Shown piece by piece: positions 1 through 64,000 of a stretch of DNA of 64,000 nucleotides. Under the pieces are notes generated by a model that worked only from the letters and a program-made list of their open reading frames with translations, searched no databases and was not told the DNA's origin. The translations under genes were made by a program, and so were the position numbers. Source of the DNA: Dokdonia sp. Dokd-P16 (lineage in GTDB: Bacteria; Bacteroidota; Bacteroidia; Flavobacteriales; Flavobacteriaceae); the NCBI RefSeq assembly GCF_003095655.1, contig NZ_CP029151.1, forward strand, positions 391,501 to 455,500, given 5' to 3'. Within the stretch, counting starts at the first letter, position 1; each line of letters begins with the position of its first letter.

Positions 1-20
1 AGTGGCTTTTCTTTTTTTGG

Positions 21-941
21 TTAATCCAATAAGCTTTCAATAGCCTTGTCAATTTTTGGATACTTAAATTGATATCCATCTGTCTTAATTTTAAGAGCAC
101 TTACTTTCTGACTTTCAAGTACGATTGCTGCCATGTCGCCTAGCATGAGTTTAAGTGCAAACTTAGGAACTCTAGAGATTATAAGCGGTTTACCCATAGT
201 GTCTGCCACCACTTCTGTCAGCTTTTTATTTGTAACTGGATGTGGAGCTACTCCATTATATATTCCAGCCAATTTATTTTTTAATATATGGAAGTAAATC
301 CCTGCCATATCATCCACATGAATCCATGATTGCCATTGCTTTCCAGATCCTAGTGGCGCTCCAGCTCCATATTTTACAGGTTGCATGATCTTAGGTAACG
401 CTCCACTATCTTTATCAAGAATAATCCCCGTTCTCACACGGCTAGTAATGATGTCAAGTTTTTGAAATTCTAAAGCAGCTTTCTCCCATTCTTCAACAAC
501 TTGTCCTAAAAATCCTTTAGCATATTCTGGATATGACTCATCATACATTTTTGTAAATGAAGATGGATATCCACCTACTGCGCTAGCAGATATGTAATGT
601 TTTATAGAAATAGGTTGGTTTTTAGACCGCTTTCGCGAAAGCGCACTATACAACAATCTCGCTGTTGTAGCTCTACTTTCAAAAATTGCCTTTTTATTTT
701 CTGGTGTCCAGCGCTGCGCAATAGATGCTCCGGCGAGATGGATAATAGTTTCTACTCCTTCAAAACATGCTTCGTCTAGCTCGTCTGTCTTTGTGTTCCA
801 GTAAAATCCTTTATAATTAGGTGTATCCTCAATTTTATCTTTTGAGGTAGTTAGATAATGTACACTTATGCCGTCTTTATGACACAAATCTGTAAGCGCG
901 CGCCCCACTAATCCTGTTGCGCCTGTAATAAGTACTTTCAT
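21..941 (-). CDS. TIGR01777-type NAD(P)-dependent epimerase
   Basis: A 306-residue atypical short-chain dehydrogenase/epimerase of the YfcH/SulA-like group. The N-terminus carries the dinucleotide-binding motif GATGLVG (residues 7-13). The segment HLAGASIAQRW (about 68-78) and the C-terminal helix region from about 255 (DUF1731-like) are typical of this family, which has no settled substrate. Length is normal. The gene is transcribed away from the neighbouring dehydrogenase on the same strand with about 80 bp between them. A copy of the genome-wide palindrome lies in frame and encodes LSRKR near residue 101. Family assignment is firm; the reaction is unknown. Confidence 0.85.
   Translation of the reverse strand: MKVLITGATGLVGRALTDLCHKDGISVHYLTTSKDKIEDTPNYKGFYWNTKTDELDEACFEGVETIIHLAGASIAQRWTPENKKAIFESRATTARLLYSALSRKRSKNQPISIKHYISASAVGGYPSSFTKMYDESYPEYAKGFLGQVVEEWEKAALEFQKLDIITSRVRTGIILDKDSGALPKIMQPVKYGAGAPLGSGKQWQSWIHVDDMAGIYFHILKNKLAGIYNGVAPHPVTNKKLTEVVADTMGKPLIISRVPKFALKLMLGDMAAIVLESQKVSALKIKTDGYQFKYPKIDKAIESLLD
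631..640. repeat. Iterated palindrome TTTCGCGAAA, copy 1
   Basis: Core of the palindrome CGCTTTCGCGAAAGCG, in frame inside the epimerase gene. The other 20 full cores are listed separately; see the finding on this element. Confidence 0.9.
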
Positions 942-1025
942 TATTATTTGATTGATGAGGAATAAAGGTACAAAGTAGCATCATTTATCCTTTAACACTT
1001 GTAGGAATTTAGTGTAATTTTAACG

Positions 1026-2231
1026 TTACTCTTTCCCATCTACATAGTCTTGAAGATAGTTGTAACGCTCAGTAAGCTTTCCATCTTGCGTCATTCTGGC
1101 ACGCTCAAGAAGTCCTGTCTTATCACCATCAAAAAATGCTGGAATCACATGCTTTAAAAACATCTCACCAAAACCTTCACTAGCGTCCTTAGGTAACTCA
1201 CAAGGAAGATTATCTACCGCCATCATTGCAATCACACCATCCTTATTATAATCATCTTCTTGTTCTGTAGCAGGATTGTATCCATAAAAAGGATCTGCAA
1301 TAGTAGAAGGACGTATCGTACTAGCTACTGGACCATCTATGTCGCAAGAAATGTCTGCAACAAGATTAATCTTAAACTCTGGACGTTTTGCATCTTCTCT
1401 AGTAAATAAATAAGGAGCACCGTCACCGTAAAAATGCCCCGCAATAAAGTAGTCTGTAACTTTTGCATACTTCATAAAGTCACTCTCATAGCCAGAAGGA
1501 TCTTTATAAAACTCTGCTCGAGCACCCTCTGTACCATCAATACGTTTATTATACTCCAGTACGTCAATAGTACAATATACTGGTTCACTGAATTCTTCAT
1601 TTAAATAAGCCTGATCTGTCACCTCCTTAATATTAAGATGATCTAAAATTTCTTGTGCTCCACGGGCAACCTTTCCGCTACCTGAAAGACAAATCTTAAT
1701 AGCAGGAAGTTTAATCTTATCGAGCTCGCGCTTTACAGCATCTAGGTCTAACAACGTTTCTACCTTAGGGAGTTCAAAAAGTCCATCACGTAATCCTAAT
1801 AATCTAAATCCATTATATGCCCCTACGAGACCTGCATAGCGACCAAAACCTATAAGTCGCGCTCCACTAGCCTCCGTAATTACTTCGTGATCATACATCT
1901 CGATATTCTTATCAAGCATAGCCTTAAGCAACTCACGGTTGTATGGTTGCTTCTTAATGGTATGGCTAAAGAAGAAATACTTTTTATTAGGTACAAGCGC
2001 CTCCATAGGCACTTCTTTTACCCCAATCATTACATCTGCATCAGAGACATCTTCCTCTACGTCAAATCCGTTTATGGTGTAAGCCATGTCTGGAAACACT
2101 CTTATATCAGATGCTTCGACTACAAAGCTTGCATCTTCAAATTGCTCTCTTGCTTCTGCCAGTTTTTCTGGAGAAAAAACAACTCTTCTATCTGGTGGAT
2201 TTTTACGTTCCTTGATAATGGCAAATTTCAT
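1026..2231 (-). CDS. Saccharopine/alanine dehydrogenase-like NAD(P) oxidoreductase
   Basis: A 401-residue enzyme with the AlaDH/PNT two-domain layout. The N-terminal substrate domain starts MKFAIIKERKNPPDRRV. The Rossmann domain carries GSGKVARGA at about residues 184-192. The segments FFFSHTIKKQPYN (about 87-99) and GFGRYAG (128-134) resemble lysine-forming saccharopine dehydrogenase (Lys1) and the LOR half of LOR/SDH enzymes more than alanine dehydrogenase. It probably acts in the cytoplasm on an amino-acid-derived substrate. No lysine-pathway neighbour supports this, so the substrate remains open. It is divergent to the tmRNA gene. Confidence 0.7.
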   Translation of the reverse strand: MKFAIIKERKNPPDRRVVFSPEKLAEAREQFEDASFVVEASDIRVFPDMAYTINGFDVEEDVSDADVMIGVKEVPMEALVPNKKYFFFSHTIKKQPYNRELLKAMLDKNIEMYDHEVITEASGARLIGFGRYAGLVGAYNGFRLLGLRDGLFELPKVETLLDLDAVKRELDKIKLPAIKICLSGSGKVARGAQEILDHLNIKEVTDQAYLNEEFSEPVYCTIDVLEYNKRIDGTEGARAEFYKDPSGYESDFMKYAKVTDYFIAGHFYGDGAPYLFTREDAKRPEFKINLVADISCDIDGPVASTIRPSTIADPFYGYNPATEQEDDYNKDGVIAMMAVDNLPCELPKDASEGFGEMFLKHVIPAFFDGDKTGLLERARMTQDGKLTERYNYLQDYVDGKE

Positions 2232-2308
2232 AGTGTGTGAAGTTTTGGCAGTGTCTGTAGTTGGTACAGCTTTTGCATAATATTAATAGCAAATATAAGC
2301 TTTAGTAG

Positions 2309-2316
2309 TATATTTG
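2309..2316 (+). promoter_or_regulatory. Putative -7 box of tmRNA promoter (TATATTTG)
   Basis: A perfect match to the Bacteroidota TAnnTTTG box. It predicts a start near 2323 and a 5' precursor leader of about 35 nt that includes an iterated palindrome. No clear -33 element was seen. Confidence 0.5.
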
Positions 2317-2325
2317 TAGTTCCGC

Positions 2326-2335
2326 TTTCGCGAAA
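2326..2335. repeat. Iterated palindrome, copy 2
   Basis: Intergenic, between the tmRNA promoter box and the mature tmRNA, so it would lie in the tmRNA precursor leader. Confidence 0.9.
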
Positions 2336-2357
2336 GCAAGGTGGAAATTTTAATACT

Positions 2358-2753
2358 GGGGTCGACTGGTTTTGACAGCGAGACCAATAGTATTGTAAGC
2401 GTGTCGAGCGCTGGAAAACAGCTCGTAAATCTCATTTTTCATCTTTTTAAACGGCGAGAACAACTACGCCCTAGCTGCATAATCTGAATTATAGTAAGAT
2501 TACGCCTCGGTCTACAAGGTAGACAAGCAGGAAGTCACTCGAGAGCCTTGGTTTACGGCAATCGATATAGTGACTTCGTAAAAGTAAACCTATCCCTCGT
2601 AGGGCTTTGATGCGAGAGAGACACCTAATTGAAGATAAGGGGTGCGTTGGTAGTTTCTAACCGGCAATCTCACGAAAATTTAAACAGAAACTACACACGT
2701 AGAAAGCAGTAATATTGCTTGTTTGGACGAGGGTTCGAATCCCTCCGACTCCA
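2358..2753 (+). ncRNA. ssrA: Transfer-messenger RNA (tmRNA)
   Basis: This RNA rescues stalled ribosomes and tags the unfinished protein for proteolysis. The 5' end GGGGTCG (2358-2364) pairs with CGACTCC (2746-2752), allowing one G-U pair, to form the tRNA-like acceptor stem. The T-arm GGGTTCGAATCCC lies just before it. The resume frame at 2453-2482 reads GENNYALAA followed by TAA. The bases after the discriminator A2753 are CTA, so the terminal CCA must be added by nucleotidyltransferase. Length is about 396 nt. SmpB is not in the window. Confidence 0.97.
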
Positions 2754-2779
2754 CTAATTGAGTATCAAAACTCAATAAA

Positions 2780-2812
2780 AAATCCCGTAAACGTCTAGTT
2801 TACGGGATTTTT
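2780..2812 (+). terminator. Terminator of tmRNA
   Basis: A perfect 13-bp stem (2780-2792 with 2798-2810), 5-nt loop, followed by T residues, 27 bp after the tmRNA. Confidence 0.88.
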
Positions 2813-2924
2813 CACTTCCATCAATATCGGTTAATATAACCGACATGAAATCTTAAATTGTATTATACAGCGTTGATTATAAGTTTCCACTGTAGTATTT
2901 TGAAATAATTTCAAAGCAATAACC

Positions 2925-3143
2925 TTATTGTTTTGATTTTTGCTCTGCATTCTTATGATCATTTTGTTGCACTGCATTTTCTTTATTAGAAAGTGTCTTG
3001 CTTCCAGCTCTACTAGCCTCTCCAGCATCCCGTTTAGGTTGGGATGAGTCCTTATTCTGATCTCCGTATTGATTTACGTGCTTATCCTTATGCACACCGT
3101 GCTCCTTATTGTCAAGATCTGCAGCTCTTTTAGTATTGTCCAT
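2925..3143 (-). CDS. Small hydrophilic, probably disordered protein
   Basis: A 72-residue protein made almost only of charged and polar residues (Lys, Asp, Asn, Gln, Glu). It has no hydrophobic core, signal peptide or Cys, and contains scattered HKDK/QNKD-like segments. The composition resembles hydrophilin or stress-associated small proteins, but no family can be assigned. It lies 8 bp downstream of another small gene on the same strand (3152-3292) and could form a two-gene unit with it. The coding call rests on composition and on the compact arrangement; function is unknown. Confidence 0.6.
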   Translation of the reverse strand: MDNTKRAADLDNKEHGVHKDKHVNQYGDQNKDSSQPKRDAGEASRAGSKTLSNKENAVQQNDHKNAEQKSKQ

Positions 3144-3151
3144 AATGCTTA

Positions 3152-3292
3152 TTATATTAGTTTTCTTTTTATTTTCTTCAAATTTGGAACAAACTCTTCT
3201 TTAAAAGATCGATTATTCTTTATCCAATCATAGGTATAATAACCTAGTTGAGCGACTGTCACTATTCTGAATAGTTTTCCTACTAATTTCAT
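3152..3292 (-). CDS. Small basic protein, 46 residues
   Basis: A short ORF starting MKLVGKLFRIV and ending KKIKRKLI. The N-terminal part (residues 3-20) is amphipathic or weakly membrane-associating. The C-terminal half is strongly basic (KKIKRK). It sits immediately upstream of the 72-residue hydrophilic protein with an 8-bp gap, which suggests co-transcription. No family recognised. Coding status is plausible rather than proven. Confidence 0.5.
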   Translation of the reverse strand: MKLVGKLFRIVTVAQLGYYTYDWIKNNRSFKEEFVPNLKKIKRKLI

Positions 3293-3508
3293 GTGGTTCG
3301 TTTTAGTTTCACATAAATTTAATTGGATACTAATATAATGTAAGCTTGATTATGACATTTTAACTAGCAATCGTTAAAGACCTCTAAATGATTCACCTAG
3401 AGTACCATTATTTTAAGTTTTATTAAAGAAGCCTAATGAGGTATTAAAAGACAAGTGCTTATAGAGACATTCAAATTCTCAATCTCCGATGATAATAATT
3501 TCTATTAA

Positions 3509-4168
3509 CTATGAAGTTATAAGTTTATCAATAGTTCCCATCGCATCAGATAGCGAATCAAATTGATAATTAGTTTGACTGATAATATTTTCGGAAACTA
3601 CACAATGTGATTGTATGTAAACAGATTTCATACCTGAATGTAAAGCTGCTTGTAAACCTAGCTCGCTATCCTCAAAGATGTAAACATCTTTAAAGTCAGC
3701 TGGTTTTATATGTAAACTAGTTGCCAACTTTAAATAAGGTTCGGGATTGGGTTTTGGATTTACATAATCCTCATAGCCATACATTACGGGTACTTCAAAC
3801 CCCCAAAATTTTATACAGTCTTTTACAAAGTTACTGCTTGCGTTACTGGCTATACCATAAGGAATGTTACGCTTTTTGAGATATTCAAAGAGCTTTCCAA
3901 CACCGTTATAATGTTCTACTTCATCAATATGCTCAGTTAGATAATTGTTTTTAACTTTTAGTAGCTCCTCCGCTTGAGAATGACTTCCAAATTTTTCACA
4001 CAATATCTCTGATATAATTATTGGTGATGCTCCAGATTTGATATCCCCAGATGTTATTACTACATTAGCATCAAGCACCTCGTTTACAGCAAACTGCCAA
4101 GAGGCAAAATGTATATGCTTACTGTGAGCTATCACTCCATCAAAATCAAATAATACTCCTTTAACCAT
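3509..4168 (-). CDS. HAD-superfamily hydrolase, subfamily IA (beta-PGM-like)
   Basis: A 219-residue sugar-phosphate phosphatase or phosphoglucomutase-like enzyme. The HAD motifs are intact: DFDGV with nucleophile Asp8 and acid/base Asp10, Ser108 in ASNASS, Lys139 in NPKPNPEP, and Glu166-Asp167 in FEDSELG. The cap domain lies between motif I and residue 95, typical of class C1. The substrate is probably a small sugar or polyol phosphate. It begins 3 bp after the stop of the upstream flavo-oxidase gene, so the two are almost certainly one operon acting on related carbohydrates. Confidence 0.85.
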   Translation of the reverse strand: MVKGVLFDFDGVIAHSKHIHFASWQFAVNEVLDANVVITSGDIKSGASPIIISEILCEKFGSHSQAEELLKVKNNYLTEHIDEVEHYNGVGKLFEYLKKRNIPYGIASNASSNFVKDCIKFWGFEVPVMYGYEDYVNPKPNPEPYLKLATSLHIKPADFKDVYIFEDSELGLQAALHSGMKSVYIQSHCVVSENIISQTNYQFDSLSDAMGTIDKLITS

Positions 4169-4171
4169 TAA

Positions 4172-5473
4172 TTATATTTTTTCTGAAAAAATAGAAGCTA
4201 AGTACTTGTTTAAAAACTTGTTTGTAGGATCCATTGATTTACGTAAATCCTTAAAATCATTCCACTTTGGGTAGAGTTTAGTTAACTCTGGATCCTTAGC
4301 AGCAAAACGCTTTCCCCAGTGTGGTCTTCCTCCATATTTGAGAAAAATATTCTCCACTGTTTTAAATGCCTCGTAACTATCTGCACTAGATGCATCTCTT
4401 GAAACGCAACCCATAGTTACTGTTTTTCTTTTATAAGCATTACTCAACCAGCTATCATCACTATCTACAAATCGCACATCCATAGGTATGTGGATGAATG
4501 ATTTATTTTTAAAACTATTTATAGTTTCAGACAGTTCTTTAAGTAATGATGGGAATTTATCAAAATCAACAGTCCATTCTGCAAGCTCAAGAGTTGACCC
4601 TCTAGATTTTGTAACTGTAGCCTGGTATAAATTTCCTTTATGTTCTTTTCTACTTTTAAAAAATCGCTTGTAGAGAATTTTATTTGCAAAGTAAATGGTC
4701 CAAGGAGCTGTCTTAGTCAGCTGATATAAAAATTTTGAGGCCTTTCTTCTATTTTTTAAATATGCAGGTCCTAGATCTTCTTCGACATGTTGGTCTTTCG
4801 GAATCTTCTTTCCTTTTATAACATATCCCATTCCTGTATGAGGAAGCCATAATATTCTTAAGAAATCATGATTAGATAAATAGCTACTTAGATTCTTAGT
4901 CCACAAAGCATCGCTCTCTGGTTCTTCAATCAGATGTAGTGTATATGATTCCTCACATTGAAGTGTAATTGTAGAGAACGCCCCTAAGACTCCCAGAGAT
5001 ACTCTCACGGCATCCATGAGCATATCATCTTCGTTAATTACCTGGATTGTTCCATCTGCTTTGATGAGTCTACAACTCGTCATGTATGAAGAGATAAGCC
5101 CTCCATTAGTACCATGTGTTCCAGTTGCTAAGGCTCCACCTAATGTAATAGTATTGATGTCTGGCAAACAGGGAATACACCAATCGAGACTCTCTATTTT
5201 CTCTAGAAGATCTTTAAGTTCAATTCCAGATTGGACAGTTATTTTTTTAGATGCTTTGTCAATATCAATTATCTGATTATAATTTTTGATATTAATAAGT
5301 GTGTCAGTCCCAGCAGCAATATCTGATGACGATTGTTTCGAACCGTAAAATCTAACACTGTCAGAGTTCTTAATGGCGTCTGCAAATTCTTCTTCTGTAG
5401 TAACGTCATAGCTATTAGTAAATGAATGTTTTACATTTTCATTCCAGCTAATCCAAGTATTTTCTTTCTTCAA
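4172..5473 (-). CDS. FAD-dependent oxidase, aldonolactone/alditol oxidase family
   Basis: A 433-residue flavoenzyme. It has an N-terminal FAD-binding PCMH domain with GGALATGTHGTNGG (residues 112-125) and a C-terminal ALO-type domain ending with the characteristic RPHWGK (about 388-393). Relatives oxidise sugar lactones or alditols with oxygen. The usual GxxHS segment that carries the covalent FAD histidine reads GSKQSSSD here, with Gln47 in place of His, so FAD is probably bound non-covalently. There is no signal peptide. It is co-transcribed with the downstream HAD phosphatase. The exact substrate cannot be told. Confidence 0.8.
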   Translation of the reverse strand: MKKENTWISWNENVKHSFTNSYDVTTEEEFADAIKNSDSVRFYGSKQSSSDIAAGTDTLINIKNYNQIIDIDKASKKITVQSGIELKDLLEKIESLDWCIPCLPDINTITLGGALATGTHGTNGGLISSYMTSCRLIKADGTIQVINEDDMLMDAVRVSLGVLGAFSTITLQCEESYTLHLIEEPESDALWTKNLSSYLSNHDFLRILWLPHTGMGYVIKGKKIPKDQHVEEDLGPAYLKNRRKASKFLYQLTKTAPWTIYFANKILYKRFFKSRKEHKGNLYQATVTKSRGSTLELAEWTVDFDKFPSLLKELSETINSFKNKSFIHIPMDVRFVDSDDSWLSNAYKRKTVTMGCVSRDASSADSYEAFKTVENIFLKYGGRPHWGKRFAAKDPELTKLYPKWNDFKDLRKSMDPTNKFLNKYLASIFSEKI

Positions 5474-5484
5474 TTTTTTTATTG

Positions 5485-5492
5485 CAAAGTTA
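5485..5492 (-). promoter_or_regulatory. Putative -7 box of the oxidase/HAD operon (TAACTTTG)
   Basis: On the minus strand TAACTTTG matches TAnnTTTG and ends 12 nt before the oxidase ATG. The predicted leader is only a few nucleotides long. Confidence 0.4.
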
Positions 5493-5821
5493 TATTGAAT
5501 TTTAACAAATTACTATCGTAATTGAACCTTTAATTAGCGCTAATAATTCTTTAAAGATAATTTTCCATTAAGGTGATATAACTTAAATTCTCTGTAACAT
5601 CTATGTCTAAGGAGTTACATTGTATATCATTAATCTCGACGGTTCATAATATTTCTATTGATTTACATTGTACTGTGAATTCCGTCACTTCGTTTTTTCA
5701 TTAAAAAATTTATACCAAAACTCCACAACGAACTCCATGAATTCTACAATCTCGCACCAATTTGAGACGGGTTTCTTCAAATACACCTAACTACTATTGT
5801 TAGTTTGACTATTGCGTACGC

Positions 5822-5831
5822 TTTCGCGAAA
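5822..5831. repeat. Iterated palindrome, copy 3
   Basis: Intergenic; extended form TACGCTTTCGCGAAAGCGTA, an 18- to 20-bp near-perfect palindrome. Confidence 0.9.
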
Positions 5832-5868
5832 GCGTAACTATCCACATCAATATTTTTTACTTACAAAC

Positions 5869-5903
5869 CCGTTATTTCCCACTTACAAAATATAATATCT
5901 TTG
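5869..5903 (+). promoter_or_regulatory. Putative promoter of the kinase/regulator operon
   Basis: TATCTTTG (5896-5903) matches TAnnTTTG and lies 4 nt before the kinase ATG, implying a leaderless or nearly leaderless mRNA. CCGTT (5869-5873) lies exactly 22 bp upstream, the spacing found between CCGTA and the -7 box in the sRNA promoters downstream. The GG half of that box is missing here, so autoregulation is only suggested. Confidence 0.4.
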
Positions 5904-5907
5904 AGGG

Positions 5908-7548
5908 ATGCAGAAATCTACTATTACAACCCTACTTGTATTTCTAGTGCTCACGCTTTGTAGTATCTGGATAACACCACTTTCTGCACAGACACCTATA
6001 GATAGCACTCAGCATTACTATAGAGTTATTGCCTACCCACAAAACACTGAGGATGTGACAGCGGGTATTAATTACTTCAAGCGCCAACTTGAAAATCCTA
6101 AAAACGATAAAGCCCGCTATAATTATTTCTCTGAGCTTATATCCTTAGGGCATTTAAATAATGGTGACATTTTTGAGAGTGAAAAAACCACCATCAACCT
6201 CTTAAAAGATATTCCTGTGACAGATACACAAACCATCGTTCGTCTCAGAAATAGGCTGGGTAGGTTGCATAGAAGTCTTAATAACCTGCCGCTAGCCCTA
6301 GAAAATTACCAGCAAGCACTGGCTATGACAACAAAAAAGGAAGATAGTATTACCATTTCAAATAATATCGCCACCATTTATATGGAGCGCTCATCTTATG
6401 AGAAAGCGGCTCAAGTCTTAAGTCCCTTTATTAAGGATACAGACCGCATAGAAGAAAATAACACACTGACCACTATATATGACAACTATGGCTATAGTAT
6501 TACTCAAATAGGTGATTTTAAGGGTGAGGCATTGATGCTAGAAGCGCTAGCTATTAATGAAAAAGGCCGAAATATAACGGGAAGTTTTTCAACAAATAGA
6601 CATCTAGCATACTACTACCATCAGCAAGGCAAAGAAGCACTAGCCAAAAAACATGCCCTTCAAGCAAAAGATATTGCTTACAGTATTAATAATCCTAGAT
6701 ATAAACTTGAAGCTCTCGGACTAGCGATAGATATAGGCGCAACAGCAAATGCCTATGTTTTTAAAAAACTATCAGACAGCTTATACAAAGTGCAAACTCT
6801 TCAAGAAAATAAATATGCAGCTCAAAAGTATGAATACGCCACGTTCCAAACCCAAGCAAAGGAAAGCGAGCTCATAGCACAGCAGGAGAAGGTTAATAAA
6901 ACACGCTACCAGTTCTTAGCTTTATTTATTATGGTAATCACGGTAGGTATTATTATCTTTCTTTCTTTACGCCATAAAAGAAAGCGCCTTGAACAAGTAT
7001 ATATCACAGAAACAAAAATCTCAAAGAGATTACATGACGAAGTTGCAAATGATGTTTACAAACTAATCTCACAAGTGCAAACTAATACATACAATGAAAG
7101 TCACTTACTAGATAATCTAGAGCATATTTATAGTAGAACTCGAGATATATCTAGAGAAAATAGTTTTATTGAGACAGAAGAATCTTTCCACACGACCTTA
7201 CGTGATTTGTTATTGAGTTATAAAACTCCTTCTCTCAACATTATCACAAAAGGTATCGACAAGGTAGATTGGAATCAAATTTCAAAAGTACACAAGACTA
7301 CTATTTATAGGGTTTTACAAGAGTTAATTACAAATACTAATAAACATAGTAAAGCATCTATAGCCTTTGTTGAGATTTCAAAGGAAGGTAAGAATTTGCA
7401 TATTCTGTATAAGGATAATGGTATAGGCGGTGCTATAAATTCTAAAAATGGTTTGCTTAATGCGGAATCCCGTATAGAAGCTTTAAAAGGAACAATTACT
7501 TTTGAAAGTAAGTCTAAACAAGGTTTTAAAGCACAGATCAACATATAA
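5908..7548 (+). CDS. TPR-containing sensor histidine kinase
   Basis: A 546-residue two-component sensor. The order is: signal peptide (residues 1-28), periplasmic tetratricopeptide-like helical repeats (about 60-300), one membrane helix (about 332-354), a short DHp helix with phosphoacceptor His376 in RLHDEVAND, and a HATPase domain with DNGIGG at 503-508. This layout is common in Bacteroidota NarL-type systems. The ligand is unknown; the TPR sensor suggests protein or peptide sensing at the envelope. Its stop overlaps the regulator start (TAATG), so the pair is translationally coupled. The start at 5908 is the only one that keeps the signal peptide. Confidence 0.9.
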   Translation: MQKSTITTLLVFLVLTLCSIWITPLSAQTPIDSTQHYYRVIAYPQNTEDVTAGINYFKRQLENPKNDKARYNYFSELISLGHLNNGDIFESEKTTINLLKDIPVTDTQTIVRLRNRLGRLHRSLNNLPLALENYQQALAMTTKKEDSITISNNIATIYMERSSYEKAAQVLSPFIKDTDRIEENNTLTTIYDNYGYSITQIGDFKGEALMLEALAINEKGRNITGSFSTNRHLAYYYHQQGKEALAKKHALQAKDIAYSINNPRYKLEALGLAIDIGATANAYVFKKLSDSLYKVQTLQENKYAAQKYEYATFQTQAKESELIAQQEKVNKTRYQFLALFIMVITVGIIIFLSLRHKRKRLEQVYITETKISKRLHDEVANDVYKLISQVQTNTYNESHLLDNLEHIYSRTRDISRENSFIETEESFHTTLRDLLLSYKTPSLNIITKGIDKVDWNQISKVHKTTIYRVLQELITNTNKHSKASIAFVEISKEGKNLHILYKDNGIGGAINSKNGLLNAESRIEALKGTITFESKSKQGFKAQINI

Positions 7549-8213
7549 TGTTTCAAAAAGTAATTATAGCAGACGATTTAGGAAGTATCAATGAAGGTGT
7601 ACAACACATTCTCACTACCTATCAAGTACCCTACATAAAACAAGTTCAATATTGTGATGAGGCATATAAACTCATTAAAAAAGCAGAAATGGATGGTAAA
7701 CCCTATGACCTCATAATTTCTGATCTTTCATTTGTAGCAGACCACCGCAAACAACAATTTCCATCTGGAGATGATCTTGCAGCTGCTTTAAAGAAAGAAC
7801 ATCCTGAGCTCAAGATTATCATTTATACTGTAGAAGATCGCTTCCAGCGTGTGAGACAGTTATATACTGATACAGGTGTAGATGCCTTTGTATGCAAAGG
7901 ACGAGAAGGAATCTCAGATCTTAAAGAGGCAATCACAACCGTTTTTAATGGAGAGCGTTATGTCTCTCCACGTGTTGCTATGGCAATGTCTGACAAAGCA
8001 GATTTACAAATAGACGAGTACGATATCACCCTCATGCGATTACTCTCTTACGGTTATTCTCATGATGAAATAAGTAAAGAACTCGTCGCTCTTAACGAGT
8101 CTCCATCGAGTCTGAGTGCTATTGAGAAAAAAATGAGCAAACTTAAAATTCAGTTTAGGGCAAATAATGCGGTTCATCTTGTTGCATTAGTAAAGGATTT
8201 AGGTATTATTTAG
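7548..8213 (+). CDS. Response regulator, NarL/LuxR-like
   Basis: A 221-residue regulator. The receiver domain (1-125) has acidic pocket Asp9-Asp10, phosphoacceptor Asp59 in ISDLSF, Thr94 and Lys117. A C-terminal helix-turn-helix region (about 150-221) is a diverged LuxR/NarL-type DNA-binding domain with the recognition part around SLSAIEKKMSKLK. It is cognate to the overlapping kinase gene. Directly downstream lie four putative sRNA genes, each behind an identical promoter module, and these are the obvious candidate targets. That link is inference from position and motif sharing. Confidence 0.88.
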   Translation: MFQKVIIADDLGSINEGVQHILTTYQVPYIKQVQYCDEAYKLIKKAEMDGKPYDLIISDLSFVADHRKQQFPSGDDLAAALKKEHPELKIIIYTVEDRFQRVRQLYTDTGVDAFVCKGREGISDLKEAITTVFNGERYVSPRVAMAMSDKADLQIDEYDITLMRLLSYGYSHDEISKELVALNESPSSLSAIEKKMSKLKIQFRANNAVHLVALVKDLGII

Positions 8214-8242
8214 ATAAATTTTAAAAAAAAATGCCCTGATGC

Positions 8243-8283
8243 GGTTTCCCGTAACGTTATTATTATAAAACCTTGTAATCTTA
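8243..8283 (+). promoter_or_regulatory. sRNA promoter module 1 (GG-N4-CCGTA-N22-TAATCTTA)
   Basis: Box GGTTTCCCGTA (8243-8253) is followed after exactly 22 bp by TAATCTTA (8276-8283), the weakest -7 match of the set. No -33 TTG is evident, which suggests activator dependence. Confidence 0.65.
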
Positions 8284-8286
8284 TCA

Positions 8287-8361
8287 CGGCTTAAAGCATG
8301 GGGGCTTTAAGTCATGGATTGTTTGTAGAGGATGTTCACTTGAACATCCTCTATTTTTTTT
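8287..8361 (+). ncRNA. Putative small RNA 1 of a four-member array
   Basis: A transcript of about 75 nt is predicted. Hairpin 1 is GGCTTAAAG (8288-8296) pairing with CTTTAAGTC around the loop CATGGGGG. After a GATTGTTTGTA linker comes a 10-bp terminator stem GAGGATGTTC/GAACATCCTC (8328-8337 with 8342-8351) and a T-rich tail. This copy differs most from the others in loop sequence, but keeps the stem and the run of G residues. No coding capacity, and I do not recognise a known RNA family. Confidence 0.7.
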
Positions 8362-8431
8362 ATAAGAAACTGATAATCAAGCACTATTAAAAATCAAAAT
8401 GTTAAAAAATAAAATAATAAGCTCAAATAAA

Positions 8432-8472
8432 GGAAATCCGTAAAACACCTATCTAAAAATCGCGTATTCTTG
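8432..8472 (+). promoter_or_regulatory. sRNA promoter module 2
   Basis: Box GGAAATCCGTA (8432-8442), exactly 22 bp, then TATTCTTG (8465-8472). The N4 part is AAAT instead of TTTC, while the flanking GG and CCGTA are kept. Confidence 0.7.
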
Positions 8473-8475
8473 TCA

Positions 8476-8544
8476 TGGCTTAGTTGCTAGGGGTTTCTAG
8501 GCCAAATTTGTTTGTACAGGGTATCCGCTTGGGTACCCTTTTTT
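8476..8544 (+). ncRNA. Putative small RNA 2
   Basis: Hairpin 1 is TGGCTTAG/CTAGGCCA (8476-8483 with 8497-8504) around the loop TTGCTAGGGGTTT. Relative to copies 3 and 4, a G-U pair has become G-C and an A-U pair has become G-U, so pairing is kept despite base changes. The linker is TTTGTTTGTAC. The terminator is AGGGTATCC/GGGTACCCT (8518-8526 with 8531-8539) plus a T tract. Confidence 0.75.
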
Positions 8545-8576
8545 ATTTAAAATACTAGTGTCCTTTATGGATTCGC

Positions 8577-8586
8577 TTTCGCGAAA
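8577..8586. repeat. Iterated palindrome, copy 4
   Basis: Lies between sRNA genes 2 and 3. Confidence 0.85.
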
Positions 8587-8616
8587 GTTAAAAATGAAAA
8601 AAAACGTCCAAATAAA

Positions 8617-8657
8617 GGAAATCCGTAAAAGACTTATTCAAAAATCATGTATTCTTG
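8617..8657 (+). promoter_or_regulatory. sRNA promoter module 3
   Basis: Box GGAAATCCGTA (8617-8627), 22 bp, TATTCTTG (8650-8657). It is nearly identical to module 2, including the upstream AAATAAA. Confidence 0.7.
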
Positions 8658-8660
8658 TCT

Positions 8661-8732
8661 TGGCTTAGTTGCTAGGGGTTTCTAAGTCAAGATTATTTGC
8701 ATTGGGCACCCACTTGGGTGCCTTTTTTTTTT
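8661..8732 (+). ncRNA. Putative small RNA 3
   Basis: Hairpin 1 is a 9-bp stem TTGGCTTAG/CTAAGTCAA around the same loop TTGCTAGGGGTTT. The linker is GATTATTTGCA. The terminator GGCACCC/GGGTGCC (8705-8711 with 8716-8722) is followed by ten T residues. The terminator sequence is unrelated to those of the other copies, but its position and shape are the same. Confidence 0.75.
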
Positions 8733-8761
8733 GGATTTTCTTTGAAACTTGAAAAGCCTGC

Positions 8762-8771
8762 TTTCGCGAAA
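8762..8771. repeat. Iterated palindrome, copy 5
   Basis: Lies between sRNA genes 3 and 4. Confidence 0.85.
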
Positions 8772-8852
8772 ATAAAAATATCAAGACGATGGAGTTAATG
8801 GATAATTATGAGTGTAAAACTGTACATCTAAAAAAATAAAAAGAGCAAATGC

Positions 8853-8893
8853 GGTTTCCCGTATCTCATATTTATATAAAGCTTGTATACTTG
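8853..8893 (+). promoter_or_regulatory. sRNA promoter module 4
   Basis: Box GGTTTCCCGTA (8853-8863), identical to module 1, then 22 bp and TATACTTG (8886-8893). Confidence 0.7.
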
Positions 8894-8896
8894 TCA

Positions 8897-8969
8897 CGGC
8901 TTAGTTGCTAGGGGTTTCTAAGTCGGGATTGTTTGTAAAGGGTTTCCATCTGGAGACCCTTTTTTTTTT
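8897..8969 (+). ncRNA. Putative small RNA 4
   Basis: Hairpin 1 is CGGCTTAG/CTAAGTCG around the loop TTGCTAGGGGTTT. Its closing C-G pair replaces the T-A of copy 3, a compensatory change. The linker is GGATTGTTTGTA. The terminator AGGGTTTCC/GGAGACCCT (8939-8947 with 8952-8960) is followed by nine T residues. Confidence 0.75.
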
Positions 8970-9048
8970 ATTATACGGAAATCATCTCATCATTTAAGAG
9001 TGGTTACTACACCTATTAAATTAATTTACAACAAATCTACCAGAATGA

Positions 9049-9089
9049 GGTTGCCCGTAAAGAAGTCTGCTTTGATAAAATTATGTTTG
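9049..9089 (+). promoter_or_regulatory. Fifth promoter module, upstream of the lipoprotein gene
   Basis: Box GGTTGCCCGTA (9049-9059), exactly 22 bp, then TATGTTTG (9082-9089), a perfect TAnnTTTG. The sequence between differs completely from the sRNA modules, so conservation of box and spacing is not just recent duplication. Transcription would start near 9096, giving a 66-nt leader before the ATG at 9162. No sRNA hairpin follows. Confidence 0.65.
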
Positions 9090-9161
9090 CTGCTCACTGT
9101 CGGAACAAGCCGAAAAAAGACACTAAACAGGAATAGGTAATACCTAAGATCAAGATTATTT

Positions 9162-9524
9162 ATGAAAAAAATGTACCTTTTACTAGCACTAGTTGCTCTG
9201 TTAATGACAAGTTGTGCTTCACACTTTGGCTTACCAAAAAATTACAACCAAAACACTACAGAAGTTGTTCTTACGAAGAAGAACTTCAAAGTTGTAAAAA
9301 TGGTAAAAGGAGAAGCAGAAGCTACTTATATTTTTGGAATAGGCGGACTAGCAAAAAACGGTCTCGTAGCCGAAGCAAAGGCAAAAATGCTTTCAGGAGC
9401 AGGAATGGATGGAGCTGCAAGAAGCGTAGTAAATGAGGTGGTAGAAGTAAAAACTTCTGGTTTCTTATTTGTGAGCAAATACAAAGTGATTGTATCTGCT
9501 CAAATTATTGAGTTTGTAGAGTAG
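9162..9524 (+). CDS. Small lipoprotein (DUF6567-like)
   Basis: A 120-residue protein with a lipoprotein signal peptide ending LMTSC (lipidated Cys18). The mature part contains EATYIFGIGG (about 52-61) and a C-terminal beta-rich segment. It resembles a small Bacteroidota lipoprotein family of unknown function (DUF6567 from memory). It sits behind the fifth copy of the promoter module shared with the sRNA genes, so it is likely the protein-coding member of that regulon. The envelope location fits an envelope-sensing kinase upstream. Confidence 0.75.
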   Translation: MKKMYLLLALVALLMTSCASHFGLPKNYNQNTTEVVLTKKNFKVVKMVKGEAEATYIFGIGGLAKNGLVAEAKAKMLSGAGMDGAARSVVNEVVEVKTSGFLFVSKYKVIVSAQIIEFVE

Positions 9525-9610
9525 TTTATATCTCTATTAATAGATTTGGATTGTGATGTAAATTACAATCCAAATCATTTTTAACTTATACTCCATTTCA
9601 AATTAATACT

Positions 9611-9889
9611 ATGGAAAGCAAAAATCAAACGTATGGCCTTTCGGCAGAAAATCCAGTAATGGTAACTGACGTAGCTATGTCTTATTCATACCTTGATAAA
9701 TTAATGACTGTCCATAAAGACTTAAGTTATCGTCGTATTAAAAGTACGTTTTCGTCCTCTGTAAATGGTGTTCTAGATAAATATGAAATATTATTAAACG
9801 ACGAGCATTACTCCTTTCTATTTATCTACCCTTATGCCGAAGAAGATAAATTCACTATAGCTGAAACTTTTGAGACATTAAGAAACTAA
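9611..9889 (+). CDS. Hypothetical protein, 92 residues
   Basis: A soluble small protein with mixed alpha/beta composition and no signal peptide or recognised motif. It lies 86 bp after the lipoprotein gene on the same strand and may be read through from it, or have its own promoter. No family recognised. Confidence 0.55.
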   Translation: MESKNQTYGLSAENPVMVTDVAMSYSYLDKLMTVHKDLSYRRIKSTFSSSVNGVLDKYEILLNDEHYSFLFIYPYAEEDKFTIAETFETLRN

Positions 9890-9990
9890 AAGTAACATTA
9901 ATTTCATACCTCATTCTACAACAGAGGCATCTACCTTAGTTTAATTATCATGGTTTTCATTCATCATAATTAGTCTAAAACCCATCCCAT

Positions 9991-10000
9991 TTTCGCGAAA
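9991..10000. repeat. Iterated palindrome, copy 6
   Basis: Intergenic. Confidence 0.85.
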
Positions 10001-10368
10001 GCGAACCTCAACACCTTCTTTTTCCTTTCTCTTCTGTATCCATCATAAATGAGCAAGCTCAAAACTTTAGAGCTACAGCCATTCATTTTGTGTGTTTTGT
10101 CGATGATTTGTGTATTTCATAGGTTAAGTAGGCGTATTCATTTCAAAAATAATGGAGATGATCATGTATAGCTAATTTAGCAGTGCAGAATGACTTACTT
10201 ACCTAGCATAGCGAGTATTACTCGAAGATCTAGTACAGAAAAAGAAGTATGATTATCCCTGCAGAGAAGATGTTTTTATAGATTGTTTATTAGATTGAAT
10301 TCCCCCAAATTTTCAATTTGGTTTTGAGTAATGATTTGTTACCATACTTAATTTAACCTCATTGTTTT

Positions 10369-10397
10369 GCAAAGGCTATCCACAAGGATAGCCTTTT
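10369..10397. terminator. Strong hairpin, possible terminator
   Basis: AAAGGCTATCC/GGATAGCCTTT with a 4-nt loop. It could end a plus-strand small RNA or the minus-strand membrane-protein gene ending at 10448. T tracts are short on both strands. Confidence 0.5.
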
Positions 10398-10447
10398 GCG
10401 ATTTATAGGAAATCCTAAAGCAAGTAAATAAGTTGTAATCATTGCAA

Positions 10448-10852
10448 TTACTTGATGGTAGATTTATTCAAGCGTATAAATACCCATCCAAAGAAGAGCA
10501 TAAAGAGAAAGTCATTAAGACCATAGATGCTATAAAACACTCCCGCAAGTGTGTCTTGCTCGTATACTGTAGTAATTGAATGGCTTGTAAACCACTGCAG
10601 GTATACAATCACGTATGCCAATTTCTCAATCGTAAATACCGCGATAAGCCATGGTACAGACGCATAGCTTTTTGAAACAGCGATATAGGCAAATCCCCAT
10701 AATACAATACCTATAAGCCCAAAATAGCCCATTACTTCTGGCTGTGTATCCATCATTACCTGATTTGTAAATCCTTTAGATAATAGTAACACACCAAGTA
10801 CATTAGATAGGCCAGCTACTACAAATAGCTTAGAAATAGTTTTTGCACTCAT
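10448..10852 (-). CDS. Four-helix integral membrane protein
   Basis: A 134-residue protein with about four membrane segments (residues 8-27, 43-60, 66-87, 104-126). No catalytic motif or family recognised. It lies downstream of, and on the same strand as, the MoxR-type operon with a 53-bp gap, so it may be its last gene or independent. Confidence 0.6.
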   Translation of the reverse strand: MSAKTISKLFVVAGLSNVLGVLLLSKGFTNQVMMDTQPEVMGYFGLIGIVLWGFAYIAVSKSYASVPWLIAVFTIEKLAYVIVYLQWFTSHSITTVYEQDTLAGVFYSIYGLNDFLFMLFFGWVFIRLNKSTIK

Positions 10853-10905
10853 AGATTATTATATAAACACGGATTAAACAATGACTCAAAATAAGTAATT
10901 ATGCT

Positions 10906-12657
10906 TCACACACCTTCTAGTCTAGGCGCTACCCATAAATAGCCCATCGCAAGAATAAATATGACAAATAACCATAAACGCTCTACAGGTTCTAAAACTG
11001 TGTGGGTTTCTGCCGCCTTTTGAGCTACATTAAATGTGCGCTTATTATGATCGATTTGAGTAGATGCTCTTAACGATTTCCAGTCAGTGTCGAGCGGGAT
11101 ATAATAGCTGGCAACTGCGGTGCTATCTTGCGCTAGACGCAATTCATTCCAGCCTGAGTGTGATGGATATATCGTTCCCTCCCATTGATCATCTAGCAAA
11201 ACATCTTGTCGTAGTGGGATTGTAACCTGCTCATTATCCAGAACCTTTGGAGCTGGTATTTCTGTGCGTAGCTTAAAGCGAAAAGGTGCATCCTTTACAC
11301 CTAACTCTTCTTGAAATTCCCAGAGAACAGTAGGCAATTCTTTCTGACTTACCGCACTCAGTATGGAAGACCATAAATAGTTGTATGTTGCTTCATTACC
11401 ATCAAGAATTAATTGATAGGTATCCGTCAGTGTTGTACTTCCCCATCTACCTGCACCTCGCTGAGCGTAAGCTGCCCATACATTTCCTTCTTCAGAAATA
11501 ATAGGTTGTACTAGTGCTCCAGCGTCAAAACTATAAAGAATTGTAGCTACCTTAACTTTAGGCCAAGATGAGAGTGAGGTTTCTTTTTTATTATTTCGCT
11601 TGAAGCGAAAACCAAATTGTTTACCATCATTTACTACTGCCAAATCTGGCTGTATAAATACACCGAGACCTTCTTGCGATACTTGATTATTAAGTGTTCT
11701 GCGAGAACCGCTAGACAAGCCGTTGTAAGAACTAGCATCCATAATCACCACATCAAAAGCTGAAAGATTTGCACTCGTAAAGCCATAAATAGTCCCTTGC
11801 TTCCTATTAAAACTCTCAAATTTATATCGTTCCTTAGTAAGCTGACTGCGTACTAGCACTTCATGCCCCTCGTCAGCTAAATAGTTTTTGAGGTACTTAG
11901 TTTCAAACGTGGGAAAACCATTTATAATTAAAACACGCAAGCGTTCTTTTTCTTTGATAATTAGAGGTAATGGATCTTCAGAAATAATAGTACTAAGACT
12001 GTCTTTTTCAATAAGTTTATACACATACCTTCCACTTACGGAGGTTGTAGCTTGCAGCTCAAAATCAAATGCATCACCACCAGAAACTGTTACCGAATCA
12101 AGAGCATTTCCTCCGGCATCTTCTAGTACTAAGCGATTTCCTTTCATAGGCGATGTATAAACTCCGTGAATTGAAAGGGAATCACCTACGGTTGCAGATT
12201 TATTATAAGCGAGTTTTGTAATACCACTCAATCTCTCACCAGTTAAGTAGGTAGTTGCAATAGGTTCTAATTGCCAAATATCATGAGAAGCAATACCATT
12301 ACCTAGTATATAAGCAGTACTTATAGCCTCGAGTTGCGAGGGATTAAAACCATCACCATCATATTTGATAATTTCTATGTCCTTGTAGGGAACCTGTAAG
12401 CTATCTAACTGCTGTTGTTTATATGCTTCTGAGAGAATAATGCCTACGCCCTTTGTACGTGGTACAGCTGTTACTGGCTGCAGCAACATCAGGGCAAGAC
12501 TAACTACTGCAATAAGTGCAACTATTGCCTTTATTATCACATATTTGATGCCTGTAACGCGAAGTTCTTTCCATATAAAAAGACCCCACAATATAACGGC
12601 GCCAGCAATTACAGGCCACATCCACTCTTCATGTATAAAAGATATATTATCGATCAC
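10906..12657 (-). CDS. Membrane protein of MoxR operon, GATase-like fold
   Basis: A 583-residue protein with two N-terminal membrane helices (about 12-30 and 38-62), a large domain, and a C-terminal helix (about 557-577). The segment LRVLIINGFPTFETKYLKNY (about 240-260) and VVIMDASSY look like the start of a class I glutamine-amidotransferase-like or VWA-type fold often seen in BatA-associated membrane proteins, without an obvious catalytic Cys. It overlaps the upstream gene by 11 bp, so it is translationally coupled. It probably works as a periplasm-exposed partner of the MoxR ATPase system. Confidence 0.65.
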   Translation of the reverse strand: MIDNISFIHEEWMWPVIAGAVILWGLFIWKELRVTGIKYVIIKAIVALIAVVSLALMLLQPVTAVPRTKGVGIILSEAYKQQQLDSLQVPYKDIEIIKYDGDGFNPSQLEAISTAYILGNGIASHDIWQLEPIATTYLTGERLSGITKLAYNKSATVGDSLSIHGVYTSPMKGNRLVLEDAGGNALDSVTVSGGDAFDFELQATTSVSGRYVYKLIEKDSLSTIISEDPLPLIIKEKERLRVLIINGFPTFETKYLKNYLADEGHEVLVRSQLTKERYKFESFNRKQGTIYGFTSANLSAFDVVIMDASSYNGLSSGSRRTLNNQVSQEGLGVFIQPDLAVVNDGKQFGFRFKRNNKKETSLSSWPKVKVATILYSFDAGALVQPIISEEGNVWAAYAQRGAGRWGSTTLTDTYQLILDGNEATYNYLWSSILSAVSQKELPTVLWEFQEELGVKDAPFRFKLRTEIPAPKVLDNEQVTIPLRQDVLLDDQWEGTIYPSHSGWNELRLAQDSTAVASYYIPLDTDWKSLRASTQIDHNKRTFNVAQKAAETHTVLEPVERLWLFVIFILAMGYLWVAPRLEGV

Positions 12658-14866
12658 CCGTCTGTAGTTCTTTAATGAATATATCTTCTAGTTTTCCTCT
12701 GTATGGCTTATTAGTAATTGGCATTGCATCATTTACTGGCAATGCTTGTAATAATCCACGCTGTACTTGTCGCAATGTCGTTGCTGGTTGTTGCTTTTCT
12801 TCTGTGAGCCATTTGAGTTGTTGCAAGGTGTTAAGGTGTCTTGCGGGTTCTCTTATTGCTATCGTTGCTAGCTCTTCTCCAGCCCTGGCAAGTATTGCCT
12901 TATCTGAATCAATTAATGCTATTTCTTCAACAATATGCTTTTCAAGAAGCGCAATACTTTCCTCCATATTTACATAGGGATTAGTTGCCGCTATTTGCTC
13001 GGTTTTGTAATAATTATCAATCTCCTTGAGATCTCCAGAAAGTCGCTTATCTTCCTTAATAGGCGGCGGATCAAAACCTATACGGTGCACATAAATGCGT
13101 GCACTATTTTTAATATCTTGTATTAACGTCAATGCCCTATATTGATAAGGTAGTGACACTTTAGGATCTGCAAGACGAAGGTGGAGCTCTGCATCCCACA
13201 TTTCGGCCATGGCTTGTTTGAGTTTGCTGCGCAAGGATTCCGTAAAAAGGGTTGATTCTTCAGGGTCATCGTGATTGTGTACATATCCCTCGAGTATAGA
13301 TTTTTCACCTTCTTCCTCATCGCTTTCTTCATGATCATGCTCTTCTGGAACGAGATTATGTTCATTCTCACTATCGTGATCATGTCTAAAACCTGCAGTG
13401 GGATCATCTACATCAAAATCTTCATGAGGGATATCTGGAGTAACAGCGATGCCAGAATCTGCTTCATCCCCCATAAACTGTCCGTACTTTAATCGTAATG
13501 CTTTCTGATCAAAACCTAAATCATTACTTCGTTTTTTAAATTCCTTCTCAGTGAGTTGTGATCGTTCTTCTATGAGTTTCTCTGTATCGATAATCAATTG
13601 TCGCTGGCTCCTAAAGTAATCTGGCATCAAATCTGCTCCTAGGGTTCCTTCTACTCCAAAACCATCGCTCACCGTATCTTTTATTACCGCAAAGAATGTC
13701 TCGCTACGTGTAATGTTAGGCCTTGGTGTCTTTTGATCACTAACCTCAACATAAAAATACAACTCATCACCTAGCTCCATCTTCAGCTGATCTAAATTAA
13801 TATTTTTAGACAATCGCATGGATTTCTCACCAACTTGAATCGACTGATTAAAAGCCAACTTTTCCTCTCTAAACTTTACAGACTCTCCTTCGCCTTTACT
13901 TACCGTGGCAACAATGTGTGCTGCTGCGATTCCGTAATCGTCACTTATTTCGGCAGTAAAGGAGAGCTTCTTATTGTCTGAATAATCAAAAGACGTAAAC
14001 TGTGGTATATCTTTTATTTCAACCAAAGGCGCTTTATCTTTTAACACTTCAATTGCATAAATATCTGATGCGTAACTAGCTCCAAGCGTATCTGTAAATT
14101 TAAAATTATAGTAGCCAGATTGTGTGGGTTTGTACGCTTTCGCGAAAGCGGTACCATCACCCCTCATTTTATCATTAACTCCTATCCCTTCTACTGTAAC
14201 CTCACTTACCTTACTGTCAAAATCCAATTGCCAATATAGCTGCGAACCCTCAACTGCCTTTGCATTCATCAAACTAGAAGTACGTGAACCAAGTTTTGTG
14301 TAAGCTGGGTAACGAATGGTAAGCTTCTGATTAATGAGCACAGGCGGCTTATATGCTGGAGCAACAGAATCTGTTGCAGAAAATGTCACAATCTCCTGCT
14401 CAGGTGTAGTTTCATTATTACTATTTATATTTTTCCCAAATGCATAAAAATATATGATACCGATTAGTATCAATACGCTTGCAGTAATCGCAGCATATCG
14501 CAATCTTGTTTTAGGTTTGACAGTGGTGATTTGTTGTGATAAGAGTGTGGTGATTTTCTGTTGCTGTAATTGTGCAAGTCCAGACAATCCGTCTGGCGAA
14601 GCCAACAATAAACTACTACTATATTCGGCATTATGAAGATGTTTATCAATGTAAGCACTCACAGTTCTTAGATTGATTCTCCAAGGTTTAATCATGAGCA
14701 CTACTATTGCAGTTACCACTATAAAAGCGACAATACCTATTAAAAGATTTCTAGTAATCAATGCACTACAAAATCCAGCCCCGATACCATAAAGCATGGC
14801 TTCTAAGCCTCGCAATAATTGCCAGCGCTTCATGTAAATCTTTATGAGTTGTTTCCCTTCTTGCAT
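12647..14866 (-). CDS. DUF4175-like membrane protein with acidic His-rich loop
   Basis: A 739-residue protein with two membrane helices near the N-terminus (about 17-60), a further helix at about 128-146, beta-rich periplasmic domains, and long helical C-terminal parts. Residues about 485-540 form a strikingly His/Asp/Glu-rich stretch with repeated HDH, HDHE and HNHDD, a likely disordered metal-binding loop. It overlaps both neighbours (1 and 11 bp). It contains one in-frame iterated palindrome encoding AFAKA. Role within the MoxR operon is inferred from position. Confidence 0.7.
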   Translation of the reverse strand: MQEGKQLIKIYMKRWQLLRGLEAMLYGIGAGFCSALITRNLLIGIVAFIVVTAIVVLMIKPWRINLRTVSAYIDKHLHNAEYSSSLLLASPDGLSGLAQLQQQKITTLLSQQITTVKPKTRLRYAAITASVLILIGIIYFYAFGKNINSNNETTPEQEIVTFSATDSVAPAYKPPVLINQKLTIRYPAYTKLGSRTSSLMNAKAVEGSQLYWQLDFDSKVSEVTVEGIGVNDKMRGDGTAFAKAYKPTQSGYYNFKFTDTLGASYASDIYAIEVLKDKAPLVEIKDIPQFTSFDYSDNKKLSFTAEISDDYGIAAAHIVATVSKGEGESVKFREEKLAFNQSIQVGEKSMRLSKNINLDQLKMELGDELYFYVEVSDQKTPRPNITRSETFFAVIKDTVSDGFGVEGTLGADLMPDYFRSQRQLIIDTEKLIEERSQLTEKEFKKRSNDLGFDQKALRLKYGQFMGDEADSGIAVTPDIPHEDFDVDDPTAGFRHDHDSENEHNLVPEEHDHEESDEEEGEKSILEGYVHNHDDPEESTLFTESLRSKLKQAMAEMWDAELHLRLADPKVSLPYQYRALTLIQDIKNSARIYVHRIGFDPPPIKEDKRLSGDLKEIDNYYKTEQIAATNPYVNMEESIALLEKHIVEEIALIDSDKAILARAGEELATIAIREPARHLNTLQQLKWLTEEKQQPATTLRQVQRGLLQALPVNDAMPITNKPYRGKLEDIFIKELQTGDR
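14138..14147. repeat. Iterated palindrome, copy 7
   Basis: In frame in the DUF4175-like gene; encodes AFAKA. Confidence 0.9.
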
Positions 14867-16152
14867 TATTGTTTACGTATTCTAGAGAGTATGCGCTCGC
14901 TTACGAGAAGTACTAAAAGCAACACCCAGAAAGTACTTGACATATCTGCTTTTACCTCTTTTTTCTTGGATATAGCGGGTATATTAATGGTTTGCAGTTG
15001 CTCTAAACTCATTACCCGATTATCAAGGTCTGCTATTTGTGTATTTAACTCTTGGTCAAGATTAAGCCATGTAAGTAATTGTGTTACTAGCGGCTCTTCG
15101 GTAATGAGTTTTGGCGTTAGTTTCTTTGTCAGTATCGACGTAGTTGCTGTAGGTCCTGGTTCAATAAGCGAATTTGCGATTTCTCCTGGACGATAATATA
15201 ACGTAGGCGTATCGCTAGCTACCATAGGATTATCACTCAAGTCAATCAAATAATCTAGAGTCGTTGCATCTATTTCTTCTCTATCTGAAACAGTGGTAAT
15301 TGTAATCTCTCTCTGAGTAAACTGACTAATCGCACGTAAGGCAGCCTCTAGATAACTACGTTCGGCATCATGTTTTTTATTATAGATAATTGTAATCTCA
15401 ATAGGAAAATACTCTTTTATAGCAATGGTTCTAGAATTACCATTCGTTCTGATCTCGACGCTGTCTTTTGCAAGATTTAATGCTGCATCACGTATCGCTA
15501 CTTTCTCTTTATTTATACTAAGTAGTTGCGCCTCGCTTAACACATTAATGATTTCTAAACTATCCTTACGAGCAATTGCGACTAGTGACTGCTCATTCTG
15601 TCTGGAAGTTTCCACAGGAATCCAAGTGATATTTTTTTTTATAGTGGGTCTTTTGCCTTTTAACGCTTTCGCGAAAGCGTGTGTAAAAACCACAATACTA
15701 TCTGCAGCTAACTCTTCCATCTCTATAGCGAGCTGCCAATAATTAGGCACCGCCTCTTTATTTGTTATTACATCTCCAGTCTCCCACAGTGGAAAATCTT
15801 CTTGTAATAATCGCCTTCCTTCCATCGGTATTTGTGCAAATCTCGCCAGACCATCTACTGTGGAAAGTAACGAAGGTTCGAAAAGATAAGCAACCTCCTC
15901 CTTATCGGGAGCTTTTGTAATATGAGGTTCTGCAAGAATCACAACTAGCGTGCTAATGATCAAGCAACGCAATAGTAGCAGCCACCATTCATTTAGCTGG
16001 ATACTATTACTCTCTTTAGATTTTGTGGGCGCGATAAATTGTATACTGCCCACTTTTATGGTGCGCACCTTCTTGCGGCTCCACATGTGGATGATAATTG
16101 GGATCGCGAGTGCGAGTAGTCCCCAGAGATATGATGGCTGTAGTAGTATCAT
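14866..16152 (-). CDS. BatA-type membrane protein
   Basis: A 428-residue protein with the BatA N-terminal domain: MILLQPSYLWGLLALAIPII followed by HMWSRKK, then a second helix at about 56-76. A large external domain and a C-terminal helix (about 404-420) follow. The family works with MoxR ATPases and DUF58 proteins in envelope stress tolerance (Bat aerotolerance operons). A VWA metal site is not evident. One in-frame palindrome encodes AFAKA. It lies 1 bp after the DUF58 gene and overlaps the next gene by 1 bp. Confidence 0.82.
   Translation of the reverse strand: MILLQPSYLWGLLALAIPIIIHMWSRKKVRTIKVGSIQFIAPTKSKESNSIQLNEWWLLLLRCLIISTLVVILAEPHITKAPDKEEVAYLFEPSLLSTVDGLARFAQIPMEGRRLLQEDFPLWETGDVITNKEAVPNYWQLAIEMEELAADSIVVFTHAFAKALKGKRPTIKKNITWIPVETSRQNEQSLVAIARKDSLEIINVLSEAQLLSINKEKVAIRDAALNLAKDSVEIRTNGNSRTIAIKEYFPIEITIIYNKKHDAERSYLEAALRAISQFTQREITITTVSDREEIDATTLDYLIDLSDNPMVASDTPTLYYRPGEIANSLIEPGPTATTSILTKKLTPKLITEEPLVTQLLTWLNLDQELNTQIADLDNRVMSLEQLQTINIPAISKKKEVKADMSSTFWVLLLVLLVSERILSRIRKQ
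15667..15676. repeat. Iterated palindrome, copy 8
   Basis: In frame in the BatA-type gene; encodes AFAKA. Confidence 0.9.
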
Positions 16153-16153
16153 A

Positions 16154-17050
16154 TCAAAAAATAGCGCTACGCTTTTTTAAGAATAAGTGGAGTGCTTCGC
16201 CAATATGGTCTTCTAGTGAAAATAACTCATAGTCAATACCGCTAGCAAGTAACGCTTCCTTAGTAGTTTTTATAGATTGCTCTAGCGCTTCTAAATAAGT
16301 AGTTTTTGCATCCTTTGCGTTAACTTTCACCTTTGCACCAGTTTCAAGATCTTCAAAAATCACTTGTCCTTTGTAATCAAATTCTAGTTCGCTCTTGCCC
16401 AGCAAGTGCAATACTGCGACTTCGTTTCTGGCAGTTTTAAGCTGTTTAATCATTGTTATAATTTCCTCATCCTTTTCATAAAAATCTGTAATAAAGAATA
16501 TAAGCTCCTTATGACTACGATTGTGGAGCTTCTCACTAGCCAACTGTTGAGGCCAAGAGCCTTGATTTTTTAATTGCAATAATTGGTACAAGAATCTATT
16601 AAAATGCTGCTTCCCAATAGCCGGCTGCAATGCTTCTAATTTTTGATTGTTTACCGTAAGCAAACCTATCGCATCGCCTTGCGTTTGTGCTAGGTGCGCA
16701 AGACTTGCCACTAGTACATTTGCATACTCGATTTTTGAAATATCATCTTCCTTATGAAGCATAGACATACTTGCGTCTACTATAAATCTCACAGAAATAT
16801 GAGTATCTATCTCTGACTGCTTGATGTAATATCTACCAGAACGAGCAAGCATTTTCCAGTCTAGTAACCTGAGGTCATCACCAGGCTCATACCCTCGATA
16901 CTGACTAAATTCTAATCCAGCCCCTACTCGCCTACTTTTATTGAGTCCAGACAAATAACCGTCTACGATAACGCGCGAAATAAGTGATAATCCAGAAACT
17001 CTGTTTATCACTTCGGGTTTAAGTAGCGATTTATAATCGTCTTTTGGCAT
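16154..17050 (-). CDS. DUF58 domain protein
   Basis: A 298-residue protein with the DUF58 signature GYEPGDDLRLLDWKMLARSG (about 54-73) and a VWA-like core containing FIVDASMSM (about 108-116). DUF58 proteins are the usual partner of MoxR AAA ATPases and are thought to act as adaptors or substrates. It is 26 bp downstream of the MoxR gene and 1 bp before the BatA-type gene. It is cytoplasmic, without membrane segments. Confidence 0.92.
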   Translation of the reverse strand: MPKDDYKSLLKPEVINRVSGLSLISRVIVDGYLSGLNKSRRVGAGLEFSQYRGYEPGDDLRLLDWKMLARSGRYYIKQSEIDTHISVRFIVDASMSMLHKEDDISKIEYANVLVASLAHLAQTQGDAIGLLTVNNQKLEALQPAIGKQHFNRFLYQLLQLKNQGSWPQQLASEKLHNRSHKELIFFITDFYEKDEEIITMIKQLKTARNEVAVLHLLGKSELEFDYKGQVIFEDLETGAKVKVNAKDAKTTYLEALEQSIKTTKEALLASGIDYELFSLEDHIGEALHLFLKKRSAIF

Positions 17051-17076
17051 AGTCTTCTTTGCTGCTATTTTGGTGA

Positions 17077-18075
17077 TTAAGCTAAGTTTATTTCTCTAAG
17101 TAAGTGAGTCGTTACTTGGTCTGATGTGATCCCCTCGGCCTCGGCCTTGAAGTTGACAATCACTCTATGACGTAATACTGGTAAGGCCACGTTTTTAATA
17201 TCATCTAGCGTTACTGCCATTCTTCCTTGTGAGAGTGCTCTGGCTTTTGCGGTGAGTATCATAGCCTGCCCAGCTCTTGGACCTGCGCCCCAGCCTACCC
17301 ATTGTTTTACATATTCATTTGTAGTGTTATCTGGTCTCGTTGCACGTACTATCGTACTTACAAATTCAATAAGATTATCGCTTATGGGCACCTCTCTTAC
17401 AAGTTGCTGTAATCGTAAAATATTTGCTCCTGTGAGTACAGGATGTACTGTTTGCTTAACGCCACTCGTAGTACTTTTTAAAATATGAGTTTCCTCTGCT
17501 GCTGTAGGATATCCTATTTTGATGTAGAATAAGAAACGGTCCTGCTGCGCTTCTGGTAATGGAAATGTACCCGATTGCTCAATAGGGTTTTGAGTTGCGA
17601 GAATGAAAAATGGACGCTCAAGACTATAGGTTTTACCCGAATAGGTTACCTCAAATTCTTGCATCGCTTCTAGTAATGCAGCTTGTGTTTTTGGCGGAGT
17701 ACGGTTAATCTCATCTGCTAGGATGATATTTGCAAAAATAGGTCCCTTCTTGAATTCGAAAAACTTTTTACCTGTAGCCTGATCTTCTTCCAAAATCTCT
17801 GTCCCAATAATATCTGAAGGCATTAAATCTGGCGTAAACTGGATACGTTTAAAATCCAAGTCTATTGCCTGCGACAAGGTGCGAATCATCAAGGTTTTTG
17901 CAAGCCCCGGAACTCCTTCAAGCAATGCATGACCACCAGCAAGAAAGGTAATAAGCAATTGCTCCACCGTTTCCTCCTGACCTATAATCACCTTTGCGAT
18001 CTCTTTCTTAAGATCCTTAAGCTTTCCCGTAAGTGTGGTTACTTCTTGTTGTAATTCGCTTAGTGTGTTATTCAT
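17077..18075 (-). CDS. MoxR-family AAA+ ATPase
   Basis: A 332-residue chaperone-like ATPase. Walker A is GVPGLAKT (54-61), Walker B is LADEINR (119-125), and the sensor and lid domain follow. The length is normal for MoxR. It is the first of five tightly spaced genes (MoxR, DUF58, BatA-type, DUF4175-like, membrane protein). Upstream, the related DUF4159 gene is separated from it by two palindromic repeat elements, so the operon may have been split or lengthened by repeat insertion. Confidence 0.95.
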   Translation of the reverse strand: MNNTLSELQQEVTTLTGKLKDLKKEIAKVIIGQEETVEQLLITFLAGGHALLEGVPGLAKTLMIRTLSQAIDLDFKRIQFTPDLMPSDIIGTEILEEDQATGKKFFEFKKGPIFANIILADEINRTPPKTQAALLEAMQEFEVTYSGKTYSLERPFFILATQNPIEQSGTFPLPEAQQDRFLFYIKIGYPTAAEETHILKSTTSGVKQTVHPVLTGANILRLQQLVREVPISDNLIEFVSTIVRATRPDNTTNEYVKQWVGWGAGPRAGQAMILTAKARALSQGRMAVTLDDIKNVALPVLRHRVIVNFKAEAEGITSDQVTTHLLREINLA

Positions 18076-18229
18076 AGTGTTACCTTATTAAATCTCTGTT
18101 CCGAATTTTCTTTCCCCGATCCTAAAGGGTGGAAAATTCTGGACTTGTTTGTTCTTTCCAATATTATATTCTTAATCTTAGCTTCTCCTGCAAAAACATC
18201 ATTCTCTTTCTCTTAGCTACTCCTGCAAA

Positions 18230-18345
18230 AACATCTCCCCTAACCCCTCTTCAAAGAGGGGAATTTTTATGTTGTTTTTTGCAAAGCAAAAGCAACTTTT
18301 CTTCGCAACAGTGTCCCTCTTTGAAGAGGGAATCAGGGAGATGTT
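18230..18345. repeat. 116-bp palindromic element, copy A (MITE/REP-like)
   Basis: Ends are the inverted repeat AACATCTCCC/GGGAGATGTT. Inside are two small palindromes, CCCCTCTTCAAAGAGGGG and CCCTCTTTGAAGAGGG. Confidence 0.75.
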
Positions 18346-18482
18346 TGCGGGTTGTTTTCACTTCGCGAAAAAAGTTCACCTTCTCCTTCCGAATTTTCTT
18401 TCCCCAACCCTGAAGGGTGGAAAATTCTAGGTTTGGTTTTTCTTTCCAATATTATATTCTTAATCTTAGCTTCTACTGTAAA

Positions 18483-18598
18483 AACATCTCCCCTAACCCC
18501 TCTTCGAAGAGGGGAACTTTTATGTTGCTTTTTGCAAAGCAAAAGCAAACTCTTCTCGCAACAGTGTACCTCTTTGAAGAGGGAGTCAGGGAGATGTT
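18483..18598. repeat. 116-bp palindromic element, copy B
   Basis: Same length and termini as copy A with scattered substitutions. The inner palindrome is CCCCTCTTCGAAGAGGGG. Confidence 0.75.
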
Positions 18599-18604
18599 GG
18601 TGAT

Positions 18605-19225
18605 CTATGATGTCAACGCATACATCACGATATTCACTCCAAATCTGGTGTTATCAATTTTATACCAACGTTTGTTTCTAAAATCGTAATCCCACTCGCA
18701 GCCGTAGTCTTTGTTGCTGTACAGTACTCCTATTCTTCCATTGACTTCAATGGCTTTTAAGTATTCATGTACAAGATCATCTCCCCAGCCGTTTAGTTCT
18801 TGACTTGTGGTGGGTGGACCGTCTTCAAACTCAAAGAATACGTTATAAATCTCGTGATCGTTAGGTATCTTTTTGAGTGCATCTTGACCAAAAATCTCTT
18901 CCATCTGGCGCTCAAATGATTTGGCAAATAATCCATCGATGTCATGATTGCAGTCATCTGCAAAAACAAAACCTCCGTTTTCTATATATTTTTTAAAATT
19001 CTCTTTTTCCTTCTTAGTAAACTGTACAAGCTTATGTCCTGAGATGTAACAGAACGGACATTTAAAAATCTCATCACTCGCTAGTGAGATAATGTTCTCC
19101 TTAGTATCTACTGCAAGAGTGGTATACTCTACCAATGAGTTGAGCAAATTAGATGGCATACGCTGATCTACGTCCCAGTCTCCAGATTCGTATTGCAAAC
19201 GCGTAAAGAAGAATTTGTTATTCAT
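18605..19225 (-). CDS. DUF4159 domain protein
   Basis: A 206-residue protein matching the DUF4159 family: FTRLQYESGDWDVDQ near the N-terminus, FADDCNHD (about 94-101), and a class I GATase-like fold. The family commonly sits in MoxR/DUF58/BatA operons, as here. It overlaps the upstream lipoprotein gene through TAATG. It lacks a signal peptide, so it is probably cytoplasmic or membrane-peripheral. The moxR gene follows after the repeat block. Confidence 0.8.
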   Translation of the reverse strand: MNNKFFFTRLQYESGDWDVDQRMPSNLLNSLVEYTTLAVDTKENIISLASDEIFKCPFCYISGHKLVQFTKKEKENFKKYIENGGFVFADDCNHDIDGLFAKSFERQMEEIFGQDALKKIPNDHEIYNVFFEFEDGPPTTSQELNGWGDDLVHEYLKAIEVNGRIGVLYSNKDYGCEWDYDFRNKRWYKIDNTRFGVNIVMYALTS

Positions 19226-19773
19226 TAGTTTGTTCTAAAGCTTAAAATTAGATTTTCAAGTTCACACAAATCTTTTTTACCATATTCATCTGTACTCACA
19301 GAAAGGTTTAACGTGTAAAACCAGTTTTCGGTAGGATATTCAACAGTCACATAAAGAGATAAAGATTGCACCGAATCAGTATTAAAATCTGCTAAATTCC
19401 AAAGAGATTCCTGACCATTAACAACAATGCGCCCCGACTCGATAATGTTAAAATTTGCTTCAATATCAGTTTGAGTATTCTCTTTACTAAGCCAATTCTC
19501 AGCTTTCGTTAGTTCAATAACACTAAAGGTTTTAAAATTATCCCCATCAACTAAGCCTACCGTGACGCCATTACCTAAATAATCTTTATGAAAATATGGC
19601 GCCCAATCTTCATTTGGAACCTCAAAACTAAATCGCCCAATATTATCATCTACTCTAATCCCTTTTTTCACATCTATCTGTTTACACAGACAATTAGTTA
19701 AAAAAGCAGATTTTTCTTGACAGGACATGATTAAAAAACAAACTAATAATAACGAAAATGCAACTATTTTCAA
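19225..19773 (-). CDS. Lipoprotein, hypothetical
   Basis: A 182-residue protein with signal peptide MKIVAFSLLLVCFLIMSC and lipidation Cys18. The mature part is beta-rich, with FSFEVPNEDWAPYF (about 48-61), resembling small PsbP-like or DUF1795-type lipoproteins, without firm assignment. It is the first gene coupled to the DUF4159 gene. Confidence 0.65.
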   Translation of the reverse strand: MKIVAFSLLLVCFLIMSCQEKSAFLTNCLCKQIDVKKGIRVDDNIGRFSFEVPNEDWAPYFHKDYLGNGVTVGLVDGDNFKTFSVIELTKAENWLSKENTQTDIEANFNIIESGRIVVNGQESLWNLADFNTDSVQSLSLYVTVEYPTENWFYTLNLSVSTDEYGKKDLCELENLILSFRTN

Positions 19774-19798
19774 CGTGATGACATCTCCAGATTAATAT

Positions 19799-19808
19799 TT
19801 TCGCGAAA
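19799..19808. repeat. Iterated palindrome, copy 9
   Basis: Intergenic, between the lipoprotein gene and the tldE terminator. Confidence 0.85.
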
Positions 19809-19822
19809 GCGAACCTAAAATA

Positions 19823-19856
19823 AAAACTGGCTACCACTTTTGTGATAACCAGTTTT
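19823..19856 (-). terminator. Terminator of the tldD-tldE operon
   Basis: AAAACTGG/CCAGTTTT stem with an inner imperfect stem, 18 bp downstream of the tldE stop on the minus strand. Confidence 0.7.
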
Positions 19857-19873
19857 ATATAATTTATACGTTT

Positions 19874-21190
19874 TTATACAGCATCTGAAAGACTGGTAAA
19901 AGTAAAGTCACGTATTTTCATATACGGGATTAAACTACCATCTACGCGTACTTGCTTGCCAAGAGTTTCTAGATTATTAAGCATAATAATAGGACTCTCA
20001 TTAAAGCGGAAGTTCTTTACAGGATACTTGATTTTTCCGTTCTCAATGTAAAAAGTTCCGTCGCGGGTGAGACCTGTATATAATAGCGTTTGAGGATCTA
20101 CAGAACGTATGTACCATAGCCTAGTAACGAGGATTCCTTTCTTTGTAGACTTGATGAGATCTTCTAGAGATGCATCACCACCACCCATGATAAAATTACT
20201 AGGAAAAGGGACTGGCTCTACGCCTTTTTCTTGTGCCCAGAAACGATCATACGCAAGGTTTTTTACCACTCCGTTTTCTATCCAGCTCGTCTTTTTAAGC
20301 GGCTGCCCTTCTCCGTTCCAAGTACCTGCTGGCACTTCTTCATTAAGAGGGTCTGACCACAGGTTTACACGCTCATCTACAATTTTGACACCCATCTTAG
20401 TGCCTCCACCTTCTTTAGACATGAAGCTTCTTCCCTCATCTGCAGATCGTGCACTTATAGAACCACCTAAGCCTTCTAGTAGTCCTAATCCAGCCGATGG
20501 CTCAAGAATCACGGTGTACTTTCCTGGCTCGATTGCTTTTGCTTCTCGAGACATTACTGCCTTATCAATAGCAACTTTTGAAGCTTCGGCTGCGTCAAAT
20601 TTTGACACATCATTAAAATCTCTTGTCACCCATCCAGAACCGGTACCATCATTAGATCGCATGGTTACTGTAAACTCAACGTTAGTCGACTTGTTATAAG
20701 CAAACAGTCCGTTAGAATTCATCATCGCGCTAAAGCCTGCACCACCATCGAGAAAACCAGCTGCGGTTACATCATTTGCTTTGGCAGGTTGAATGCTGCT
20801 CTCTGCTACTTGTGCTCTATACTCTGGAGTCATGTTTGCCGTAGCTTCTACATACGTTTTAGACTCCTCATAGGTTTGTGGCCCTAGTGGCTGCATGAAC
20901 TCAGGATTTTCTGGAGCAAGCTTTGCTAGTTCTTCTGCACGTTTTACCACTTTTTCAAGTGACGCATCATCAAACTCGTCTATGGTTGCTGTACCTGATT
21001 TTTTACCAAAACTTGCAGTGACCGCAAGACTCTGGTTAGACTGGTGCCCTGAGGTAGAAACAGAGTTACGTGCATAACGGATGTTACCACTCTCGCTACC
21101 GCCTAAATTTATAACGCAGGCATCTGCAGTAGAGAAGCTCATTGCTTTCTCCATCACTTTTTTTGCCTCTTCTTTTGAAAATATTCCCAT
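19874..21190 (-). CDS. tldE: TldE/PmbA-family metalloprotease subunit
   Basis: A 438-residue subunit of the TldD/TldE heterodimeric protease. As in TldE, the HExxxH zinc motif is missing, while the C-terminal features (FIMGGGDASLEDLIKSTKKG, ILVTRLWYIRSVDPQTL, YTGLTRDG) are kept. It has no signal peptide, in contrast to its partner. It lies 26 bp after tldD in the same operon. In other bacteria the complex trims peptides such as microcin or CcdA; the substrate here is unknown. Confidence 0.9.
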   Translation of the reverse strand: MGIFSKEEAKKVMEKAMSFSTADACVINLGGSESGNIRYARNSVSTSGHQSNQSLAVTASFGKKSGTATIDEFDDASLEKVVKRAEELAKLAPENPEFMQPLGPQTYEESKTYVEATANMTPEYRAQVAESSIQPAKANDVTAAGFLDGGAGFSAMMNSNGLFAYNKSTNVEFTVTMRSNDGTGSGWVTRDFNDVSKFDAAEASKVAIDKAVMSREAKAIEPGKYTVILEPSAGLGLLEGLGGSISARSADEGRSFMSKEGGGTKMGVKIVDERVNLWSDPLNEEVPAGTWNGEGQPLKKTSWIENGVVKNLAYDRFWAQEKGVEPVPFPSNFIMGGGDASLEDLIKSTKKGILVTRLWYIRSVDPQTLLYTGLTRDGTFYIENGKIKYPVKNFRFNESPIIMLNNLETLGKQVRVDGSLIPYMKIRDFTFTSLSDAV

Positions 21191-21216
21191 TGTGTTTCTT
21201 CTTTAAAAATTGACGA

Positions 21217-22851
21217 TTAAACGTTACGACCCGTGTTGATCACATTAATATCATTAAATCGTGTCGTGGCACTTCCATGTGATACTGCGCTCACTTGTGA
21301 AGGCTGCCCTTTCCCGTCGAAGAATGATCCAAAGAGACGGTAGTCACTCTGATCACATATTTTTGCACAAGAGTTCCAGAACTCCTGTGTATTAGATTGG
21401 TATGCTACATCATTAAGCATCCCAACTATTTTTCCATCCTTAATCTCGTAATACATGGTACCACCAAACTGGAAGTTATATCGCTGCTGGTCTATAGAAT
21501 AAGATCCACGACCTGCAATGTAGATTCCTTTTTCTACATCCTTAATCATATCATTAATAGAATACGGCTCTTTACCTGGCTCTAGCGAGATATTAGGCAT
21601 ACGCTGGAACTGTACATCGTTCCAACTTTGAGCATAACAACATCCATGAGATTCGTTCTGATCTATCATTTGCACTTGGTCACGTATTGCTTGGTAATTT
21701 ACCAGCACACCATTACGTATGATATCCCATTGCTTGGTTTTTACACCTTCATCATCCCAGCCTACAGCTCCTAGTGATCCCACTTGTTGCTTATCTGCCA
21801 CTATGTTTACAAGGTCGCTACCATATTTAAAGTTTTTAGACTTCCACTTATCTATGGTTGCAAAACTTGTTCCTGCATAATTTGCCTCATATCCAAGTAC
21901 ACGATCTAGCTCTGTAGGGTGACCTACAGACTCGTGAATGGTAAGACCTAAGTGATTAGGCTCTAGTACAAGATCATATTTTCCAGCATCTACAGACTTT
22001 GCCGTAAGCATTTCTTTAGCCTGCTTTGCTGCCATGGCAGCATCTTCTATAATATCATAGCTATTTCTATATAATTTTAATCCTTGTGGTCCTTCAAGTT
22101 TTTCTGACTCAAGACCATCTAGGTATTCGTAACCAAGTCCCATAGGAGCACTCATCGCTTGGCGAGTTTTAAACTTACCACCACCTACAGCCGTCACGCC
22201 AAATGTAGGCCAAATACGATGTACATCTTGATCAATATATGACCCTTCGGTAGAGGCAAAATACTTTTGCTCATTTACCATAAAGAGTGCAGAGTTTACA
22301 AAGTTGGCTCCATTAGACTGCGCAGCAGCATTTGCCGTAAGCAACAACTCTACCTTCTCAGATACCGGTACTTCTTTAAAGTCTTTTTTTATTGGCGTTT
22401 TCCAGCTCACCTCACCGTAGGAAGCTTCTGGAGCTAGCACTACTGGGTTGGTTTGGAATTTTGAGTTAGCCTTAGCAATTGCTACAGCTTGCTCTGTTGC
22501 CTTCTGGATACCATCTGGCGTTACATCATTAGTAGATGCAAAACCCCAAGTACCATTTGCAATCACGCGTATCCCTATCCCAAAAGATTCGGTATTTACA
22601 ACGCCTTGCACTTTATCTTCACGTGTGCGCACAAACTGGTTTAGGTATCTCCCTATTCTAGCATCTGCATATGAAGCACCTAAACCTTTTGCCGTATTAA
22701 GGGCGACATCTGCCATTTGTTTTTTAAGCAGTACGTCCATTCCTGGTTCGAGCAGTGCTTCTGTTGGGATATTGTTTCCCAGCATCATCGATGGCACCAT
22801 TAAGGCACCTGCTCCCATACCAGCGAGTTGGACAAAATTTCGTCTTTTCAT
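21217..22851 (-). CDS. tldD: TldD-family metalloprotease, exported
   Basis: A 544-residue catalytic subunit. Zinc motif HESVGH has His306, Glu307 and His311. The C-terminal part (CCYAQSWNDVQFQRMPNISL, YIAGRGSYSIDQQRYNFQFG) is typical of TldD. Unlike E. coli TldD it starts MKRRNFVQLAGMGAGALMVP, which looks like a Tat-type or general export signal. That is common in Bacteroidota, while the partner TldE lacks one, so the location of the complex is unclear. Confidence 0.92.
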   Translation of the reverse strand: MKRRNFVQLAGMGAGALMVPSMMLGNNIPTEALLEPGMDVLLKKQMADVALNTAKGLGASYADARIGRYLNQFVRTREDKVQGVVNTESFGIGIRVIANGTWGFASTNDVTPDGIQKATEQAVAIAKANSKFQTNPVVLAPEASYGEVSWKTPIKKDFKEVPVSEKVELLLTANAAAQSNGANFVNSALFMVNEQKYFASTEGSYIDQDVHRIWPTFGVTAVGGGKFKTRQAMSAPMGLGYEYLDGLESEKLEGPQGLKLYRNSYDIIEDAAMAAKQAKEMLTAKSVDAGKYDLVLEPNHLGLTIHESVGHPTELDRVLGYEANYAGTSFATIDKWKSKNFKYGSDLVNIVADKQQVGSLGAVGWDDEGVKTKQWDIIRNGVLVNYQAIRDQVQMIDQNESHGCCYAQSWNDVQFQRMPNISLEPGKEPYSINDMIKDVEKGIYIAGRGSYSIDQQRYNFQFGGTMYYEIKDGKIVGMLNDVAYQSNTQEFWNSCAKICDQSDYRLFGSFFDGKGQPSQVSAVSHGSATTRFNDINVINTGRNV

Positions 22852-22984
22852 AAGGTCTTAGGTTTTGTTGAATTGTTTGTTTTATTGCGTTTTTAACATA
22901 TAATTATTAAAAGCAGTATAATATCAGAATTTATGTTAAGGTGTCTTGTAGGATAAATGCTAATTATATCTTAAAATTTTACTC

Positions 22985-22994
22985 TTTCGCGAAA
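22985..22994. repeat. Iterated palindrome, copy 10
   Basis: Intergenic, upstream of tldD. It is the last full copy before a 12.8-kb stretch without one. Confidence 0.85.
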
Positions 22995-23052
22995 ATGTGA
23001 TTTCTCAAACATATTCTCCATTCATATAAACAGAGGGTACAGCCGATTAAAA

Positions 23053-23610
23053 TTGTGCATAAAAGTTGAAATCCTAAAGAAACCACGTAGATTTATAAAA
23101 AAGACTGCTTTGGAAATAAATAAACACACACTTATAAGCCTTTTAGGAATAGGAGCATTTGGTCTATCCTCAATTTTAGAATTCGCTCACTTAATCAAAT
23201 ATGTGCTAGAACAATTTCTAATAATTTATTTCTCTAATTCGATAAGTCCTTTATGGGTACCAGAAGTAATGGGCACCATTATTTTTACAATCGGTATTAT
23301 ATTATGTTTGAAACTTGTCAAATCAACCATTATCATAAATGATAAGAAATGGTTGTTTAGTTTGATTTCAATATTTTTTATAATTATGCTATTACAATTT
23401 CTATCATCCTTCTATGGAACTGGTTTTTTGATTAGTACTTTTCCAACTGAATTTGACAACTACTATGAGCTAAAAAAAGAAAATTTAAAACTTCTAGCAA
23501 ACCTAGCATTAGCTCCTATATTTAGATATGTAATCGTGGCTATTGTTTTAATTTGGGAAGTAAAAAATCATGATAATGCACATATAGACAATCCAACACG
23601 AAAAATGTAA
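23053..23610 (+). CDS. Integral membrane protein, hypothetical
   Basis: A 185-residue protein with about four hydrophobic segments (residues 26-45, 72-92, 101-120, 153-170). No ATG precedes the first membrane helix. The TTG at 23053 is the longest start, and another TTG at 23110 is possible. No family recognised. It ends 2 bp before a truncated aldose-epimerase copy, implying that an intact epimerase gene once followed it directly. Confidence 0.55.
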   Translation: MCIKVEILKKPRRFIKKTALEINKHTLISLLGIGAFGLSSILEFAHLIKYVLEQFLIIYFSNSISPLWVPEVMGTIIFTIGIILCLKLVKSTIIINDKKWLFSLISIFFIIMLLQFLSSFYGTGFLISTFPTEFDNYYELKKENLKLLANLALAPIFRYVIVAIVLIWEVKNHDNAHIDNPTRKM

Positions 23611-23612
23611 CC

Positions 23613-23795
23613 ATGCTCCACACCATCCAAAACGAAAACCTCATCTGTACTATTACTTCTAAAGGTGCAGAGATACGTTCCTTAATTAATAAGGAGACTG
23701 GTGAAGAATACATCTGGCAGATAGACCCTTCTGTATGGGGAAGTAGTTCGCCGGTGTTGTTTCCTGCGATTGGTAATGTCAAGGAGAATAAATAG
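23613..23795 (+). pseudogene. Truncated 5' fragment of aldose-epimerase gene
   Basis: Sixty codons that match the first 60 residues of the intact gene at 30068, with one or two amino-acid changes and otherwise mainly silent differences. The reading frame meets a stop directly after ENK, where the intact copy continues with MVF. The identity stops there, so this is a broken remnant and not a functional enzyme. The long minus-strand surface protein gene lies between the two copies. Confidence 0.88.
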
Positions 23796-23796
23796 A

Positions 23797-23828
23797 AAAC
23801 CCTCGATTCATAAAAGAATCGAGGGTTT
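23797..23828. terminator. Terminator downstream of the giant surface-protein gene
   Basis: Perfect 13-bp stem AAACCCTCGATTC/GAATCGAGGGTTT with a 6-nt loop. It sits 80 bp beyond the minus-strand stop, directly after the break point of the epimerase fragment. Confidence 0.75.
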
Positions 23829-23907
23829 AATACTAAATAATTAAAATTCTATTCTCTAACTTATCTGTATTGATTAATAAATCGATAAGAAAGCTTACAA
23901 TTCTCAA

Positions 23908-26900
23908 TTATCTTTTAATCATCTTTTTTAGTACGGTTTTACTGTCTGTTCCCTTTATTTCTAATATGTACAAACCAGAAGGTAATCTAGACACATCAAA
24001 GCTCTTACTAACAGAACTACTACTAAACACATATTTCCCAGACATATCATAAATTTTCAAAGATTGTATTTCTTTTGAAAAATAAATAAAATCTATTGTA
24101 GGGTTAGGATAAAATTCAAAACTCGGAGCAACTATTTCTTCAGTTGAAAGAGTAGGATCCGAAATAGTGACTACCGTAGAACAGGTGGATATATTACCAC
24201 TCAAATCAGTAATTGTTAGCGTAATTATATTATCTCCAACGTTGTCTACAGTAAATGTGGTAACATCAATTGTAACAGATTCAATAGCACAATTATCGCT
24301 CGACATATCATTAATGTCAGCACTAGTTATTGTCGCTGTACCTGAATCATCTAAATCTAGGGTAAATGGCGCTACACAATTTGCAGTTGGTGCAACTGTA
24401 TCTTCTACCGTAACTGTTGCTTGAGCTGTATCAGTATTTCCAGAAGCATCTGTTACTGTTAACACCACCGTTTGTGGTGTTCCTACACTAGCACAATCAA
24501 ATGTGTTTGGACTAACTGTCAATGTACTAATAGAGCAGTTATCCGTAGATCCGTTATCAATAGCGGATGCTAAAATTGAAACTGTTCCTGAAGCGTCTAG
24601 CTGTACGGTAATATCTTGAGCAATTGCAGTTGGTGCAACTGTATCTTCTACCGTAACTGTTGCCTGAGCTGTATCAGTATTTCCAGAAGCATCTGTTACT
24701 GTTAACAACACTGTTTGTGGTGTTCCTACACTAGCACAATCAAATGTGTTTGGACTAACTGTCAATGTACTAACCGAGCAGTTATCTGAAGATCCGTTAT
24801 CAATAGCGGATGCTACAATTGAAACCGTTCCTGAAGCGTCTAACTGTACTGTAATATCTTGAGCAATTGCAGTTGGTGCAACTGTATCTTCTACCGTAAC
24901 TGTTGCCTGAGCTGTATCAGTATTTCCAGAAGCATCTGTTACTGTTAATACCACCGTTTGTGGTGTTCCTACACTAGCACAATCAAATGTGTTTGGACTA
25001 ACTGTCAATGTACTAACCGAGCAGTTATCTGAAGATCCGTTATCAATAGCGGATGCTACAATTGAAACCGTCCCTGAAGCGTCTAGCTGTACGGTAATAT
25101 CTTGAGCAATTGCGGTTGGAGCCATCGTGTCTTCTACTGTTACTGTTGCCTCGGCAGTATCACTGTTTCCAGAAGCATCTGTTACTGTTAACACCACTGT
25201 TTGTGGTGTTCCTACACTAGCACAATCAAATGTGTTTGGACTAACTGTCAATGTACTAACCGAGCAGTTATCTGAAGATCCGTTATCAATAGCGGATGCT
25301 ACAATTGAAACCGTCCCTGAAGCGTCTAACTGTACTGTAATATCTTGAGCAATTGCAGTTGGTGCAACTGTATCTTCTACCGTAACTGTTGCCTGAGCTG
25401 TATCAGTATTTCCAGAAGCATCTGTTACTGTTAATACCACCGTTTGTGGTGTTCCTACACTAGCACAATCAAATGTGTTTGGACTAACTGTCAATGTACT
25501 AACCGAGCAGTTATCTGATGATCCGTTATCAATAGCGGATGCTACAATTGAAACCGTCCCTGAAGCGTCTAGCTGTACGGTAATATCTTGAGCAATTGCG
25601 GTTGGAGCCATCGTGTCTTCTACTGTTACTGTTGCCTCGGCAGTATCACTGTTTCCAGAAGCATCTGTTACTGTTAACAACACTGTTTGTGGTGTTCCTA
25701 CACTAGCACAATCAAATGTGTTTGGACTAACTGTCAATGTACTAACCGAGCAGTTATCTGATGATCCGTTATCAATAGCGGATGCTACAATTGAAACCGT
25801 TCCTGAAGCGTCTAACTGTACTGTGAGATCTTGAGCAATTGCAGTTGGAGCCATCGTGTCTTCTACTGTTACTGTTGCCTCGGCAGTATCACTGTTTCCA
25901 GAAGCATCTGTTACTGTTAACACCACTGTTTGTGGTGTTCCTACACTAGCACAATCAAATGTGTTTGGTGTAACTGTCAATGTATTAACCGAGCAGTTAT
26001 CTGATGATCCGTTATCAATAGCGGATGCTACAATTGAAACCGTCCCTGAAGCGTCTAACTGTACTGTAATATCTTGAGCAATTGCAGTTGGTGCAACTGT
26101 ATCTTCTACCGTAACTGTTGCCTCGGCAGTATCAGTATTTCCAGAAGCATCTGTTACTGTTAATACCACCGTTTGTGGTGTTCCTACACTAGCACAATCA
26201 AATGTGTTTGGACTAACTGTCAATGTACTAACCGAGCAATTATCTGATGATCCGTTATCAATAGCGGATGCTACAATTGAAACCGTTCCTGAAGCGTCTA
26301 GCTGTACGGTAATATCTTGAGCAATTGCGGTTGGAGCCATCGTGTCTTCTACTGTTACTGTTGCCTCGGCAGTATCACTGTTTCCAGAAGCATCTGTTAC
26401 TGTTAACAACACTGTTTGTGGTGTTCCTACACTAGCACAATCAAATGTGTTTGGACTAACTGTCAATGTACTAACCGAGCAGTTATCTGAAGATCCGTTA
26501 TCAATAGCGGATGCTACAATTGAAACCGTCCCTGAAGCGTCTAACTGTACGGTGATATCTTGAGCAATTGCAGTTGGTGCAACTGTATCTTCTACCGTAA
26601 CTGTTGCCTGAGCTGTATCAGTATTTCCAGAAGCATCTGTTACTGTTAACAACACTGTTTGTGGTGTTCCTACACTAGCACAATCAAATGTGTTTGGACT
26701 AACTGTCAATGTACTAACCGAGCAGTTATCTGATGATCCGTTATCAATAGCGGATGCTACAATTGAAACCGTTCCTGAAGCGTCTAGCTGTACGGTAATA
26801 TCTTGAGCAATTGCGGTTGGAGCCATCGTGTCTTCTACTGTTACTGTTGCCTCGGCAGTATCAGTATTTCCAGAAGCATCTGTTACTGTTAACAACACTG

Positions 26901-29820
26901 TTTGTGGTGTTCCTACACTAGCACAATCAAATGTGTTTGGACTAACTGTCAATGTACTAACCGAGCAGTTATCTGATGATCCGTTATCAATAGCGGATGC
27001 TACAATTGAAACCGTTCCTGAAGCGTCTAACTGTACTGTGAGATCTTGAGCAATTGCAGTTGGAGCCATCGTGTCTTCTACTGTTACTGTTGCCTCGGCA
27101 GTATCACTGTTTCCAGAAGCATCTGTTACTGTTAACACCACTGTTTGTGGTGTTCCTACACTAGCACAATCAAATGTGTTTGGTGTAACTGTCAATGTAT
27201 TAACCGAGCAGTTATCTGATGATCCGTTATCAATAGCGGATGCTACAATTGAAACCGTCCCTGAAGCGTCTAACTGTACTGTAATATCTTGAGCAATTGC
27301 AGTTGGTGCAACTGTATCTTCTACCGTAACTGTTGCCTGAGCTGTATCAGTATTTCCAGAAGCATCTGTTACTGTTAATACCACCGTTTGTGGTGTTCCT
27401 ACACTAGCACAATCAAATGTGTTTGGACTAACTGTCAATGTACTAACCGAGCAATTATCTGATGATCCGTTATCAATAGCGGATGCTACAATTGAAACCG
27501 TTCCTGAAGCGTCTAGCTGTACGGTAATATCTTGAGCAATTGCGGTTGGAGCCATCGTGTCTTCTACTGTTACTGTTGCTTGAGCTGTATCACTGTTTCC
27601 AGAAGCATCTGTTACTGTTAACAACACTGTTTGTGGTGTTCCTACACTAGCACAATCAAATGTGTTTGGACTAACTGTCAATGTACTAACCGAGCAGTTA
27701 TCTGATGATCCGTTATCAATAGCGGATGCTACAATTGAAACCGTCCCTGAAGCGTCTAACTGTACGGTGATATCTTGAGCAATTGCAGTTGGTGCAACTG
27801 TATCTTCTACCGTAACTGTTGCCTGAGCTGTATCAGTATTTCCAGAAGCATCTGTTACTGTTAACAACACTGTTTGTGGTGTTCCTACACTAGCACAATC
27901 AAATGTGTTTGGACTAACTGTCAATGTACTAACCGAGCAGTTATCTGAAGATCCGTTATCAATAGCGGATGCTAAAATTGAAACCGTTCCTGAAGCGTCT
28001 AACTGTACTGTGAGATCTTGAGCAATTGCAGTTGGTGCCATTGTATCTTCTACGGTTACCGTTGCCTCAGCAGTGTCTCTCTTTCCAGAAACATCTGTTA
28101 CTGTTAACACTACTGTTTGTGGCGTTCCTACACTAGCACAATCAAATGTGTTTGGTGCTACAGAAATTGAGGCAATCTCACAATTATCTGTAGAGCCATT
28201 ATCTATATCACTTGCTTGTATAGTAACATTCCCTAGTACATCAAGTTGGACAGTAATATCATTTGCGCTAGCCACAGGTGCTTCAGTATCATCTAATGTT
28301 CGACCGAAAGCTCTTTGAGAAAATCTACTAGTATCATCTGCTGCGCAGATAGATTTAACAGAAACCCTATATGTTCTACTTGGGGTTAAATCTTGTACTA
28401 TATAAGGATTAGAAGAGGTATTTAAAGTAAATGACTCTGAAGTACCAAGTTTTTCAACTAATACTTCCCAAGAAGTTGCAGAATTATTCTCAACCCAGCT
28501 CAACTCTAATGAAGAACACCCCACATTATCTACTGTGAGACCACTAGGGGCATCACACGTTGCTAATGTTCTAAAACTACGTGTAGACCACAAACTAAAA
28601 CCATCTGTAAGACCGCAGTTCGCTCTGACGTAAAGCACATAATCTGTATCCTTTGTCAAATTAGAAATTTGATAATTTGTGACAGCTACCATAGTTCCTG
28701 AAGAAGGCTCTGGATCTCCCACTTCTAAGACAGCTACTTCCCAAGAAGTCTCCGCATCACCAGGAGACCAATTAAATTGAGCGCTATCTAACGTAATATT
28801 TGTGGCAGCTAAGGAAATAGGCTGTGGACAAACGGCTGGAGTCTTAAAAAAAACTTGAGATGAAAACTCACTAAGCTCACCTGATTGACAATTAGAGCGT
28901 ATAGCAATACTATACTTAGTATCCTGATCTAAACCCTCAAGATTAAATGGATTGCTGTTTGCATTAACTATTGCAGTATTTTGAGTATCGCGATTAGTTA
29001 CTAGAATATCCCATTGAACTTCGTTCTGAGCGTTTGTCCAAGTAACCGATGCTGTTGTCGGTGTCAATAAATTTTCATCTATATCTAATGAAGATGGAAT
29101 CCCACAAGATGGAGGTATATATTCAAAAGTATAACGAGTACCTTCACCTGGATAATTTGATGTTGAAATTACATTATTAGAAACTGTGCTGCTAATTGTG
29201 GCTGTTGCACCTGGAGTCACACTCAAAAAGCTAAGGGCAGAAGAAAATTCAGTATTGAAACCAATACTAGCTGTTTGATTAGTTGTTGCAGAATTTGGGC
29301 CGTATAGAAAGCTAATCTTATTGGTAGTCTCTTCAAAAATCACCCTAAAACTAACTTCAGAACCCTCTACATCTCCCCAAAGAACATTTTCCCATTCCAC
29401 AGTATATGTTCTATTAGGAGCAATTCCTTCAACTAAAGTTTTTTGTTTAGCAGTTGTATTGTTTTGTGCAGCTCTGATGTTATTATCCCATAAAGGTGCT
29501 ATTATTGAAGTAGCTCCATTACCGTCTTGCTGACCAAGGTCTGCTAGATCATTCGGTTGCGGCTGTACTGATCCTACAGTTAATGCACCATTATTTTGAA
29601 ACCTCATATTGCCAATCTCCTTGCCGGCATACTGAAAGTCAAATGGGAGGATAACATTTCCAACTGTAAAGCGGGAAAGCACCCTTTCATTTGCTCCTAC
29701 TAGAGGCTCATAAGTCTCTAAACTCTCTGAGAAAGCGTAGTTGTTTTCAATCTGAGCATTAATTGTCACGGTTGCTAAAAGTGACAGTAAGCAAAGTAAT
29801 CTTAATGTAATTTTTTCCAT
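23908..29820 (-). CDS. Giant T9SS-secreted surface protein with HYR repeats
   Basis: A 1970-residue protein. Order: signal peptide (1-22, ending TINAQ), N-terminal beta domain (to about 235), three fibronectin type III domains (about 237-512), 17 HYR-like repeats of 81 residues (about 516-1890), and a C-terminal type IX secretion sorting domain (YPNPT...KIYDMSGK...LPSGLYILEI, about 1895-1970). The 15 central repeats are almost identical (DNGSSDNCS, NTFDCASVGTPQTV, VTVEDT), each with two Cys. The first and last repeats are diverged. It is probably an exported adhesin or matrix fibre. The plus-strand 73-residue ORFs inside it are shadows. Confidence 0.93.
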   Translation of the reverse strand: MEKITLRLLCLLSLLATVTINAQIENNYAFSESLETYEPLVGANERVLSRFTVGNVILPFDFQYAGKEIGNMRFQNNGALTVGSVQPQPNDLADLGQQDGNGATSIIAPLWDNNIRAAQNNTTAKQKTLVEGIAPNRTYTVEWENVLWGDVEGSEVSFRVIFEETTNKISFLYGPNSATTNQTASIGFNTEFSSALSFLSVTPGATATISSTVSNNVISTSNYPGEGTRYTFEYIPPSCGIPSSLDIDENLLTPTTASVTWTNAQNEVQWDILVTNRDTQNTAIVNANSNPFNLEGLDQDTKYSIAIRSNCQSGELSEFSSQVFFKTPAVCPQPISLAATNITLDSAQFNWSPGDAETSWEVAVLEVGDPEPSSGTMVAVTNYQISNLTKDTDYVLYVRANCGLTDGFSLWSTRSFRTLATCDAPSGLTVDNVGCSSLELSWVENNSATSWEVLVEKLGTSESFTLNTSSNPYIVQDLTPSRTYRVSVKSICAADDTSRFSQRAFGRTLDDTEAPVASANDITVQLDVLGNVTIQASDIDNGSTDNCEIASISVAPNTFDCASVGTPQTVVLTVTDVSGKRDTAEATVTVEDTMAPTAIAQDLTVQLDASGTVSILASAIDNGSSDNCSVSTLTVSPNTFDCASVGTPQTVLLTVTDASGNTDTAQATVTVEDTVAPTAIAQDITVQLDASGTVSIVASAIDNGSSDNCSVSTLTVSPNTFDCASVGTPQTVLLTVTDASGNSDTAQATVTVEDTMAPTAIAQDITVQLDASGTVSIVASAIDNGSSDNCSVSTLTVSPNTFDCASVGTPQTVVLTVTDASGNTDTAQATVTVEDTVAPTAIAQDITVQLDASGTVSIVASAIDNGSSDNCSVNTLTVTPNTFDCASVGTPQTVVLTVTDASGNSDTAEATVTVEDTMAPTAIAQDLTVQLDASGTVSIVASAIDNGSSDNCSVSTLTVSPNTFDCASVGTPQTVLLTVTDASGNTDTAEATVTVEDTMAPTAIAQDITVQLDASGTVSIVASAIDNGSSDNCSVSTLTVSPNTFDCASVGTPQTVLLTVTDASGNTDTAQATVTVEDTVAPTAIAQDITVQLDASGTVSIVASAIDNGSSDNCSVSTLTVSPNTFDCASVGTPQTVLLTVTDASGNSDTAEATVTVEDTMAPTAIAQDITVQLDASGTVSIVASAIDNGSSDNCSVSTLTVSPNTFDCASVGTPQTVVLTVTDASGNTDTAEATVTVEDTVAPTAIAQDITVQLDASGTVSIVASAIDNGSSDNCSVNTLTVTPNTFDCASVGTPQTVVLTVTDASGNSDTAEATVTVEDTMAPTAIAQDLTVQLDASGTVSIVASAIDNGSSDNCSVSTLTVSPNTFDCASVGTPQTVLLTVTDASGNSDTAEATVTVEDTMAPTAIAQDITVQLDASGTVSIVASAIDNGSSDNCSVSTLTVSPNTFDCASVGTPQTVVLTVTDASGNTDTAQATVTVEDTVAPTAIAQDITVQLDASGTVSIVASAIDNGSSDNCSVSTLTVSPNTFDCASVGTPQTVVLTVTDASGNSDTAEATVTVEDTMAPTAIAQDITVQLDASGTVSIVASAIDNGSSDNCSVSTLTVSPNTFDCASVGTPQTVVLTVTDASGNTDTAQATVTVEDTVAPTAIAQDITVQLDASGTVSIVASAIDNGSSDNCSVSTLTVSPNTFDCASVGTPQTVLLTVTDASGNTDTAQATVTVEDTVAPTAIAQDITVQLDASGTVSILASAIDNGSTDNCSISTLTVSPNTFDCASVGTPQTVVLTVTDASGNTDTAQATVTVEDTVAPTANCVAPFTLDLDDSGTATITSADINDMSSDNCAIESVTIDVTTFTVDNVGDNIITLTITDLSGNISTCSTVVTISDPTLSTEEIVAPSFEFYPNPTIDFIYFSKEIQSLKIYDMSGKYVFSSSSVSKSFDVSRLPSGLYILEIKGTDSKTVLKKMIKR
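24360..28275. repeat. 243-bp tandem repeats of the surface protein
   Basis: Repeat boundaries (TTGAGCAATTGC[A/G]GTTGG) recur every 243 bp from about 24625 to about 28027, giving 15 boundaries, with diverged units at each end. Rare variants (TGTATTAACC, GAGATCTTGAGC) recur exactly 1215 bp apart, showing a five-unit block duplication. Such an array is prone to length change by recombination. Confidence 0.92.
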
Positions 29821-29861
29821 ACTCTTCAGAATAATTTTCGTTAAAAATTTTCGTGAAAATA

Positions 29862-29903
29862 GGATAATTCTTACAAATAATATGCAATCTGTAAGAATTA
29901 TCC
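29862..29903. promoter_or_regulatory. Perfect 14-bp inverted repeat upstream of surface-protein gene
   Basis: GGATAATTCTTACA (29862-29875) and its exact complement TGTAAGAATTATCC (29890-29903) flank 14 nt. It lies 42-83 nt upstream of the minus-strand ATG, so it may be an operator pair or a 5'-UTR hairpin. Confidence 0.65.
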
Positions 29904-30067
29904 ATCAAAAAAAAGCTCAATATCAGAATAATAGGGCGCTGACATAAAAAATCAACTATAATAATAGTAATGTAGAACACCCCACATACGTCCTGATAAA
30001 GGAAAAACTATAAACTCAGAATTTATTAATTCCCTAACTTTATTGCGCATATTCAACACACTCAACC

Positions 30068-30949
30068 ATGCTCCACACCATCCAAAATGAAAACCTCATC
30101 TGCACTATCACGTCAAAAGGGGCAGAAATACGTTCTTTAATTAATAAGGAGACTGGTGAAGAATATATCTGGCAGATAGATTCTTCTGTGTGGGGAAGTA
30201 GTTCGCCGGTGTTGTTTCCTGCGATTGGTAACATTAAGGAGAATAAGATGGTTTTTAATGGCGAAGACTATGCCATGACTAAGCATGGAATTATAAGAAA
30301 TAATGAGCAGCTTGATTTTCAGCAACAAGACGCGTCTAGTTGTTCTTTTACGCTCACAAGTTCAGATGAAACCTTACGACAGTATCCATATAAGTTCCAT
30401 TTTCGCGTAAGCTTTACTCTTGTTGAGTATCGATTGTTAATGACATATACGGTTACAAATAATGATACCGTGCCTATGCATTTTGCCTGTGGTGGTCACA
30501 CTGCTTATGCTTGCCCGCTGGATGAGCATACTGCACTATCTGATTATATCATTGAGTTTCCAGAGCCACTTAATCTTGAGTCTCGCACGCTAGGAAATAG
30601 CGGATTATTATCTCCTAAAAAACGATCTATCAAAACTAATGGCGGACTCTTACCACTCTCAAAAACGCTTTTCAATGAAGATGCCCTCATCTTTACAGAC
30701 ATTACTCATGACTGGGTACGACTGCGTAAAAAAGATAAAAAGAAAGGAGTCATCGTGCGCTTTAAGGATTATCCTAACCTTGCTTTATGGTCAAAACCCG
30801 CTGCAGATTATGTGTGTATTGAACCGTGGTTAGGGCTTCCAGATAGCGAAGATGAAAGCATTGATATCACTAAAAAAGGTTCTTATAAAACGCTCGCGCC
30901 AGGTGCAACATTTGATATCACTATTGAAACCGAAATAGAGCAAAACTGA
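30068..30949 (+). CDS. Aldose 1-epimerase family protein (LacX-like)
   Basis: A 293-residue galactose-mutarotase-like enzyme of the LacX/YeaD-like branch. The beta-sandwich carries FPAIGN (about 54-59), the catalytic-type HFACGGHTAY (about 138-147) and CIEPWLGLPD (about 257-266), where the Glu is the expected general base. It probably interconverts anomers of a sugar or sugar phosphate in the cytoplasm. Its first 180 bp are duplicated at 23613. The surface-protein gene now separates it from the membrane-protein gene that precedes the remnant. Confidence 0.85.
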   Translation: MLHTIQNENLICTITSKGAEIRSLINKETGEEYIWQIDSSVWGSSSPVLFPAIGNIKENKMVFNGEDYAMTKHGIIRNNEQLDFQQQDASSCSFTLTSSDETLRQYPYKFHFRVSFTLVEYRLLMTYTVTNNDTVPMHFACGGHTAYACPLDEHTALSDYIIEFPEPLNLESRTLGNSGLLSPKKRSIKTNGGLLPLSKTLFNEDALIFTDITHDWVRLRKKDKKKGVIVRFKDYPNLALWSKPAADYVCIEPWLGLPDSEDESIDITKKGSYKTLAPGATFDITIETEIEQN

Positions 30950-31111
30950 CTGCCGTGACACACTGACCACTTCTTAAATTATAGCTATCACGCATTCTGA
31001 TTATTAAAAAAAACGAGCGATAAAGCAGAAAAGTAGTATCTTCTTTCCATATTATATGCTTCTTGAGCGTACTTGATATTCTAAAAGCACTCATTTAACT
31101 ATTGCATTATT

Positions 31112-31633
31112 ATGAAAATAACAACTACACTCTTAGTACTATGTATCGCTACCACAGCTTTTTCTCAGCGTGAGAAAACAAAAAAGCCTGGGGTTTCATT
31201 TAAGATATCTACAGAAGCTGTCGCTCAACCATCTGAGAAGCTCAATAATGTGCTTGATTATTTTGAAGATCAAGATCGATTAACACGGGTATTGAATGCT
31301 CCATGTAATGATTGCGATACTACCGTAGACCAACTAGAAAAGCAATTTATTCTGAATAGTTTAAAGGAGATAAAGCAACATTTTGCTTCTAAAATCTCTA
31401 TAGATGAACATGATTTTTTGAGAATAGAAGGACATCAAGGAAAGGTTTATAAGACAAAAGAAGAGGTGATAAACGCATATCAAGAGCACCTAGCTATTGA
31501 AATCAAAGAGTTACTCATTAAAATACAAATAAACGAAAAGGAGATTGAAAAACATAGACTGGCACCTATACCTCCTCCTGCAATTTTAGAAGATAGAATG
31601 AAAGCAAAAAAAACAATCAATAAAAACGAATAG
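31112..31633 (+). CDS. Secreted or periplasmic hypothetical protein
   Basis: A 173-residue protein with signal peptide ending AFSQ (about residue 19). The mature part is charged and mostly helical, with a CNDC pair (about 66-69) and a Lys-rich tail. No family recognised. It ends 4 bp before the antiporter gene and is probably co-transcribed with it. Confidence 0.6.
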   Translation: MKITTTLLVLCIATTAFSQREKTKKPGVSFKISTEAVAQPSEKLNNVLDYFEDQDRLTRVLNAPCNDCDTTVDQLEKQFILNSLKEIKQHFASKISIDEHDFLRIEGHQGKVYKTKEEVINAYQEHLAIEIKELLIKIQINEKEIEKHRLAPIPPPAILEDRMKAKKTINKNE

Positions 31634-31637
31634 CGCA

Positions 31638-32900
31638 ATGCCTTTTATAGTAGAAACCCCTCCTTATTTTGTTGCATTAGCTTACACTGGATTTGCTATC
31701 TCACTTATGGCATTTATTCCCGTGTATTCAAAAAAAATAAAAATCACTTACATCATACCGCTACTACTATTAGGTATGATATTATACTTTGCGGGTGCAC
31801 CTCTTCCTTGGCCAGATCCGCTATGGGAATTAGAAACAGGTAAGATTGTAAGTGAAGTTATTGTGATCATAAGTCTTATGACGGCTGGGCTCAAAATAGG
31901 CACTAGCTATAAATGGAGTGACTGGAAAAAACCGTTGTCACTGGTAGCGATTACAATGCCGCTATGCATGATTGCCATCTTTGCTATTGCTCATTTCTTA
32001 CTAGGACTCAATGGTCCCGTTTCTTTATTACTCGCTGCAGTCCTTGCGCCTACAGATCCCGTGCTTGCTAGTGAATTACAACTAGAAGAACATCAAGATT
32101 TAGAAGAAAGAAATACAGGTTTACGGTACACGCTTACCGCAGAGGCTGGTATAAATGATGGGCTAGCTTTTCCATTTGTCTTTCTAGCTATTTTATGGAG
32201 TGAAGCTAGCAGTTTTCAAGAAATAAACTGGATGCATTTTATAAGCTATTATGTCTTATTTAAAATTATAGGTGGTCTCTTAGTTGGCGCCTTAATAGGC
32301 TTTATATATAGCTGGGTGGTACAATACCATAGTAAAGAACATCAAAAATATATACTCAATGGTTTTATTGCGGTCGCACTCACATTCTTCTCCTACGGTC
32401 TAGGAGAAATACTCAGTACCTACGGTTTTTTAAGTGTGTTTGCTACTGGTGTATTTATGCAATATCACTGCCGAAAATCTACAGAGGATAATATAAACAC
32501 CTCCATGCTGCACTTTGCAGAAGAAACAGAAAAATTACTCGTCGCATTATGGACTATCTTTTTTGGTGGCGCACTAGTCTCGGGTATTTTATCATACACA
32601 GATGTAAATGGTATCATAGCGAGTCTAGTTATTGTGCTAGTATTGCGACCTATTTTCGGGTATTTCGCCATGCTTACAACAAATTTTTCAGGAGCAAAAA
32701 AGTGGGCTATTAGTTTCTTCGGGATACGCGGTATAGGGAGTTTCTTTTACCTTAGTTATGCTTTGATACACGGTAATTTTACAGAGTATGACGAGCTATT
32801 TGGCATTGTGAGTTATGTGATTCTCTTTAGCATTCTTATTCACGGACTTACGAGCCTACACGTGATTGATTATTTTAAGCGAACAAACAAAGCCGCTTAG
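31638..32900 (+). CDS. CPA1-type Na+/H+ antiporter
   Basis: A 420-residue membrane transporter with 11-12 helices. The transport-site motifs are present: APTDPVLA with Asp140 of the TDP (139-141) and EAGINDG (169-175) with the Asn173-Asp174 pair, as in NhaP-type electroneutral exchangers. It exports Na+ (or K+) in exchange for protons, fitting a marine lifestyle. It lacks a cytoplasmic TrkA domain, but an RCK_C protein is encoded nearby (33739). Bases 31651-31661 are exactly complementary to the loop of three putative sRNAs. Confidence 0.88.
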   Translation: MPFIVETPPYFVALAYTGFAISLMAFIPVYSKKIKITYIIPLLLLGMILYFAGAPLPWPDPLWELETGKIVSEVIVIISLMTAGLKIGTSYKWSDWKKPLSLVAITMPLCMIAIFAIAHFLLGLNGPVSLLLAAVLAPTDPVLASELQLEEHQDLEERNTGLRYTLTAEAGINDGLAFPFVFLAILWSEASSFQEINWMHFISYYVLFKIIGGLLVGALIGFIYSWVVQYHSKEHQKYILNGFIAVALTFFSYGLGEILSTYGFLSVFATGVFMQYHCRKSTEDNINTSMLHFAEETEKLLVALWTIFFGGALVSGILSYTDVNGIIASLVIVLVLRPIFGYFAMLTTNFSGAKKWAISFFGIRGIGSFFYLSYALIHGNFTEYDELFGIVSYVILFSILIHGLTSLHVIDYFKRTNKAA

Positions 32901-32957
32901 CAATATCACTGTTGCTTATATATTTTATTGGCTTAAAGCCAAAATATCTTTTTCATC

Positions 32958-33659
32958 ATGTTTATCACTACTATTGTAGTATTTGTCGTTTCTATGTCAC
33001 TCGTTGCTGGTGCCTTATGGGGATTGTATGGAAGATTACCAAAAAAGACAGAAGGATTTCTCATTGCACTTGCTGGAGGAGCACTCATAGTATCTGCAGT
33101 GTTAGAGCTTATAGAACCTGCTATGGAGGATGGTGATGTACTGCTACCGCTCTTGTTTGTTTTTATAGGAGCTTTAGTATTTACAAGCTTAGATTTTTAT
33201 GTAAAAGAAAAATGGAGTTCAAAAAGCGGTGGCGCAGGTCTTCTAGCAGCCATAACCCTAGACGGTCTTCCAGAGAACTTAGCACTAGGTGTTGCACTTA
33301 TAAGCGCAGACCCACTTGCTGTTGCCGCTCTTTCTGGATCGATACTGCTATCTAATCTTCCCGAAGCTGCGGGAGGAGCAAAAGAAATGAAAGACGACGG
33401 AAGGTCTAAAAGATCTATCCTCATACTATGGACAGGGACTGCCATATTGCTTTCTGCCGCAGCACTTGTAGGTTACTTCTTTCTAGAAAATGTTTCTAAA
33501 GATATCCTAAACAATATACGGTGTTTTGCCGGTGGTGCTGTCGTAGCTTCACTTGCTATTGAAGTTTTCCCAAAAGCTTTTAAAGAAGATAAATACTGGA
33601 CTGGACTCGCAACTGCTCTAGGTCTGGTCATTGCCTTTTACCTTAATAGTCTGTCATAA
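32958..33659 (+). CDS. ZIP-like metal transporter family protein
   Basis: A 233-residue protein with about seven or eight membrane segments and a ZIP-like layout. The two metal-site helices are recognisable but altered: DGLPENLALG (102-111) in place of HNxPEGxA and SNLPEA (132-137) in place of the second HExPHE-type motif. Key His residues are missing, so metal selectivity may differ or the protein may not carry zinc. It lies 57 bp after the antiporter gene. Confidence 0.6.
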   Translation: MFITTIVVFVVSMSLVAGALWGLYGRLPKKTEGFLIALAGGALIVSAVLELIEPAMEDGDVLLPLLFVFIGALVFTSLDFYVKEKWSSKSGGAGLLAAITLDGLPENLALGVALISADPLAVAALSGSILLSNLPEAAGGAKEMKDDGRSKRSILILWTGTAILLSAAALVGYFFLENVSKDILNNIRCFAGGAVVASLAIEVFPKAFKEDKYWTGLATALGLVIAFYLNSLS

Positions 33660-33709
33660 ATAGTGCTTGCTTGACCACATGTTTTTGTAAGATGATTACA
33701 ATAAATAAC

Positions 33710-33717
33710 TAGCTTTG
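33710..33717 (+). promoter_or_regulatory. Putative promoter of RCK_C gene (TAGCTTTG)
   Basis: TAnnTTTG match with TTTTTG ending at 33687, 22 bp upstream, a reasonable -33/-7 pair. The ATG follows at 33739. Confidence 0.5.
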
Positions 33718-33738
33718 TAGCTCCTAGAATTACCACAT

Positions 33739-34512
33739 ATGATTGCAGCTGTTTCCCTATTCCTTATCATCACTATCTCTGTGTTGATCACTAAGATTTC
33801 TACTATCGCACTAGTACACACTGGTCTCTCAGAAGAAAGTGCCAAGTTTCAATCGCGATCTGCTTACACTGGTGCAGGCATAAGTTCGCAGGAAACAGAA
33901 AGCATTATGAATCATCCTGTACGCCGTAAGATTATTTACAACTTAATGCTCATAGGTAATGCCGGAATTGTTACTGCGATGTCATCATTGATACTCACCT
34001 TTGTGCTACCAGAATCTAATGCTTCTCGATTTTATGGGTTTTTAATCATTGTAGGCGGTATTCTAGTGCTATGGTTCGGGATACGTAGTAAATGGGTTAA
34101 TCGCGGCTTATCTAAAGTAATTAATAGAATGCTCAAAAAGTATACAGACCTAGAGGTTCAAGACTATGCTGCTGTATTACATCTAAAAGACAATTTTAAA
34201 ATTATAAAAGCTACCGTAGATACAGATGGCTGGATGTGCAATCGCACACTACAAGAGTTAGACTTACGAGAGGAAGGAATCACTGTGCTAGGTGTAGAGC
34301 GTGAGGGGACAGGTTATTTTGGATCTCCATCGGGTAATTTTAAAATGTTACCACATGATGAAGTAACACTCTATGGTAAGTCTGATGGCATTAAAAGTAT
34401 CTACAATCGTAAGAAGGATCATTATGCGCATCTCGAACACAAGAAATTTGTAGAAAAAGAAGAAGAACGCAAAGCAAATGATGTAGAAAAAATAAAAACT
34501 ACTACAGACTAA
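33739..34512 (+). CDS. Membrane protein with C-terminal RCK_C (TrkA-C) domain
   Basis: A 257-residue protein with three N-terminal membrane segments (about 3-22, 71-93, 100-117), then a TrkA-C-type ligand-binding domain (about 150-230) with the features LQELDLREEGITVLGVERE and LPHDEVTLYG. RCK_C domains bind nucleotides or ions and regulate transporters. The charged tail (EEERKANDVEK) is cytoplasmic. It may regulate ion flux together with the antiporter upstream. Confidence 0.78.
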   Translation: MIAAVSLFLIITISVLITKISTIALVHTGLSEESAKFQSRSAYTGAGISSQETESIMNHPVRRKIIYNLMLIGNAGIVTAMSSLILTFVLPESNASRFYGFLIIVGGILVLWFGIRSKWVNRGLSKVINRMLKKYTDLEVQDYAAVLHLKDNFKIIKATVDTDGWMCNRTLQELDLREEGITVLGVEREGTGYFGSPSGNFKMLPHDEVTLYGKSDGIKSIYNRKKDHYAHLEHKKFVEKEEERKANDVEKIKTTTD

Positions 34513-34631
34513 ATCCACTACAAACACAAATTCATTACAATAAGAGGATATCTAGATTTTTGATCTTTTACAGGTCTTCTACTTTTCCTAAAACTTAGTT
34601 TTTTATACCTTGCTCTTCTAAAATAAAATTC

Positions 34632-35147
34632 ATGGCTCGTAAAAAATCTACTTCACTTAAAATGCGCATTCTTCACAGATACCTAGGCTTCTTTCTAGCA
34701 GGAATCATGGCAGTTTATGCGATAAGTGGGATTGTTTTAATCTTTAGAGACTCAGATACTTTTAAGAATACGGTTGTCATAGAAAAAACACTTGACCCAA
34801 ACCTCTCTGCGCCATCACTAGCCAAAGCTGTAAATAATAAAAGACTTAAGGTAACTAAAGAAGAAGGTAGTGTTCTCTACTTTGCTGAAGGAACTTATAA
34901 TAGTACTACTGGAGCGGTTGTGTATTCTAAAAAAGAATTGCCTTTTATACTTGATAAGCTTACTCATTTCCATAAAGCTAAATCTGGTGATCCTCTATAT
35001 TTTTTAAATATCTTTTTTGGACTAAGCTTACTATTCTTTGTAATATCCTCATTCTGGATGTTTATTCCATCTAGCCCTATTTACAGAAAGGGAATGCTCT
35101 TTGTAGCAGGAGGAATAGTACTTGCGCTTATATTATTATTTGTCTAG
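34632..35147 (+). CDS. PepSY-associated membrane protein
   Basis: A 171-residue protein beginning with a basic segment and a helix, RILHRYLGFFLAGIMAVYAISG (about 13-34), the hallmark of PepSY_TM proteins. A small external domain (about 40-115) and two further helices (about 118-138 and 149-168) follow. It is shorter than sulfite-reductase-like PepSY_TM proteins. Function is unknown; it might bind a redox or metal partner. Confidence 0.75.
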   Translation: MARKKSTSLKMRILHRYLGFFLAGIMAVYAISGIVLIFRDSDTFKNTVVIEKTLDPNLSAPSLAKAVNNKRLKVTKEEGSVLYFAEGTYNSTTGAVVYSKKELPFILDKLTHFHKAKSGDPLYFLNIFFGLSLLFFVISSFWMFIPSSPIYRKGMLFVAGGIVLALILLFV

Positions 35148-35158
35148 GCTTACCCTCA

Positions 35159-35617
35159 TTAAACATTATTTAAAGTCCTTTTTTCTGCAGTAGCAGAAAG
35201 AAACTGCTCTTGAATATCCATTACGTCTTGCACACCATCTAGCTCGCATAAGTAATGTATAACGGCACGCATCCCATTAAACATCACGGCATCGCTTTGT
35301 GGGTTTGTTGGTTTCATACTGCCGCGGCTTATAGGTAACTCATAACCGCAAGCTCGTAAAAAAACAGCCTCAATCTGGAGTAATTCACTAGGCAAATACC
35401 CATAAAAACGCTTACCAAAAGCCTCATTTACCTTTCCTACATAATTGAGTATAAGTGAACCGTGAGCATCCGTCATGTGCTTCCACAAATCTTTATTGTC
35501 ACAAATAGTTCCTACCGCGCAAGCCGTGCAACAACCCGGATGCAAGCTACCATCAGAAAATGCTGCATATAGTTTTGATAAAGCTTGTTCTAGTCTCAAT
35601 GGAAATATAGTAGTCAT
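35159..35617 (-). CDS. Cys-rich hypothetical protein (flavobacterial conserved)
   Basis: A 152-residue soluble protein with the cysteine cluster HPGCCTACAVGTIC (Cys29, Cys30, Cys33, Cys39) and Cys at about 110 and 130. From memory, such proteins are often labelled NADH-quinone reductase subunit F in flavobacteria, but no NqrF ferredoxin or FAD domain is visible, so I do not use that name. The cysteines suggest metal or Fe-S binding. Confidence 0.6.
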   Translation of the reverse strand: MTTIFPLRLEQALSKLYAAFSDGSLHPGCCTACAVGTICDNKDLWKHMTDAHGSLILNYVGKVNEAFGKRFYGYLPSELLQIEAVFLRACGYELPISRGSMKPTNPQSDAVMFNGMRAVIHYLCELDGVQDVMDIQEQFLSATAEKRTLNNV

Positions 35618-35971
35618 CGCAAGTTTTTACTATAAAGTTAGCATTTGTCTTTGAGATAATATGTTAATAGTGTGTACAAAAATATGGTACTTATTCTTTT
35701 CACAATAGCATCACCCAGAACCCTTTCAACTGATTTTCAATACTTTTAGTTTTGCTTTCGCGAAAGCGTGCCTCTCATTTTCCTTTAAAAAATATAAGAT
35801 TTAATAATAACGGGTTTTAACTAAATGTAAAATCTCGTTTTATTAAACAGTTAAGACTTTACATAAAATAAACGCTTTTTTAATAGAAAGGCTACGATTA
35901 GATAACGTTTACTCTCTTACTCTGAGACTACTTTTAAACCATTCTAATAATCAACTAATTATTCAACAAAA
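35618..35971. other. Intergenic region before the PhoX-like gene
   Basis: 354 bp without a convincing ORF. It holds one iterated palindrome (core 35756-35765) and AT-rich sequence that probably contains the promoter. No exact TAnnTTTG box was found close to the start. Confidence 0.5.
35756..35765. repeat. Iterated palindrome, copy 11
   Basis: Intergenic; first full copy after the long gap that begins at 22995. Confidence 0.85.
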
Positions 35972-37543
35972 ATGAAACAAGTAAAGTCAATTTTTTTAAC
36001 AATGCTATTTATAGCAGGAACAAGTGTTCTTTTTACAAGCTGTGACGATGCCGAAGATGGAATAGACGGTATAAACGGTGTAGATGGACAAGATGGACAG
36101 GATGGCGCCGATGGACAGGATGGAGCAGACGGTGAAGATGGAGATGATTTTGAAATGGGAACAACACTATTTTCAGATAAATCTGCAACGCCACCACTAG
36201 TTGCAATGTCTCCACAGTTTAACTATGTAGAAGCATACTCACTAGTATCTACTCCTGATGTTATAGGAGGAGATTTTCAGCTTGCAGGATCTGCAGATGG
36301 TTCTGGTTTTTTAGTAGACGGTGAAGATTACATTTATGTAACTAACTGTGAAGATAGTTATGCAGTAGCTCGTATCCGTTTTGATCAAAATCTAGTTCCT
36401 ATATCTGGAGATTACTTACTAGATTCTGGAGTGTCTGACTTTGCAAGACAATGTAGTGCTACTATGTGGGAGGCAGACGTACACGGAGGAGATGAGGACA
36501 TATTCTTATCTGCTTCAGAAAGTATTAACTATGATGTAAAAGCTATCGATCCAAGAGTAACAACTCCAACACCACAAGCAGATTTCGGACTAGACGCACT
36601 AGGAGAATTTTCTTGGGAAAACGCAACTCCGCTACCTAAAGATGCATATTCTGGCGCTACTGTAATTGTAGGTGGTGATGACGACTCAAGTAACTCTGAG
36701 GGACAAGTTGCTATGTACTACTCTACTGCTGGTGATGCAGATTTTACTGGAGGTTCTATCTACGTACTACGTTTTAAGCAAGTATCTGATGGAATGGGAG
36801 GTGTGCAAGATGTTATACCTAACACTTCTTACAATGAGTCTTCTCTAGATTTTCAAGAAGAATACGATGTAGAATTTGTAGAAATACCTAATGGAGCCGC
36901 ACTTACTAAAAACGAAATGGAAACTGCGTGTAATGACGTATTTGCTGCACAGTTTATGCGTGTAGAAGATGTAGATTATCAAAAAGGATCTGACGCAAAT
37001 GGTAGAAATGTATTCTTTGCAGTTACTGGACGCGGACCAGGACAGGGAACTTACAACGACTGGGGAACTGTATATAAACTCGCTCTTGATGACAACAATC
37101 CACTAGAAGGAAAGCTTACTCAAATCATAAGTGGAAACACAGATACTAATAATCAAGACGGTAACCTTGCTGCATTACAAAGCCCAGATAACATCTGTGT
37201 AACAGAGAACTTTGTGTACGTACAGGAAGACCCTAACTCTTTCTCAAGAGGTCATGCTGCATATATTTATCAGTCAGACTTAAGCGGTACAAACGTACAG
37301 CAGGTACTTGAACTTGTAGTACGCCAGGATCTAGCAGATGATAACAGTACTGGTTTAAGTGGAGAATTTGGTGCACTTATAGACATCTCTGATAAAATAG
37401 GAGAGCCTAACACATTCCTATTAAACTTACAACCACACTACTGGAGAAGTGAAGATTTTAAAGCACTTGATGGTCACACTAACAGTGCTTATGAGGATAA
37501 TCAAGCATCACAAGTTGTGTTGCTACGCGGTTTACCTAGGTAG
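35972..37543 (+). CDS. PhoX/DUF839-like lipoprotein with DG-rich linker
   Basis: A 523-residue lipoprotein. The signal peptide ends LFTSC (lipid Cys about 24). A collagen-like Gly-Asp repeat follows (GQDGQDGADGQDG region, about 30-57), likely a Ca2+-binding or flexible stalk. The rest looks like a PhoX-type beta-propeller with RVEDVDYQKG, VTGRGPGQGTYNDWGTVYKL and LQSPDNICV. PhoX enzymes are Ca/Fe phosphatases, but activity is not proven here. The downstream peroxidase gene is on the same strand, with a terminator-like hairpin between them. Confidence 0.75.
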   Translation: MKQVKSIFLTMLFIAGTSVLFTSCDDAEDGIDGINGVDGQDGQDGADGQDGADGEDGDDFEMGTTLFSDKSATPPLVAMSPQFNYVEAYSLVSTPDVIGGDFQLAGSADGSGFLVDGEDYIYVTNCEDSYAVARIRFDQNLVPISGDYLLDSGVSDFARQCSATMWEADVHGGDEDIFLSASESINYDVKAIDPRVTTPTPQADFGLDALGEFSWENATPLPKDAYSGATVIVGGDDDSSNSEGQVAMYYSTAGDADFTGGSIYVLRFKQVSDGMGGVQDVIPNTSYNESSLDFQEEYDVEFVEIPNGAALTKNEMETACNDVFAAQFMRVEDVDYQKGSDANGRNVFFAVTGRGPGQGTYNDWGTVYKLALDDNNPLEGKLTQIISGNTDTNNQDGNLAALQSPDNICVTENFVYVQEDPNSFSRGHAAYIYQSDLSGTNVQQVLELVVRQDLADDNSTGLSGEFGALIDISDKIGEPNTFLLNLQPHYWRSEDFKALDGHTNSAYEDNQASQVVLLRGLPR

Positions 37544-37566
37544 ATATAAGCCAATATTATTTTAAT

Positions 37567-37599
37567 AAAGCGCAGTCTCATTTTTGGGATTGCGCTTTT
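37567..37599 (+). terminator. Terminator after the PhoX-like gene
   Basis: GCGCAGTCTC/GGGATTGCGC stem flanked by AAA and TTTT, 24 bp after the stop codon. Confidence 0.75.
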
Positions 37600-37616
37600 A
37601 CAATGAACATACTCGC

Positions 37617-39446
37617 ATGAAAATCACTACAAATCAACCTTTTTACATACTGCTCTTAGTTATCTTCTCCCTATCACAAAGCTGTAAGAATGAAGTACCG
37701 GAATACGCTACACAAACTGTGGCAAATTGGGAAGCCTCAAGAACCATTTATCTACAAGAGATTACTAATGCTATTGCTGGAATAGATACACTAAAACAAC
37801 TTCCTGTAACAGATCCAAAAGCTAAAGAAGTTTTCAAAACATTGCGCATAGCTTTCAAAAAAGCAGAACCTTATGCGTCGTACCTCAACCCTCCAGTAGG
37901 ACACCGAGTAAATGGACCAGCATTACCTATTTATAAAGAGGATAATGAGAAAACTATGAATCCTGTAGGCTTACAAAAAATAGAAGAAAGCATTTATGAG
38001 GGAGAAACCTCTCAAGGCCAATATGACAAAGAGCTTACGGTCACTTACGGACTTTTACAAAATCTCAAAAAAAACATTGAGAAAAGAGAACTCAATGCTC
38101 CTAGGTATTTTACCGCAACTCACCAGCAATTACTGAGAGTACTGAGCTTTTCAATTGCAGGTTTTGATACACCTGTAAGTCAGCTAGGCATAAATGAAGG
38201 TGCTGTGTCCCTTCAAAATCTTCATGACACGTATCAAGCAAGTATTCAATCTATTATTCAAGCTAAGAACGAAGCACTAGACAAGCAATTCACTTTGCAA
38301 ATTAATGAAGCCGTTACCTTTATTAATGAAAATAGTGACTACAATACCTTTGATCGTTATTCCTTTACACGCACCCACCTTACTCCTATCACACGTAGCT
38401 GGGTAGCTATCAGGAAAACTAGCGAACTTTGGGAAGGAAACCAGAGTACTCCATTTAACTTTGACGCTCCTACTTTTTTTGAAGACGATAGCTTTAATGT
38501 GAGCTTCTTCACCCCTAGTATCAACAAGAATCCTACAGATGAGCAAATCACTTTAGGAAAGAAACTATTTTTTGACGAAAAGCTATCCACTAGCGGTACG
38601 ATGGCATGTGCAACTTGCCATGATCCAAAAAAGGCATATGCAGATGGTCTTGTTGTAAATAAAAGCAATACTGGTGAAGCACTGCAGAGAAACACGCCTA
38701 CGCTGCTTAATACTGTGTTCCAACAAAACTTCTTTGCAGATGGCCGCTCTAATTCGATTATTGATCAAGTATCTGCGGTATTTACAAATGAGAAGGAGTT
38801 TAATACTAATGTGCATGAATTTTCTACAAGTATTCTAGAAGATCCTAGCTACTTAGAAATGTTTGAAAAAGCTTACGGCGGAGTATCTACGCGCAATACA
38901 GATGTAGTAAAGGCAATCTCTTCATATGTAAGCACGCTCAATAGTTTTGATTCAAAATTTGACCGTAATATGCGAGGAGATGAAGATACCTTTACAAAAG
39001 AAGAACAACTAGGTATGAACCTCTTCATGGGGAAAGCATTATGTGCCACGTGTCACTTTATGCCACTCACAAATGGCACTGTACCTCCATTTTTTGCAGA
39101 GACTGAACGCGAAGTTATTGGTGTTCCCGAAACAGCAGAAAACAAAGAACTCGATGATGATACTGGCTACTATTGGCGTTTTGAAGCAGAGCAACACAAA
39201 GGCATGTTTAAAACTCCCACAGTGCGCAACGCCGCGCTTACAGCTCCATATATGCATAATGGTGTATACACCACACTGGAGCAAGTAATGGACTTTTACA
39301 ATCAAGGCGGTGGCGGCGGTCTAGGGTTTGACCTTCCGCATCAAACTTTGCCATTTGACAATCTTACACTCACTGATGAGGAACTTTCCGCATTAACTGC
39401 ATTTGTAAAAACACTTACAGATGATAAGATAGAAGATAATTACTAG
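37617..39446 (+). CDS. Di-haem cytochrome c peroxidase with imelysin-like N-terminus
   Basis: A 609-residue lipoprotein. I choose the ATG at 37617 because it starts a lipoprotein signal (LLLVIFSLSQSC) and lies after the terminator of the preceding gene, rather than the in-frame ATG at 37584. The N-terminal 270 residues form a helical domain resembling imelysin-like iron-uptake domains. The C-terminal part is a MauG/CcpA-type peroxidase with haem sites CATCH at 331-335 and 476-480 and the segment FKTPTVRNAALTAPYMHNG. It probably works in the periplasm. Confidence 0.85.
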   Translation: MKITTNQPFYILLLVIFSLSQSCKNEVPEYATQTVANWEASRTIYLQEITNAIAGIDTLKQLPVTDPKAKEVFKTLRIAFKKAEPYASYLNPPVGHRVNGPALPIYKEDNEKTMNPVGLQKIEESIYEGETSQGQYDKELTVTYGLLQNLKKNIEKRELNAPRYFTATHQQLLRVLSFSIAGFDTPVSQLGINEGAVSLQNLHDTYQASIQSIIQAKNEALDKQFTLQINEAVTFINENSDYNTFDRYSFTRTHLTPITRSWVAIRKTSELWEGNQSTPFNFDAPTFFEDDSFNVSFFTPSINKNPTDEQITLGKKLFFDEKLSTSGTMACATCHDPKKAYADGLVVNKSNTGEALQRNTPTLLNTVFQQNFFADGRSNSIIDQVSAVFTNEKEFNTNVHEFSTSILEDPSYLEMFEKAYGGVSTRNTDVVKAISSYVSTLNSFDSKFDRNMRGDEDTFTKEEQLGMNLFMGKALCATCHFMPLTNGTVPPFFAETEREVIGVPETAENKELDDDTGYYWRFEAEQHKGMFKTPTVRNAALTAPYMHNGVYTTLEQVMDFYNQGGGGGLGFDLPHQTLPFDNLTLTDEELSALTAFVKTLTDDKIEDNY

Positions 39447-39475
39447 CAATTGCAAAAAGAAAATATCAACCAAAA

Positions 39476-39507
39476 AAAAGCCCATCGTAATCGGTGGGCT
39501 TTTTTTT
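39476..39507. terminator. Bidirectional terminator
   Basis: GCCCATCG/CGGTGGGC stem (39480-39487 with 39492-39499) flanked by A and T tracts. It lies between the convergent peroxidase and rhodanese genes. Confidence 0.85.
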
Positions 39508-39527
39508 ATATAATGCAAAACGAGTAA

Positions 39528-39968
39528 CTACTCTAATGGTTTTCCTGCAGAATTCCAATTATTAATTCCGCCTTCAAGATCATAAATCGTTGTAAATCCT
39601 GCTTCTTTTAGCTGTTGTGCACACTTGGCGCTTCTACCGCCTTTAGCACAATACACATAAACAGGCTTACTCTTATCTAGCGTTTCTATTTGAGATTGCC
39701 AGTTAGGGTTATTCATCTCAAAGTGCTTAGCATTTTCAAGGTGACCACGCTCCCACTCATTATCTCTACGTACGTCTACAAGTTGCGCTCCTGCAACTAA
39801 TGCTTCCTTCTCAAAGGTGTCAACGTCAATCACAGTGATTACTTCTTGAGTAGCTAGACCGCTTACTTCTTTTTGAGAAGTAGCTTCATTACAACTCCAC
39901 AGAGAAAAACAAAGCGTCATCGCAATGAGAGCGTATTTCAAACGCTGGCTATTCTCAATGCGCTGCAT
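39528..39968 (-). CDS. Rhodanese-like lipoprotein
   Basis: A single-domain rhodanese of about 146 residues with an N-terminal signal ending LWSC, so it is probably envelope-anchored. The active-site loop is YCAKGGRS with the catalytic Cys. It likely transfers sulfane sulfur to an acceptor. An in-frame ATG 18 bp further upstream (39986) is possible. The chosen start overlaps the upstream rhodanese gene by 14 bp. The gene is last in a three-gene sulfur cluster. Confidence 0.82.
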   Translation of the reverse strand: MQRIENSQRLKYALIAMTLCFSLWSCNEATSQKEVSGLATQEVITVIDVDTFEKEALVAGAQLVDVRRDNEWERGHLENAKHFEMNNPNWQSQIETLDKSKPVYVYCAKGGRSAKCAQQLKEAGFTTIYDLEGGINNWNSAGKPLE

Positions 39969-40260
39969 CCCAAGCATTATAACCACCTAGCAAGTTGTAA
40001 GTGTTGTTTAACCCTTTTTGTCCCATAAGAGCACATGCTTGTACACTGCGCACTCCTGAACGACAATACACATAATAGTTTTTACTCTTATCCAGTTTCT
40101 CTACCTCATCAAGGAATCCTTGACCTAGGTAAATATCAATATGTTTTGCTCCTTCTATCATTCCGTTTTCTACTTCTTCTTCTGTACGTACGTCTAGAAT
40201 TACCGCATCTTTATCTTGAGCAATTTTCTCTTCCCATTGTGGGATTGTTAAATCTGTCAT
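39955..40260 (-). CDS. Rhodanese-like sulfurtransferase
   Basis: A 101-residue cytoplasmic single-domain rhodanese (GlpE/PspE size). The catalytic loop is YCRSGVRS with Cys66, and the CDC25-like loop VRTEEEVENGMIEGAKHI is typical. It overlaps the downstream lipoprotein rhodanese and follows the MBL-fold persulfide enzyme gene, so it probably passes persulfide sulfur on. Confidence 0.9.
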   Translation of the reverse strand: MTDLTIPQWEEKIAQDKDAVILDVRTEEEVENGMIEGAKHIDIYLGQGFLDEVEKLDKSKNYYVYCRSGVRSVQACALMGQKGLNNTYNLLGGYNAWDAAH

Positions 40261-40332
40261 TGTTTAATATTTGTGCAATAGTACATATCTCTATGAGCCA
40301 TCGCAATTAGTATTTGTTTAAAATTAGCTGAA

Positions 40333-41721
40333 TTATGTCAATTTAATGCTAGAAGTATCTGCCTTTTTTATGGCACCATATCCACCTAGCACATTCACTA
40401 CATTATTTATGCCATATGATCTTGCTATAGATGCATAAATAAGAGACCTATAACCACCTGCGCAATGTATGTGATAAGTATTACCTGCTTCAAGCGTGTG
40501 TGCATTAACGTGCACTTCATCTAGTCCCATATGTGGCAGTCCCTCTATATGACTTGTTGCATATTCTCCAGCTTTACGTACATCTAGCGGATTCTTGATA
40601 TCGCCAGCAGCAATGCCATCTACAAATTCTTGAGCAGTTACTTCTGCTGTAGCAACTACCGTCCTGCCAGATTGCTCCCAAGCCTCTACTCCTCCTTCTA
40701 AGAATCCTAAACTATTATCATAACCTACTCTCGCAAGTCTCGTTACTACTTCCTCTTCAGTACCTTCTTCGGCGATAAAGATTATTTTTTGGTGAATATC
40801 TGCGATGAGTGCTCCTATCCACGGTGCAAACTGTCCTTGTAATCCTACAAACCAAGCTTGAGGTAATGACGCTTTCGCGAAAGCGGAAACACTTCTTGTA
40901 TCCAGCACGAGTACCTCCATTTCATTTGCCAGTTTTTCAAACTGATCAGGAGTCAAAGCCGTTGTTCCTCTATTGATAATGGTATCAAAATCTGTATTTG
41001 CCTTCTTATTCATTGCCACATTATGTGGAAAATAAGCCGGCGGAAGCGTCAAGCCATCTGTGAGCTCTTTAATAAAGTCCTCTTTATTGAGCTTAAATGC
41101 GTAATTATTTTGCTTTTGATTACCTAGCGTATCACTGGTCTCACTACTCATGTTTTTACCGCAAGCAGAACCTGCTCCATGGGCAGGATAAATGATAATG
41201 TCGTCAGATAATGGTGCAATCTTATGGTGTAATGAGTCATATAAATGACCTGCAAGATCTTGAGTTGTAAGATCTGTTTTGGCAGCAAGATCTGGTCTTC
41301 CTACATCACCTATAAAAAGCGTATCCCCGGTAAAAAGAGCTTCTTCTTTTCCTTGTTTATCTTTAAGAAGGTAACACGTAGACTCCATGGTATGACCTGG
41401 CGTATGGATGGTGGTAATAGATAAATCTCCCAAGATAAATAGCTCTCCATCACTCGCGCTGTGATAGTCATATCCTGCTTTTGCATTAGGACCTAAAATC
41501 ACGGTAGCACCAGTAGCTTTTGCAAGATCTACCTGGCCACTCACAAAATCTGCATGAAAATGAGTAAGAAAAATATACTTAATGGTCGTCTTATTTTCGG
41601 CTGCAAGATCAAGATACGGTTGTACCTCGCGCAGAGGATCTATAATAGCTCCTTCTCCATTTGAACTTATAAAATAAGCTCCTTGAGCTAGACATTTAGT
41701 ATATAATTGCTGTAATATCAT
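40333..41721 (-). CDS. MBL-fold persulfide dioxygenase-like protein with two rhodanese domains
   Basis: A 462-residue fusion. The N-terminal metallo-beta-lactamase domain (1-240) has THFHADF with His54, His56 and Asp58, GHTMEST and GDTLFIGDVGRPDL, as in ETHE1/PDO-type enzymes that oxidise glutathione persulfide. The first rhodanese domain (about 255-350) lacks the catalytic Cys (IAEEGTEEE in the loop). The second (about 365-455) keeps it (HCAGGYRS). An in-frame iterated palindrome encodes AFAKA near residue 282. It is the upstream member of the rhodanese cluster. Confidence 0.88.
   Translation of the reverse strand: MILQQLYTKCLAQGAYFISSNGEGAIIDPLREVQPYLDLAAENKTTIKYIFLTHFHADFVSGQVDLAKATGATVILGPNAKAGYDYHSASDGELFILGDLSITTIHTPGHTMESTCYLLKDKQGKEEALFTGDTLFIGDVGRPDLAAKTDLTTQDLAGHLYDSLHHKIAPLSDDIIIYPAHGAGSACGKNMSSETSDTLGNQKQNNYAFKLNKEDFIKELTDGLTLPPAYFPHNVAMNKKANTDFDTIINRGTTALTPDQFEKLANEMEVLVLDTRSVSAFAKASLPQAWFVGLQGQFAPWIGALIADIHQKIIFIAEEGTEEEVVTRLARVGYDNSLGFLEGGVEAWEQSGRTVVATAEVTAQEFVDGIAAGDIKNPLDVRKAGEYATSHIEGLPHMGLDEVHVNAHTLEAGNTYHIHCAGGYRSLIYASIARSYGINNVVNVLGGYGAIKKADTSSIKLT
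40873..40882. repeat. Iterated palindrome, copy 12
   Basis: In frame in the MBL/rhodanese gene; encodes AFAKA. Confidence 0.9.
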
Positions 41722-41774
41722 TCTGGGATTTTGAGTGCAAATTTACGAAATACTCATGGATGATGTATCCAAAA

Positions 41775-41802
41775 AAAATGAGCCACATTTGTGACTCATT
41801 TT
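41775..41802 (-). terminator. Terminator after the thioredoxin-family gene
   Basis: AAAATGAG/CTCATTTT stem with inner CAC/GTG. On the minus strand it is followed by a T tract (A run at 41771-41778), 21 bp beyond the stop at 41823. Confidence 0.7.
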
Positions 41803-41822
41803 ACAATTCTATTTTTCTCAAA

Positions 41823-42446
41823 TTACGACTTAATCGCACAACCTATAGCTTTGGTTTCTTTAAGTGTAACCTCCTTACCTGACAAAATCTCATCAAGAGC
41901 ATTTTCTAAGTATTTTTCTGTAACAGCTTTTTCATCTCGACTACTATTATCTATAGCACCTATGTACTTAACTATATTCTTTTCTTGAACGCGTTGTAAC
42001 ACGTAAACATGTGGAGTTTTTGTTGCTCCATATTTAGGAAAAATTTCTTGACCATCATCTAGCAGATAAGGAAAAGTAAATCCCTTCTTCTTTGCACGTT
42101 GTTGCATCGCTTTAAAACTGTCTCCAGGCTTAATATGCGGATCATTTGGATTAATCGCGATTACTGGATAACCTAACTTTTTATATTTGGTATCAATAGC
42201 AATTAATCTATCTTCATTAGCTATTGAAAAAGGACAAGTGTTGCATGTAAACACAACTACAAAACCCTTTGCATCCTCAAAGTCTCTCAATGACATCATC
42301 GCATTGTCTACGTTACGTAGATAAAAATCTCCTGCTTCATCACCTATGTCGTATCCGCTTCTATCCTTTTTAATAACAGCATTTGCAGCAAATGCAGATA
42401 CTACTACCACTAAGGCTAGTAACGTTAAGATTTTAAATGTTTTCAT
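41823..42446 (-). CDS. Thioredoxin-family (AhpC/TSA-like) exported protein
   Basis: A 207-residue protein with a signal peptide (to about residue 22, ending AFAANA). It has a thioredoxin fold with a CNTC motif at 68-71 in VVFTCNTCPFS and a conserved cis-Pro segment ATKTPHVYVL. It belongs to the redoxin group with CxxCPF. It is coupled to the upstream TlpA-like gene (2-bp gap), and both act in the envelope in thiol redox. Confidence 0.85.
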   Translation of the reverse strand: MKTFKILTLLALVVVVSAFAANAVIKKDRSGYDIGDEAGDFYLRNVDNAMMSLRDFEDAKGFVVVFTCNTCPFSIANEDRLIAIDTKYKKLGYPVIAINPNDPHIKPGDSFKAMQQRAKKKGFTFPYLLDDGQEIFPKYGATKTPHVYVLQRVQEKNIVKYIGAIDNSSRDEKAVTEKYLENALDEILSGKEVTLKETKAIGCAIKS

Positions 42447-42448
42447 TA

Positions 42449-42952
42449 TTAATTAATTAAGGTATTCAATTCTTGCTCTATTTCTTCATATGTAAAAGAG
42501 CGCTCATAAAATTTCTTTCTTTTTGATCCAGTTATAAGTGTTGCTGGTATCGCACCACTCCACGAATCATTTACTTTTGGTATCCAAGCATTTGCATCTC
42601 CATCATCTAGATATAAAACTTCAGATTGTAAATCTTTCTTCTCAACAAAAGCTTTAAGAGCTTCTAATTGATCTGGAAAGTCAAGACTCACTAATAATAT
42701 AGTTACATCTTTGTTTTTGTATTCTTTTCCTAATTTCTCAAAAGCCGGCAACTCCCTGATACATGGAGCACACCATGTTGCCCAAAAGTTTATCACTAAA
42801 GTTTCAGAAGGATGATTTTGTATATAGTATTCTAGACCATCGTAGTTCAATGCTTTAATATTACTACCTTCTATAAATGCCTCTTTATAATCCTTTTGCC
42901 TTTCTTGGCAGGATGTTAAGATGATTAATAAGGCCACTAGCATTCGCTTCAT
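42449..42952 (-). CDS. TlpA-like thiol-disulfide lipoprotein
   Basis: A 167-residue lipoprotein with signal ending ILTSC (Cys15) and thioredoxin motif WATWCAPC (Cys61, Cys64). The family reduces or oxidises exported proteins or matures cytochromes c. It is first in a two-gene unit with the redoxin, and divergent to the MarR gene across a 164-bp region carrying the MarR-type palindrome. Confidence 0.9.
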   Translation of the reverse strand: MKRMLVALLIILTSCQERQKDYKEAFIEGSNIKALNYDGLEYYIQNHPSETLVINFWATWCAPCIRELPAFEKLGKEYKNKDVTILLVSLDFPDQLEALKAFVEKKDLQSEVLYLDDGDANAWIPKVNDSWSGAIPATLITGSKRKKFYERSFTYEEIEQELNTLIN

Positions 42953-43091
42953 TTGTCAAAATTATTATGATTATATCTTCTATGTATCTCAATTAACAGA
43001 CTTTATGAGAGCATTGTTAAGAATATTAGGACACCCCTCACTACATATGTTAAAATAAATATAAAGGCTTTTATGAACTCTCTTAAAGATA

Positions 43092-43110
43092 TACATTTGT
43101 ATATACAAAT
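43092..43110 (+). promoter_or_regulatory. marR promoter box with overlapping operator palindrome
   Basis: TACATTTG (43092-43099) fits TAnnTTTG. It overlaps the perfect 16-bp palindrome ATTTGTATATACAAAT (43095-43110), a typical MarR-family operator, which suggests autorepression. The ATG follows at 43117. Confidence 0.65.
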
Positions 43111-43116
43111 ATTGTA

Positions 43117-43578
43117 ATGACAATAGAAGAACATATTAAAACAAAGACGCTAGGTGTAGCTCAAAAACTCACCATAAATCTCTCATATACCGCACAATGG
43201 TCTAATGACATTATTGCTAGCGCTCTAAAATCTCATGACTTGTCATTACAGCAATTTAACGTGTTGCGCATATTAAGAGGACAAAAGGGAAAGCCGGCAA
43301 ATCTTTCTACACTTAACGAGCGTATGGTTACCAAGGCAAGTAACACTACTCGTCTAGTAGATAAGCTTATCAAAAAAGAATTAGTAGCACGAGCTACTTG
43401 TCCTTCTAATCGCCGCAAAGTTGAAATCACCATTACAAACGGTGGCCTTTCACTCCTAAAAATACTTGATGCGGCGGTTAGTAATGCCGAAGAAAAAATT
43501 ACGTCTCAGCTAGACAATAATGAGATAGAGCAGCTCAATAACTTGCTCAATAAATTAAGAACAGAAACAAAAAACTAA
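43117..43578 (+). CDS. MarR-family transcriptional regulator
   Basis: A 153-residue winged-helix regulator. The recognition region LNERMVTKASNTTRLVDKLIKK (about 70-91) and the wing RATCPSNRRKVEITIT (about 94-109) match MarR. Cys97 in the wing could be redox-sensitive. It is co-transcribed with the YceI gene 3 bp downstream and has a perfect palindrome over its own promoter. Confidence 0.93.
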   Translation: MTIEEHIKTKTLGVAQKLTINLSYTAQWSNDIIASALKSHDLSLQQFNVLRILRGQKGKPANLSTLNERMVTKASNTTRLVDKLIKKELVARATCPSNRRKVEITITNGGLSLLKILDAAVSNAEEKITSQLDNNEIEQLNNLLNKLRTETKN

Positions 43579-43581
43579 AAA

Positions 43582-44154
43582 ATGAAAAAGAAAATTACAA
43601 CAGCATTACTAGCACTTATCGTAACTACAGGTGCATTTGCTAACACAAACCCAATTCTTAAAAAGGTTATCGTAAAAGAAAGCAGTATCAACTGGACTGG
43701 AAAAAAAGTATTAGGCCAGCACAATGGAACTATTGATCTTGTTTCTGGTTCACTAGAAATGGAAGATGATAAACTAGTAGGTGGAAATTTTGTTGTAGAC
43801 ATGACTACTATCGCAGTTACAGATCTTAAAGCAGGAGAAGGAAAAGAAAAACTAGAGGGACACTTGAACTCTCCAGATTTCTTTGACACTGCAAATCATA
43901 ATGAAGCAACTTTTACTATTACAGAAGTTACAGAAAGTGCTACTGGATATAATGTTGTGGGAGACCTAACGATTAAAGGTCATACAGAATCTGTATCAGT
44001 AAATATGGTTGTAACTGAAAATACAGCGACCACTACTTTTGATGTAGACCGCACAAAATATGGAGTACGTTACGGATCGGCATCATTTTTTGACAACTTA
44101 AAAGACAACGCAATCTCAGATAATTTTGAACTTGCTGTAAACTTGACATTTTAA
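43582..44154 (+). CDS. YceI-family periplasmic lipocalin-like protein
   Basis: A 190-residue protein with a signal peptide (about 1-20, ending AFA) and a YceI domain: INWTGKKVLGQHNGTI, LEGHLNSPDFFDTANHNEATF, LTIKGHTESV. These beta-barrel proteins bind long isoprenoid lipids and are induced by stress or quinone demand. Co-regulation with MarR is inferred from the shared transcript. Confidence 0.93.
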   Translation: MKKKITTALLALIVTTGAFANTNPILKKVIVKESSINWTGKKVLGQHNGTIDLVSGSLEMEDDKLVGGNFVVDMTTIAVTDLKAGEGKEKLEGHLNSPDFFDTANHNEATFTITEVTESATGYNVVGDLTIKGHTESVSVNMVVTENTATTTFDVDRTKYGVRYGSASFFDNLKDNAISDNFELAVNLTF

Positions 44155-44231
44155 GCACAATTCCTAATTCCCCCAGAAAGCTCAATATATAATTTTTATA
44201 GATTGAGCTTTTATATTAAGAAAGTGGTTAC

Positions 44232-44239
44232 TATCTTTG
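44232..44239 (+). promoter_or_regulatory. Putative trp operon promoter (-7 box TATCTTTG)
   Basis: A perfect TAnnTTTG 7 nt before the leader-peptide ATG. It implies that the leader mRNA begins almost at the start codon. Confidence 0.6.
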
Positions 44240-44246
44240 AACTTCA

Positions 44247-44303
44247 ATGAAAAACAATACAGTACATACTTGGTGGTGGATTACACAACAATCGTTGTCG
44301 TAA
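44247..44303 (+). CDS. trpL: trp leader peptide
   Basis: An 18-codon ORF, MKNNTVHTWWWITQQSLS, with three consecutive Trp codons (44271-44279) just upstream of a terminator and trpE. That is the standard design of a Trp-sensing attenuator peptide. The stop codon lies inside the strand that can pair with the terminator's 5' arm. Confidence 0.9.
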   Translation: MKNNTVHTWWWITQQSLS

Positions 44304-44355
44304 GCGCCTACCTATGTTTTTACATATACAGCCTGTCTTACGACAGGCTTTTTTT
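44285..44355 (+). promoter_or_regulatory. trp transcription attenuator
   Basis: Three exclusive pairings are visible: a small early hairpin ACAAC/GTTGT (44285-44298), an antiterminator TGTCGTAAG (44296-44304) with CTTACGACA (44337-44345), and the terminator AGCCTGTC (44330-44337) with GACAGGCT (44342-44349) plus seven T. A ribosome stalled at the Trp codons would cover the first arm and free the antiterminator strand. Confidence 0.88.
44330..44355 (+). terminator. Attenuator terminator hairpin
   Basis: 8-bp stem with loop TTAC and a T tract (44349-44355), 45 bp before the trpE ATG. Confidence 0.88.
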
Positions 44356-44399
44356 ATGCTCTCAAGTCGCCTTAAAGCCGACAATAATTTAAATGAATT

Positions 44400-45797
44400 A
44401 TGACATATAAATTAAAAACTTCATCAAAACGCCTTCTGGCAGACACCATTACTCCGGTATCTGTATACCTAAGATTGCGTGACCGTTTTCCTAATAGTTT
44501 GCTGCTCGAGAGTAGTGATTATCATGCAAATGATAATAGTTTCTCATACATCTGCTGCAATCCCATCGCTTCCATAGAAGTGGGTAACGGGATCATAAAA
44601 CAGCAATTTCCAGATGGTAAAAGCGAGGAAATAACAATTACTGATGATACTAACGTTGTGGGTGTTTTAGACGCTTTCGCGAAAGCGTTCTCATCTACAA
44701 AGACCGCTCATAAATTCATAAATAATGGATTGTTTGGCTATTTATCGTATGACTCTGTACAGTATTTTGAGGATCTAAAAATCTCCAAAAAAGAGGAAGA
44801 TCTGAATATACCGGATATCTATTATGCGGTATATCAAAATATCATCGCTATCAATCACTTTAATAATGAAGCGCACATCTTCTGCCACAATACTTCTGGA
44901 GAAAGTAATATTGAGGAGATAGAGCAAATGCTCAAGTCAAAAAACTTTGCCGAATATAAGTTTGCTCGTAATAATGAGCTTACAAGCAATATTACAGATG
45001 AAGATTATAAGGCACTTGTAGACACCTGCAAGAAGCACTGCCAGCGTGGAGATGTATTCCAGATTGTACCTAGCAAGCGATTCTCTCAGCAGTTTACTGG
45101 AGATGAGTTTAATGTATACAGAGCACTACGTAGTGTTAACCCTTCTCCTTATTTATTCTATTTTGATTACGGAGATTATAAGATTTTTGGGTCTTCACCA
45201 GAGGCACAAATCATTGTGCAAGATAGAAAGGCAGAGATTCACCCTATTGCAGGAACCTTCAAAAGAACAGGTAATGATGAGCAAGATGCCATCCTTGCCA
45301 AAGAACTTGCAAAGGATGAGAAAGAAAACTCAGAGCACGTGATGCTTGTAGATCTTGCTCGTAATGACCTATCAAGAAATGGCCACGATGTTACGGTAGA
45401 AACCTACCGTGAGGTCCAGTTTTTCTCTCATGTAATACACTTAGTGAGTAAGGTAACTGGGCAAATGCACAAAGATAGTAACACATTACAAGTGGTGGCA
45501 GATACCTTCCCAGCAGGAACCTTGAGCGGAGCACCAAAGCACATGGCGATGCAACTTCTCGAAAAATATGAAAACCGCAACCGAACGTTCTATGGAGGAG
45601 CGATAGGTTTTATGGATTTTTACGGTAATTTTAATCACGCAATTATCATTCGTTCATTCTTGAGTAAAAATCACACGCTACACTGGCAAGCAGGCGCTGG
45701 AGTAGTATCAGGAAGTGACCCAGCAAAGGAATTACAAGAAGTTTATAACAAATTAGGAGCGCTTAATAAAGCACTTGACATCGCAGAAGATATATAG
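44400..45797 (+). CDS. trpE: Anthranilate synthase component I
   Basis: A 465-residue chorismate-using enzyme that makes anthranilate with TrpG. The Trp feedback site LLESS (about 34-38) is present. The catalytic domain shows RGDVFQIVPSKRF, YLFYFDYGDY, GSSPEAQI, HPIAGTFKRTG, GTLSGAPKHMAMQL and GGAIGFMDFYGN. An in-frame palindrome encodes AFAKA near residue 93, in the less conserved N-terminal domain. It is the first gene of the operon, behind the attenuator. Confidence 0.97.
   Translation: MTYKLKTSSKRLLADTITPVSVYLRLRDRFPNSLLLESSDYHANDNSFSYICCNPIASIEVGNGIIKQQFPDGKSEEITITDDTNVVGVLDAFAKAFSSTKTAHKFINNGLFGYLSYDSVQYFEDLKISKKEEDLNIPDIYYAVYQNIIAINHFNNEAHIFCHNTSGESNIEEIEQMLKSKNFAEYKFARNNELTSNITDEDYKALVDTCKKHCQRGDVFQIVPSKRFSQQFTGDEFNVYRALRSVNPSPYLFYFDYGDYKIFGSSPEAQIIVQDRKAEIHPIAGTFKRTGNDEQDAILAKELAKDEKENSEHVMLVDLARNDLSRNGHDVTVETYREVQFFSHVIHLVSKVTGQMHKDSNTLQVVADTFPAGTLSGAPKHMAMQLLEKYENRNRTFYGGAIGFMDFYGNFNHAIIIRSFLSKNHTLHWQAGAGVVSGSDPAKELQEVYNKLGALNKALDIAEDI
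44675..44684. repeat. Iterated palindrome, copy 13
   Basis: In frame in trpE; encodes AFAKA. Confidence 0.9.
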
Positions 45798-45800
45798 ACC

Positions 45801-46370
45801 ATGAAAAAGATATTAGTAATAGATAACTACGATTCCTTTGTGTACAATCTTGTGCACTACCTAGAAGAATTAGATTGTATCGTGACCGTAAAGCGCAACG
45901 ACCAGTTTGCACTTGAAGAGTGCGAAAACTATGACAAAATACTACTCTCACCTGGCCCTGGAATTCCTGATGAAGCTGGCTTACTTAAAGAAGTTATCAA
46001 AACCTATGGAGGAAGAAAACCTATACTAGGCGTTTGCCTTGGGCAGCAAGCTATAGGCGAAGTTTTTGGAGGAACTTTAATTAACCTTGATAAAGTATTT
46101 CACGGAGTAGCAACACAGGTACAAATAACAAAGCCAGATACTGTACTGTTTAAAGACCTAGGTGAAGATATTGCTGTAGGACGCTACCATTCATGGGTAG
46201 TAGCTACAGAAGATTTCCCACCAGCACTAGAAGTTACTGCGGTTGACGATAATGGCCAAATAATGGCTTTACGTCATAGGGAACTTGATATACGTGGTGT
46301 ACAGTTTCACCCAGAATCTGTACTTACACCAGATGGAAAAACGATGATTAAAAACTGGGTACTTAGTTAA
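45801..46370 (+). CDS. trpG: Anthranilate synthase component II (glutamine amidotransferase)
   Basis: A 189-residue class I amidotransferase with catalytic Cys79 in GVCLGQQAIGE, His170 and Glu172 in QFHPES, and the oxyanion-side motif LSPGPGIP (49-56). It supplies ammonia to TrpE. It starts 3 bp after trpE. It is not fused to trpD, unlike in some enterobacteria. Confidence 0.97.
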   Translation: MKKILVIDNYDSFVYNLVHYLEELDCIVTVKRNDQFALEECENYDKILLSPGPGIPDEAGLLKEVIKTYGGRKPILGVCLGQQAIGEVFGGTLINLDKVFHGVATQVQITKPDTVLFKDLGEDIAVGRYHSWVVATEDFPPALEVTAVDDNGQIMALRHRELDIRGVQFHPESVLTPDGKTMIKNWVLS

Positions 46371-46380
46371 ACTTTTAGTT

Positions 46381-46902
46381 ATGAAAATCACTCTACTACT
46401 TATATTGAGTTGCTTCCTGTTAATGGGAGGTTGCGATAGCACACAAAAAACTGCTCAGCCTGCGGCTCAAAATGAACCAGTGGTAGTGATAGAAGCATCT
46501 CCAGAACCTTTGAAAGAGGTACTACCAGAAGAGAAAACAGATGCTCATAAAAAACTGATTTTCAACACAAAGCTAAGTGTGAGTCCAGAAAGACCTAATT
46601 GGGTACTTTTTTCTAATGGTACTCATTTATTATTTCCAGTAGGAACTACTAAAGAAGATATGCGCAAGACTTCTTTAGGTCTTTTGCAGCGCTATAACAA
46701 TGAGTCTTTTAAAGTAAGAAAATCGCCTATTGTAAAAGGATGGGTAGCACGTACTCCAAAAGGGATTTATAATTATGTATCTCTTGTACAAGCCAGCTCA
46801 CGCCTAGCAACTAACAAGGAACTTGCAAGCATAGGAAAACAAAATGTAATGAAGGATAAGGCAAATCCTGTGATCATTCACATCAACATACCAAAACAAT
46901 GA
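46381..46902 (+). CDS. Lipoprotein of unknown function inside the trp operon
   Basis: A 173-residue lipoprotein: signal peptide MKITLLLILSCFLLMGGC, lipid Cys18, a Pro/Glu/Ala-rich linker (about 24-55), then a small alpha/beta domain (NWVLFSNGTHLLFP...VKGWVARTPKGIYNYV). No family recognised. Its stop overlaps the trpD start (ATGA), so it is a true operon member, although a surface lipoprotein has no known role in tryptophan synthesis. Confidence 0.75.
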   Translation: MKITLLLILSCFLLMGGCDSTQKTAQPAAQNEPVVVIEASPEPLKEVLPEEKTDAHKKLIFNTKLSVSPERPNWVLFSNGTHLLFPVGTTKEDMRKTSLGLLQRYNNESFKVRKSPIVKGWVARTPKGIYNYVSLVQASSRLATNKELASIGKQNVMKDKANPVIIHINIPKQ

Positions 46903-47891
46903 AACAAATACTCAATAGATTAATAAATCACGATCAGCTCACAAAAACAGAGAGTCGTGAGGTACTCGTAAATATTTCTGAAGGAAAATATAATCACAGT
47001 CAGATTGCTTCTTTTCTCACAGTCTATATGATGCGTAGCATTACCGTAGATGAGTTAGAAGGTTTTAGAGACGCATTGCTAGATCTTTGTCTTGCAGTGG
47101 ATTTTTCTGAGTATAATGCTATAGATCTTTGTGGTACTGGAGGTGATGGAAAAGATACTTTTAATATCTCAACACTGTCTAGTTTTATCACTGCTGGTGC
47201 TGGAGTAAACGTTACAAAACACGGTAATTACGGAGTGAGCTCTGTGAGTGGTAGTAGTAATGTAATGGAGCACCTTGGGATTAAATTCAGTAATGACAAG
47301 GACTTTTTAAAACGCTCTATGGATGAAGTGGGCATGTGTGTATTACACGCACCACTTTTCCACCCTGCCATGAAAAATGTAGCACCTATACGCAGAGAAT
47401 TAGGTGTAAAGACCTTTTTCAATATGCTAGGCCCTATGGTTAATCCTGCGTTCCCAAGCAACCAGTTAGTGGGCGTTTTTAACCTTGAGCTCGCTAGGAT
47501 GTACGGATATTTATATCAAAAAGGTGATAAGAATTTTACCATACTACACGCCCTAGATGGTTATGATGAGATCTCACTTACGGGAGCTACAAAAGCAATT
47601 ACTAATCATACAGAGATGATGCTTGAGCCAGCAGATTTTGGCGTAAGCCCACATTTACAGAAAGATATTTATGGAGGTGATACTGTGGAGTCTTCGGCAA
47701 AGATATTTATGGATGTGATTTCAGGTAAGGGAACAGACGCTCAGAATAATGTGGTGTGTGCAAATGCAGGAATGGCGATTGCTACCGTGCAAGGACTAAC
47801 ACCTCTTCAAGGATTTGAAAAAGCAAAAGAGAGTTTGTTTTCTGGTAAAGCAGCTCAAAAACTAAGCAAACTACAAGCCTTAAGCAACTAA
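46899..47891 (+). CDS. trpD: Anthranilate phosphoribosyltransferase
   Basis: A 330-residue enzyme that joins anthranilate to PRPP. The PRPP site GTGGDGKDTFNIST (about 79-92), KHGNYGVSSVSGSS (about 107-120) and RRELGVKTFFNMLGPMVNP (about 165-183) are intact. Normal length. It overlaps the upstream lipoprotein gene by 4 bp. Confidence 0.97.
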   Translation: MKQILNRLINHDQLTKTESREVLVNISEGKYNHSQIASFLTVYMMRSITVDELEGFRDALLDLCLAVDFSEYNAIDLCGTGGDGKDTFNISTLSSFITAGAGVNVTKHGNYGVSSVSGSSNVMEHLGIKFSNDKDFLKRSMDEVGMCVLHAPLFHPAMKNVAPIRRELGVKTFFNMLGPMVNPAFPSNQLVGVFNLELARMYGYLYQKGDKNFTILHALDGYDEISLTGATKAITNHTEMMLEPADFGVSPHLQKDIYGGDTVESSAKIFMDVISGKGTDAQNNVVCANAGMAIATVQGLTPLQGFEKAKESLFSGKAAQKLSKLQALSN

Positions 47892-47892
47892 G

Positions 47893-48669
47893 ATGACGAT
47901 ACTAGATAAAATTACAGCAGATAAAATCAAGGAAGTAGCTTTAAGAAAAAGCCTTATTCCTGTGAGTCAGTTAGAGCAATCTGTGCTTTTTGAACGAGAT
48001 ATTATTTCGCTCGCTAAGGCCGTGCGCGATGGCTCTGGTATTATTGCAGAGCACAAAAGAAGATCACCTAGTAAGTCTGTTATAAATAATGGATTAAATG
48101 TACAAGACGTTGCTCGTGGTTATGAGCAAGCTGGTGTGAGCGGTATGTCTGTACTTACAGATATGAAATATTTTGGCGGCTCGCTAGACGATTTGATTAT
48201 CGCTAGAGCTTCGACTAGTTTTCCACTATTACGCAAAGAGTTTATAGTAGATGAATACCAGATTCTTGAAGCCAAGGCGTACGGTGCAGATGCGATATTA
48301 CTGATTGCAGCTACGCTTTCGCGAAAGCAAATAGAGCAGTTTTCGACCTTTGCAAAAAGTCTTGGTCTCGATGTGCTTTGTGAATCTCACAATGAAGAAG
48401 AATTACAGAAGTCAATTATGCCATCTGTAGATATGCTAGGCATCAACAACCGAAACCTTAAGACCTTTGAAGTAAGTCTAGAAACGAGCAAGGAACTCAT
48501 TAAACAAATTCCAGACAATTTTATAAAAATCTCAGAAAGTGGCATTAGCTCGGTTGAAGCGATTAAAGAACTAAAACCACACGGTTTTCACGGATTTTTA
48601 ATTGGTGAAAACTTTATGAAAACAGATAACCCAGGAGAGAGCGCAGCAACTTTTATTAATCAGTTATAA
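47893..48669 (+). CDS. trpC: Indole-3-glycerol phosphate synthase
   Basis: A 258-residue TIM-barrel enzyme. Conserved segments are IIAEHKRRSPSKS (about 50-62, catalytic Lys), SVLTDMKYFGGS, LRKEFIVDEYQI, LGINNRNLKTFEVS and SESGISS. One in-frame iterated palindrome encodes LSRKQ near residue 143. It starts 1 bp after the trpD stop. Confidence 0.97.
   Translation: MTILDKITADKIKEVALRKSLIPVSQLEQSVLFERDIISLAKAVRDGSGIIAEHKRRSPSKSVINNGLNVQDVARGYEQAGVSGMSVLTDMKYFGGSLDDLIIARASTSFPLLRKEFIVDEYQILEAKAYGADAILLIAATLSRKQIEQFSTFAKSLGLDVLCESHNEEELQKSIMPSVDMLGINNRNLKTFEVSLETSKELIKQIPDNFIKISESGISSVEAIKELKPHGFHGFLIGENFMKTDNPGESAATFINQL
48317..48326. repeat. Iterated palindrome, copy 14
   Basis: In frame in trpC; read in another frame than usual, giving LSRKQ. 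Confidence 0.9.
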
Positions 48670-48671
48670 TT

Positions 48672-49028
48672 ATGGGGTTTTGGGGTGATTTATTTAAGAG
48701 TAAAAAACGTAATAATCCAGAAGATTACTACAAAACAGAAATCACAGAATCTTACGTTCGTGTTACACATCCTCACAGAAATACAGAGGAAATAAATTGG
48801 TCAGAAATTGAAGAAATTAAGTTGGCAAACACAGATGATGGACCATTAGCAATTGACATATGGCTTGTTCTTATTGGTAATAATAAGGGCTGCTCAATAC
48901 CCCACGGGAGTGAAGGGTATGAAGATGTGTACGATATCATATCTACTTATGAAGGGTTCAATTTTGAGAATGTTATAAAATCTATGAGCTGTACAGATAA
49001 TCAGTTATTTGAATTGTGGAAAAAATGA
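48672..49028 (+). CDS. Hypothetical protein inside the trp operon
   Basis: A 118-residue soluble protein starting MGFWGDLFKSKKR. It has a PH-like pattern (ITESYVRVTHPHRNTEEINWSEIEEIKL) and an acidic C-terminal half. No catalytic motif recognised. Its stop overlaps the trpF start (ATGA), so it is translationally coupled. Confidence 0.75.
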   Translation: MGFWGDLFKSKKRNNPEDYYKTEITESYVRVTHPHRNTEEINWSEIEEIKLANTDDGPLAIDIWLVLIGNNKGCSIPHGSEGYEDVYDIISTYEGFNFENVIKSMSCTDNQLFELWKK

Positions 49029-49672
49029 AAATCAAAATATGCGGTATGAAGCATAATACACAAGAGGTAGCTGCATTGCAGCCAGACTATCTTGGGTTTA
49101 TATTTTATGAGAAGAGCAAACGAGATTTTGGCGACCTAGAGATTCCAGAATTACCTGAGGGAATTGACCGCGTAGGGGTTTTTGTAGATGCTGATATTGC
49201 TTTCGCGAAAGCGAAAATAACACAGCACAACCTCAACGTGATCCAGTTACATGGTAGCGAAACACCTGAATATATAAATGAGCTTCAAAGTTGTCTGGTC
49301 GAGCGCAGTCGAGACCTCAAGATTTGGAAAGTTTTTGGAATCAAAGACAGTTTTGACTTTGAGCAGCTCACTCCTTACGAGGGCCTTGTAGATGCTTTCC
49401 TTTTTGACACAAAGGGAAAAGAAAAAGGAGGAAATGGATACACCTTTGACTGGAGTGTGTTAAAAAATTACACATCTCAAACGCCTATCATTTTAAGTGG
49501 CGGCATAGGACTAGAAGAAGTAGAAAAAGTAACAAAAATACTGGCAACAGATTTGCCTATTATCGCACTTGATGTAAATAGCAAGTTTGAAGATGAGCCA
49601 GGAATGAAGAATATAGAAAAATTGAAAAAGTTTAAAGAAGCGATCGCAGCGTTTACGCCGTCTCGCTCATAA
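49025..49672 (+). CDS. trpF: Phosphoribosylanthranilate isomerase
   Basis: A TIM-barrel enzyme of about 215 residues. Catalytic Cys in KICGMK (about 3-8), [17 protein letters not shown] and [16 protein letters not shown] are intact. I choose ATG 49025, which gives the ATGA overlap, over an in-frame ATG at 49016. Two insertions by repeat sequences are in frame: the iterated palindrome (AFAKAK) and a second palindrome at 49298-49317 (VERSRD). Confidence 0.95.
49201..49210. repeat. Iterated palindrome, copy 15
   Basis: In frame in trpF; encodes AFAKAK. Confidence 0.9.
49298..49317. repeat. Palindromic repeat inside trpF (GGTCGAGCGCAGTCGAGACC)
   Basis: The near-palindrome resembles a dispersed intergenic repeat of Bacteroidota with TCGA arms around GCGCAG. 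Here it is in frame within trpF and adds residues VERSRD. Confidence 0.55.
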
Positions 49673-49682
49673 TACAATTGCT

Positions 49683-50885
49683 ATGAATACACTAGAAAAA
49701 GAAAAAAGTTACCAAGCAGACGAGAGAGGCTATTATGGAGATTTTGGAGGTGCATTTATTCCAGAAATGCTCTACCCTAATGTAGAAGAATTGCGCTCAC
49801 AGTATGTACAAATCATGCAAGAGCCAGACTTCCAAGAGGAATTCAAGCAACTCCTTAAAGACTACGTAGGTCGCCCTACTCCGCTTTATTATGCAAAAAG
49901 ATTTAGTGAGAAGTATGGTACAAAAGTCTACTTAAAAAGAGAAGATCTTTGTCATACAGGAGCACATAAAGTAAATAATACGATAGGTCAGATTTTAATG
50001 GCGCAGCGTCTAGGTAAAACTAGAATCATTGCAGAGACTGGTGCTGGACAGCACGGTGTTGCAACAGCTACCGTTTGTGCACTTATGGGACTAGAATGTA
50101 TCGTATATATGGGTGCTATTGATATAGAGCGCCAGGCGCCAAACGTGGCACGCATGAAAATGCTAGGAGCAACCGTGCGACCAGCAATGTCTGGAAGTAG
50201 AACACTTAAAGATGCAACAAACGAGGCTATACGTGACTGGATCAATAACCCAGTAAACACACATTACATTATAGGTTCTGTGGTGGGACCACACCCATAT
50301 CCAGATATGGTAGCGCGTTTCCAGTCGGTGATTTCTGAGGAGACTAAGAAGCAATTACTAGAAAAAGAAGGGAAAGAAAATCCTGACTATGTAGTTGCCT
50401 GTGTAGGTGGCGGTAGTAATGCTGCTGGTTTATACTACCACTATCTAGATCAACCAGATGTAGGCATTATCGCTGTAGAAGCTGCTGGAAAAGGGGTAGA
50501 TACTGGTGAGAGTGCTGCAACATCTGCACTAGGTCGTGAAGGAATTATACACGGAAGTAAGACCTTGTTGATGCAAACAGACGATGGGCAGATTACAGAG
50601 CCTTATTCTATTTCTGCTGGTCTTGATTACCCAGGTGTAGGACCTATGCACGCAAATCTCTTCCGCTCTGGACGTGGGGAGTTTATCTCTGTTACAGATG
50701 AAGATGCAATGGCAGCTGGACTAGAATTAAGTAAACTAGAAGGTATTATTCCTGCGATAGAAACAAGTCATGCGCTTGCTATTTTTGAAACTAGAAAATT
50801 CAAAAAAGATGATATTGTGGTGATCAATCTTTCGGGACGTGGTGATAAGGATTTGAATACCTATATCGATTATTTCAAGCTTTAG
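49683..50885 (+). CDS. trpB: Tryptophan synthase beta chain
   Basis: A 400-residue PLP enzyme that makes Trp from indole and serine. The PLP lysine lies in HTGAHKVNN (about 91-99), with GAGQHGVA (about 121-128) and the phosphate loop GGGSNAAG (about 241-248). Normal TrpB1 length. It is separated from trpA by a 530-bp stretch containing a GIY-YIG gene and repeats. Confidence 0.98.
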
Positions 50886-50897
50886 TTTAAACGTTTG

Positions 50898-50922
50898 TCA
50901 TTTCCGCGAAGGCGGAAATCCC
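50898..50922. repeat. REP-like palindrome after trpB
   Basis: TGTCATTTCCGCGAAGGCGGAAATCCC, an imperfect palindrome of the ATTCCCGCGAAGGCGGGAAT type. Related copies lie after the GIY-YIG gene and at 52984-53008. Confidence 0.75.
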
Positions 50923-50929
50923 ACACAAA

Positions 50930-51220
50930 ATGGAGCCAAAACAGTTTTACACGTACATAATAACAAACAAGAACAACACTGTTTTATATCTTGGGTTTAC
51001 AGACAATTTAAAAAGAAGAATTAGCCAACATAAATCAAAAAGTTCTAAAGGGTTTTCAGGTAGGTACAATACCGAAAAATTAATTTGGTTTGAAACTACT
51101 CGATATGTTGAAAACGCTATCAGAAGAGAAAAACAAATCAAAAAATGGAACCGTGAGTGGAAAGAGAATTTAATTAATGATATGAATCCTATGTGGGAAG
51201 ATTTATATTGGATGTTGTGA
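50930..51220 (+). CDS. GIY-YIG endonuclease-like protein (UPF0213-like)
   Basis: A 96-residue single-domain GIY-YIG protein. The GIY-YIG strands read FYTYIITNK and LYLGFTDNLKRRI (catalytic Arg), and the REKQIKKWNREWKENLI helix carries the conserved Glu region. It lies between trpB and trpA, flanked by REP-like palindromes, which suggests that it travels with them. Whether it cleaves DNA is unknown. Confidence 0.88.
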   Translation: MEPKQFYTYIITNKNNTVLYLGFTDNLKRRISQHKSKSSKGFSGRYNTEKLIWFETTRYVENAIRREKQIKKWNREWKENLINDMNPMWEDLYWML

Positions 51221-51226
51221 CATCGC

Positions 51227-51236
51227 TTTCGCGAAA
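51227..51236. repeat. Iterated palindrome, copy 16
   Basis: Directly after the GIY-YIG stop codon. Confidence 0.9.
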
Positions 51237-51305
51237 GCGGAATGTCAAATTTTAATATAGTAAATAAAATTCCTTTAAGTAGATAAGCTCATAAATAGAC
51301 TAAAA

Positions 51306-51406
51306 TTCCCGTTTACACGGACAATAACAAATACAAACTAAGATTCCCGCCTACGCGGACAATCACCAATACAAACTGAGATTCCCGCCTACGCGGGAAT
51401 GACAAA
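51306..51406. repeat. Three tandem REP-like half palindromes
   Basis: Units around 51307, 51342 and 51381 read ATTCCCGTTTACACGGACAAT, then GATTCCCGCCTACGCGGACAA, then GATTCCCGCCTACGCGGGAA. Only the last keeps the full palindrome. They separate the GIY-YIG gene from trpA. Confidence 0.75.
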
Positions 51407-51418
51407 ATATTTATTCAG

Positions 51419-52180
51419 ATGAATAGAATAAAACAAAAATTACAAGAAGATAAAAAGCTACTAAGCTTATACTTCACTGCTGGATATCCAGCGATAGATG
51501 ATACTGTTTCAATATTAACGCAGCTTCAAGAAAGCGGTGTTGATATGGTGGAGATAGGGTTACCATTTTCTGATCCGCTGGCAGATGGACCTACTATTCA
51601 AGAATCCAGTACTGCCGCGCTTCATAACGGAATGACAACAGAGAAGCTTTTTTCTCAATTAGACGGAATTCGTGAGACCATACATATCCCACTTATTGTG
51701 ATGGGTTACTTTAACCCGATGTTGCAATATGGAGTTGAGAAATTCTGTAAGCGTTGTCAAGAAATAGGGATAGATGGTATTATCATGCCGGACTTACCAC
51801 TAGCAGAATACGAAGCAGAGTATAAAGCAATCTTCGAAAAATACGGACTTATCAATGTATTTCTCATTACTCCTCAAACGAGTGATGCACGCATCCAGCA
51901 ACTAGATGCGGCAAGTGACGGCTTTATCTATATGGTGAGTAGCGCGAGTACTACAGGTGGTACAAGTGGCTTTAGCAATACAACTTCAGATTATTTTGAG
52001 CGCATCGCGGCAATGAATCTAAAGAGCCAGCAAATTGTAGGATTTGGTATTAGTAATGAAGAGACTTTTAAAGCAGCAACTACCCATCAAAAAGGTGCCA
52101 TTATAGGAAGTGCATTTATAAAGCATATTACTAAGAATGGAGCAAATAGTGTTGCTAGCTTTGTAGAAACTATTAGGTAA
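51419..52180 (+). CDS. trpA: Tryptophan synthase alpha chain
   Basis: A 253-residue TIM-barrel enzyme that cleaves indole-3-glycerol phosphate. The catalytic Glu lies in MVEIGLPFSDPLADGPTIQ (about 42-60), and the catalytic Asp lies in the same segment. PDLPLAEY, SSASTTGGTSG and GFGIS follow. It is the last enzyme gene of the operon and may need its own promoter because of the 530-bp gap after trpB. Confidence 0.97.
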   Translation: MNRIKQKLQEDKKLLSLYFTAGYPAIDDTVSILTQLQESGVDMVEIGLPFSDPLADGPTIQESSTAALHNGMTTEKLFSQLDGIRETIHIPLIVMGYFNPMLQYGVEKFCKRCQEIGIDGIIMPDLPLAEYEAEYKAIFEKYGLINVFLITPQTSDARIQQLDAASDGFIYMVSSASTTGGTSGFSNTTSDYFERIAAMNLKSQQIVGFGISNEETFKAATTHQKGAIIGSAFIKHITKNGANSVASFVETIR

Positions 52181-52258
52181 TCAACACTTTAACCTAAGAC
52201 TAACAAGCCTTTAAGACGAATTAACAACCGTGATTTTTATCTTTATATCAACTTAAAA

Positions 52259-52399
52259 ATGAACAAGATTATGGAACGTAAATTTGAAAGAAAAGTAGAG
52301 CAAACAAACCCGACCAATCCAACGGGAAATGTAAACCAGACTACAAATGACTTTGATATCGATAAAAAGACTATCAAAGATCAACAGAATAAAAAGTAA
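52259..52399 (+). CDS. Small hydrophilic protein, 46 residues
   Basis: Short ORF MNKIMERKFERKVEQ followed by an Asn/Thr/Pro-rich part (NPTNPTGNVNQTTND) and a Lys-rich end. An in-frame ATG at 52271 is an alternative start. A strong terminator lies 28 bp after the stop. Composition is that of a disordered protein; no family recognised. Confidence 0.55.
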   Translation: MNKIMERKFERKVEQTNPTNPTGNVNQTTNDFDIDKKTIKDQQNKK

Positions 52400-52426
52400 G
52401 TTGAGATTACCCTATATATAAATGGT

Positions 52427-52452
52427 AAAGCCGCCCAATGGGCGGCTTTTTT
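52427..52452 (+). terminator. Terminator at the end of the trp region
   Basis: 10-bp stem AAAGCCGCCC/GGGCGGCTTT, 3-nt loop, and T tract. It probably also ends coaD on the other strand. Confidence 0.9.
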
Positions 52453-52476
52453 ATGAAATAATCCGAGTAAATTATA

Positions 52477-52968
52477 CTACTCTTTCTCTTGAATTTCTTT
52501 CCAAATCTCATTTGCACAAGGTTCTACCACATCTGGCACTAGACCAGAACAGTCACCACCGTTACGAATTACATCGCGCACAATAGATGAAGATATGTAA
52601 CTCTTACCAGAGCTGGTAAGTAAGAATACCGTCTCAATACCAGATAATTTCCTGTTAGTATGCGCTATCGCTTTTTCAAACTCAAAATCTCCAGGATTAC
52701 GCAGTCCTCTTAGTATAAATTCGCTTTCTTGCTCCTTACAGAAGTCTATAGTAAGACCTTTATAAGTCATTACTTTAATACGCGGCTCATCTTTAAAGGT
52801 ATCAATAAGAAACTGCTTGCGCTGCTCTAATGAGAACATGTATTTCTTATCTGCATTAACACCTATAGCAAGTATCACCTCATCAAAAAGTGTCAAACCT
52901 CTTTCTATAATATCATAATGCCCAAGAGTAATAGGGTCAAAACTTCCAGGAAATACTGCTTTTCTCAT
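52477..52968 (-). CDS. coaD: Phosphopantetheine adenylyltransferase
   Basis: A 163-residue nucleotidyltransferase of CoA synthesis. The ATP motif is PGSFDPITLGHYDII (about 7-21, TxGH with His17), and SSSIVRDV (about 126-133) closes the site. It is somewhat longer at the C-terminus than E. coli CoaD but normal for Bacteroidota. It is downstream of ddl on the same strand, with a REP-like palindrome in the gap. Confidence 0.97.
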   Translation of the reverse strand: MRKAVFPGSFDPITLGHYDIIERGLTLFDEVILAIGVNADKKYMFSLEQRKQFLIDTFKDEPRIKVMTYKGLTIDFCKEQESEFILRGLRNPGDFEFEKAIAHTNRKLSGIETVFLLTSSGKSYISSSIVRDVIRNGGDCSGLVPDVVEPCANEIWKEIQEKE

Positions 52969-52983
52969 AATTTTAATCTTTAT

Positions 52984-53008
52984 GTCATTCCCGCGAAGGC
53001 GAGAATCT
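52984..53008. repeat. REP-like palindrome between ddl and coaD
   Basis: GTCATTCCCGCGAAGGCGAGAATC, same family as the repeats around the GIY-YIG gene. Confidence 0.75.
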
Positions 53009-53030
53009 CAAGAATACTGCTTCTATAAAC

Positions 53031-54050
53031 TTAACTATTATTTCTAATCGCTACTTCAATGGCTTCACCAAAAACTTCTGTAAGTGATAGTCCTGCTGCT
53101 TTAAATTCTCTTGGGATGATACTTTCCTTTGACAATCCAGGATTGGTATTTACCTCCACAAAATGCGGTTTACACTCGTGAAAGATAAAGTCTATACGAC
53201 AAATTCCTTTTAGATTCAAGAGATCATAAATCCCTTTTGTAAGTCCTTGCACTTCGTTTGTTTCCTTTTCTGAGAGTCGTGCTGGTACAATTTCTTGTGA
53301 TTTTCCAGAATATTTTGCCTCTAGACTAAAAAAATCTCCGTCTGGCACAATCTCACAAGCAGGCAATACTTGTGTCTCTCCTCCAAAGTTATACACTCCT
53401 ACAGACACCTCTGTACCGCTTAAAAAAGATTCTATCAGCACTTGGTTATCCTCAGAGAACGCATGCTCTAGAGCTTGTTCGAGATCTCCTTCTTTATATA
53501 CTTTACTCACGCCGTAACTAGATCCTGCACGGTTAGGCTTCACAAAACATGGATACCCCACTTTTAAGGCTAGCGAATTTTTAAAAGGCATGTCTATCAC
53601 ATCACCTTTATTCACATACACAGATTGCGCCATTGGCACGCCGTATGAACTCAACACGCTTAGTGTGTCGCGCTTATTAAACGTCATTGCGCTTTCATAA
53701 AAGTCACAACTCGTCTGTGGGATTCCTAGTAATTCTAGGTAGGCTTGTAGTTTACCGTCCTCGCCTGGCGTTCCGTGTATGGTATTGTAACAAGCTTGGA
53801 AGTTTACCTTTTTCGCGAAAGCGTCATTAAAGCTAAAATCGCCTTTATCTATCGTAAATCGCTCGCCATCTATCACACAAAACCATCCCTCCTTAAGGAT
53901 ATGCACGGCATACACTTGGTATTTTTCTTTATCTAAAGAAGCAACTACGGTGGCACCACTATTAAGCGATATTTGGTACTCGCTACTGTAGCCACCCATT
54001 AAAACGGCGATATTTTTTTTCTGCACTTTCGTGAAAATTTGAAAAGACAA
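53031..54050 (-). CDS. ddl: D-alanine--D-alanine ligase
   Basis: A 339-residue ATP-grasp ligase for peptidoglycan precursors. Conserved segments are VLMGGYSSEYQISLNSG (about 16-32), HGTPGEDGKLQAYLELLGIPQT, KPNRAGSSYGVSKV, EVSVGVY and EVNTNPGLSKESIIP. A GTG at 54026 gives the more usual N-terminus (VQKKNIAVLMGG); the ATG at 54050 adds eight residues. One in-frame palindrome encodes AFAKK near residue 78. Confidence 0.95.
   Translation of the reverse strand: MSFQIFTKVQKKNIAVLMGGYSSEYQISLNSGATVVASLDKEKYQVYAVHILKEGWFCVIDGERFTIDKGDFSFNDAFAKKVNFQACYNTIHGTPGEDGKLQAYLELLGIPQTSCDFYESAMTFNKRDTLSVLSSYGVPMAQSVYVNKGDVIDMPFKNSLALKVGYPCFVKPNRAGSSYGVSKVYKEGDLEQALEHAFSEDNQVLIESFLSGTEVSVGVYNFGGETQVLPACEIVPDGDFFSLEAKYSGKSQEIVPARLSEKETNEVQGLTKGIYDLLNLKGICRIDFIFHECKPHFVEVNTNPGLSKESIIPREFKAAGLSLTEVFGEAIEVAIRNNS
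53811..53820. repeat. Iterated palindrome, copy 17
   Basis: In frame in ddl; encodes AFAKK. Confidence 0.9.
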
Positions 54051-54125
54051 AACTAAATCTGTCTCGTTAACGTTAATGTAAAAATAGGTATAATCATACC
54101 TACACCAAATAGGCTATCTATTTTA

Positions 54126-54133
54126 TATATTTG
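54126..54133 (+). promoter_or_regulatory. Putative -7 box (TATATTTG) of the PASTA-rluD operon
   Basis: TAnnTTTG match, 22 nt before the PASTA-protein ATG. Confidence 0.5.
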
Positions 54134-54155
54134 CACCCTTAACCACAACCCGTCT

Positions 54156-54749
54156 ATGAGTCTTTTAAAATTTCTAGTCAGCAAAGCATTTGTAAAACAA
54201 ATTGTACTTGCTATCATCATCATCATCGCATTAGTATTTGTTACTAGATGGTGGTTAGGAAGTACCACAAATCACGATGAGCGCATTGCGGTGCCTAATG
54301 TAAAAGGAATGACGCTTGATCTAGTCTCTCAAGAACTAGAAAATGCAGACCTGCGTTACTTTATTATTGACAGTGCAAATTTTAATCCTGATTACCCTAA
54401 GTATTCTGTGATAGATCAAGAGCCTAATGCTGGAAAATTTGTAAAAGAAAACAGACAGATATACCTTGTATTGAATCCATCTGGGTTTCAAAAAATGACC
54501 ATCCCTCCTATTGTAGGTAAAACACGCCGCCAGGCAGAACCTTCATTAAAGGCACTAGGCTTTGAGATAGGAAAAGTAACCTATGTAGACTGGATAGGAA
54601 AAGACGAAGTAAGAGATATAAGACACAAAGGAAAGAGAGTGAAAGCTGGAGATAGACTAGAAAAAACTTCTGTTATCGACCTAGTATTAGGTAATGGTAA
54701 AGGTGACTACCGCGACGCTATTTCTGATGACTCATCAGACGAAAACTAA
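54156..54749 (+). CDS. PASTA-domain membrane protein
   Basis: A 197-residue protein with one N-terminal membrane helix (about 14-32) and two PASTA domains (about 45-110 and 115-185: VPNVKGMTLDLVSQELENADL, IPPIVGKTRRQAEPSLKALGF). PASTA domains bind muropeptides or shape the envelope. There is no kinase domain. It is co-transcribed with rluD (3-bp gap) and divergent from ddl, a layout I know from other flavobacteria. Confidence 0.9.
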   Translation: MSLLKFLVSKAFVKQIVLAIIIIIALVFVTRWWLGSTTNHDERIAVPNVKGMTLDLVSQELENADLRYFIIDSANFNPDYPKYSVIDQEPNAGKFVKENRQIYLVLNPSGFQKMTIPPIVGKTRRQAEPSLKALGFEIGKVTYVDWIGKDEVRDIRHKGKRVKAGDRLEKTSVIDLVLGNGKGDYRDAISDDSSDEN

Positions 54750-54752
54750 ACA

Positions 54753-55796
54753 ATGAACGAAGAACAATTTATAGGTCCAGAACCTCAAGACGACGAACTT
54801 TACGAGCACTACAGTTTTACTGCTAGTAAAGGTCAAGAACCACTACGTGTAGATAAATTCTTAATGAATTTTGTAGAAAATGCTACTCGCAATAAAATCC
54901 AAAAAGCTGCCAAAAATGGTAGCATTCAAGTAAATAATATTGTTGTAAAACAAAATTATAAAGTAAAAGCAGGAGATGTTGTGCGTGCAATGTTTGAGCA
55001 CCCACCACACGAGTTTTTACTCACTCCAGAAGATATTGATATCGATGTGGTTTATGAAGACGACCAACTTATGGTAGTCAACAAACCTGCAGGAATGGTG
55101 GTGCACCCAGGTCACGGTAATTACTCTGGAACGCTCATCAACGCACTTATTCACCACGTAGATAACCTGCCTAACAACTCTAGTGATAGACCAGGGCTTG
55201 TACACCGTATAGATAAAGACACTAGTGGTTTACTGGTAGTTGCCAAAACAGAGCAAGCAATGACACACCTCTCTAAGCAGTTTTTTAATAAAACGACAGA
55301 GAGAGAATATGTTGCTATCGTATGGGGTAACGTAGTAGATGACGAAGGAACAATAGAAGGAAATATAGGCCGTCACCCAAAGAATAGATTACAGAACACC
55401 GTTTTTTACGGCGACGAAGAAGACCAAGGAAAACCAGCTGTTACTCATTACAAAGTAATAGAGCGACTAGGCTATGTAACACTCGTGAGCTGCAAGCTTG
55501 AGACAGGACGTACGCACCAGATACGTGTGCACATGAAGCATATAGGGCACACACTATTTAATGATGAGCGCTATGGCGGTAATGCTATCTTAAAAGGCAC
55601 GACTTTTACAAAGTACAAACAGTTTGTAGATAACTGCTTTAAGATTTTACCACGCCAGGCACTGCATGCAAAGACGTTAGGTTTTGTACACCCTACAACG
55701 GGAGAATACAAACGTTTTGAAACCCCAGTACCAGAAGACATGACGGGCTGTATAGATAAGTGGCGATCTTATGCTACGCACAGTAAGGAGCAATAG
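54753..55796 (+). CDS. rluD: 23S rRNA pseudouridine synthase, RluD type
   Basis: A 347-residue enzyme. The N-terminal S4 domain (about 28-90) starts LRVDKFLMNFVENATRNKIQKA. The catalytic domain has HRIDKDTSG with Asp154, and GRTHQIRVHMKHIGHTLFNDERYGG downstream. It likely modifies helix 69 of 23S rRNA. It is the second gene after the PASTA protein and ends at a strong terminator. Confidence 0.93.
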   Translation: MNEEQFIGPEPQDDELYEHYSFTASKGQEPLRVDKFLMNFVENATRNKIQKAAKNGSIQVNNIVVKQNYKVKAGDVVRAMFEHPPHEFLLTPEDIDIDVVYEDDQLMVVNKPAGMVVHPGHGNYSGTLINALIHHVDNLPNNSSDRPGLVHRIDKDTSGLLVVAKTEQAMTHLSKQFFNKTTEREYVAIVWGNVVDDEGTIEGNIGRHPKNRLQNTVFYGDEEDQGKPAVTHYKVIERLGYVTLVSCKLETGRTHQIRVHMKHIGHTLFNDERYGGNAILKGTTFTKYKQFVDNCFKILPRQALHAKTLGFVHPTTGEYKRFETPVPEDMTGCIDKWRSYATHSKEQ

Positions 55797-55807
55797 TTGA
55801 ACTACGC

Positions 55808-55817
55808 TTTCGCGAAA
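55808..55817. repeat. Iterated palindrome, copy 18
   Basis: Between the rluD stop and its terminator. Confidence 0.9.
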
Positions 55818-55845
55818 GCTGATTCTACAAACTCATAATTACATT

Positions 55846-55888
55846 AAAAGCGAGTCATTGTTTAAAAACAGTGACTCGCTTTTTTTTA
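55846..55888 (+). terminator. Terminator of rluD
   Basis: 12-bp stem AAAAGCGAGTCA/TGACTCGCTTTT (55846-55857 with 55872-55883) and a T tract. Confidence 0.9.
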
Positions 55889-55991
55889 TGGTTTCTGTTG
55901 ACAAATCTGTTATTTAAAAAATTGGTTTACCGAGTGTTGTGAGGTGAAAGCTTGTATATTGAATTCCATATCAAGAAAGTTAAAGAGCGTA

Positions 55992-56600
55992 ATGCCTAAT
56001 CAACATATAGCAATAATCTATAAAAGTCAGTTATCTACATTTAACGTAGCTTTTATAGGGCTTGGGAGCCTAGCCATGATTGGATTTGGTATAAAATTTA
56101 TAATGGACACCCAAGAATCTGGAATAAATTGGTTTATAATTTTCCCATTAATAATTATCTTCATTGGTGGCCTTATTCTATCTAACACATTAGCTCTTTG
56201 CTCTGTAGCTACTACTAAAGAATTTCTAATTCTTAATTATCCATTTTTGAGAAGAACGATACGTATTCCATGGAAATCAATTACAGATGCAGGAATGACA
56301 TTTGTAACGACTAAAAGTAGTGGCTCTGATCACGCGTTTAGAACCGGGAGAGAAATTCGACTATTTGCTGACGGCAAAAATTATAGATTTACAACCATTT
56401 CAATAAAAAATCCTGAAAGACTTCTTCTTGAATTAAAAAAAAGACTAGATAGTAGTCTCAAAACAAAGATGAAAGATGATTACCGAAAAAGTAAGTCTGA
56501 TTTTTGGAAAAGCGAGAATGACTATCGAAGATGGATAAAGAAAGTTGTTCTTCCCATTTGTTTAATTATTTTGATATTGTTGTGGGCTTTAAGTAAATAG
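55992..56600 (+). CDS. Membrane protein with PH-like domain, hypothetical
   Basis: About 202 residues from the ATG at 55992; an in-frame ATG at 55944 would add 16 residues without obvious signal features. Two N-terminal helices (about 16-36 and 49-70), a soluble PH-like domain (about 75-140) and a C-terminal helix (about 182-200) are visible. No family recognised with certainty. Confidence 0.6.
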   Translation: MPNQHIAIIYKSQLSTFNVAFIGLGSLAMIGFGIKFIMDTQESGINWFIIFPLIIIFIGGLILSNTLALCSVATTKEFLILNYPFLRRTIRIPWKSITDAGMTFVTTKSSGSDHAFRTGREIRLFADGKNYRFTTISIKNPERLLLELKKRLDSSLKTKMKDDYRKSKSDFWKSENDYRRWIKKVVLPICLIILILLWALSK

Positions 56601-56624
56601 TAAAATCCTATCCACCTCCTACCT

Positions 56625-56702
56625 CAACATCCCACCCCAACCTTCCCTCCAAAGGAAAGGAGCTAGAAGTCTCCCTTTGAAGGGAGATTTAGAGGGATGT
56701 TG
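56625..56702. repeat. Palindromic element related to those at 18.2-18.6 kb
   Basis: A 78-bp element with terminal inverted repeat CAACATCCC/GGGATGTTG and an inner palindrome CTCCCTTTGAAGGGAG. The layout is the same as that of the 116-bp elements, but the sequence is diverged. Confidence 0.6.
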
Positions 56703-56808
56703 TGTAAAACAGATAATTTCAATTTCCCATCTCACTGACCATTACCCTTATTCAATCCCACCATAGTCAAAAACAATAGCAACTACTGTATGTAATGCAC
56801 ATAATTGC

Positions 56809-56816
56809 TAACTTTG
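56809..56816 (+). promoter_or_regulatory. Putative -7 box (TAACTTTG) of yaaA
   Basis: TAnnTTTG match, 19 nt before the ATG. Confidence 0.5.
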
Positions 56817-56835
56817 AGATCAAAGAAAATTACTT

Positions 56836-57600
56836 ATGAAAATCGTTGTTTCTCCAGCAAAGTCACTCAATTTTGAATCAAAACTCCCTACCACAAGAGC
56901 TACGCAACCGCAGTTTCTTGAAGAGGCAGAAAAACTTAATAGTAAACTCTCAAATACTACAAAGAAAGAGATTCAAGACTTAATGCATATTAGCGAGAAA
57001 CTGGCAGATTTAAACTACCAGCGTTATCAAGATTTTACAACACCTTTTACAAAAAGTAATGCACGACCAGCGATTTATACTTTTGATGGCGATGTGTATA
57101 CAGGTCTTGATGCATACACTATCCCAACAGAAAAATTAGACAAACTTCAAGACACGCTAAGAATCTTAAGCGGGATGTACGGTATATTACGTCCGCTAGA
57201 TTTAATGCAGGCTTATCGCCTTGAAATGGGAACCAAACTAGAATATTACAGCACTAAGAACTTATATGAATTTTGGGGAGACACACTAACTAATCGTCTT
57301 AATGAGGAATTAGAAGATGATGAGCTTTTTGTTAATCTTGCGAGCCAAGAATACTTTAAAGCAGTACAGCCTAAAAAATTGAAAGTTCCAGTAATCACAC
57401 CTATTTTTAAAGACTTTAAAAATGGCAAACTAAAGATTATTGCTTTTTACGCAAAAAAAGCACGAGGCTCTATGGTGCGTTATATTATTGATAAAGATGT
57501 AAACAACATAGAAGATCTTAAAGGATTTGATTATGATGGCTACGCATATAGCGCAGAGGAGTCTAATGAAGATAAGAACGAATTTGTATTTACGAGGTAA
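56836..57600 (+). CDS. yaaA: YaaA family peroxide-stress protein
   Basis: A 254-residue DUF328 protein. The family signature is intact: [11 protein letters not shown] at the N-terminus, [11 protein letters not shown] (about 83-93), [24 protein letters not shown] (about 112-135), [10 protein letters not shown] and [13 protein letters not shown]. In E. coli YaaA lowers intracellular free iron during peroxide stress. Monocistronic, with its own promoter box and terminator. Confidence 0.95.
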
Positions 57601-57615
57601 TTGTCTAAAATGACT

Positions 57616-57653
57616 AAAACCCATCACTGAGATATCTCTATGATGGGTTTTTT
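57616..57653. terminator. Bidirectional terminator between yaaA and bTHX
   Basis: 11-bp stem AAAACCCATCA/TGATGGGTTTT (57616-57626 with 57641-57651) with A and T tracts on both sides. Confidence 0.85.
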
Positions 57654-57687
57654 ATAATTTGTAGAATATCTCAAGATATTAAAACAA

Positions 57688-57810
57688 CTAATTATTCTTC
57701 TGCATTTTCGCAGCGTCCTTAGCTTTCTTTCTGCCTTTTTTTCTTCTTTTTGCGCCAAAAGTTCCACGGCTTATTTTTCCTCTTCTTGATTTTTTATCTC
57801 CTCTTCCCAT
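57688..57810 (-). CDS. 30S ribosomal protein bTHX
   Basis: A 40-residue, very basic protein: MGRGDKKSRRGKISRGTFGA, then a Lys/Arg-rich stretch. It matches the small Thx protein known from Thermus and Bacteroidota, which sits in the head of the 30S subunit and stabilises 16S rRNA. It is too short for ordinary gene callers. It is convergent with yaaA and shares its terminator. Confidence 0.9.
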   Translation of the reverse strand: MGRGDKKSRRGKISRGTFGAKRRKKGRKKAKDAAKMQKNN

Positions 57811-57914
57811 ATCTATTTTTTAGTTATTCTCAAGGTAGCATTTTTTAAAAAGAACCTATTTTAAAATTCTGTTAATCATCTGCCTACACTATCTTTATAA
57901 ATAAAAGTATCCCT

Positions 57915-58643
57915 ATGACGTATTACATTCTTATTGCCCTCCAGCTGGCATGTGCATACCACGTTTACAAGAATAAAAATAGTTTTTACTGGTACTTTGC
58001 GATTCTCCTACTGCCTGCAATAGGCTGTCTAGTTTATGTAATCGCTCAGATTTTTAACAAAAAGGATATTGATGTCGTTCAAAAGGAATTTACAGCGGTT
58101 ATCAATCCTACCAAAAAGATCAACCAACTAGAAAAGAAGGTTGAATTTTCTGATACATATTCTAATCGCGTTGAGCTAGGCGATGCGTTACTTGCGATAG
58201 GAAATTTCAAAGAGGCAGCCGTTCAATACGACACGGTCTTACATGGAAATCACACTAATGATTACTATGCGAATACACAATTGCTCATTGCGCTTTTTGA
58301 ACAAGAGAAGTATGATGAAGTAATTGCCATAGGTCAAAAAATGAGTGATGTATCTGACTTTGAAAAATCCCAAGCGCAATTTAAATATGGGCTCGCATTA
58401 TCAAAAACTGGTAAGGACGAAGAAGCAGAAGCTATCCTTAAAAAAATAGATCAACGCTATTCTAATTATCCTGAGCGTGTGGAATTATCTAAATTTTACA
58501 TAGAAAGTAAGAAGCAATCTAAAGCGCTAGAAGTACTACACGAAATGCAAGAAGAGTTTTTAAACCTCACTACACCCAACAGAAAACTACATAAAAACAC
58601 GTTTATAGAGGTAGAAAGACTTGTTGCCGCTACACAATCATAA
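57915..58643 (+). CDS. TPR-repeat membrane protein
   Basis: A 242-residue protein. Two N-terminal membrane helices (about 2-18 and 24-45) form a PLDc_N-like hairpin; tetratricopeptide-like helices follow (about 70-225, with GNFKEAAVQYDTVL and SKTGKDEEAEAILKKI). It probably acts as a scaffold on the cytoplasmic membrane. Its stop overlaps the UDG-like gene start (TAATG). Confidence 0.8.
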   Translation: MTYYILIALQLACAYHVYKNKNSFYWYFAILLLPAIGCLVYVIAQIFNKKDIDVVQKEFTAVINPTKKINQLEKKVEFSDTYSNRVELGDALLAIGNFKEAAVQYDTVLHGNHTNDYYANTQLLIALFEQEKYDEVIAIGQKMSDVSDFEKSQAQFKYGLALSKTGKDEEAEAILKKIDQRYSNYPERVELSKFYIESKKQSKALEVLHEMQEEFLNLTTPNRKLHKNTFIEVERLVAATQS

Positions 58644-59302
58644 TGTCTGTTTTTAAACATACACATCCTTACCCGCCATTTAATATTGAGAACGCCACAA
58701 AACTCATTGTAGGCACACTACCTCCTCCTAGATTTACAGAAGGCACGCTCAAACCTGGAGATGTAAACTTTTGCTACGGCAGTATTGATGGACAATTATG
58801 GCCAATTTTAAATAAGATTTTTAATCTCAACCTTACTTTTGAAACTACAGAGCAAGCCATTCAAGAGCGTAAAGATTTTCTCACATCTCGTAATATCGGT
58901 GTTTGTGATATTGTTGCTTCCTCAGAACGCATTAAAATAGACGCCTCAGATATCGGAATGACTAACGTGACGCTCAGAGATATTTTCGGTTACTTGAGCA
59001 AATCTCCAAAAGTGGAAACACTATTATTCACCGGCGGAAATAGCAAAAATGGTCCAGAGTATTTCTTTAGGAAAGCTTGCAAAGCTCAAGGTGTAAAGTT
59101 AAAAGTGGTAAGCAGCGAAGTACCGCGAGTACATCAATTTCAATGGCAAGGACGCACTATTAAAACGGTGTCTCTCACGGCACCTTCTGGAGCGGCAAAC
59201 AGAGCGGTGGGTAGTCTTGCGCTTTACAAACAACTCAAAAAGGAAAATCCGCAATTCAATACCATCGACTTCAGAATCTTGCAATACACTCCTTTCTTTT
59301 AA
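58643..59302 (+). CDS. Uracil-DNA glycosylase superfamily protein
   Basis: A 219-residue protein. The N-terminal VGTLPPPRF (about 23-31) and C-terminal SLTAPSGAAN (about 182-191) correspond to the GxxPG-like and HPS-like motifs of the UDG fold. FCYGSIDGQLWPILNKIF follows the usual FWxxL segment. The catalytic water-activating residue differs from UNG, and the substrate is uncertain. It overlaps the TPR gene by 1 bp. Confidence 0.75.
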   Translation: MSVFKHTHPYPPFNIENATKLIVGTLPPPRFTEGTLKPGDVNFCYGSIDGQLWPILNKIFNLNLTFETTEQAIQERKDFLTSRNIGVCDIVASSERIKIDASDIGMTNVTLRDIFGYLSKSPKVETLLFTGGNSKNGPEYFFRKACKAQGVKLKVVSSEVPRVHQFQWQGRTIKTVSLTAPSGAANRAVGSLALYKQLKKENPQFNTIDFRILQYTPFF

Positions 59303-59313
59303 TTTTTTCACGC

Positions 59314-59323
59314 TTTCGCGAAA
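59314..59323. repeat. Iterated palindrome, copy 19
   Basis: Intergenic, between the UDG-like and M14 peptidase genes. Confidence 0.9.
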
Positions 59324-59408
59324 GCGTAACCCAAACACTATACAGCTTAAAATAACTTACTTTTTATTTTTGAGCCAATTTGTATCTTCACACTTCAAGT
59401 ACAACCAA

Positions 59409-61157
59409 ATGAAAAAACTGTTATTACTTCCATTGCTTGCGATCATCATAAGTTGTGGTGACACAAAAGATAATCCGGAAAATAAAGACTTCACTACGCG
59501 TTTTGAAAAAAGCGGAGGTACAGAAACACCAACTTACCAAGAAGTCATCTCTTTTTATAAAGATCTTGATACTGCATATCGTTCTATTAAAACCTATGAA
59601 GTAGGCACGACAGATGCTGGCGAACCGCTCACGCTGATTACCTTTAATCCTAATCGAAGCTTTGATAGTGAGTTTTCTGATGATATGGATGTTCGTCGTA
59701 TTCTCATTAATAATGGGATTCACCCTGGAGAGTCAGATGGAATCGATGCTACCATGATGCTCATGCGTGACCTTGCACAAGGAAAGATAGAAGCTCCAGA
59801 AAATACATGGGTAAGTGCGATTGCAATTTATAATGTGGGTGGCGCGCTTAACCGTAATAGTGGAACAAGAACCAATCAAAACGGACCAAAAGAATACGGT
59901 TTCCGCGGAAATGCGCAGAACTATGATCTTAACCGTGACTTTATAAAGCGTGACACAAAAAACGCTGCTGCATTTGCAGAGATTTATCACATGATTGAGC
60001 CAGATGTTTTTATAGATAATCACGTAAGTAATGGCGCAGATTACCAATACACGCTCACACACCTTTTTACACAACACAACAAACTAGGTGGAGCATTAGG
60101 TGACTACGTGCATGATGAGTTCCAACCTATGCTAGAACAAGATCTCAAAACAAAAGACTGGGAGATTACTCCTTATGTGAACGTCTTTAATAGCACTCCA
60201 GAAAAAGGTTTTAGCCAGTTTATGGATTACCCACGCTACTCGACGGGTTTTACTTCGCTATGGAATACTATAGGACTTATGGTAGAAACCCACATGCTTA
60301 AACCCTACAAACCTAGAGTAGAAGGAACGTACGAATTAATGAAGAGCATCTTAAAAATTACTGCCGAAAATGGCACAAAAATTAAAGAAATGCGTGAAGG
60401 TGCTTTTAACGCTTTCGCGAAAGCGGAAACCTATCCTGTACAATTTGAGTTAGATACTACAAAAACCACTACCCTAGACTTCTTAGGATATGAAGGAAAG
60501 ATGCAGCCTAGTGAAGTAACCGGGAAGGAACGTCTTAAATATGACGTAAGTAAACCATTTACTAAGAAAGTCACTTACTACGATTATTTTAAGCCTACAA
60601 AAGAAGTATCTATACCGAAAGCTTACGTAATTCCAAGAGGTTACAGAGATATTGCACTTATCTTAAAGGCAAATGACATTAAGTTTGATCAGCTCAAAAA
60701 GGACACGACATTTGTAGCTCAAGTATATCACATAGACACTTATGAAACTCGAAATAGCCCTTATGAAGGTCACTATTTACACTATAACACCAATTTGAGA
60801 ACTTCGGAAGAAGAAGTTACCATACCAAGAGGTGGCTACATAGTACCTACAGACCAAAAAGGAATACGCTACATTCTAGAAACACTAGAGCCAGAAGCGA
60901 CAGATAGTTTCTTTAACTGGAACTTTTTTGATACCATATTGCAACAAAAGGAAGGGTTCTCGCCTTACGTATGGGAAGATAAAGCACAACAATTTCTTGA
61001 GACTCACCCTAAAATTAGAATAGAGTTTAATCTCAAGAAATCATTAAATCCTGATTTTGCAAATAACTGGTACGCTCAGCTAGACTGGATTCATAAGAAA
61101 TCTTCTAGCTATGAGAAAGCACACCTACGCTACCCTATCGTTAGGATGCTTAATTAA
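59409..61157 (+). CDS. M14-family metallocarboxypeptidase lipoprotein
   Basis: A 582-residue protein. I start at 59409 because it gives a lipoprotein signal (LLALPL-like hydrophobic core ending IIISC); the longer in-frame extension to 59217 overlaps the UDG gene and the palindrome and looks non-coding. Zinc ligands His105 and Glu108 lie in GIHPGESDG and His205 in DNHVSNGADY. It likely degrades peptides outside the cytoplasm. One in-frame palindrome encodes AFAKA. Confidence 0.88.
   Translation: MKKLLLLPLLAIIISCGDTKDNPENKDFTTRFEKSGGTETPTYQEVISFYKDLDTAYRSIKTYEVGTTDAGEPLTLITFNPNRSFDSEFSDDMDVRRILINNGIHPGESDGIDATMMLMRDLAQGKIEAPENTWVSAIAIYNVGGALNRNSGTRTNQNGPKEYGFRGNAQNYDLNRDFIKRDTKNAAAFAEIYHMIEPDVFIDNHVSNGADYQYTLTHLFTQHNKLGGALGDYVHDEFQPMLEQDLKTKDWEITPYVNVFNSTPEKGFSQFMDYPRYSTGFTSLWNTIGLMVETHMLKPYKPRVEGTYELMKSILKITAENGTKIKEMREGAFNAFAKAETYPVQFELDTTKTTTLDFLGYEGKMQPSEVTGKERLKYDVSKPFTKKVTYYDYFKPTKEVSIPKAYVIPRGYRDIALILKANDIKFDQLKKDTTFVAQVYHIDTYETRNSPYEGHYLHYNTNLRTSEEEVTIPRGGYIVPTDQKGIRYILETLEPEATDSFFNWNFFDTILQQKEGFSPYVWEDKAQQFLETHPKIRIEFNLKKSLNPDFANNWYAQLDWIHKKSSSYEKAHLRYPIVRMLN
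60413..60422. repeat. Iterated palindrome, copy 20
   Basis: In frame in the M14 peptidase gene; encodes AFAKA. Confidence 0.9.
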
Positions 61158-61748
61158 ATATTCTTTAGGAAAGATAAGCTTGATATTTTCATAAGATTTA
61201 TCAAGCGCTTTCTGTGATTTTTCAAAGTTGAGCCACTTAGCTTTTTTAATACCTTCCTTTGCTTGCGGCACTAGCTCGTCTGTGCAGCTTGTGTGCATTT
61301 CAAACCAGAAGGTCTCCTTAAGCCTGAACTCGCCATTGCGTTTAAAAACGTGGTAAGTAATTTCAAGAGGCTTTGTAATAGTGAGACCAGTAACACCTGT
61401 CTCCTCCTCTACTTCTCTAATAGCACAGTCCTCTATATCTTCTTTTTTCTCGATTTTACCTTTAGGTAAGTCCCAACGACCATTGCGATAGATAAAAAGA
61501 ATTTCCTTTTTATCGTTGTATACGAGTCCGCCGCCTGCTATTACAAGTTTGAGTTTCTTGCGCAGGTGCTTTAGTAACTTCTCTTCCTTAGGGTGGTAGA
61601 GGTTAATATATAGCTGTTCTCCATTATATAATTTCTTGATCAATTTCTTGATCTTAACCTTCTTTATGGAGATGGTTTTATAGTTCTTCCCTATTACCTT
61701 TTCTGTAGATAGAATAATGGGAATATCATTCACAAAAACTTTATACAT
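61125..61748 (-). CDS. Nudix hydrolase
   Basis: A 207-residue protein. The Nudix box GKIEKKEDIEDCAIREVEEE plus TG is complete (Gly, Glu, REVEEE). The N-terminal 75 residues form an extra domain common in flavobacterial homologues. It hydrolyses a nucleoside diphosphate derivative; substrate unknown. The ATG at 61748 is preferred to the upstream 61769 because the pyrE promoter and start lie there. The 3' end overlaps the M14 peptidase gene by 33 bp (convergent). Confidence 0.88.
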   Translation of the reverse strand: MYKVFVNDIPIILSTEKVIGKNYKTISIKKVKIKKLIKKLYNGEQLYINLYHPKEEKLLKHLRKKLKLVIAGGGLVYNDKKEILFIYRNGRWDLPKGKIEKKEDIEDCAIREVEEETGVTGLTITKPLEITYHVFKRNGEFRLKETFWFEMHTSCTDELVPQAKEGIKKAKWLNFEKSQKALDKSYENIKLIFPKEYLIKHPNDRVA

Positions 61749-61751
61749 TTG
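61744..61751 (+). promoter_or_regulatory. pyrE -7 box (TACATTTG) inside the Nudix start region
   Basis: TAnnTTTG match that ends 4 nt before the pyrE ATG and covers the Nudix start codon on the other strand. It implies a leaderless pyrE mRNA. Confidence 0.55.
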
Positions 61752-61755
61752 CAGT

Positions 61756-62397
61756 ATGATTTTAGACAAAGAAACGGCAAAAAAAACTGCCGAATTGCTT
61801 TTGCAAATTAATGCAATAAAATTACAACCGCAAGAACCTTTTACATGGGCTTCTGGTTGGCAATCCCCAATTTATTGTGATAACCGCATCACACTATCGT
61901 ATCCTCCTATTAGAAACTACATTCATCAAGAAATGGCAAAGCAGGTAGAAAACATCTACGGCAAGCCAGATGCTATTGTGGGTGTTGCTACAGGAGCTAT
62001 AGGTATTGGTATGCTTGTTGCAGATTATCTCAACGTACCTTTTGCTTATGTACGTCCAGAGCCTAAGAAGCATGGACGTAAAAACCAGATAGAAGGTCAC
62101 CTAGAACCTAACAATACTGTTGTGGTGATAGAAGATCTTATAAGCACAGGTAAGAGTAGCCTTATGGCAGTAGAAGCTCTTAAAAATTCTAACATGACGG
62201 TAAAAGGGATGCTTGCCATCTTTACCTACGGTTTTGATACCGCTACTCAGAATTTTGAAGAAGCTGGAGTTACACTCAACACACTTAGTGATTACTCTCA
62301 TTTACTACTACAAGCTAGGGACACAAATTTTATTACCGAAGCACAACAAGAAACGCTAGAAAACTGGCGTAAAAGCCCATCAACCTGGGAAAAATAA
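61756..62397 (+). CDS. pyrE: Orotate phosphoribosyltransferase
   Basis: A 213-residue pyrimidine enzyme. The PRPP motif VVVIEDLISTGKSS (about 118-131) and YVRPEPKKHGRKNQIEG (about 98-114) are intact. I choose ATG 61756 (MILDKETAKK) over 61717, which would extend into the divergent Nudix gene. Only 7 bp separate the two start codons. Confidence 0.95.
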   Translation: MILDKETAKKTAELLLQINAIKLQPQEPFTWASGWQSPIYCDNRITLSYPPIRNYIHQEMAKQVENIYGKPDAIVGVATGAIGIGMLVADYLNVPFAYVRPEPKKHGRKNQIEGHLEPNNTVVVIEDLISTGKSSLMAVEALKNSNMTVKGMLAIFTYGFDTATQNFEEAGVTLNTLSDYSHLLLQARDTNFITEAQQETLENWRKSPSTWEK

Positions 62398-62413
62398 TAT
62401 TAAATAAACCTAA

Positions 62414-62806
62414 ATGAATTTAGAAAGCCCTGTAAAGACGCTCAACAAGTCACAAGAAGAAGTTTATAATTTCTTAATGAACATTGAGAACTTCGAAAAA
62501 TTAATGCCAGAAAATACTAAGTTTGAAAAGATAAGCGACACACGTTTCCTTTTTGGACTTAAAGGAATGCCAGAAATAGTACTAGACCTTAAGGAAGGAA
62601 TTCCTCATAGTAAAGTAGTACTAGGAGCAGCAAGTGACAAAATACCTTTCCAACTCACTGCAGATATTAAAGAACTAGCAGTAGATAAAACTGAGGTACA
62701 ACTTCATTTTGAAGGAGAATTTAACGCCATGATGGCGATGATGGTTAAAGGACCTATCACAAAATTTATAGGTACACTTTCTGATAATATGGATGTTATT
62801 GCATAA
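62414..62806 (+). CDS. SRPBCC/START-like domain protein
   Basis: A 130-residue single-domain protein with the helix-grip pattern: KTLNKSQEEVYNFLMNIENFEKLMP at the N-terminus and a long C-terminal helix (FNAMMAMMVKGPITKFIGTLSDNM). It probably binds a small hydrophobic ligand. It is 16 bp after pyrE and likely in the same transcript. Function is unknown. Confidence 0.8.
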   Translation: MNLESPVKTLNKSQEEVYNFLMNIENFEKLMPENTKFEKISDTRFLFGLKGMPEIVLDLKEGIPHSKVVLGAASDKIPFQLTADIKELAVDKTEVQLHFEGEFNAMMAMMVKGPITKFIGTLSDNMDVIA

Positions 62807-62841
62807 AGCAGTTTAAATTCAATATTTCGCAAAAATCAAAG

Positions 62842-62884
62842 AAGTCCTACAATCTTGAGCAATCTCGATGGTAGGACTTTTTTA
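62842..62884 (+). terminator. Terminator of pyrE operon
   Basis: 9-bp stem AAGTCCTAC/GTAGGACTT (62842-62850 with 62871-62879), 20-nt loop, and T tract. Confidence 0.8.
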
Positions 62885-62916
62885 TATGCTTATTTTTACA
62901 TAATAAATTCAATAAT

Positions 62917-63762
62917 ATGGCAGACATAGAGAAGCTAGAAGCATTTGTAACCCAAGTGCGTAGAGATATCGTACGACAAGTACACAAAGTAAGTTCTGGA
63001 CACCCAGGCGGATCATTAGGATGTGCCGAATTTATTTCGGTTCTCTATCAAGAGCTTATGGAACGTAAAGAAGGATTTGATATGGACGGTATAGGAGAAG
63101 ATCTTTTCTTCCTTTCTAACGGTCATATCTCTCCAGTTTTCTATAGTGTATTAGCTCGTTCTGGATATTTTCCAGTGGAAGAACTTAACACTTTTAGATT
63201 ACTTAACTCTAGACTACAAGGACACCCTACTACGCATGAAGGGCTACCTGGAGTGCGTATCGCATCTGGATCACTAGGTCAAGGATTAAGTGTTGCAGTA
63301 GGTGCAGCTCAAGCAAAAAAACTCAATAAAGACAACCACACTATCTATACCTTAATGGGAGATGGCGAATTGCAAGAAGGTCAAAACTGGGAAGCAATAA
63401 TGTATGCTTCGGCAAAAAAGGTTGATAATATTATAGCTACCGTAGATCTTAATGGACAGCAGATAGATGGTAGCACAGACCACGTATTAAACATGGGAAG
63501 CGTGCGTGCAAAATTTGAAGCTTTCGGGTGGATTGTTCTTGATATTGAGCAAGGAAATGACGTAGAAGCTATTGTAAAAGGAATGAATCAAGCCAAGGAT
63601 CTTTCTGGAAACGGAAAACCAGTTTGTGTATTATTACACACAATCATGGGTAATGGTGTAGACTTTATGATGGGCACCCACGCGTGGCATGGTAAAGCTC
63701 CTAATGATGAGCAACTCGCGAGTGCTCTAGAACAGAATCCAGCAACTTTAGGCGATTACTAA
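62917..63762 (+). CDS. Transketolase, N-terminal subunit
   Basis: A 281-residue TPP-binding half. Key parts are KVSSGHPGGSLGCAEFI (about 21-37), LSNGHISPVFYSV and the TPP/Mg motif GDGELQEGQNWEA (about 148-160). Transketolase is split into two genes here, as in many Bacteroidota and archaea; the C-terminal half follows after 48 bp. It acts in the pentose phosphate pathway. Confidence 0.95.
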   Translation: MADIEKLEAFVTQVRRDIVRQVHKVSSGHPGGSLGCAEFISVLYQELMERKEGFDMDGIGEDLFFLSNGHISPVFYSVLARSGYFPVEELNTFRLLNSRLQGHPTTHEGLPGVRIASGSLGQGLSVAVGAAQAKKLNKDNHTIYTLMGDGELQEGQNWEAIMYASAKKVDNIIATVDLNGQQIDGSTDHVLNMGSVRAKFEAFGWIVLDIEQGNDVEAIVKGMNQAKDLSGNGKPVCVLLHTIMGNGVDFMMGTHAWHGKAPNDEQLASALEQNPATLGDY

Positions 63763-63780
63763 ACCTTTTTCTTATTACGC

Positions 63781-63790
63781 TTTCGCGAAA
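63781..63790. repeat. Iterated palindrome, copy 21
   Basis: Between the two transketolase subunit genes; extended form TACGCTTTCGCGAAAGCGTA. Confidence 0.9.
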
Positions 63791-63810
63791 GCGTACCAAA
63801 AATCACTACA

Positions 63811-64000
63811 ATGAAAACATACGAAAATACAGGCAGTAAGGATACAAGATCAGGTTTTGGAGCAGGAATGACAGAATTAGGAAGAACAAATCCTAATGTG
63901 GTTTCTCTTTGTGCAGATCTTATAGGTTCTCTAAAAATACAGACGTTTATAGATGAAAATCCAGAACGTTTTTTCCAAATAGGAATTGCCGAAGCAAATA
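63811..64000 (+). CDS. Transketolase, C-terminal subunit (partial)
   Basis: The first 63 codons are visible: MKTYENTGSKDTRSGFGAGM, then ELGRTNPNVVSLCADLIGSLK and FFQIGIAEAN, the pyrimidine-binding half of transketolase with the conserved Glu region. The gene runs off the end of the window. It is paired with the N-terminal subunit upstream. Confidence 0.93.
   Translation, partial: MKTYENTGSKDTRSGFGAGMTELGRTNPNVVSLCADLIGSLKIQTFIDENPERFFQIGIAEAN

Follow-up and report, generated by a model that had tools for sequence, protein, structure and literature searches.

A probable RNA-output two-component system in Dokdonia and a predicted operator common to regulator loci of many genera

The csRNAs of Streptococcus, controlled by CiaRH, are several similar small RNAs whose regulator box is set at a constant spacing from the -10 element; a 5' hairpin, an unpaired middle part, and a terminator are found in many of them, and their lengths range from 51 to 202 nt (PMC3091779). 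The CiaR box is a direct repeat (TTTAAG-N5-TTTAAG), and the unpaired part of the csRNAs complements the Shine-Dalgarno sequence and the start codon (PMC3091779). The LhrC1-5 RNAs of Listeria, under the control of LisRK, are also multicopy, with four of the five clustered; they are 111-114 nt long, pair with the ribosome-binding site through CU-rich motifs, and act additively (PMC12101431). Qrr1-5 of Vibrio are described in the same source as multicopy small RNAs downstream of a phosphorelay regulator, with four stem-loops, dependence on Hfq, and sigma-54-type transcription with LuxO (PMC12101431). Among Bacteroidota, FopS of Bacteroides is a multicopy paralogous family of 14 members with a single-stranded 5' seed, one terminator hairpin, canonical promoters, and the RRM-1 protein RbpB as partner (PMC11697453), and FimS-FimR of Porphyromonas consists of a TPR-containing sensor kinase and an activating response regulator that controls fimbriae via a protein cascade (PMC5706477).

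A locus that combines several of these traits is found in Dokdonia sp. Dokd-P16, within a window of 64,000 nt (the whole stretch of DNA analysed, to which positions refer), where four putative sRNA units lie beside a two-component system. As in the csRNAs, the units are several and similar, with a 5' hairpin, a middle linker, and a terminator; a regulator box stands at a fixed distance from the -7 element in 25 of 25 units of the family, and terminators were found in the four window units. CiaR is an OmpR-type regulator, and its direct repeat differs from the Dokdonia box, which is an inverted repeat, GG-N4-CC. The units share with LhrC the multicopy, clustered arrangement and the apparent two-component control, but they are ~72 nt long, carry G-rich loops in place of CU-rich motifs, and their additive action is a proposal. 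An earlier, sequence-only reading of this DNA had compared the units with Qrr arrays. The comparison applies to the logic alone, since the Dokdonia promoters have a sigma-A-type -7 element, each unit has two hairpins, no AAA+ domain was found in the regulator with Pfam, and Hfq was found in none of 18 Dokdonia genomes (E up to 0.001; several are incomplete, and 5 of 14 controls were found). Overall, the Dokdonia logic appears to resemble that of the csRNAs and LhrC more than that of Qrr. FopS is comparable as a paralogous multicopy family in the same phylum, and FimS-FimR, by description, as a similar pair of kinase and regulator. Flavobacterial mRNAs are reported to be without Shine-Dalgarno sequences (PMC9723704).

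All features of the locus are on the forward strand. The sensor histidine kinase gene (5908-7548) encodes TPR and HATPase_c domains (Pfam TPR_12 and HATPase_c, the HATPase_c match being 0.3 bits short of the cut-off), and a relative was found in all 79 regulator loci compared. The adjoining gene (7548-8213) encodes a response regulator of 221 aa, a putative activator. Pfam reports the receiver domain alone (Response_reg) and no DNA-binding domain; a profile of 13 homologues matched the RcsB, VraR, and NarL chains of the PDB into the C-terminal part, which is described here as NarL/RcsB-like. Downstream of the units, the gene at 9162-9524 encodes a DUF6567 lipoprotein (Pfam, E 2e-40), a proposed co-member of the regulon. 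A tmRNA gene is also present in the window at 2358-2756 (138 bits in the Rfam search).

The four units were delimited by folding, a covariance model, and a terminator scan: unit 1 at 8288-8359 (terminator 8325-8354), unit 2 at 8477-8548 (terminator 8518-8539), unit 3 at 8662-8732 (terminator 8704-8723), and unit 4 at 8898-8969 (terminator 8937-8962). Each is ~72 nt long and has a first hairpin, the loop of which is rich in G (AUGGGG in unit 1 and UAGGGG in units 2, 3, and 4), then a GAUUGUUUGUA-type linker and an intrinsic terminator. RNA folding gave two hairpins in four of four units, with z-scores of -6.7, -2.5, -3.7, and -3.5 for units 1-4; equally good structures were obtained from 0, 4, 1, and 1 of 200 shuffles, respectively. 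Seven terminator-like sites were found in 8200-10450 against a shuffle mean of 1.1, two of the seven being the box palindromes themselves. The four units and the five 41-bp promoter modules reported in the sequence-only reading are confirmed by pattern search, folding, and terminator scan.

That reading had also claimed that the stems keep pairing through compensatory changes. In the wider family both stems covary: in an alignment of 24 of the 25 units, with 22 distinct rows, two-sided changes occur at 13 of 15 pairs and 99.4% of cells pair, against a mean of 6.1 two-sided pairs in shuffles and 1-3 with slid partners. The alignment was fitted to the structure and so favours these figures. Within the window, however, the changes in the first stem are mostly one-sided (G-U to G-C, U-A to U-G), and the lone two-sided change, at the seventh pair in unit 1, replaces G-C by A-U. 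The claimed exchange of T-A for C-G exists in the terminator stems (unit 3 versus unit 4), but in the first stem it is seen only among relatives. Similarly, all units share the two-hairpin shape, but the terminators are not 'entirely different' in sequence, since the terminator parts of paralogues inside one genome are ~60% identical. Whole units are 94% identical between orthologues and 71% between paralogues, which indicates that the four units were already distinct before the three species compared diverged and have been retained since.

The units look non-coding, because on direct reading no ATG is present in units 2-4 and the reading frame begun by the loop ATG of unit 1 continues into the terminator. 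Rfam release 15 (4227 models) gave the tmRNA as the sole match at or above the gathering threshold in the whole window, and all eight matches in 8200-10450 at E up to 1 were far under threshold; in agreement with the earlier failure to recognise the RNA, no Rfam family explains the units. At 12 related loci, the one above-threshold match was a tRNA. Judged from the comparisons above, the four units and their relatives are a new RNA family with a structure backed by covariation. No description of the family or of its operator was found in the open-licence literature, which was searched partly by way of the comparator systems.

Each promoter module consists of GG-N4-CCGTA, exactly 22 bp, and TAnnYTT(G/A), 41 bp in total, and 4 nt separate its end from the unit start in all four window units. 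By pattern search, the modules of units 1-4 are at 8243-8283 (box 8243-8253, -7 element 8276-8283), 8432-8472, 8617-8657, and 8853-8893, and that of the lipoprotein gene, also present in the Dokdonia genome G006, is at 9049-9089, with a predicted start at 9094. A sixth module, absent from the earlier reading, is at 7464-7504 within the 3' end of the kinase gene; it points toward the regulator gene and, on the codon constraint described below, is proposed as the promoter of that gene, with a predicted start at 7509. The whole module thus matches six times in the window, against a mean of 0.01 over 100 dinucleotide shuffles. The box reads directly as an inverted repeat, GG-N4-CC. Since the sigma-A element TAnnTTTG of Flavobacterium psychrophilum is numbered -12 to -5 (PMC9723704), the same numbering places the starts of the four RNAs on the first hairpin base (8288, 8477, 8662, 8898) and, by spacing, the centre of the inverted repeat at -41.5. 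Together with 9094, these starts are 1-2 nt from those put forward in the sequence-only reading (8287, 8476, 8661, 8897, 9096). Position -41.5 is the classical position of a class II activator, and the usual -33 element was not seen on direct reading of the 22-bp stretch. In a comparison of three genomes, invariant positions make up 94% of the box, 97% of the -7 element, and 91% of the RNA; the 22-bp spacers reach 70%, and the DNA that separates the units 50%. The spacers between units contain GCTTTCGCGAAA palindromic repeats (window ~8570-8590 and 8760-8775), which are also found in intergenic regions of relatives.

Two covariance models were used for the distribution of the family, R1 built from units 2-4 and R2 from 24 units. 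R1 recovers unit 1 at 53 bits and exceeds 45 bits in seven of 59 genomes including the window's own, all from one genus, whose named contigs among the matches listed are Dokdonia; weak R1 matches at E up to 0.1 in 45 of the 59 genomes were not counted as units. A weak match at window 10320-10403 was likewise not counted, being part of a different conserved region. This region (~10130-10403, ~270 bp) is non-coding-looking, strongly conserved in five of five aligned array-bearing genomes, and has a CCCCC tract as well as an end that resembles a terminator; it is possibly another structured RNA. The search of flavobacterial genomes that the sequence-only reading had proposed gave, with R2 at E up to 0.001, 25 units in eight of 18 Dokdonia genomes and none in the other ten. 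Among 299 Flavobacteriaceae genomes, R2 matched in at least four, two Dokdonia and two others; weak copies could be missed here because 16 candidates per genome were scored. The two weak matches outside the genus (G109, G132; loci L158, L159) were set aside, as GGN4CCG was not near the match.

The promoter module accompanies all 25 units with exactly 22 bp between its elements; the box is GGN4CCGTA in 24 and ends in CCGCA in one, and from the -7 element to the unit there are 4 nt in 24 cases and 5 nt in the remaining case. Of the 18 Dokdonia genomes, the eight with units are also the eight in which the regulator is present at 59% identity or above; the ten unit-less genomes have best matches of 28-48% (nine genomes) or none at E up to 1e-10 (one genome). 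The chance value of this co-occurrence is 2.3e-5, which is not a strict probability because the genomes counted are related. The window genome (G000) carries its four units and no more; G006 and G012 also have arrays of four, and G008 and G002 have arrays of three. A single unit lies right behind a 69-71%-identical regulator in G003, G016, and the second locus of G002, and behind a 59%-identical regulator in G011. G002, G003, and G016 each have, in addition, one orphan unit away from the regulator. G002 (L042, L043, L063) is a 76%-complete MAG with a G008-like array and G003-like loci, and may mix two strains.

The box is present well beyond the genus. At least 54 named regulator loci, from Maribacter to Sphingobacterium, were taken as a sample of the regulator family; with L104 and L105 left out (contigs of G012 and G002), 52 named loci outside Dokdonia remain. 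Among the matches listed, these 52 loci contain 59 copies of TACGG-N4-CCGTA and no copy of nine control patterns (six palindromes with scrambled letters and three versions with the gap changed to 3, 5, or 6); 24 of the 59 lie within 700 nt downstream of the regulator, 21 of them with a -7 element at 22 bp. In the 54 loci, again among the matches listed, the box was counted 110 times against twice for the reversed sequence, and many of the 110 fall in the kinase coding region, which was analysed separately. A looser pattern gave 33 modules within 700 nt downstream in 30 of the 52 loci (among the matches listed), with a spacing of 22 in 32 and of 21 in one. For 24 of these 33 downstream modules in other genera, among the matches listed, an ORF of at least 30 codons starts within 60 nt of the predicted start; the box is therefore not a signature specific to sRNAs, since it is often upstream of protein genes. 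A terminator precedes any such ORF, 50-75 nt past the start, in L139 and L140 (a Chryseobacterium MAG and Epilithonimonas) and in L137 (a Flavobacteriaceae genome). In Joostella (L156), a TTACGGTTTTCCGTAA box with an imperfect -7 element is followed, just downstream of the regulator, by a homologue of the lipoprotein (53% identity), which suggests that the DUF6567 lipoprotein is an old member of the regulon.

A module-like site at the end of the kinase gene, corresponding to the sixth module of the window, was found in 42 of the 52 named loci among the matches listed, and in these 42 the predicted start is 33-98 nt from the regulator ATG. It could be a coincidence of coding, as the residues there are conserved. 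The codons, however, are constrained beyond the residues: in the named loci among the matches listed, CGT is the Arg codon in 45 of 50, ACT the Thr codon in 27 of 31, and ATT the Ile codon in 33 of 34, compared with 19% of Arg, 26% of Thr, and 48% of Ile codons upstream in the same kinase genes. The three columns rank 2, 3, and 4 among 60 scored codon columns, rank 1 being a Ser column outside the site. The repeat is also kept with differing inner letters (GGAAAACC, GGTTTCCC, GGAATCCC). The pattern is absent in 10 of the 52 loci (among the matches listed), five of which (L132, L133, L145, L146, L147) have the near form GCGTA. Because of the codon constraint, the site is interpreted as a promoter, probably autoregulatory, that lies inside the kinase gene, and it appears to offer the strongest indication that the box is read by this regulator family.

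The operator is, as far as these patterns indicate, common to regulator loci of many genera. A wider scheme, plausible rather than probable, would be that many Bacteroidota genera have pairs of TPR kinase and NarL-like regulator with a common operator, TACGG-N4-CCGTA, spaced 22 bp from the -7 element, of which one copy inside the kinase coding sequence is the regulator's own promoter. The slot downstream of the regulator would then repeatedly have become occupied by non-coding RNAs unrelated in sequence (the G-loop arrays of Dokdonia and the candidates in Chryseobacterium, Epilithonimonas, and the Flavobacteriaceae genome), and paralogous systems in Dokdonia may make opposing G-rich and C-rich RNAs.

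For the window itself, it seems quite probable that the locus is an RNA-output two-component system in which the NarL/RcsB-like regulator drives its own gene, the DUF6567 lipoprotein gene, and the four short RNAs. The TPR-containing histidine kinase would phosphorylate the response regulator, which would bind the inverted repeat (TA)CGG-N4-CCG(TA), with its centre at -41.5, and, judging from the spacing, act as a class II activator at promoters with a -7 but without the usual -33 element. It would switch on its own gene from the promoter inside the kinase gene, the lipoprotein gene, and the four short RNAs, each with a predicted transcript that ends at a terminator of its own. The proposal of the sequence-only reading that an activator-dependent regulon is controlled by the adjacent regulator is thus supported by the co-occurrence, by the box at loci of the regulator family, and by the codon-constrained copy in the kinase gene. 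The four RNAs would be additive, trans-acting antisense RNAs without Hfq; since they have in common an apical loop rich in G and a UUGUUUGUA-like linker, additive action on common targets is probable. They also end in strong terminators, and their presence in several copies suggests a role in dosage or speed. Neither CsrA nor RRM-1 gave a match in the window genome, and with Hfq not found in the genus, pairing without these proteins is the likely mode.

The boxes of the window fall into two subtypes. In units 1 and 4 and the lipoprotein gene the box is TG(C/A)GGTT(T/G)CCCGTA, and in units 2 and 3 the flank AAATAAAGGAAATCCGTAAAA resembles the site beside a paralogous regulator; a second regulator may therefore drive units 2 and 3, in place of the adjacent one or in addition to it. 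In the former case the adjacent regulator would be left with units 1 and 4 and the lipoprotein gene, the 41%-identical paralogue, encoded elsewhere in the genome, would take units 2 and 3, and two signals would be integrated. An A-rich flank together with GGAAATCCGTAAAA is common to units 2 and 3, the orphan units (G002, G003, G016), and an RNA-like region beside the paralogue, and units 1 and 4 differ (TGCGGTTTCCCGTA). Such a division of labour nevertheless appears unlikely, as the core box and its spacing are identical in all units and the paralogue's own adjacent box is degenerate in G000 (GGAAATACGTA). A module with a AAATAAAGGAAATCCGTAA flank is also found in three genomes before a 60-codon ORF (L007, G000:C1:1551266-1551306; copies L080, L093); it is divergent from a serS-like gene and has the A-rich, GGAAATCCGTAAAA-type flank of units 2 and 3.

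More doubtful still is that the RNAs titrate a protein or another RNA rather than pair with mRNAs, for example with G-rich loops that sponge C-rich RNAs near paralogous regulators. A run of four to six G is present in 25 of 25 units and at least partly unpaired in the six tested, and largely unpaired CCCCC tracts occur in the RNA-like regions beside the paralogous regulator and at ~10130-10403. The energies of duplexes between units and C-rich RNAs, however, were unremarkable against dinucleotide shuffles in 12 of 12 comparisons (RNAduplex, which ignores intramolecular folding), with 29 of 200 shuffles as good in the lowest one, and the 9 bp over which the orphan unit matches its neighbour in G002 and G003 are interrupted in G016 (by eye). 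Titration of CsrA was rejected, as CsrA was not found in the window genome. The RNA-like region beside the 40-41%-identical paralogue (L064-L069, L075; G000:C1:1705471-1706130) has a box-like site, C-tracts, and a terminator, and adjoins a 2-oxoglutarate dehydrogenase E2-like gene (by eye). A third group of regulators (28-30% identity; L062, L072, L073, L074) has a TTACGG-N4-CCGTAA site downstream, in a variant form in L062, followed by a long stretch with a TTCCCCC motif and then a hairpin.

That the units are a passive repeat, a mobile element, or decaying promoter-terminator debris without RNA function is very improbable: the tandem units are similar, and related units exist at a second, regulator-distant locus in three genomes, but the whole window genome has just four copies, on which count a REP-type element was rejected, orthologous units are closer than paralogous ones, the stems covary, and the DNA between units has diverged.

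Antisense control would be favoured by mRNAs in which CCCCTA or UACAAACAAU is accessible close to the start codon. Searches with the complements of loop and linker gave no supported target. With two mismatches, the loop complement AAACCCCTAGCAA matched 105 times in G000 and the reversed pattern, which is an uneven control, 49 times; among the 29 contexts inspected, 11 were the array's own units and two of the other 18 lay within 120 nt upstream of an ORF, and no consistent start-codon sites were found in that genome. Outside the array, the linker complement TACAAACAATC occurs in three orthologous groups across G000, G006, G008, and G012 and in one G003/G016 pair. The first group, with the complement at codons 3-6 of an M3-type peptidase (named by eye), was set aside as a target since G002 has the same linker but lacks this match; G002 may be mixed, so this exclusion is not final. 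The second group is antisense to an ssb-like gene (by eye), and the third lies far inside a gene.

Multicopy small RNAs driven by two-component systems are known from Vibrio, Listeria, and streptococci, and FopS, as far as its description goes, is a multicopy family of Bacteroidota without a known regulator. In Dokdonia, a genus with cultured marine members, the likely regulator, the operator, and the RNAs are all at one locus. New in comparison with the known systems appear to be the RNA family, the operator common to many genera, and the intragenic, probably autoregulatory site. The operator is a simple pattern by which the regulon of this family of kinases and regulators may be found in other genera. 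With regulator, operator, and RNAs at one place and Hfq not found, these bacteria would allow a direct test of antisense control that uses neither Hfq nor Shine-Dalgarno sites.
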